Positions 1 to 21,700 of a stretch of 21,700 nt of DNA are shown here, in pieces. This DNA is from a virus: the IMG/VR virus record IMGVR_UViG_3300047557_002910, positions 1-21,700 of that record; one strand, given 5' to 3'. The first letter of the stretch is position 1. Each line of letters opens with the position of its first letter. The notes beneath the pieces are model-generated. The model was not told the DNA's origin. It worked only from the letters and a program-made list of their open reading frames with translations, and made no database searches. Made by a program: the position numbers and the translations under genes.

Positions 1-2
1 GC

Positions 3-1415
3 ATCGTCGGCGCGCCTAGCTGGACAAGCGCGACCAATGGCACCAGCACAACTAGATTAATTACCGGGTTAACCAGCGGCGAAACTTACGAGCTGACTGT
101 AACCGCGACAAATTCAGTAGGCGAAGGACCGCAAGCCACCCCTGTTACTGCAGAGCCTATCAATATCGCCAGTAATATTGCGCTCTTTACTACAGGAAGT
201 CCGGTAATCCAGCAGGGCTACAGAATGGATACTAATCCATGGACGCCCATTGACCTTATGCCACCGGGGCTGACCGGCTCAAGCGGATTGGCATGTGCTT
301 ATTCGCCCGTTACGCAATTATTGGCGTTTGGTTTTGATGCCGCGCCATTTTTGCAAGTCTACGATGCAAGCAAATTTCCATTAGTTGCGGTGCCGGTTGC
401 CAACCAGCCAGGCGGGACAGTTAACTGGTTAGAGTTTAGCCAGGACGGCACCGCGCTGGTTGCGGCTACAGCCGCCACATTCCCCAGCTTAATTTACGAC
501 ACAGGAAGCTGGACTACGCGCGATTTAGATGCTGGGGAAAATACCCAAGGCACGATTAACGCAACAAAAGACCGCGTTGCGTTTGGTTGCCCAAGCACTA
601 ATCCAAACGGCAATTTGCAAATATGGGATACAAGCTTGCCTGTGCCAGTATTAATGGCCCCGCTGCCTAGCATCGCTACTGGCAATATAGCGGCGGTACA
701 TTTTCACCCCGCACAAAACATTCTTGCAGCGGTTGTGGGCGTCAGTTCAGCCGCCCCTCGCGTTTATGATCTTACGTCACTTACATATTTAGGGGATGTG
801 GCATCTACAGCCAACGTCCCATCAGCGCTGAAATTCAGCACACAGGGTAATTTATTTGCAGTTGGCCGCTCCGTAAATGGTTTTAGAGTCTTTGATTGTT
901 CTGCTCTGTCAACGCCTGCCTCATGGGTAAATATTCCTTCAGGTGTTACGCTTTTTGGAGCAATGACCTTTAAACCATTAATTTTTTCAAACACCGATGA
1001 ATATTTGGCGGCCAGATCCGGCCCCACTGCCCAGGCGTTCGACATGAGCACGGCGCCGCTCGCATTTGTTCCCGAATTTTACCTCTCATGGGGCACCAAC
1101 CAACAATCAACGTTTTTAAATATGCCAACGCCGCCCCCGCTGCCACTTGGACCACCGCAAAACCTTGTCGCAACACCCGGCACCTCTGAAGGCATCCTAA
1201 CGTGGGATTTATTGACGGATCCGAATCCAATAACTGGTTATATGGTTTCTTATAAAGAGGTTATTGCGACAGGTTGGAATAATTTTAAATTAGGCGTGGT
1301 TAATACCTATACCTTTACAGGGTTAACGCCTGGCACATCTTACGATGTGCGAGTTTGCGCTATTAATACGGGGGGCTGGGGGGCCTATGCAACCTCAACC
1401 GTCATACCTGTTTAA
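3..1415 (+). CDS. Virion protein with FN3 domains flanking a beta-propeller-like region (5' partial)
   Basis: The reading frame is open from base 3, so the gene starts left of the window; the Met at 225 is internal. About 470 residues are visible. The first ~50 residues have the end of a fibronectin type III domain (LTSGETYELTVTATNSVGEG). The middle (~80-370) has repeating units of the type FSxxGxxxAV...YDxxS (for example FSQDGTALVAA, IYDTGSW, LQIWDTS, VYDLTSL), which look like WD40/beta-propeller blades. After a Pro-rich linker (PTPPPLPLGPPQN) comes a second FN3 domain of ~88 residues ending the protein. FN3 modules are common on phage surface proteins and are thought to bind carbohydrates. 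Its position before the adaptor gene suggests a head decoration or adhesion protein, which is inference. Domain calls come from motif reading only. Confidence 0.75.
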   Translation: MVGAPSWTSATNGTSTTRLITGLTSGETYELTVTATNSVGEGPQATPVTAEPINIASNIALFTTGSPVIQQGYRMDTNPWTPIDLMPPGLTGSSGLACAYSPVTQLLAFGFDAAPFLQVYDASKFPLVAVPVANQPGGTVNWLEFSQDGTALVAATAATFPSLIYDTGSWTTRDLDAGENTQGTINATKDRVAFGCPSTNPNGNLQIWDTSLPVPVLMAPLPSIATGNIAAVHFHPAQNILAAVVGVSSAAPRVYDLTSLTYLGDVASTANVPSALKFSTQGNLFAVGRSVNGFRVFDCSALSTPASWVNIPSGVTLFGAMTFKPLIFSNTDEYLAARSGPTAQAFDMSTAPLAFVPEFYLSWGTNQQSTFLNMPTPPPLPLGPPQNLVATPGTSEGILTWDLLTDPNPITGYMVSYKEVIATGWNNFKLGVVNTYTFTGLTPGTSYDVRVCAINTGGWGAYATSTVIPV

Positions 1416-1457
1416 TGTAAATAAAGTCGTTTTTTCTTAAATAAAATTTTTTCACAT

Positions 1458-1481
1458 GTAAGGAAAAACACTTTTTCTTAC
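1458..1481. other. Hairpin in the intergenic gap before the 133-aa gene
   Basis: GTAAGGAAAAA (1458-1468) can pair with TTTTTCTTAC (1472-1481) with one bulged G and a three-base loop. No U-tract follows, so it is not a clear terminator. It lies between the stop of the FN3 protein and the Shine-Dalgarno-like GAGGGGGG before the next ATG, in an AT-rich 87-base gap. It may be an mRNA processing or attenuation element. I saw no convincing -35/-10 pair in the gap. Confidence 0.35.
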
Positions 1482-1502
1482 ACACGCCCGAGGGGGGTTT
1501 TT

Positions 1503-1904
1503 ATGTCTACTAACTTAGTGAGTTATTACGTTGATACTACCGCGCGTGCGGCGCGTGCTGCAGAGGTGCCAAACGCCTCATTTTCGAACGGGGCAAACAA
1601 TGCCGCGAGTAATGCTAATGGCATTGGCGTTACCACTGGTTCCTACAACTTTAAAGAAAGTGATTGGCCGCGCCCTGCTGCGTCAAGCCTATTAACAAGC
1701 CAACAAATTGGCGAAACGCGCCGCAATTTATTTGTTAACGACGCTACTTTGGGAGCCGATTCGCTGACCTCGTTGGTTAAGGCCGCTGCCCCGGTGGCGC
1801 CCGACGCCACTATTGCAACGGTGAGTGGCAAAGCCATGAAAAACCGCACAGGCGTTACGATCCCTGCGGATGGCTGGACGTTTGGTGTTGCGGATAACGC
1901 ATAA
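1503..1904 (+). CDS. Hypothetical phage protein, 133 aa
   Basis: The start is supported by a purine-rich GAGGGGGG five bases before the ATG. The protein is Ala/Ser/Asn-rich, with no signal peptide, membrane segment or cysteine. The N-terminal ~55 residues are low complexity (AARAAEVPNASFSNGANNAASNANG). The C-terminal half contains a more ordered-looking stretch (LTSQQIGETRRNLFVNDATLGADSL). I do not recognise the family. It stands alone between two intergenic gaps in the structural region and is followed at once by a GC-rich hairpin, so it may be expressed separately from the genes downstream. A minor virion or decoration protein is possible because of location only. Confidence 0.7.
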   Translation: MSTNLVSYYVDTTARAARAAEVPNASFSNGANNAASNANGIGVTTGSYNFKESDWPRPAASSLLTSQQIGETRRNLFVNDATLGADSLTSLVKAAAPVAPDATIATVSGKAMKNRTGVTIPADGWTFGVADNA

Positions 1905-1941
1905 AAAAAGCCCGGCCCCCTGGAGTTGCTAGGAGCCGGGC
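1903..1941 (-). terminator. Intrinsic terminator reading leftward
   Basis: GCCCGGC (1910-1916) pairs with GCCGGGC (1935-1941). A run of seven A (1903-1909) lies on the left, so only a leftward transcript would carry the stem followed by a U-tract. Read rightward there is a stable hairpin but no U-tract (CAAACACATA follows), so on the + strand it would be a 3'-end stabiliser or a weak terminator. No leftward gene is visible to its right, so it may block antisense transcription. Confidence 0.55.
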
Positions 1942-2031
1942 AAACACATAACTACAACAATAATTGCCCGTTGGCACGGACAACTTAACGAGTTTATTAC
2001 AAAACTTTCGCACATAAAAGAGGAACACCGT

Positions 2032-2682
2032 ATGCCAATGGCCGAAGCTGACTTCAATTACCGTGATTTTACTCACCAAGGCACCGCCGAGGCTGATAAG
2101 TCATTGTTAGTTAAATTCTTTATCTTACCGGTGCAAGACACTGAAAAATCCCTAGCCGAAGGGCGTCCGATCTTTAAAGACAAAGAGCACATTGATATTA
2201 AGATACCTGGCAAGCGTGATGCTGGGGCCTGCCGCCCAGCAACAGAAGCGGATAAGCGCCGATTCCCCGACCATTACCGGGCATTTAAAGAACGCATTAG
2301 CCAAGAAAATAACGTGACCGGCACACCCCTTACCGAATGGTCGCTCATGTCTCGCTCCATGGCCGAGGAGCTGCGTTTTTACCACGTTTTAACGGTCGAG
2401 CAATTAGCCACCATGGCTGACGCCCAGGCCAGCCGCTTTATGGGCCTAATGCCACTAAAAGAGCGCGCCAAATTGTGGTTAGAAAATGCCGCGAAAGAAA
2501 AACCCATGTGGGAAATGGATCAGAAAATTAGAGCGCAGCGCCAAGAAATTGACGAGCTTAAGGAGGCGTTGAGCCGCGTGATTGCCATTCAAGAAGGCAA
2601 TATAGATCCCGAGTTAAACGAAAAACAGCAGGCTCGCCTTAAAAATGAGGCGGTTAAAGACGCAAAACGACTCGCAGGATAA
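2032..2682 (+). CDS. Conserved phage structural-region protein with C-terminal coiled coil, 216 aa
   Basis: The ATG follows AGAGGAACACCGT with a normal spacing; an in-frame ATG six bases later is an alternative. Residues ~1-110 are a mixed, charged domain (FILPVQDTEKSLAEGRPIFKD, FPDHYRAFKERISQEN). Residues ~115-150 are helical (ELRFYHVLTVEQLATMADAQ). From ~155 to the end the sequence is a highly charged coiled coil (EMDQKIRAQRQEIDELKEAL). There is no membrane segment. It is followed after three bases by the adaptor gene, so it belongs to the late operon. Proteins of this build often sit between the capsid and adaptor genes of podoviruses. A head-assembly or scaffold-associated role is inference; no enzymatic motif is visible. 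Confidence 0.8.
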   Translation: MPMAEADFNYRDFTHQGTAEADKSLLVKFFILPVQDTEKSLAEGRPIFKDKEHIDIKIPGKRDAGACRPATEADKRRFPDHYRAFKERISQENNVTGTPLTEWSLMSRSMAEELRFYHVLTVEQLATMADAQASRFMGLMPLKERAKLWLENAAKEKPMWEMDQKIRAQRQEIDELKEALSRVIAIQEGNIDPELNEKQQARLKNEAVKDAKRLAG

Positions 2683-2685
2683 TTT

Positions 2686-3426
2686 ATGCCTAGTACAACT
2701 CTGATTACAGCGAACACAATTTTAAATCGCGTTGCGGCTGAGGTCGGAGTTGCACCCGTCGCGGATCCTTACGCCAGCCAGGATCCCAGCTTTGTGCAAA
2801 TGCGCTACTTGCTTAACACGGCTGGCGAAGAGCTGGCCATGGCGTACCCATGGGAGCTGCTACAGCGACAGCATGAACTACTGACGGCGCCGGGGGATAC
2901 GGGCGATTATCCGCTGCCGTCGGATTTTTTCTACATGATCAATCAAACCGGCTGGGAGCGAAATAATAATGTGCCCCTAGGCGGCCCGCTATCGGCTCAG
3001 GACTGGCAGTTTTTAGAGGGCCAAAATATCGGCAATCAAACTATTTGGGCGAGTTTTAGAGTGACTGAGGGCCTGTTTAAGTTATGGCCCCAGCCCCCCG
3101 CCGAAAACCTAAACATATTCTATGAATATATAACCACGGATTGGGTTAGCGACGGCGGCCTGCCAACCCCGTCCTATAAGCCTGCAGTAACCGTGGGAAG
3201 CGACCTACCTTTATTTGATCGCACGTTAATTACTCGTTATCTAAAACTCAAATTTTTAGAGGCAAAAGGAATGCCGACACAAAAGGCCCAGGATGATTTT
3301 AACCAAACATTTAGCTTTTTAACCGGGTTAGATAAGGGCGCCGAAATATTGACGGTAGCTGGGCCTATTGGATTCCCGTATTTGAATATTTGGCGCAATG
3401 TGCCATGGACGCGTTATGGCCATTAA
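2686..3426 (+). CDS. Head-tail adaptor (tail tubular A / P22 gp4-like), 246 aa
   Basis: The N-terminus (TANTILNRVAAEVGVAP...DPSFVQMRYLLNTAGEELAMAYPWELL) has the helical pattern of phage ring adaptors that dock under the portal, where a conserved 'LLNxAGxEL' helix is followed by 'W..L'. The middle part (DYPLPSDFFYMINQTGWERNN...GPLSAQDWQFLEG, FRVTEGLFKLWPQPP, FYEYITTDWV) matches the beta-sandwich insertion of SU10-type adaptors. The C-terminus is helical (FDRTLITRYLKLKFLEAKGM). About 246 residues is the usual size. The following nozzle-type gene overlaps its end, the expected order for podovirus neck genes. The assignment rests on remembered family patterns and gene order. Confidence 0.72.
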   Translation: MPSTTLITANTILNRVAAEVGVAPVADPYASQDPSFVQMRYLLNTAGEELAMAYPWELLQRQHELLTAPGDTGDYPLPSDFFYMINQTGWERNNNVPLGGPLSAQDWQFLEGQNIGNQTIWASFRVTEGLFKLWPQPPAENLNIFYEYITTDWVSDGGLPTPSYKPAVTVGSDLPLFDRTLITRYLKLKFLEAKGMPTQKAQDDFNQTFSFLTGLDKGAEILTVAGPIGFPYLNIWRNVPWTRYGH

Positions 3427-5074
3427 ATCGTTTACACGAGAAAACATTGTTGTCGGCCAACCCCAAGAAACTAAAAGCTTGGTGTGGCCGGCTCCCGTGG
3501 GGGGCATTGATGTAAGCAAGGGCCTTGCGTATGGGGCAAAAGAAAACTGCCTGTACAGCTATAACATGGTCGCGGCTGAATATGGTTTGCGTGTTCGCCA
3601 TGGTTATCGAGAATGGGTTATAGGTTGCGATAACGGCCAGGGCCTAGGGATTCATACAATAATTCCCTATGGTGGGGAAGATGATGATCTTAATAATGAT
3701 CGGCTTTTTGCGGTCTCAAATGAAGGCATTTGGGATGTGACCGAATACAACACGGCGCCTGTGCTTGTCTTAGATTTTACTGCCCCTGGCAACGGGGGAG
3801 ACATAACCATTGAAGCCGGATATGGCGTTTACACGCCCTATATTACCAGTGCTGGCGCCAAGCTTTTATATTATGCCGATAGCCGTAACGGTCTTTTTCG
3901 TTACACCGAATCGACCGGCCTTTGGGCGCGCGAGGCAACAATTACCGGGCCGGATATTGCCACGGTTAATTTTGTTATGACGCATAAAAAACAATTGTGG
4001 ATGGTTGAGCGCGACGCCTCAAGCGCATGGTATTTAGACGAACAAGCCGTGAGCGGCGCGGCCAACGAATTCTTTTTTGGTGGCAAATTTTTACATGGCG
4101 GCAGTGTTGCGGGGCTTTTTAGCTGGACTATCGACGGCGGTATAGGGGTCGATGATTATTTAGTGGTTGTTAGTCGTAGTGGTGACGTTTTGCCGTATCA
4201 AGGCACAGATCCCGCCACCGCCGATGCGTGGAATTTAGTAGGCCAATATTTTATTGGGGAAATTCCCAAGGGGCCTAAATTTGGCACCCATGACGGCGGC
4301 AACCTGCACCTACTGAGTGTAAACGGCCTCAACTCCATGAATGAAATAATCGTGGGTGTTGATGGTAAAAATGCCGATGCCGATATTGAATCTAAAAAAA
4401 TAGCGTATTTAATCCGGCCACACCTAAAAAGATATAAACGTTTTAATGGCTGGGACGCGCGGAAAATGCCCAGCATTGGCAACCTAGTTATTAACACCCC
4501 ACGGCGCGAAGATGGGCTTTATTTACAGTACGTAAAAAACACCACGATAGACGCTTGGGGCCTATGGCGTGATGTGCCTATTGAATCAATGGATGAATGG
4601 CAGGGCGCAGTATATGTGGGGGATGCTACAGGAAGAATTTTGGTGATGGACAACTTTATAGATAATGAGCTAATCGACGCCCCGCCGGCAACCATTAATG
4701 GCCAGGCGATACCTTTTAGCGTGTTAACTACATTTAATGATTTTGGCGAGCCAACAATTTACAAGCGCGGAAAATTTATCAGGCCGCAATTTTTGGCTAC
4801 TACTGACCCTAGCCAGACCTGCTCATTCCGTTATGACTATGATATTAACGAGGCATTTAACACCACACCCGCCCCCACGTTCACCGGGTCGGTATGGGAT
4901 TTAGGCGAGTGGGATGTTGACGAATGGGACAACGCCATTCCTCAAGGGTATGGAAATTTAGTTGGCGGCTGGGGAATTGGGCGTGTGGTTGCTATTGCTA
5001 TGGTGGGGCGCAGCGTGGGAGATACCACGTTAATTAGTTGGGATGTTATGTGGGACGCCGGCTGGCCGTTATGA
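3416..5074 (+). CDS. Tail nozzle / DNA-stabilisation-type neck protein, 552 aa
   Basis: I chose ATG 3416 (MAIKSFTRENIVVG), which overlaps the adaptor stop by 11 bases; an ATG at 3398 in the same frame is possible but gives an unlikely MCHGRV start. The N-terminal motif (WPAPVGGIDVSKGLAYGAKENC) followed by 'YNMVAAEYGLRVRHGYREW' is the pattern of podovirus nozzle or stopper proteins, which read '...P.GGID....L......A..L.N..P...G...R.G'. Many beta-strand segments with aromatic residues follow (WMVERDASSAWYLDEQ, LFSWTIDGGIGVDDYLVVV), in line with a beta-propeller nozzle. It would close the portal channel below the adaptor. Its stop overlaps the next start as ATGA, implying translational coupling. 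The family call is from pattern memory and context. Confidence 0.7.
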   Translation: MAIKSFTRENIVVGQPQETKSLVWPAPVGGIDVSKGLAYGAKENCLYSYNMVAAEYGLRVRHGYREWVIGCDNGQGLGIHTIIPYGGEDDDLNNDRLFAVSNEGIWDVTEYNTAPVLVLDFTAPGNGGDITIEAGYGVYTPYITSAGAKLLYYADSRNGLFRYTESTGLWAREATITGPDIATVNFVMTHKKQLWMVERDASSAWYLDEQAVSGAANEFFFGGKFLHGGSVAGLFSWTIDGGIGVDDYLVVVSRSGDVLPYQGTDPATADAWNLVGQYFIGEIPKGPKFGTHDGGNLHLLSVNGLNSMNEIIVGVDGKNADADIESKKIAYLIRPHLKRYKRFNGWDARKMPSIGNLVINTPRREDGLYLQYVKNTTIDAWGLWRDVPIESMDEWQGAVYVGDATGRILVMDNFIDNELIDAPPATINGQAIPFSVLTTFNDFGEPTIYKRGKFIRPQFLATTDPSQTCSFRYDYDINEAFNTTPAPTFTGSVWDLGEWDVDEWDNAIPQGYGNLVGGWGIGRVVAIAMVGRSVGDTTLISWDVMWDAGWPL

Positions 5075-5505
5075 GTGGCTTTATTCGCCAAGTTATTTGG
5101 AGTATTGACCGTGAGTGGGCCGAGACTGCTTTTCCTTTTGTGCCTTCGGTTGACTGCGGCGGGTTTGTGGCTATTGATGAACACGGCGAGCGTGTTGGCA
5201 TAGCGGTTTTAGGTCGCGTAACTAATAGCAGCGCACACCTTGAAGGGGCGCTTACTTATAAAGCGGTAAAGGCTGGATTAGTTGAATTTGTTAAGGATTA
5301 TGTCTTTGAAGATCTATGCTTAAGTTATTTATTTTGTACGGTCGCGGCCAACAATATCAGGAGCTTGAGGTTTGTGCGCCGAATCGGGGGCCGTGAATTT
5401 CATAGGATCCCTAATGGCTTTGATGACGGGATTGATTTAGTGCAGTTCGAGATAAGAAAAGAAGACGTGAACCTATTAAGTAAAAAATATCGGTGCCTGC
5501 AATGA
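5071..5505 (+). CDS. GNAT-family N-acetyltransferase-like protein, 144 aa
   Basis: The start is ATG 5071, which overlaps the nozzle stop as ATGA; an upstream in-frame ATG at 5038 would lie deep in the nozzle gene. The order of elements fits a GNAT fold: a strand pair (GGFVAIDEHGERVGIAVLGRV), a helix (LTYKAVKAGLVEFVKDYVFED), then 'LSYLFCTVAANNIRSLRFVRRIGGREFHRIP', which has the typical Asn-x-x-Ser...G(F/G) motif after strand 5, and a final strand (IDLVQFEIRKED). The acetyl-CoA loop (Q/R-x-x-G-x-G/A) is not obvious. Such genes recur next to tail genes in podoviruses, and their substrate is unknown. It ends with another ATGA overlap. Confidence 0.65.
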   Translation: MSGFIRQVIWSIDREWAETAFPFVPSVDCGGFVAIDEHGERVGIAVLGRVTNSSAHLEGALTYKAVKAGLVEFVKDYVFEDLCLSYLFCTVAANNIRSLRFVRRIGGREFHRIPNGFDDGIDLVQFEIRKEDVNLLSKKYRCLQ

Positions 5506-5855
5506 GCAATTTTTTTGATAAGTTAAGATTCTGGACGACCCACGGCCTAAAAGACGTTGGAAAACGCACAAATAATAGCGGCTCTAGTGATGAGAACGAG
5601 AACCGCGTTTACAACGAGGGCGGCGGCTGGACGGTAGTACCAGACCCGGACGATACCGCGACCCAATATGGGATTGCTCATGCAGGGCCAATTGCGGGGC
5701 CGTCCTATGACCGCCCCCCTGCCGGAAGGGTGCCTATGCAACCTGGCGTGAATCCATTTTTAGGCGCCGCCGCTAAGGCTGGCATGAGGGTAAACAATCC
5801 CATGGACGCCCAAACCGCCATGGCTAAAGCATTAAGGGGGCCGTATGGGCAGTAG
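5502..5855 (+). CDS. Small hypothetical virion-region protein, 117 aa
   Basis: ATG 5502 overlaps the acetyltransferase stop as ATGA; a GTG at 5493 is a less likely alternative. The N-terminus is amphipathic (MSNFFDKLRFWTTHGLKDVG). The remainder is Gly/Pro/Asn-rich and probably flexible (GSSDENENRVYNEGGGWTVVPDPDDTATQYGIAHAGPIAGP). A short helix with AAAKAGMRVNNPMDAQTAMAKAL ends the protein. No enzyme motif is present. It is co-translated with its neighbours, since the next gene starts 11 bases before its stop. A small structural or ejection component is a guess based on position. Confidence 0.65.
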   Translation: MSNFFDKLRFWTTHGLKDVGKRTNNSGSSDENENRVYNEGGGWTVVPDPDDTATQYGIAHAGPIAGPSYDRPPAGRVPMQPGVNPFLGAAAKAGMRVNNPMDAQTAMAKALRGPYGQ

Positions 5856-6660
5856 TTCAGGCAAAGCGCCAAACGTCGTAGGGGCCGCCGCCGAACAAGG
5901 CGAGCAGGCATTACAGCTTAACCGCGAGCAGACCGCCGCCAACCGCCCGGATCAATATAACCCGTGGGGCAGCAGCACATGGCAACAAAGCAGCGTGATC
6001 AATCCTGCCACCGGCAGACCTGAAACGCGGTGGACGCAAACGGAAAAACTAGCCGAACCCTTGCAGCAGTCCCTTGATAGCCAAATGCGCATTGGCGCTG
6101 GCCGCGCAGGCCTGGCAGAGGGAGCTATGGCGCGCGCGTGGGGAGACTACAGCGACCCCATGAATTTTGATCAGTTTGGCGACCCGGAAGCGTTCAATTA
6201 CGACCCCACCGCAGGACGCCAACACGCCGAAGACGCCGCGTATCAACGCCAGGTTAACCGGCTGGATCCTATGTTTGCCAGCCAGCAGCGCGACCTAGAA
6301 ACCAAGCTGCGCAACCAGGGCCTCGCCCCAGGGGATCAGGCCTATGATGCGGCTATGAAAAATTTTGGCATGACCCGAAACGATGCCTACGAGCAGGCCA
6401 GACTTGGTAGCAGTGCCGAGGGCCGCACCGAGGCGGGACAATTATTTAGCCAGGCGACACAGCAAAACCAAATAGCGAATGCGTTACGCACTCAACGCAT
6501 TAACGAGGCATTAGGCAAGCGCGGATTTAATTTAAGCGAGGTCGAGCGGCTGCTGCAGGGCCAGCAAATTAGCGGCGGGCCGCCGGCTAGCGGTGGAGGA
6601 ACTGCCGCTGTAAATATGGCGCCTAAAAGCGTCGATGTGAATAACCTGTTAGGAGGTTAA
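5845..6660 (+). CDS. Probable internal virion / tail-associated protein, 271 aa
   Basis: The ATG follows an AAGGGGG Shine-Dalgarno and overlaps the previous gene by 11 bases. The protein is soluble, Gln/Ala-rich and largely helical. It opens with 'NREQTAANRPDQYNPWGSST', contains an aromatic and acidic patch (MNFDQFGDPEAFNYDPTAGRQ) and continues with a long helical section (YQRQVNRLDPMFASQQRDLETKLRNQGLAPGDQAYDAAM). That combination recurs in proteins encoded just before the ejection proteins of many podoviruses. The last 30 residues are Gly-rich. The AGGAGG of the next gene lies at its stop codon. Whether it is ejected or is a tail component cannot be told from sequence. Confidence 0.68.
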   Translation: MGSSSGKAPNVVGAAAEQGEQALQLNREQTAANRPDQYNPWGSSTWQQSSVINPATGRPETRWTQTEKLAEPLQQSLDSQMRIGAGRAGLAEGAMARAWGDYSDPMNFDQFGDPEAFNYDPTAGRQHAEDAAYQRQVNRLDPMFASQQRDLETKLRNQGLAPGDQAYDAAMKNFGMTRNDAYEQARLGSSAEGRTEAGQLFSQATQQNQIANALRTQRINEALGKRGFNLSEVERLLQGQQISGGPPASGGGTAAVNMAPKSVDVNNLLGG

Positions 6661-6664
6661 AACT

Positions 6665-7084
6665 ATGATGAATTTTATTCCAGCATCCCGCGCGGAAACT
6701 CCTCCCATCCTAGATGCGGCTTACCAACAAGCGCAAATAGCCGCGCAACTACGCCAGGCTGAAATGGCAAAAAAACAAATGCTTGGCCAAGCTGGGGTGC
6801 AATTTGCCAGCATGGTTCCTGAAGGGGCATGGGGAAATTTGGGTAATGCGCTAATTGGCAAGGCCGGCAATGTTGTTACGCCGGCTATTACCGACGCGGC
6901 CACGGGGGCGGTGGCCAGTAGCGCGCCCGTAGCGGCCAATTCCGCAGCGGCTTTAACCGGTGCCGAGGCTGCAGCAGCCGGCACAGCCGCCGCGCCAGGT
7001 GTTGGCGGGGCCTTGGCCGCATTGGGGCCGCTTGGCTGGGCTGCGTTATTGGCTGGGGGTTTATTGGCCCGCGAATCTTTTTAA
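6665..7084 (+). CDS. Small Ala/Gly-rich, membrane-active candidate ejection protein, 139 aa
   Basis: A perfect AGGAGGT (6651-6657) seven bases upstream selects ATG 6665 over the ATG at 6668. Residues ~18-40 form a Gln/Ala/Lys helix (AYQQAQIAAQLRQAEMAKKQ). From ~70 on the protein is extremely Ala/Gly-rich. It ends in a hydrophobic stretch (VGGALAALGPLGWAALLAGG) able to span or insert into a membrane. Small Ala-rich proteins with this build precede the large ejection proteins in T7-like and P22-like phages (compare T7 gp14, P22 gp7), where they help to form the channel across the cell envelope. The function is inferred from composition and order, not from a recognised domain. Confidence 0.65.
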   Translation: MMNFIPASRAETPPILDAAYQQAQIAAQLRQAEMAKKQMLGQAGVQFASMVPEGAWGNLGNALIGKAGNVVTPAITDAATGAVASSAPVAANSAAALTGAEAAAAGTAAAPGVGGALAALGPLGWAALLAGGLLARESF

Positions 7085-7093
7085 GGTGTGACT

Positions 7094-8251
7094 ATGGCCG
7101 AATATAGCCCGCAAGCGTTACGCGCAATAGCTCAAGGGCTGCGCGCACAAACCCAGCTCCAAGGCCTTGAGTCCGGGCCTCAGATGCGCCAGGCCATTAA
7201 TCAGATGGAAACGCCCTATGGGCAGGTGCAGGGGGCCGGGTTTGCTGCAGAGGCGCCCAGCTTACTTAACATGATTGCCACAACTGCCATGCAGCGCCAG
7301 GGGCAGGAAAAAGTGCGGGGGCTAGATGCCAGGGCCGAAGCGCTGCGCGGAAATATTGCAGCCGGCGCCCTCGCGCAACAGCAAGAAGCCGCCGCACAAG
7401 CCGAAATGCAACGCCGCGAACGCGAGGCCGCCCGGGTGCGGCAAAATGAGGCTATCGCCCAGCGGGAAGCAGACAATATTCGCTTACGCGCGAGCCTAGA
7501 TAAGCCAACAGGCCCCGCAGACTCTTTTAACACGTTACAAATGATCGACCCAGCCGGAAAGCGTGTAAACGTCATGTTTAATAAGCGTTCTGGCGAAGGG
7601 TTTTTAGATGGCGTGAAGATCCCTAATTTCAGCGAATATAAAGAGGTCGAGAGGGCCGGCGGCGGCGGCGGAGGCCGAGAATATGCCTCAGTAATTAAGG
7701 AGGCGCTGCCCAATATCGAAACGATAAAAATGGCTGAAAGCGTGAAAAAAATAGCTAATTCTTTTACTCCAAAAGATGAGGCAGACTTAAATCGCGCATT
7801 TGCCCAAGTGGTTAAAAATAAAATCACGCCAGACAGCTTAAAAGTGTATGTGGACAATAATTTATTAGGCCTATCGCCAGCCGCAAAAAAATATTTATTA
7901 GCCGTAGAATCCGGCGCGGCACAGGTTCGCCACCATTTGAGCGGTGCGGCGTTAACACGGTTTGAAGCATTGCTTAACAGCGCATTTTTATCTAATGAGC
8001 CAGGCTTAACGCTAAAAGACAGAATGCGCCGAATAGGGTCTGTTTATGATCAGGCCTATAACGGGTTACTTTCTATTGACGAGGCCACCGGGAAAACCGA
8101 GTACTCGAAAAAATATCAACCATGGAATGAGTGGAGCGCCCCGAGCGAAAACAAAGGCGCAAAAGATGAACCCCCGGTGGATTTGCAGAAATTACAACAA
8201 CAATTAGACGCCCTTGAGAAAGAGTTGAGCGGCGCTAAGGTGGTGGACTAA
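7094..8251 (+). CDS. Internal virion (ejection) protein candidate, 385 aa
   Basis: I prefer ATG 7094 (MAEYSPQALRAIAQGLRAQ), which follows AAGGTG; a GTG two codons upstream is also open. Residues ~65-130 are a long charged coiled coil (ALAQQQEAAAQAEMQRREREAARVRQNEAIAQREADNIRLR, shown by its heptads of A/L/I). A Gly-rich hinge (AGGGGGGRE) follows near residue 195. The C-terminal domain is helical, with 'KKYLLAVESGAAQVRHHLSGAAL' and 'RMRRIGSVYDQAYNGLLSID'. The last 30 residues are again Gln/Leu coiled coil. There is no lysozyme or transglycosylase motif. It is coupled to the following gene by a TAATG overlap. It is probably the middle-sized member of the ejection-protein set. Confidence 0.68.
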   Translation: MAEYSPQALRAIAQGLRAQTQLQGLESGPQMRQAINQMETPYGQVQGAGFAAEAPSLLNMIATTAMQRQGQEKVRGLDARAEALRGNIAAGALAQQQEAAAQAEMQRREREAARVRQNEAIAQREADNIRLRASLDKPTGPADSFNTLQMIDPAGKRVNVMFNKRSGEGFLDGVKIPNFSEYKEVERAGGGGGGREYASVIKEALPNIETIKMAESVKKIANSFTPKDEADLNRAFAQVVKNKITPDSLKVYVDNNLLGLSPAAKKYLLAVESGAAQVRHHLSGAALTRFEALLNSAFLSNEPGLTLKDRMRRIGSVYDQAYNGLLSIDEATGKTEYSKKYQPWNEWSAPSENKGAKDEPPVDLQKLQQQLDALEKELSGAKVVD

Positions 8252-10500
8252 TGCCAGTTGAAATGAGCCGCGAGGAATACGATCAAAAAAAAGCGCGCGC
8301 CGCTGAATTACGCGCTCTATTGCAACGCCAACTCGCGCAAGCAAAACAGGCCGGCGTTACCCAACAACAAATGGACGCCACCCACTTTGCTGATCCGTTC
8401 GACCCAACCGCGCACCGGTTACGCGAGGGAGACCTTAGAAAACTTAAAGAGACGGTAAACTCAGGCGTTTTTCTGGGGGGAGGGGATGAACTCGCGTCAG
8501 GTTTAACCGCCGCCGCATCGGCTCCATTTATGGATGCCACCTTTAGCGAAATTTACGACAAGGAGCAATCCAAGCATGAGCGGGAGCAAGCCGACCTGGC
8601 TGAGCGCAACCCATCGGCCACTCTCGCCGCGCGTGTTGCTGGCGGTGTTGCTGGTACAGGCGCGCGAATCGGGCTAATGCTTCCCGTTGCAAAGGTGCTA
8701 GGCAAAGTGCCTGGCGGCGCCTTCGCGGGCGGCCCGTTAAGAGAGACCATAGCCAAAACCGTTGGCGCTGGGGTAGAGGGGGCGGCAACCGGGTACTTAA
8801 CGGCGGATCGTGAACAAAACCGCGAGCAGGCCGCCGCTATTGGTGCGCCCCTGCAATCTTCCCTCTATGCCGCGATTAAGGCCCTTGGCCGTTCCGGGCG
8901 CGGAGTGGTTAACGTAGGAACTAATAACCGCTATTCGCTAGGGCCGGACGAGGATTTTGTGCCCCTCAATATGGTGGGCGAAGGCACCCTCCCATCGGCC
9001 TATCGAAAAATGGTAGGTACTAGCTTTGGCGGTGGCCCGGAAATTAACGAGCAAAGCGCCAAGGTATTACAAAAAGCGCTTAACATCGAAGACGATGCAA
9101 AAACCGCATTAGGGGCGACGCAGGATCAGGCGCGCCGAAATTTCACCTATGCAAAAAACGAGATTACCGATAGCGCGTTAATTGCCAAAAATTTGGCGGA
9201 GCAACAAGGCCTATCCCAAACACAGGCCGCGCGCCTGGCCGCCCAGCAAATTGAGGAGCAAACCAACCAAGCGTTCAGATCCACGGTAATTAACCGATCA
9301 TTGCCGGAGGCAACCCCGGCCCAATTGCGCCAAGAAATTGTCGGTATGACACCCGTTCAGGCTAATAACGCGCTAGATGATTTATGGGGGCAGCATGGCT
9401 TTGCCGATATTAAGCAGCGCGCTTTTGTGGTCAGGCCCGAGGAATTGCATAACGCGGTAAGGGAAGCATTGGATAATCCGGGGCAAGACGCTTTGGTGTC
9501 AGGGATCCGCGCGCAGATTGATAAGATGTTTACACGGCATGGCGACGCCGTAACGGTGCCTCCCACCACGGCTTATAAATCGAATCCGTTAACAGGCGCC
9601 CCAATTAAAAATCCTCGTGTACCTAGCGGCGAATTGACGATCCAGGGCGACGCCCTTATGCAGATCCGCAACGACTTGCGCACAGCGGCGAGCAACCTGC
9701 CTGAGCATGGTTTTGGCGCTACCGAAGCGAACGCACTACGCAAAGCGGCTCATGCAGTTGACGCTCAAATTGAACGCCAACTGGATCCCGCCGCACAGGC
9801 AAAATACCGCCTTGAGTTAGATGCTTATGGCCACCGCCGCACCCTTGATAAAACCATACAGGCCACCCCTAACGATTTATTTGGCCAATTCCAGCCTAAG
9901 CACTGGCTAATAGGAGCGGAACGCTACAGCCCAAGACGCCTAGCGCGCGGGGAGGCCCCAACTCAATCCGAGGCCGAGGAGGCCATTAAGGTGGCGCAGG
10001 CCGCGAAGCGCGAGCTTGGGGAAAAAGAGGAAAACGCCAGGCTTTTTGTGCAGACCACCAAAAACAAAGTGGCCGCCGACAAGCTCAAAGAAAAGCGCGA
10101 GCTGATTCCACCAAAGGAAACTCCCGAGGTGCAACAGGCCGCACAGGTGCTTAAACAAGCGTCAGAACAAGCCGCAATCCTCGCCAGGAGAATGCCAACG
10201 CAGGATCCCGCCTACTGGACGCGCAATTACAACACCGATCTGTTAACGCGCCCATTTGGCCTGCCCACCCAAGGCACGGCCACCACGGCGGCGGGTACGG
10301 CAATCGGCGGCCTATTGGCGAATAAAACGACACAGCGCCTACTAGCCGGCGACACACAAACACAGCGCTCTATTGCGGATTGGCTGCGCAACGCCTACGA
10401 CCCGAAATACAAAGGGCCTGTACACCGCGCGGGGCAGGCATTGTTACGATCAGTAACGCCGGAAGCAACGCAAATGTTTACCCCAACCGAGGAATATTAA
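8251..10500 (+). CDS. Large internal virion / DNA ejection protein candidate, 749 aa
   Basis: The ATG overlaps the previous stop by one base (TAATG). The N-terminus is coiled coil (REEYDQKKARAAELRALLQR). Residues ~125-190 have Gly/Ala hydrophobic segments (VAGGVAGTGARIGLMLPVAK; TVGAGVEGAATGYL) that could insert into membranes. A long helical middle follows, rich in Gln/Ala/Glu (residues ~270-640). The C-terminus has another Gly/Ala segment (GTATTAAGTAIGGLLANKT). Size, helicity and membrane-active patches match the largest ejection protein of podoviruses, although T7 gp16-like transglycosylase residues are not evident. It is the last gene before the tail fibre. The role is inferred from build and order; the open frame itself is certain. 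Confidence 0.72.
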   Translation: MPVEMSREEYDQKKARAAELRALLQRQLAQAKQAGVTQQQMDATHFADPFDPTAHRLREGDLRKLKETVNSGVFLGGGDELASGLTAAASAPFMDATFSEIYDKEQSKHEREQADLAERNPSATLAARVAGGVAGTGARIGLMLPVAKVLGKVPGGAFAGGPLRETIAKTVGAGVEGAATGYLTADREQNREQAAAIGAPLQSSLYAAIKALGRSGRGVVNVGTNNRYSLGPDEDFVPLNMVGEGTLPSAYRKMVGTSFGGGPEINEQSAKVLQKALNIEDDAKTALGATQDQARRNFTYAKNEITDSALIAKNLAEQQGLSQTQAARLAAQQIEEQTNQAFRSTVINRSLPEATPAQLRQEIVGMTPVQANNALDDLWGQHGFADIKQRAFVVRPEELHNAVREALDNPGQDALVSGIRAQIDKMFTRHGDAVTVPPTTAYKSNPLTGAPIKNPRVPSGELTIQGDALMQIRNDLRTAASNLPEHGFGATEANALRKAAHAVDAQIERQLDPAAQAKYRLELDAYGHRRTLDKTIQATPNDLFGQFQPKHWLIGAERYSPRRLARGEAPTQSEAEEAIKVAQAAKRELGEKEENARLFVQTTKNKVAADKLKEKRELIPPKETPEVQQAAQVLKQASEQAAILARRMPTQDPAYWTRNYNTDLLTRPFGLPTQGTATTAAGTAIGGLLANKTTQRLLAGDTQTQRSIADWLRNAYDPKYKGPVHRAGQALLRSVTPEATQMFTPTEEY

Positions 10501-10502
10501 TT

Positions 10503-12149
10503 ATGCCCCGCGATAGCAATGGCGTTTACACACTACCGGTTGGCAATCCGGTTATTAGCGGCACAATTATCACTAGCACATGGGCAAATGGCACATGCGG
10601 CGACATAGGGAACGAGTTAACCGATAGTCTAAGCCGAAGCGGCGAGGGTGGAATGCTCGCGCCGCTGCGACTTAATAGCGGCAGCATCGGTTTTCCGGGC
10701 CTTTCGTGGGTATCCGAAGTTAATAGCGGCCTATATCTTTTTGGCGCCCAGGATGTGCGCTTTGCTATGGCGGGGGCTGATTTAGTTAAATTTGTGCCGG
10801 TGGCCAGCGGCTCTTTATTCGTTAACAACACAGTGACGGGCACAGGATTCGAGCGCGTTTTAACGACCTCTGATAAATCGGCGGCCTTCCCTGGCAATAA
10901 CCCGACCCTGGCCAATGCTGACGCGGCCATTATCATCGGCACCGCCAGCCCCAACACAGACCCGCACATAGCGGCAGGCCCCAGCTTAATTCAAGCCAAA
11001 GCCAACGCGACGACCGCAGCAAATTTAACGCTCCAAGGCCTTGGCGGCGGCGTGAGGATTAATTGCGCCGGTACACCGTACATTGAAACGCCCGCATCAG
11101 GAACACGCGAACTAATTATTCGCGCAGCATCGGTTACGGATTTATTTCCCAACACAATTCTTTTTCGCAACAATGGGCCGGTAAATGGGGCATTAATTGG
11201 CTATAGCACCTCGACTGATTTTGATGTTACCAACGGCGTACTTAACGCAAAATTGCAGCTTAAAACGCAAAACGGGGCCGGCACCCAGATCGTTTCCGTT
11301 GAGCCAAATATAGCGACTAGCAACCTTGGGGCGCCTATGATGGGCGTTCGTTTCCCAGTGTTACGCCTAGGCTCTAACCCGGATCAGCCCGCGACCATAG
11401 GCAGCTCAAACCATTTTTTCCAAGTGGGCGACTCAACAATTAACACGCGCATGAGCGGGCAAGCCATGTGCACTAACACCGCAGCAGCCGGCGGGATATT
11501 AAGCATTCAAAATATTGCCAACGGCTACGCCTCGCTAGGGGATAAGAGCGCGACCGGGGCCTATTTTCAGGCCAACGGGACTACCGACGTTTCAATCACG
11601 CACAAAAATGACGTGGTTTTGCGGTCAGTTACCCCGGCCACCGGGGGAATAAAAGTTAACGGGTTATACGGTCTTGAGCGTGTTTTAACGGCTAGCGACT
11701 CGCCAATTGGCACTACCAAGGTTTTATCGACTCCCGTTACCATAACCAGCTCAACCGCGCCGGTTAATGTGGCAGCTCTAACCTTTGCCTTGGCCGCTAA
11801 TTCAAAATACGCAGTTAGTGGATTTTTTAATGTTTACTGGCCAGGAACCGGGGATTGTTATCTCGAAGTGGCCGAAGGATTGATTGGCGATTCCATAGCC
11901 GGCGTATATATGCCACCAACCACCCCTTTCGGCGCCTATACCTATAATTTCACGGGCGGCGTTATCGGCGCTCGCATGAACTTAAACATCACGTCTACGC
12001 TTTTGGGCTTTGGTTTTACGTTTGAGGGCACCGTCCTAACAGGCGCCTCAGCATCGAGTCTAACGGTTAATATTTGCACACCCGTAAGCTCCCCAGACAC
12101 GTTCGAGCTTAGAGACCTAAGCCGCTTAACTTGTATATTGGTTCCCTAA
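10503..12149 (+). CDS. Tail fibre protein, 548 aa
   Basis: I start at ATG 10503, three bases after the preceding stop. The frame is open upstream to 10380, but that part lies inside the ejection gene. The N-terminus (MPRDSNGVYTLPVGNPVISG, then TIITSTWANGTCGDIGNELTDSLSRSGEGGML) is a well-known podovirus tail-fibre attachment region, with the 'SxWANxxxxDIxxxLTDSLxRSGxGGM' pattern. 'GFPGLSWVSEVNSGLYLFGAQDVRF' is the next conserved piece. The rest is beta-rich with low similarity to anything I recall. The last ~130 residues (VNVAALTFALAANSKYAVSGFF...) look like a compact beta-sandwich tip that could bind the receptor. It ends only three bases from the end of the convergent ssb gene. Confidence 0.85.
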   Translation: MPRDSNGVYTLPVGNPVISGTIITSTWANGTCGDIGNELTDSLSRSGEGGMLAPLRLNSGSIGFPGLSWVSEVNSGLYLFGAQDVRFAMAGADLVKFVPVASGSLFVNNTVTGTGFERVLTTSDKSAAFPGNNPTLANADAAIIIGTASPNTDPHIAAGPSLIQAKANATTAANLTLQGLGGGVRINCAGTPYIETPASGTRELIIRAASVTDLFPNTILFRNNGPVNGALIGYSTSTDFDVTNGVLNAKLQLKTQNGAGTQIVSVEPNIATSNLGAPMMGVRFPVLRLGSNPDQPATIGSSNHFFQVGDSTINTRMSGQAMCTNTAAAGGILSIQNIANGYASLGDKSATGAYFQANGTTDVSITHKNDVVLRSVTPATGGIKVNGLYGLERVLTASDSPIGTTKVLSTPVTITSSTAPVNVAALTFALAANSKYAVSGFFNVYWPGTGDCYLEVAEGLIGDSIAGVYMPPTTPFGAYTYNFTGGVIGARMNLNITSTLLGFGFTFEGTVLTGASASSLTVNICTPVSSPDTFELRDLSRLTCILVP

Positions 12150-12152
12150 TTT

Positions 12153-12617
12153 TTAAAACGGAATATCATCATCAAAACTATCATACGAGGGCGGCGGGGG
12201 CGGCGCGCTGTAACTCTTTTGAGTACCATTAGGGTTATGCCGCGCATCGGCTTTTTGCGCGGGTTTTTCATCCGATTTTCGGCCCCCGTCAACAATTTGA
12301 AAAACATCTAAAACAACTTCGGTTGTGTAACGATCAATCCCGCCTGAATCCACCCATTTGCGCGTGACTAATTTACCCTCGCAATAAACTAACGCGCCCT
12401 TTTGCGCGTACTCGCCAACAATTTCCGCAAGCCGTTTAAACGCGACGCACCGATGCCATTCTGTGCGCTCCTGCCGCTGCCCGGTGTTTTTGTCCTTCCA
12501 CGACTCGGAAGTGGCCAGGCTCATAGAGGCGATAGCATCCCCGCCCGCGCTATAACGAACTTCGGGATCTTGGCCTAAATAACCCATTAACGTTACTTTA
12601 TTCACCCCGCGCGCCAT
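12153..12617 (-). CDS. ssb: Single-stranded DNA-binding protein SSB, 154 aa
   Basis: The N-terminus ([20 protein letters not shown]) and '[42 protein letters not shown]' are classic OB-fold SSB motifs. A '[25 protein letters not shown]' strand set completes the fold by residue ~110. The rest is a disordered Gly/Pro/Ser linker, and the tail DSFDDDIPF is the acidic tip that docks partner proteins. Length and layout are normal for bacterial or phage SSB. The start overlaps the ERF gene by 20 bases, so the two are co-translated in one leftward operon with the exonuclease. It would coat ssDNA during phage replication and recombination. Confidence 0.97.
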
Positions 12618-13440
12618 TGTCTGCCCCCCTGATTTCTTTTAGTTTTTTAAGATACATAGCCTTAAGGCCTTCTTTTTCTTTGCCCTCAGGTAACGTGTTA
12701 ATTGGTTCGCCTGCTGTTTTTAATTCTTCGAGTGTATGAGCCTCGAAAATAGAAAAACTAATCGCCTCTGATTTATCTTCTAAATCCTCAGGCGTCAACA
12801 AACCATTGAGAGATTCTGATTCCGTCTTAGGGGTATCCACCCCGCCAGGCAGGCGCCCGTCTATATCCTCATCTGCAGGCGTAAGGCCGGTAACGCCGGT
12901 TAGAGTATGGCGGCGCATGTAACTCACCGCGCTGGCCACCGCCTGAAGTGCGTTTTTGTGCCCGCTATTGTCTGCCGGCCCAACCATTTCACATGTTTCA
13001 GAATGGCCTCCCACATGCGTTAAAACGCACTGAATACGAATAGCCCCATTATCACCAAAGCTTTGATTCCAGCGATAACTAAAGCCGTATTCAACCAAAT
13101 AGGGTTTGATTGCTTCGGCCAGGTCATCTAACGATGAAAAGGAATACTCCATGCGGCCACCGCCTTTTGTGTCAAAGCTGGCGGTTTTTAATTTTTTCAC
13201 CACGGGGAGCGCTGATTGAAAAGCAGATTTTGCCTCTAAAAAAGCCGTTTTAGCCTGTGCGGCCTCCCACTTCGCGTTTAGCTCCATGAGCCGTTCCAGC
13301 TGCTCAACCCCCGTCCCTTTTTCTATGGCCAGCTCCACCAGGTTATAAAATTTGTCAGCCGCAGTGATTGCCGGCAAGGCTTTTGGCGCTTCTTCAAGCA
13401 CCACGGGGGCAGCGGTAGCAACAGCGGTTTTTTTGGTCAT
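12598..13440 (-). CDS. erf: ERF-family single-strand annealing protein, 280 aa
   Basis: ATG 13440 has GGAG seven bases upstream; a TTG two codons earlier is the alternative. Residues ~25-205 match the ERF superfamily: a helical lead ([21 protein letters not shown]), then '[26 protein letters not shown]', then '[15 protein letters not shown]' and '[26 protein letters not shown]', closing with PADEDID. The last ~80 residues are an acidic helical tail. ERF proteins (P22 Erf type) anneal complementary ssDNA in homologous recombination and circularisation. It starts two bases after the exonuclease stop and overlaps ssb, the standard recombination cassette order. Confidence 0.93.
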
Positions 13441-13442
13441 GA

Positions 13443-14258
13443 TCAACTCCAGGGCCTTAAGGTTGTTTCGAGCATTTCAACGGGAGGAAGCGGGAAATTG
13501 TTGTATTCCTGAGCGAACACGATGGCATCCAGTGCCGCCGCTATCTTATTGGCAGCGTTTACACGCACTTCTTTGCCTTGTTTTGCGAGGAAACATTGAT
13601 AGGGTGCATCTTTGCTAACCCCGGCAAACACCATATCTTTCAGGCCCGTAACCGTCCGGTAGTGCGAATCCTGAATGGCATAATCCACGGCGCAGATATA
13701 TTCAAAGCGGGAAGGGTCCTCGGCGCGGGTCGTTTTTAGGTCGATGATTGCATCCCCTAACACATAGTCGGCCCTCGCCTTTAGCAAGAGGCCGGTTTGC
13801 TGATCCCGATACCATACGGATAATTCCGCATAGCCCCCGGTGAAAAAATGGCCAAGATTTTCCTTTACTGAGTTGGCTAGGTGCGCGCTGTATTCAAGCT
13901 CAGCCTTAGTGATAATCGTTCGATCCTGCTCAGCCTTCCAGGCCTTCCAGGCATTGTTATTACCCGGCGTTAAGTGCTCAGGCTGCACAACGATTAGCGA
14001 ATCAATGCGCTCAGGCTCGAAGATGAAAAGATGGGTAAGAGTGCCCAGAAGCATGTCTTTGGATTCGCTGCGCGGGGTGTGCAGGTAGCTCCAATAATGG
14101 GCCATTGAGCGCGTAGCCTCGCGTATTGCAGTGCTACCTAGGCCGTTTGCACAGTGGTAAACCTCAGCCGGCAAGCCCCGCACTTCAAACCGCTCTCCAG
14201 GCTTTAGGGCCTCTGCCCGCTCGTTTATCGCTGCAACCGACTCTTCTAACGTGTGCAT
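13443..14258 (-). CDS. PD-(D/E)XK exonuclease (RecE / DUF3799-type), 271 aa
   Basis: The start has GAGGGC five bases upstream. The N-terminus (VYHCANGLGSTAIREATRSMAHYWSYLH) and 'MLLGTLTHLFIFEPE' are typical of phage exonucleases of the RecE C-terminal / YqaJ-like group. Catalytic residues can be placed: E145, D164 in ARADYV, and D173-x-K175 in IIDLKTT. 'YAIQDSHYRTVTG' supplies the conserved Gln...Tyr motif. The enzyme would resect dsDNA ends 5' to 3' to give 3' ssDNA for ERF. It is the first recombination gene after the par cassette. The upstream gap carries ATAGCTAT repeats shared with the par promoter, so it may be controlled by the partition repressor. Confidence 0.9.
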   Translation of the reverse strand: MHTLEESVAAINERAEALKPGERFEVRGLPAEVYHCANGLGSTAIREATRSMAHYWSYLHTPRSESKDMLLGTLTHLFIFEPERIDSLIVVQPEHLTPGNNNAWKAWKAEQDRTIITKAELEYSAHLANSVKENLGHFFTGGYAELSVWYRDQQTGLLLKARADYVLGDAIIDLKTTRAEDPSRFEYICAVDYAIQDSHYRTVTGLKDMVFAGVSKDAPYQCFLAKQGKEVRVNAANKIAAALDAIVFAQEYNNFPLPPVEMLETTLRPWS

Positions 14259-14280
14259 AGATAGCCCTCAAAGATACCAA

Positions 14281-14309
14281 CCACTAGCACTCTTTAGGCT
14301 TTAAATCAA
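14281..14309 (-). promoter_or_regulatory. Candidate leftward promoter of the exo-erf-ssb operon
   Basis: On the - strand TTGATT (14309-14304) is 17 bases from an extended -10 element TGC-TAGTGG (hexamer 14286-14281). The -35 is fair and the -10 hexamer is poor, rescued in part by TGn. The ATAGCTAT repeat block lies directly upstream. The call is tentative. Confidence 0.25.
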
Positions 14310-14313
14310 ATTT

Positions 14314-14393
14314 ATAGATAGGCTATCTATCATAGCACTGATAGCTATCATATATAATATAGCTATCAGTGATAATATATCTATAATAGCTAT
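14314..14393. repeat. Left ATAGCTAT repeat block (operator / centromere candidate)
   Basis: Three copies of the palindrome ATAGCTAT start at 14341, 14359 and 14386, spaced by 18 and 27 bases. The first two are the inner ends of a perfect 13-base inverted repeat, CACTGATAGCTAT (14336-14348) and ATAGCTATCAGTG (14359-14371). ATAGATAG-G-CTATCTAT (14314-14330) is another perfect dyad. The block lies between the ribbon-helix-helix gene and the exonuclease gene and matches the block upstream of parA, so the same protein probably binds both. Confidence 0.75.
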
Positions 14394-14623
14394 ATTATAT
14401 TGAGGTACTTTTTAAGCGCGCGCTCAACAACTTCTGTTTCGCTAATGCGCTTTTTTTCTTTATCCGACAACGTATAACTATGAGCCTTGACCGCTTCAAT
14501 CAGGCTTACAGGGAGTCGAAAAATTTTTTGCTCCTTTGCCTCCTTTTCTGGGGCCTCAACACGCGAAGCCTTATCTACTGCCCCACCACTCAAAAACGCC
14601 TCTAAGTTAGGTTTACTTTTCAT
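14390..14623 (-). CDS. Ribbon-helix-helix partner of ParA (centromere-binding / repressor), 77 aa
   Basis: I start at ATG 14623 (MKSKPNLEAFLSGG), which has GAGGTG upstream and overlaps the parA stop by 11 bases; ten further codons upstream are open but less likely. The first ~30 residues are a flexible, charged tail, as in ParG-like proteins, whose N-terminal tail stimulates the ATPase. Residues ~33-77 form a ribbon-helix-helix: a strand (KIFRLPV), helix (SLIEAVKAHSYTL), then helix (SETEVVERALKKYLNII). Such proteins bind short repeats as dimers, repress the par promoter and link the DNA to ParA. The repeats on both sides of this gene are the likely targets. Confidence 0.85.
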   Translation of the reverse strand: MKSKPNLEAFLSGGAVDKASRVEAPEKEAKEQKIFRLPVSLIEAVKAHSYTLSDKEKKRISETEVVERALKKYLNII

Positions 14624-15254
14624 TGCCGTACACCTCTTTAAAAAATGCTTCAATTTCCGCTATAGCCGCTGCATCCTTGCCAAGCTCCTGAACCGTCAGG
14701 CCTTCCCCGATAGAGCGGCGAAAAGCTACGCGCTCGCTTATATGGGTGGTCAATACGTTTAAATGGTTTTCCTGTAGCCAATTATTCATAAGCGTTAAAT
14801 CCTTGGTGCGTGAATCAACCCGAGTTAGAAGCACCTTAACAACTAGATCAGGGTTGTAATCGCGGCTTAGCTCAACGACTTCCAATAGGTCAGTCATTGC
14901 CGCCGCATCCAAATAGCTAGCGCCTATAGGGACTATGGCCACGTCAGCAAGAATCAACGCTGAGCGCATTCCGGTTGTATCGTGACCCCCAGCATCAACC
15001 ACGACATGATGATATTTTTTGGCTAACTCCATGCCTTCAGAATGTATCGCCCTTCCAGCAAGGCAAATAGTAGTGGGACTTTTAGATAAATCGCCTTTGT
15101 ATTCGCGTCGCCAACCGGCCCAACTGGCCGCGCTGGCCTGAGGATCCCCGTCAATTAAAACGGTGCCCGCTATACGCGCTAACATAGTGGCGAGGTGCAC
15201 TGCGGTCGTAGTTTTACCCACCCCGCCTTTAGTATTAGTAACTGCATAAATCAT
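14613..15254 (-). CDS. parA: ParA-family partition ATPase (type Ib, ParF-like), 213 aa
   Basis: ATG 15254 (MIYAVTNTKGGVGKTT) is chosen because the deviant Walker A motif KGGVGKTT falls at residues 9-16, the usual place; 24 more codons upstream are open but run through the operator repeats. Walker A' is DGDPQAS (35-41), and 'HHVVVDAGG' is Walker B. 'VAIVPIGASYLDAAAMTDLLE' matches the switch/ATPase core. The short N-terminus without a helix-turn-helix marks a type Ib ParA. Type Ib ParA proteins position plasmids on the nucleoid. In a phage genome it indicates plasmid-like maintenance of the prophage. The gene overlaps its small DNA-binding partner. Confidence 0.96.
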   Translation of the reverse strand: MIYAVTNTKGGVGKTTTAVHLATMLARIAGTVLIDGDPQASAASWAGWRREYKGDLSKSPTTICLAGRAIHSEGMELAKKYHHVVVDAGGHDTTGMRSALILADVAIVPIGASYLDAAAMTDLLEVVELSRDYNPDLVVKVLLTRVDSRTKDLTLMNNWLQENHLNVLTTHISERVAFRRSIGEGLTVQELGKDAAAIAEIEAFFKEVYGNEK

Positions 15255-15277
15255 AAGTGATGCGCCCTTGAGATGGA

Positions 15278-15359
15278 TGATAGATAGTATATCTATGATA
15301 GCTATACTATCTATCAACGCTATCATATCTATGATAGCTATGCTATCTATTATAGCTAT
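15278..15359. repeat. Right ATAGCTAT repeat block upstream of parA (parS / operator candidate)
   Basis: Two 27-base direct repeats (15289-15315 and 15325-15351) differ at two positions and are 36 bases apart; their shared core is TCTATGATAGCTAT. ATAGCTAT starts at 15298, 15334 and 15352. A perfect 14-base inverted repeat, TGATAGATAGTATA (15278-15291) and TATACTATCTATCA (15303-15316), overlaps the first copy. It includes a TATACT -10-like hexamer on the leftward strand (15291-15286). The block ends 24 bases before the parA start, so it is well placed both as par operator and as centromere. Confidence 0.82.
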
Positions 15360-15371
15360 ATTAACATCTTA

Positions 15372-15823
15372 AGAAGTTAACATCCTAGCAATGGCGCGGC
15401 TTTGGCGGCTAAAAATAAATTTGACAGATGAGAGAAAACGGCGGCAAACTCGGTGCCAATGTGTTGAAACGGGCGCAAACGACTAATTGTGAGTGTGACC
15501 ACTACCTTTCATTTTTGATGCCAAAGTATTAGCTTTTTTTGGCATAAGGTAAGGCGCACTCATTATTTTTTTTTGTTTGTGTGCCATTGTTTAGCATGTT
15601 AACCTAACCGGACAGACGAAAAAAAAGGCCCCCATCCGCCAAGATTTGAGCCTTTTTTAGTTTGACCTAACACAAATAAAGAAACGCGGCCCCATGCCAG
15701 GGTTCCTGAGCTGTAACCGTCCTACCCACGTCCTACCCAGACATACTAACAAAATAGGTGTGTTTAACAACTATTTTTTAGCTATTGGGCGGGCGCGTTT
15801 CTTGATGAAATGAGCATAAGCCT
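15372..15823. other. Gene-free structured region between the par operon and the replication gene
   Basis: The 450 bases separate divergent units. I see: TTAACATC twice (15361, 15377); an inverted repeat ATGCCAAA/TTTGGCAT (15518-15525, 15538-15545); a bidirectional terminator (15621-15658); and a tandem pair of CGTCCTACCCA (15718-15728, 15729-15739). A 31-codon ORF (15391-15486) has no ribosome-binding site and is not called. No DnaA box of the TTATCCACA type was seen. A terminator between divergent genes implies a transcript that ends here, so an untranslated regulatory RNA for the replication gene is possible. Confidence 0.5.
15621..15658. terminator. Bidirectional intrinsic terminator
   Basis: AAAAAAGGC (15621-15629) pairs with GCCTTTTTT (15650-15658). 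The A-tract and T-tract lie on opposite sides of the stem, so a transcript in either direction ends in a U-run. It is not at the end of any recognised gene. Confidence 0.65.
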
Positions 15824-16642
15824 ATGATATTTCTGCACTCTTCGGCCCGCCGCGCCTCCTCCCAAATTATCAGTGCCCTTTCCCAATGGTTCAAAGCTGC
15901 GTTTGCATCCCGCTGCGCTCAGGTTTGGCTCTGGTACACCTCCCACGCAGAAAGCTATACCCCTTCACGCGAGCAAGCCAAACGCGAATTGGGCCTAAGC
16001 GACTGGATTTTGACGCGGTGCCTACGCGCGCTCGAACGCCTCGGCCTGGCCGCTTTGGATCTGACCCGGCAAAAGGGGAAAGCGGGGTGCTGGAAAGTGT
16101 TTAAACGCCCAGTATTTACGCCGGTTAGCACCCCGGTTTTGCCCCCCAATTTTTGCCCCCCAAACGACCCCTTTTTGCCCCCCAATAATTGCCCCCCTTT
16201 AGGTAAACAAGAAGAGTCTAAGGTAAAAAATACAAACCCCACCCCTAAGCCCGCCAAACCCGACCCCGTTTACACAGAACCAAAACAGGGAGGGGGGGAT
16301 ATTGATCGTTTTGTGGATGCTTACCCTAAAGACTTCGAGGGCAGCGAGAATCACAGGCGCTTTGCCAAGCAGCACTTGCGCAACATCCAAAAAAACATGC
16401 AGCCTAACGAATTCGATCAATTCTTAGGCGATTTGTACGCGGATATACAATACCGGTTAAAAAACTGCCACTACTGGCGCGCCGAGAACTACCGGCCCAA
16501 CGTTGCCCGCTATGTGGCTGAGGAGTTATGGCAAACCGCGATATGCCCTAAAACGCATTCTAAGCCCCATACAGCCCCCTCGCGCTCAGTGAGGGACCTC
16601 AGCCTAGCCGACGAGCTGAACGACCGAAGCTGGGCCACCTGA
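15824..16642 (+). CDS. Replication initiation protein, winged helix plus loader-like C-terminus, 272 aa
   Basis: A stop codon upstream in frame makes ATG 15824 the first good start; its Shine-Dalgarno is weak, so expression may be low or controlled. Residues ~30-95 form a helix-turn-helix/winged-helix domain (YTPSREQAKRELGLSDWILT, then RCLRALERLGLAALDL) like those of phage replication proteins of the lambda O / replisome-organiser type. Residues ~100-158 are a Pro-rich linker. Residues ~158-240 form a helical domain (DIDRFVDAYPKDFEG; NHRRFAKQHLRNIQKNM; YRPNVARYVAEELW) that could load a helicase. The linker DNA carries four GC-rich repeats, as lambda ori lies inside gene O. No Rep-3 or RepA family motif was seen. 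The exact family is unproved. Confidence 0.72.
   Translation: MIFLHSSARRASSQIISALSQWFKAAFASRCAQVWLWYTSHAESYTPSREQAKRELGLSDWILTRCLRALERLGLAALDLTRQKGKAGCWKVFKRPVFTPVSTPVLPPNFCPPNDPFLPPNNCPPLGKQEESKVKNTNPTPKPAKPDPVYTEPKQGGGDIDRFVDAYPKDFEGSENHRRFAKQHLRNIQKNMQPNEFDQFLGDLYADIQYRLKNCHYWRAENYRPNVARYVAEELWQTAICPKTHSKPHTAPSRSVRDLSLADELNDRSWAT
16137..16197 (+). repeat. Four iteron-like TTTTGCCCCCCAA repeats inside the replication gene (origin candidate)
   Basis: The G of GCCCCCC lies at 16141, 16155, 16177 and 16191, giving spacings of 14, 22 and 14 bases. The first three share TTTTGCCCCCCAA; the fourth is ATTGCCCCCCTTT. Because 14 and 22 are not multiples of three, the same DNA is read as Leu-Pro-Pro-Asn in copies 1 and 3 and as Cys-Pro-Pro in copies 2 and 4. 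The DNA rather than the peptide therefore appears to be conserved. An AT-rich stretch follows (16198-16240). The layout matches lambdoid origins. Confidence 0.7.
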
Positions 16643-16830
16643 TGGGCCAGCACGACGACACAAGCCGGTCATGGGCAGGCCTACCGCTTAACCCTGGCGA
16701 CGTTTCCCACTACCGCGAACCGCGCCCCGAGCGACCCACGCGGGAGCATCATCGGATCACTTCCGAAAACCTAGAAGCGAGCCGAAAAATTTTGGATCGT
16801 ATTCGGCAAATTTTGAGCGAGGAGGAGTGA
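16642..16830 (+). CDS. Small hypothetical protein, 62 aa
   Basis: The ATG overlaps the replication gene's stop by one base (TGATG), which suggests translational coupling, as no clear Shine-Dalgarno is present. The first ~35 residues are polar and Pro/Arg-rich (YREPRPERPTREHHRITSEN). The end is an amphipathic helix (LEASRKILDRIRQILSEEE). I do not recognise it. A replication accessory or helicase-loading helper is possible only because of its place directly after the initiator. Confidence 0.6.
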   Translation: MGQHDDTSRSWAGLPLNPGDVSHYREPRPERPTREHHRITSENLEASRKILDRIRQILSEEE

Positions 16831-16832
16831 TC

Positions 16833-17036
16833 ATGCGAGGCGCAAAAGCAGCCATTAAATCATTCAGGCAAGCGCACATAGACAAGGCCCACCCCTGCAA
16901 CCGCTCCAAATTTTCAGTGGCTCAGGATGTGGACCGGTTTTTAGCTAACGGGGGGATTATTCAGCGGGTCGAAACAAAATGCGCCCCCTGCAGGCCTGGC
17001 CAACAACTAGGCGAGCTATGGGGGAACCTATGCTAA
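16833..17036 (+). CDS. Small hypothetical protein with CxxC, 67 aa
   Basis: ATG 16833 follows GGAGGAG at good spacing; a GTG two codons earlier overlaps the previous gene. The protein is basic at the N-terminus (RGAKAAIKSFRQAHIDKAHP). It has 'VAQDVDRFLANGGIIQRVE', an 'FLAxGGxIxxV' pattern seen in many small phage proteins of unknown role, and ends with a CAPC motif. One zinc-binding CxxC alone is not diagnostic. It overlaps the nuclease gene by seven bases. Confidence 0.62.
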   Translation: MRGAKAAIKSFRQAHIDKAHPCNRSKFSVAQDVDRFLANGGIIQRVETKCAPCRPGQQLGELWGNLC

Positions 17037-17362
17037 CCAGCCGAACACCCACCAAAGAGGAGCGGGAGTGGCTGCAGTGGTGTTTTCAGATTCCATGCCT
17101 GGCGTGTAAACACTTTGCCGGCGTCCATGACACCCCAGCGGAGTATCACCACACGCGCGGCAAAACGGATCCCGGCGCGCACCTAGACGGGTTTTGCTTA
17201 TGCGAACGGCACCACCGTATTTCAGACACCCACCACCCCAAGCGGTGGATCAGCCGCCACGGTGACGGCAAGCGCCTATTCGAGGCGCGCTATTGCAAAG
17301 AGGGGGAATTCTTAGCCCTTCAGCGCAAAGAAGTGGAGGCGTTAAAACGATGTCTAGTGTAG
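17030..17362 (+). CDS. HNH-type / Ref-like nuclease, 110 aa
   Basis: ATG 17030 (MLTSRTPTKEERE) follows GGGGGAACCT; starts at 17018 and 16979 are open but lie inside the previous gene. Metal-binding residues are arranged as C23-x-x-C26, H40-H41, H51, C56-x-C58, H61-H62 and H68-H69, with 'YHHTRGKTDPGAHLDGFCLC' as the core. This resembles the RecA-dependent nuclease Ref of phage P1 and similar HNH proteins encoded in phage Nin-type regions. It may process recombination intermediates or host DNA. The gene is in a tightly packed cluster after the initiator. The HNH fold is likely; the Ref-like identity is less certain. Confidence 0.75.
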   Translation: MLTSRTPTKEEREWLQWCFQIPCLACKHFAGVHDTPAEYHHTRGKTDPGAHLDGFCLCERHHRISDTHHPKRWISRHGDGKRLFEARYCKEGEFLALQRKEVEALKRCLV

Positions 17363-17682
17363 TCACCACCGAGCGCATGGAAGAGGCGGTTTTGTACCTC
17401 AGCCGTACCGACGAGGCCCTAGCATCTGCGCGAGCGCGTTTTAACGGCCTGAGGGAGTCGGCCAAAGTCGTTAAGGCCATGGCTTATCAGCGCTCAATTA
17501 GTTCGGTTGCGGCCCAAAAAGAGCAGGACGCAATAAGCAGCGCCCAATACCGCGAGCACCTTAACAAGATGCAGGATGCCGAGTACGAATACATGCTTTT
17601 GCAGACCAAACGCGAAACAGAAACAGTGATCATTGACTGCTGGCGCAGCCTCAATGCCGCCCGCACCAAGGGGATCCTATGA
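17350..17682 (+). CDS. Conserved phage helical protein of unknown function, 110 aa
   Basis: ATG 17350 overlaps the nuclease stop by 13 bases and has GGAGG about ten bases upstream. The pattern is helical throughout: 'YLSRTDEALASARARFNGLR', then 'AMAYQRSISSVAAQKEQDAI', then 'YREHLNKMQDAEYEYMLLQT', then 'KRETETVIIDCWRSLNAART'. I recall phage proteins with the 'TDEE...A..A......S.......EY......DA..EYE.L..KR..A...I..WRSLNA.R' pattern encoded just before a small endonuclease, as here. Their function is unknown. The ATGA junction with the next gene argues for stoichiometric co-expression with that nuclease. Confidence 0.72.
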   Translation: MSSVVTTERMEEAVLYLSRTDEALASARARFNGLRESAKVVKAMAYQRSISSVAAQKEQDAISSAQYREHLNKMQDAEYEYMLLQTKRETETVIIDCWRSLNAARTKGIL

Positions 17683-18059
17683 CCGAAAGCAACGGCGAGC
17701 GCGCAATGGAAACCTGGCTGATTTACTTACGCCAGCCCTACGAAAAACAATACCACTTCGCCCGCCACCTCATCGGCAACCCAACCAAAGGGATCCGCGC
17801 CGCCCTGGCCAAAATAGGCCTAAAAGATTGGCGTTTTGATTTTGCACTGCCCGAGCTTAAGATTGCGGTAGAGGTCGAGGGAGGGGTTTTTGTGAATGGT
17901 GGCCACAATCGCGGGGCCTATTACACGGACAATTGCCGCAAATACAACGCGGCCACCCTGGCAGGCTGGCGGGTGTTTCGATTCACCACGGCAATGGTTA
18001 CAAGCGGCGACGCATTTTTAGTGATTAAGGCGGCAATCAATGAACACGTTACTAAATGA
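17679..18059 (+). CDS. DUF559 / Vsr-like endonuclease, 126 aa
   Basis: The ATG overlaps the previous stop as ATGA, with AAGGGGA upstream. The core 'WRFDFALPELKIAVEVEGG' gives D54 and E65-x-E67, the usual PD-(D/E)XK layout of the DUF559/Vsr superfamily. 'GGHNRGAYYTDNCRKYNAATLAGWRVFRFT' then provides the lysine- and arginine-rich helix and the final 'GWxVxRF' strand typical of the group. The length fits a single-domain enzyme. In phages such proteins may act as structure-specific or resolvase-like nucleases; the substrate cannot be read from sequence. With the HNH protein it forms a two-nuclease cluster after the replication gene. Confidence 0.83.
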   Translation: MTESNGERAMETWLIYLRQPYEKQYHFARHLIGNPTKGIRAALAKIGLKDWRFDFALPELKIAVEVEGGVFVNGGHNRGAYYTDNCRKYNAATLAGWRVFRFTTAMVTSGDAFLVIKAAINEHVTK

Positions 18060-18240
18060 ATTCCGGGCCATAGTTGCCCAAGCAAAGCGCAAACAAATTA
18101 AAGGGCCTGAAGAGGAGGCCCTAATTGCAGCGGGGAACGCGGTAGAATATTTACTGCAGCACTACGCGCCAGATGAGCGCGCCGAAATTTTTGAGGGTAT
18201 TACAGCCCCTTCAACTTCCGACCATTATTTATCTCGTTAA
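18040..18240 (+). CDS. Small hypothetical protein, 66 aa
   Basis: The start has AAGGCGG upstream and lies 20 bases inside the endonuclease gene. The protein is helical, with a charged N-terminal part (LLNEFRAIVAQAKRKQIKGP) and an Ala/Glu helix (EEEALIAAGNAVEYLLQHYA). It is the last rightward gene of the replication cluster. Its final 41 bases overlap the tail of the convergent ribbon-helix-helix gene, so the two transcripts would be antisense to each other here. I see no domain that gives a function. Confidence 0.62.
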   Translation: MNTLLNEFRAIVAQAKRKQIKGPEEEALIAAGNAVEYLLQHYAPDERAEIFEGITAPSTSDHYLSR

Positions 18241-18412
18241 TAGTCTTGTCTGAAGCCAGGCGCCCTTGGTAGCCTGCAATTGCGCGCGTGGTAATATCGC
18301 GCATTAATTCAGATACAGTGATATTCATTGCATCAGCTACGCGCTCGACCTTAAATTGCAGCTCGCGCCTACATTTAAAAGTGATAATGCAATCTTTAAT
18401 CTTTTTGGCCAT
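18200..18412 (-). CDS. Ribbon-helix-helix (Arc/CopG-like) regulator, 70 aa
   Basis: ATG 18412 (MAKKIKDCIITFKCRR) has GAGG five bases upstream; the frame extends 16 codons further, but through the previous gene. A strand (CIITFKCRRELQFKV) is followed by a helix (ERVADAMNI) and a second helix (TVSELMRDITTRAIAGYQG), the order of an Arc-type fold. The basic first strand would contact DNA. It is the last gene of the long leftward operon and probably represses a phage promoter. Its coding end overlaps the convergent gene by 41 bases. It differs in sequence from the ParA partner, so the two should have different operators. Confidence 0.78.
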   Translation of the reverse strand: MAKKIKDCIITFKCRRELQFKVERVADAMNITVSELMRDITTRAIAGYQGRLASDKTINEINNGRKLKGL

Positions 18413-18578
18413 AACCACCTCGTTTACACGGCTCGCATTTAGGGATAACAGGGGCGCCAATCAGGCGGGCATAAGCGGCTAATAATTCCCGCTCGCTCAT
18501 GCCGGCAACTTGAATGCGCTGATCTAATAGGGCGCGCTTAATTCTCAAGCGCTCCCACAAAGGCAACGGGGCGCACAT
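18396..18578 (-). CDS. Small hypothetical protein with C-terminal CxxC, 60 aa
   Basis: The ATG starts three bases after the stop of the upstream gene, directly behind the motif CGTGTAAACG; no Shine-Dalgarno is visible, so reinitiation is likely. It has a basic helical N-terminus (PLWERLRIKRALLDQRIQVA), 'GMSERELLAAYARLIGAPVI' and a 'KCEPCKRGG' tail that could bind a metal. The gene overlaps the regulator's start by 17 bases. The same GTGTAAAC motif is translated here as part of the CxxC tail. Function unknown. Confidence 0.6.
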   Translation of the reverse strand: MCAPLPLWERLRIKRALLDQRIQVAGMSERELLAAYARLIGAPVIPKCEPCKRGGYGQKD

Positions 18579-18581
18579 CGT

Positions 18582-18773
18582 TTACACGCTCTTAACAATG
18601 GCCGGGGTATTTTCAATACTAACCCCAGCACTGCCCGCCCAAAATTCATACATAGGGCGGTCAGTTGCGAGTGAATGCGCGGCCTTTTCTTCAGTGGGGA
18701 AGCGGCCAAGTACAGATTTGCCGCACACGATACAAAAAAAGCGGCCAATGGGTTTTATTTCTAATTTATTCAC
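18582..18773 (-). CDS. Small CxxC protein, 63 aa (GTG start)
   Basis: I choose GTG 18773 (then NKLEIKPIGRFFCIVCG), which overlaps the upstream stop by eight bases and has GAGG nine bases before it; ATG codons further upstream lie inside the neighbouring gene. FFCIVCGKSVLGRF forms a C14-x-x-C17 knuckle next to a hydrophobic strand. The remainder is compact (FPTEEKAAHSLATDRPMYEF). One CxxC without a second pair does not make a full zinc ribbon. It ends in the GTGTAAACG motif, whose TAA is its stop. Function unknown. Confidence 0.6.
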   Translation of the reverse strand: MNKLEIKPIGRFFCIVCGKSVLGRFPTEEKAAHSLATDRPMYEFWAGSAGVSIENTPAIVKSV

Positions 18774-19086
18774 CTTGCGCCACCTCTGAGCATTTAGAAA
18801 TAAGGGCGCGCGCATTGCACAGCCATACAGGTTCCCCCTCTGCGCGCGAGTCGGTAGCGCCTGAGACCTCAAAACCTGCAGCCTCTATTGCATCCATTAA
18901 TAACTCACAAAGGTCATAACGGGAAACCTCAATTTTTGCCGCCTGAGGATCCCCATAATTCCAGCCAACAGACAAACGAATAATAAAAGCCTGCTCAGTG
19001 TTGAGCGTTCCCGCGCGTTCCGCTTTAAGAAGTGCCGCCGCTTGTTGATAAGCTCCCGCCTTTACTGCCAAAGATACTAAATTCAT
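18766..19086 (-). CDS. Hypothetical early protein, 106 aa
   Basis: The ATG follows AGGGGCGG. The N-terminal half is helical (LAVKAGAYQQAAALLKAERA), followed by 'NTEQAFIIRLSVGWNYGDPQ', and the second half has 'RYDLCELLMDAIEAAGFEV'. It is acidic overall, without membrane segments. It lies in the middle of the leftward operon, with a CGTTTACACG copy 26 bases before its start. I do not recognise a family. The gene is supported by its ribosome-binding site, operon position and lack of a competing frame. Confidence 0.65.
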   Translation of the reverse strand: MNLVSLAVKAGAYQQAAALLKAERAGTLNTEQAFIIRLSVGWNYGDPQAAKIEVSRYDLCELLMDAIEAAGFEVSGATDSRAEGEPVWLCNARALISKCSEVAQGE

Positions 19087-19115
19087 AATCCGCCCCTATT
19101 AAAAAATAAACCCGT

Positions 19116-19358
19116 TTACACGCATTCAACTGCGCGGAATTCTTTTTTAGCCTCCTTGCCGCGCTGACTTACTGCATAATCGTTAAGCTCGCGCCAAAAT
19201 TTTAATTTATCCTCCACCTCTTCAGGGGGCACATTAATATTAAGCACCTCCCAAGCTGACCACACTAATTCAGTGCGCGCAAAACATCCGTTATAACAGC
19301 GCTTTTGTGGGTCGGTGTTGAGCACAATAGTTACCCGTGTTTCAATATTAAAAGCCAT
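19116..19358 (-). CDS. Hypothetical early protein, 80 aa
   Basis: The start codon is four bases behind the TGTGTAAACG motif copy at 19361-19370; a GAGG just upstream of the motif is the only Shine-Dalgarno candidate. The N-terminus is a strand-rich segment (FNIETRVTIVLNTDPQKRCY) with two cysteines (CYNGC). The rest is a Trp-containing helix (TELVWSAWEVLNINVPPEEV; EDKLKFWRELNDYAVSQRG) ending KEAKKEFRAVECV. Its stop lies within the next CGTGTAAACG copy. The family is unknown. Confidence 0.65.
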   Translation of the reverse strand: MAFNIETRVTIVLNTDPQKRCYNGCFARTELVWSAWEVLNINVPPEEVEDKLKFWRELNDYAVSQRGKEAKKEFRAVECV

Positions 19359-19372
19359 ACCGTTTACACACC

Positions 19373-19912
19373 TCAGCTATTCAGCCACTCGTCATAAGTT
19401 TTAAGAGGGGCACCATTGCGCGTTATATCCCCGCCCTGGCCATTGTCCGCACAAGATAAATAAATTTTGTACTCGTCATAGTTCGAGCCTCGTACCTGAG
19501 TCTGATAGCTCGCGCGCACGTCAGGCAGGGGTAACCGCGCGCGGTAGGCGCGGTATGAGAGATAACCGGCATCATAGCCAGCCTGATAAGCAGCAGGCCG
19601 CTCACCTTGCGCTTGTTTAAAGCCATTTTCTGCCGCCAGTGTTCCGTCATAGTAGCCAGCCTTAAAATCAGCGCCTAATATCACTGACAATTGGTCAGCC
19701 GATAAAAAGCGCGCCTGTGCTGGATTATCCAGGCTCCAAAAACAGGGGCGACAATTAAGAGTCGCAGCAAAATCAATCGCCGCCTTTAACCCTAATGCAG
19801 GATCCTTCAACCCCTGAAAACGTTTTAATATATCGCCGCACTCAACAAAATAGCAGCCAGTGTGCCCGCCAATTTGCGAACTAGGATAGGCATAGCCAAT
19901 TCGATAATTCAT
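19373..19912 (-). CDS. Hypothetical early protein, 179 aa
   Basis: The start has a GGGGGG tract three bases upstream. The protein is cysteine-containing and aromatic-rich: 'SSQIGGHTGCYFVECGDILK', 'FAATLNCRPCFWSLDNPAQA' and a Tyr-rich centre (YQAGYDAGYLSYRAYRARLP). The 'AYQAGYDAGYLSYRAYRAR' part resembles repeats of short helical hairpins (a 'GYxxG' pattern also appears earlier as FKAGYDGTLAAENGFKQAQ-like spacing). No catalytic motif can be named. It is the second largest product of the leftward operon, after the SprT-like protein, and a candidate for a host-takeover or anti-defence function by location only. Confidence 0.68.
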   Translation of the reverse strand: MNYRIGYAYPSSQIGGHTGCYFVECGDILKRFQGLKDPALGLKAAIDFAATLNCRPCFWSLDNPAQARFLSADQLSVILGADFKAGYYDGTLAAENGFKQAQGERPAAYQAGYDAGYLSYRAYRARLPLPDVRASYQTQVRGSNYDEYKIYLSCADNGQGGDITRNGAPLKTYDEWLNS

Positions 19913-19920
19913 AAACCCCC

Positions 19921-20274
19921 CTAATTATTGCTAGGCATTGATTGAAGTATGTTAGAAATAGCCTCCAACTGGTCGGCGCTAACATTGATCCATCTGGTTT
20001 CCCCGCCTACGTCGCCTTTGATTTTCAAAACGCCTGCCACATGATTTAGGCGCGGCTGTTTAATGCGCTCAAATTGAGAACGCACATAAGCGGCATGATC
20101 CTTGTGCAATGCTGCCCGCGCCTCAGATAACAAACTATAAGAATGCAGCAGCACTGCCGCGCAATCCTGAGTACGCAAAAAAGCAATGGCGCCTTTATGG
20201 TCGTCGATGTTTATCCCCTCATTGATCAGCAACGTTTTAACGTGATTTTCTATGCCTTGCGCAAAATTGCTCAT
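19921..20274 (-). CDS. Hypothetical early protein, 117 aa
   Basis: The ATG has GGGCGGTAAT upstream. The first ~70 residues are helical (FAQGIENHVKTLLINEGINI; AVLLHSYSLLSEARAALHKD). 'VAGVLKIKGDVGGETRWINV' is a strand pair, and the end is a helix (SADQLEAISNILQSM). It contains no cysteine pairs and no signal peptide. The gap to the next gene is eight bases, so it shares the leftward transcript. It has the same length as its upstream neighbour (117 residues), but I see no clear similarity between them. Confidence 0.66.
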   Translation of the reverse strand: MSNFAQGIENHVKTLLINEGINIDDHKGAIAFLRTQDCAAVLLHSYSLLSEARAALHKDHAAYVRSQFERIKQPRLNHVAGVLKIKGDVGGETRWINVSADQLEAISNILQSMPSNN

Positions 20275-20287
20275 ATTACCGCCCTAG

Positions 20288-20641
20288 TTATTGATTAAAA
20301 TTATTGCGGCGATTTTCTACCATATCGCCGATAGTGGTAACGCGATAATTACCGCGCCAATATATTAAAGTGCCCGCGTAGCAATCGCCCGCGTTTAGGT
20401 ATTCAAGATATTCGCTATCATCGTTTGAAATAGCCCCCACACCATGAAAATCTCCTAATTCATTTAGCGCGTTAAGAATTAAATGAGCGCGGGAAGGCAG
20501 GTTGCGGCATGAGCGCACCAAATAATCGTTTTCAGGCAGATCTAAAAGCTCATTTTTGTCCATCTCAAGGATTGCGCGCGCCTTTTTGGCGTTATCTGCA
20601 AAAATGGTGGCTAGGGTTTTGATTGAGGGCAAATTAGCCAT
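20288..20641 (-). CDS. Hypothetical early protein, 117 aa
   Basis: The start codon is three bases after the upstream stop; its Shine-Dalgarno is weak, which suggests coupling. A helical N-terminus (IKTLATIFADNAKKARAILE) leads to an acidic middle (GVGAISNDDSEYLEYLNAGD) and a final strand pair (CYAGTLIYWRGNYRVTTIGD), ending MVENRRNNFNQ. No known domain is apparent. It belongs to the leftward cluster. Confidence 0.65.
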   Translation of the reverse strand: MANLPSIKTLATIFADNAKKARAILEMDKNELLDLPENDYLVRSCRNLPSRAHLILNALNELGDFHGVGAISNDDSEYLEYLNAGDCYAGTLIYWRGNYRVTTIGDMVENRRNNFNQ

Positions 20642-20644
20642 GGT

Positions 20645-20839
20645 TTAGGACTCCAACGAAATAAAAAGGCGGCAAGTGTCAGGCGTTACGCCTACGCCAG
20701 TACCAAAATCAACGCGCACAGCAGTTAACTTGGGATCCTTGCGCAGGCAATCGCGTTTACACGAACTGGATGAGCAACCGGCCAAACCGGAAAGGCACCC
20801 ACCGATGAGGGCAGTGCCTGAATCTATAACCTTATTCAT
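20645..20839 (-). CDS. Small putative lipoprotein, 64 aa
   Basis: ATG 20839 (MNKVIDSGTALIGGC) overlaps the SprT-like gene's stop by eight bases, with GGCGAGG at the overlap. The N-terminus has one Lys, a short hydrophobic stretch and the sequence LSGLAGC, which fits a signal-peptidase-II lipobox with Cys22 as the lipidated residue. SSSSCKRDC follows. The hydrophobic core is short and interrupted by Asp6 and Gly residues, so secretion is uncertain. If it is a lipoprotein it could act at the cell surface, for example in superinfection exclusion; that is speculation. Alternatively it is a small cysteine-rich cytoplasmic protein. Confidence 0.55.
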   Translation of the reverse strand: MNKVIDSGTALIGGCLSGLAGCSSSSCKRDCLRKDPKLTAVRVDFGTGVGVTPDTCRLFISLES

Positions 20840-21452
20840 CCTCGCCGCCTTCCACTTGCATGGAATCGCCGCAATTAGGGCAGGTGATATGGCCATGAGC
20901 GCCTAAAACAGTGTCAATTTGGCTCTGAGCAGTGCGGAATTTAAAAGAGCAGCCGCAGCTCACCAAAATATTGCGGTTTGTCTGCTTTTTGATGCCTGAT
21001 TTAGACAGTGTCAGCTTGGCATGTGGGATAGGGCCTAGGACTTCGATATAGCCAGCAAGTACATTTTTTAACCAAGGGCCTGCAGTGGTCGCAGTTAGTG
21101 CGCCCTCAAGGCCGCATTCACGGGCGGTCTTAGCAAAAAAACCCTTGTGCCCGCTCGCGCAATTGTCTAGCGCGTGAATTAACTCATGTACCAGTGTGGC
21201 CAAAATGCCTTCACTGTCATCTGATACAGGGGAAATAAATATTTCCGCAAAACCCTCGCAACTGACTTCCCGTCGATAGCACACGCCTAAAATTGTGCGC
21301 GAGTTGCTTTTGATACCCTGAGAAAAGCCAACGGATACTTTAATTTTGCGGTCTGCTAGGCCGCCAGTGGTGCCAGTTTTGGGCCCCAGAATATCGAAAA
21401 GAATAAAATCTGCAGCCTCGTTGAGCCATGCTTCCCTAGTAAGTGCGTTCAT
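20832..21452 (-). CDS. SprT-like zinc metalloprotease with C-terminal zinc ribbon, 206 aa
   Basis: The start has AAGAGGTC six bases upstream. The catalytic motif H89-E90-L91-I92-H93 is followed by H102 in 'CASGHKGFFAKTARECGLEG', the SprT/Spartan arrangement HExxH...H. Near the C-terminus C166-x-C168 and C191-x-x-C194 form a zinc ribbon (VSCGCSFKF; ITCPNCGDSM), as in many bacterial SprT-like proteins. The eukaryotic relative Spartan cleaves proteins crosslinked to DNA; the role of phage versions is not settled. It is the first gene of the leftward operon, directly behind a probable promoter region, so it should be made early. Confidence 0.88.
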   Translation of the reverse strand: MNALTREAWLNEAADFILFDILGPKTGTTGGLADRKIKVSVGFSQGIKSNSRTILGVCYRREVSCEGFAEIFISPVSDDSEGILATLVHELIHALDNCASGHKGFFAKTARECGLEGALTATTAGPWLKNVLAGYIEVLGPIPHAKLTLSKSGIKKQTNRNILVSCGCSFKFRTAQSQIDTVLGAHGHITCPNCGDSMQVEGGEDE

Positions 21453-21464
21453 CGTGTAGACCTC

Positions 21465-21655
21465 TTAACAGTGTGTTGATTGATGTTTCTAGTAGACAAT
21501 TACAGACTAGCAAAAGGTAATACGTTTTTGCAACCTAGGCCTTAGAATATCTACGCGCGCCAGAATAGCGCCCACACTGTTAAAACGGCATAAGGGGGAA
21601 ATAGGGTAATAAATGCACACTGTGAAACATTTTGTAGAATCGCGTGAAACACTGT
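21465..21655. promoter_or_regulatory. Early control region with four ACACTGT boxes
   Basis: ACACTGT occurs at 21574-21580, 21617-21623 and 21649-21655, and inverted (ACAGTGT) at 21468-21474. TTAACAGTGTG (21465-21475) and CACACTGTTAA (21573-21583) are perfect 11-base inverted repeats. AAACACTGTTT (21647-21657) is a dyad. The boxes surround the start of the leftward operon and look like repressor operators; the cognate repressor is not in the window or not recognised. Confidence 0.6.
21504..21533 (-). promoter_or_regulatory. Candidate leftward early promoter
   Basis: On the - strand TTGCAA (21533-21528) is 18 bases from TAGTCT (21509-21504), which is preceded by TGC (extended -10). Transcription would start near 21497, some 45 bases before the SprT-like ATG. 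The inverted ACAGTGT box would lie just after the start site. It shares TGCTAGT with the candidate promoter at 14281-14309. Confidence 0.35.
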
Positions 21656-21700
21656 TTTTGTGGGTTGACCCCTCCTTTTTGTTCATTCATAGCACTAAAG
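21613..21700 (+). CDS. Possible rightward gene running off the window
   Basis: From ATG 21613 the frame is open to the end of the window (29 codons, beginning MHTVKHFVESRETLFLWVDP). GGG in AGGGTAATAA lies seven bases upstream. The segment also carries two of the ACACTGT boxes, so it may be non-coding control DNA instead. Too short to decide. Confidence 0.22.
   Translation, partial: MHTVKHFVESRETLFLWVDPSFLFIHSTK

Follow-up and report, generated by a model that had tools for sequence, protein, structure and literature searches.

The window analysed here is a virus record of 21,700 bases. Tail-type genes occupy its left side, followed by a leftward recombination block (SSB, ERF and exonuclease), a ParA cassette and then rightward genes, the first of which is an ORF for 272 amino acids at 15824-16642. 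The ParA gene (14613-15326, minus strand; ParA_partition, E 5.8e-48) and a small unassigned ORF (14390-14653, also minus strand) have AT-rich arrays of 9-bp repeats (ATAKCTATN-like) on both sides, at 14341-14389 and 15271-15360. The ParA gene and its flanking arrays resemble a partition cassette in which the repeats act as centromere; in that case the virus would be a phage-plasmid. Neither a P-type helicase loader nor a helicase was found beside the 272-aa ORF; the next ORFs have no assignment or are nuclease-like, including a Ref-like RecA-dependent nuclease at 16979-17362 and a DUF559-like gene (phrog_503) at 17679-18059. Near the right end, a minus-strand ORF (20832-21452) matches phrog_6361, whose function is not known (E 7.8e-31), and gives a weak match to SprT-like metallopeptidases (Pfam, E 0.003).

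The ORF at 15824-16642 (plus strand) and a single-sequence AlphaFold2 model of its product point to a probable phage replication initiator of 272 amino acids, with a winged-helix N-domain, a disordered linker and a helical C-terminal part. The model is confident for the N-domain only, with pLDDT of about 91-94 in the helices near residues 31-70 and below 50 in the linker. Low-confidence residues 78-157, which hold the repeats described below, are followed by predicted helices at 160-165, 174-191, 194-214 and 227-240. By VIA-align and an initiator N-domain profile, the putative winged-helix DNA-binding domain covers residues of about 22-95 (15887-16108, plus strand); the AlphaFold2 helices place the C-terminal part, presumed to contact a helicase or loader, at residues of about 160-240 (16301-16543, plus strand). 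VIA-align returned Z scores up to a middling 7.0, mostly to winged-helix or MarR-type domains, and Foldseek alone returned no significant match for the protein. The AlphaFold2 and VIA-align predictions thus back the earlier note, which had proposed a winged-helix N-domain, a repeat-bearing linker and a C-terminal domain.

Against a profile of 12 phage initiator N-domains, the 272-aa protein outscored 2000 of 2000 of its own shuffles, over residues 35-75; the single-sequence E of 8e-5 corresponds to only 8.9 bits, with the best shuffle at 8.8. Pfam, PHROG and NCBIfam contained no match at E<=0.001, and no known initiator family matched at a convincing E-value. The O-like families phrog_678, 391, 345, 270 and 1032 gave no match of note, only the weak N-domain profile signal. 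Reading the C-terminal part as the common YPK-type initiator C-domain was unsupported, as there was no sequence match to that profile. We found no homologues in viral contigs, species genomes (contigs), phages or plasmids; single-domain searches of phages at a loose limit yielded chance-level matches only, and a search of 369 genomes yielded only marginal, chance-like ones. On the predictions above, it is likely, but not proven, that the protein is a winged-helix initiator.

A search of the 21,700-base window on both strands located the motif TTGCCCCCC at four positions and no others, namely 16139, 16153, 16175 and 16189. The expected count is 0.36, and four copies were reached in none of 100 shuffles. 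The core is preceded by TT in three copies, where the full motif is TTTTGCCCCCC, and by AA in the fourth, which reads AATTGCCCCCC. All four are on the plus strand. Exact motif searching places copy 1 at 16137-16147 and copy 3 at 16173-16183; copies 2 (16151-16161) and 4 (16187-16197, with the 9-bp core exact and the 5' flank changed) are in the other codon frame. On recount, the earlier note was correct both in its G positions (16141, 16155, 16177 and 16191) and in its 14/22/14 spacing, and alternate copies do lie in different frames with a changed peptide, as it had claimed: the frames are 0, 2, 0, 2, read as VLPPN, FCPPN, FLPPN and NCPPL. The only other cluster in the window with at least three copies of an exact 9-mer per 250 nt belongs to an AT-rich array that lies upstream of parA.

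Codon choice does not account for the repeats. When the peptide was held fixed and synonymous codons were resampled with phage codon usage, four copies arose in 0 of 200,000 draws (maximum three), and when the gene's own synonymous codons were permuted, in 16 of 50,000. None of 100 codon permutations matched the gene in an exact 9-mer; with an 11-mer and one mismatch allowed, the window signal is weak (10 of 100 permutations) and the gene is unexceptional. A repeat-finder comparison put the similarity of 16137-16162 and 16173-16198 at 87%, with an in-frame offset of 36 bp, and the second pair of copies (3-4) appears to derive from the first (1-2) by an in-frame duplication of that length. The alternation of frames would therefore need only one out-of-frame pair and this duplication, not four independent events. 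Dyad symmetry was not evident in the window iterons, where the best dyads matched 3-5 of 7 pairs. Shuffled sequences did as well for copies 1, 2 and 4, and the signal of copy 3 was weak; a lambda iteron scored 6/7 (19/500 shuffles). Immediately 3' of the iterons is an AT-rich stretch at 16198-16242, a candidate unwinding element that the earlier note had also pointed out. The enrichment is modest, at about 67% AT versus 45% for the gene, and of the gene's two most AT-rich 45-nt stretches the other is equally AT-rich.

Since no homologue of the 272-aa protein was found, the layout was looked for in other phages instead. A sample not picked for repeats, drawn from phrog_678 matches in 274 genomes, provided 14 scorable ORFs. 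Seven of these 14 O-like prophage initiators carry at least four copies of one exact 9-mer, a result matched by 0 of 100 synonymous permutations, and in six of the seven, copies on the same strand occupy more than one codon frame. In Bordetella phage PHB09, which came to our attention because it shares a downstream gene with the window, the gene annotated as replication protein O contains AAAGGGTGC at least six times in the linker, in two frames and mostly with a spacing of 20-22 bp. The plan that the earlier note had likened to lambda O, with copies in several frames, therefore recurs in unrelated O-like phage initiators. Linkers of the prophage O-like initiators L268 (about 1843-1959), L280, L269, L270 and L281 contain 4-6 repeats in two or three frames, the clearest case being GACACCAAAACGGTGTC in L268, read as HQNGV and DTKTV; several of these repeats are dyads like the lambda iterons. 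Frame-cycling repeats were also seen in the L221 ORF, a late-activator-like HTH protein (phrog_836) that belongs to no initiator family: its C-terminal tail, near residues 160-190, is encoded by five 13-bp repeats that cycle through all three codon frames.

By scanning for TTTTGCCCCC pairs and TTTGCCCC triplets, we identified such arrays in the linkers of five distinct winged-helix initiators, namely L012/L258, L013, L018 (=L025, L026), L024 and L185, all with the TTTTGCCCCC core on the opposite strand relative to the gene. Other matches were mostly pentapeptide repeats, FFAPP tails or intergenic arrays. Viral contigs lacked the exact 14-bp pair TTGCCCCCCN5TTGCCCCCC; two of these contigs carry tandem 11-bp units of CCTTTTGCCCC outside clear genes (L006, 1361-1414; L014, 1373-1426). 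When a scrambled control array, TTCGCCTC, was put through the same search, the 69 loci recovered included two winged-helix initiator linkers (L335 and L364), compared with the five distinct initiators of the test scans, and we rejected the idea that TTTGCCCC arrays are special markers of initiators. Because an arbitrary control motif is also found in initiator linkers, linker arrays are common, the architecture is general and the motif varies by phage, and the window does not represent a separate origin type. The suggestion of an origin type with its own sequence specificity does not survive this result, given also that many motifs occur in initiator linkers and that five other initiators share the TTTTGCCCCC core. 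A literature search for the motif string returned unrelated papers only.

The earlier note had proposed to ask whether the repeats are conserved while the linker changes. Run on the L012/L286 pair rather than on the window gene, this check found the linker DNA to be unusually constant. Among codons for the same residue, the DNA is identical in 27 of 28 in the iteron stretch versus 63 of 87 in the N-domain (Fisher p 0.007), and, with the AT-rich part included, in 42 of 45 versus 103 of 144 (p 0.002). Six more distant homologues of the L012 initiator, L287-L292, keep the N-domain and differ in their linker repeats: L287 and L292 carry other repeats (AACTTAGTT, GTTGCAAAA), and no 9-mer array was detectable in L288-L291, suggesting a rapid turnover of site specificity among L012-type homologues.

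Gene O of lambda and of Stx phages contains the origin in its central part, and its product binds the iterons and contacts their G-tracts, with an AT-rich stretch adjoining; synonymous iteron mutations abolish replicon function although O is unchanged (PMC7466680, PMC6022878). Lambda iterons have a central A-tract in addition to the G-tracts contacted by O (PMC7466680), and in lambda-type origins an O dimer binds each iteron, a hyphenated inverted repeat of 18 bp (PMC6022878). The window shares with these systems the position of the iterons (four in lambda and six in Stx phages) mid-gene, between an N-terminal DNA-binding domain and a C-terminal domain, a stretch on one side that in the window is modestly AT-rich, and the G-tracts and A-tracts in the iterons. 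To call the C6 tract unlike lambda iterons was therefore an overstatement, as they too contain G-tracts, and the real difference is the missing dyad: the window sites are 9-11 bp long, head-to-tail and non-dyad, and are spaced 14/22/14, in contrast to the 18-bp inverted repeats of lambda. Also unlike lambda, no P-like gene follows the window initiator, and the searches returned no O-family match. As in lambda-type origins, the putative sites, four exact linker cores, lie inside the initiator's own coding sequence, and the winged-helix N-domain, disordered linker and helical C-terminal part predicted by AlphaFold2 and VIA-align are the layout of the broad kind. Since neither the dyad nor the P-type neighbour was found, we place the window with the broad kind, self-encoded iterons, and not with the lambda-type ori/O.

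A further parallel is offered by protein O of Bordetella phage vB_BbrS_PHB09 (phrog_678, HTH_36), a winged-helix initiator with non-palindromic linker iterons in two frames and, as in the window, a DUF559-like gene (phrog_503) downstream. However, the two proteins are unrelated by BLASTP, the motifs differ, the PHB09 spacing is mostly 20-22 bp, and a P-like loader follows the PHB09 initiator. The initiators L012/L258 (equivalent to L285/L286), L013, L018, L024 and L185, of phrog_270/1032/678 type, resemble the window in that GGGGGCAAAA, its core in reverse complement, forms arrays in their linkers in more than one frame. Unlike the window, these viral-contig initiators have the core on the opposite strand with respect to the gene, mostly 21-27 bp spacing and membership of recognisable families, and the first site of L012 is a near-perfect dyad.

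Taken together, these results lead us to consider it likely that the window contains an iteron origin embedded in the gene of a very divergent winged-helix phage initiator, the repeats being the predicted binding sites of that protein's own N-domain. Several results count against this reading: the searches for homologues and for a convincing initiator family came back empty, the C-terminal part does not match the common C-domain, a P-like loader or helicase is missing next door, the frame alternation reduces to one duplicated pair, L288-L291 show no array, and the signal fades with the looser 11-mer. The main competing idea, that the repeats lack any DNA-level function and belong to a proline-rich, low-complexity linker enlarged by local slippage and a 36-bp duplication, is in our opinion unlikely. 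Copies 1-2 and 3-4 are indeed alike and 36 bp apart, and the encoded peptide is itself repetitive (LPPNFCPPNDPF / LPPNNCPPLGKQ). However, the 9-bp core is kept in all four copies across two frames despite fairly even use of proline and leucine codons in this phage (0/200,000), the few differences between the duplicated units all fall outside the core, and a neutral origin is improbable given how many other initiators show this layout.

Slightly less probable still, in our estimation, is that the initiator binds these sites as an autoregulatory or copy-control element and that the replication start is at another place, such as the non-coding stretch of roughly 460 bp that separates parA from the initiator gene (about 15361-15823). 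Iteron plasmids commonly have their origin upstream of rep, this phage has a plasmid-type ParA cassette, and the non-coding region is AT-rich (about 0.6); but no iteron-like 9-mer cluster was seen in about 15361-15823, and sites deep within a coding region would be a poor location for an operator. It is very improbable that a G-quadruplex, rather than a sequence read by a protein, is the functional element: the minus strand does have four G6 and two G4 tracts within about 70 nt, but the exact TTG flank is preserved in every copy and the comparable linker arrays in L267, L268, L287 and L292 lack G-tracts.

For the preferred reading, an origin inside the gene of its initiator, we infer binding, melting, helicase recruitment and origin activity. 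The repeats would be iterons for the winged-helix N-domain encoded by the same gene and would form the core of the phage replication origin. Once bound to the four head-to-tail sites, the initiator would wrap or strain the DNA; the AT-rich stretch at 16198-16242 would then open, and the replicative helicase or its loader would be brought in by the C-terminal part. The DNA motif could be kept while the frame changes because the amino acids of a disordered linker can be sacrificed to hold the sites. The design of an origin within its initiator is already known from lambda; the protein and the motif are new to that design. More tentatively, the protein may be the first member seen of an initiator family whose sequence has no relation to known phage O or Rep proteins. 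It would recognise non-palindromic TTTTGCCCCCC half-sites, spaced by 14 bp within its own gene, and would act for a phage-plasmid that carries a ParA partition cassette; we regard this as possible, with the balance of probability against it.

An origin that lies inside the gene of its own initiator allows a replication module to move between phages as one piece. Judging from our survey, a self-encoded origin seems to be present in many O-like phage initiators but not in all of them, with motifs that differ among phages. We suggest a rule for predicting origins in uncharacterised phages, which is to seek short repeats in several codon frames in the disordered linker of the initiator. The window is a case in which sequence homology fails, yet the repeats still point to both the initiator and the origin.
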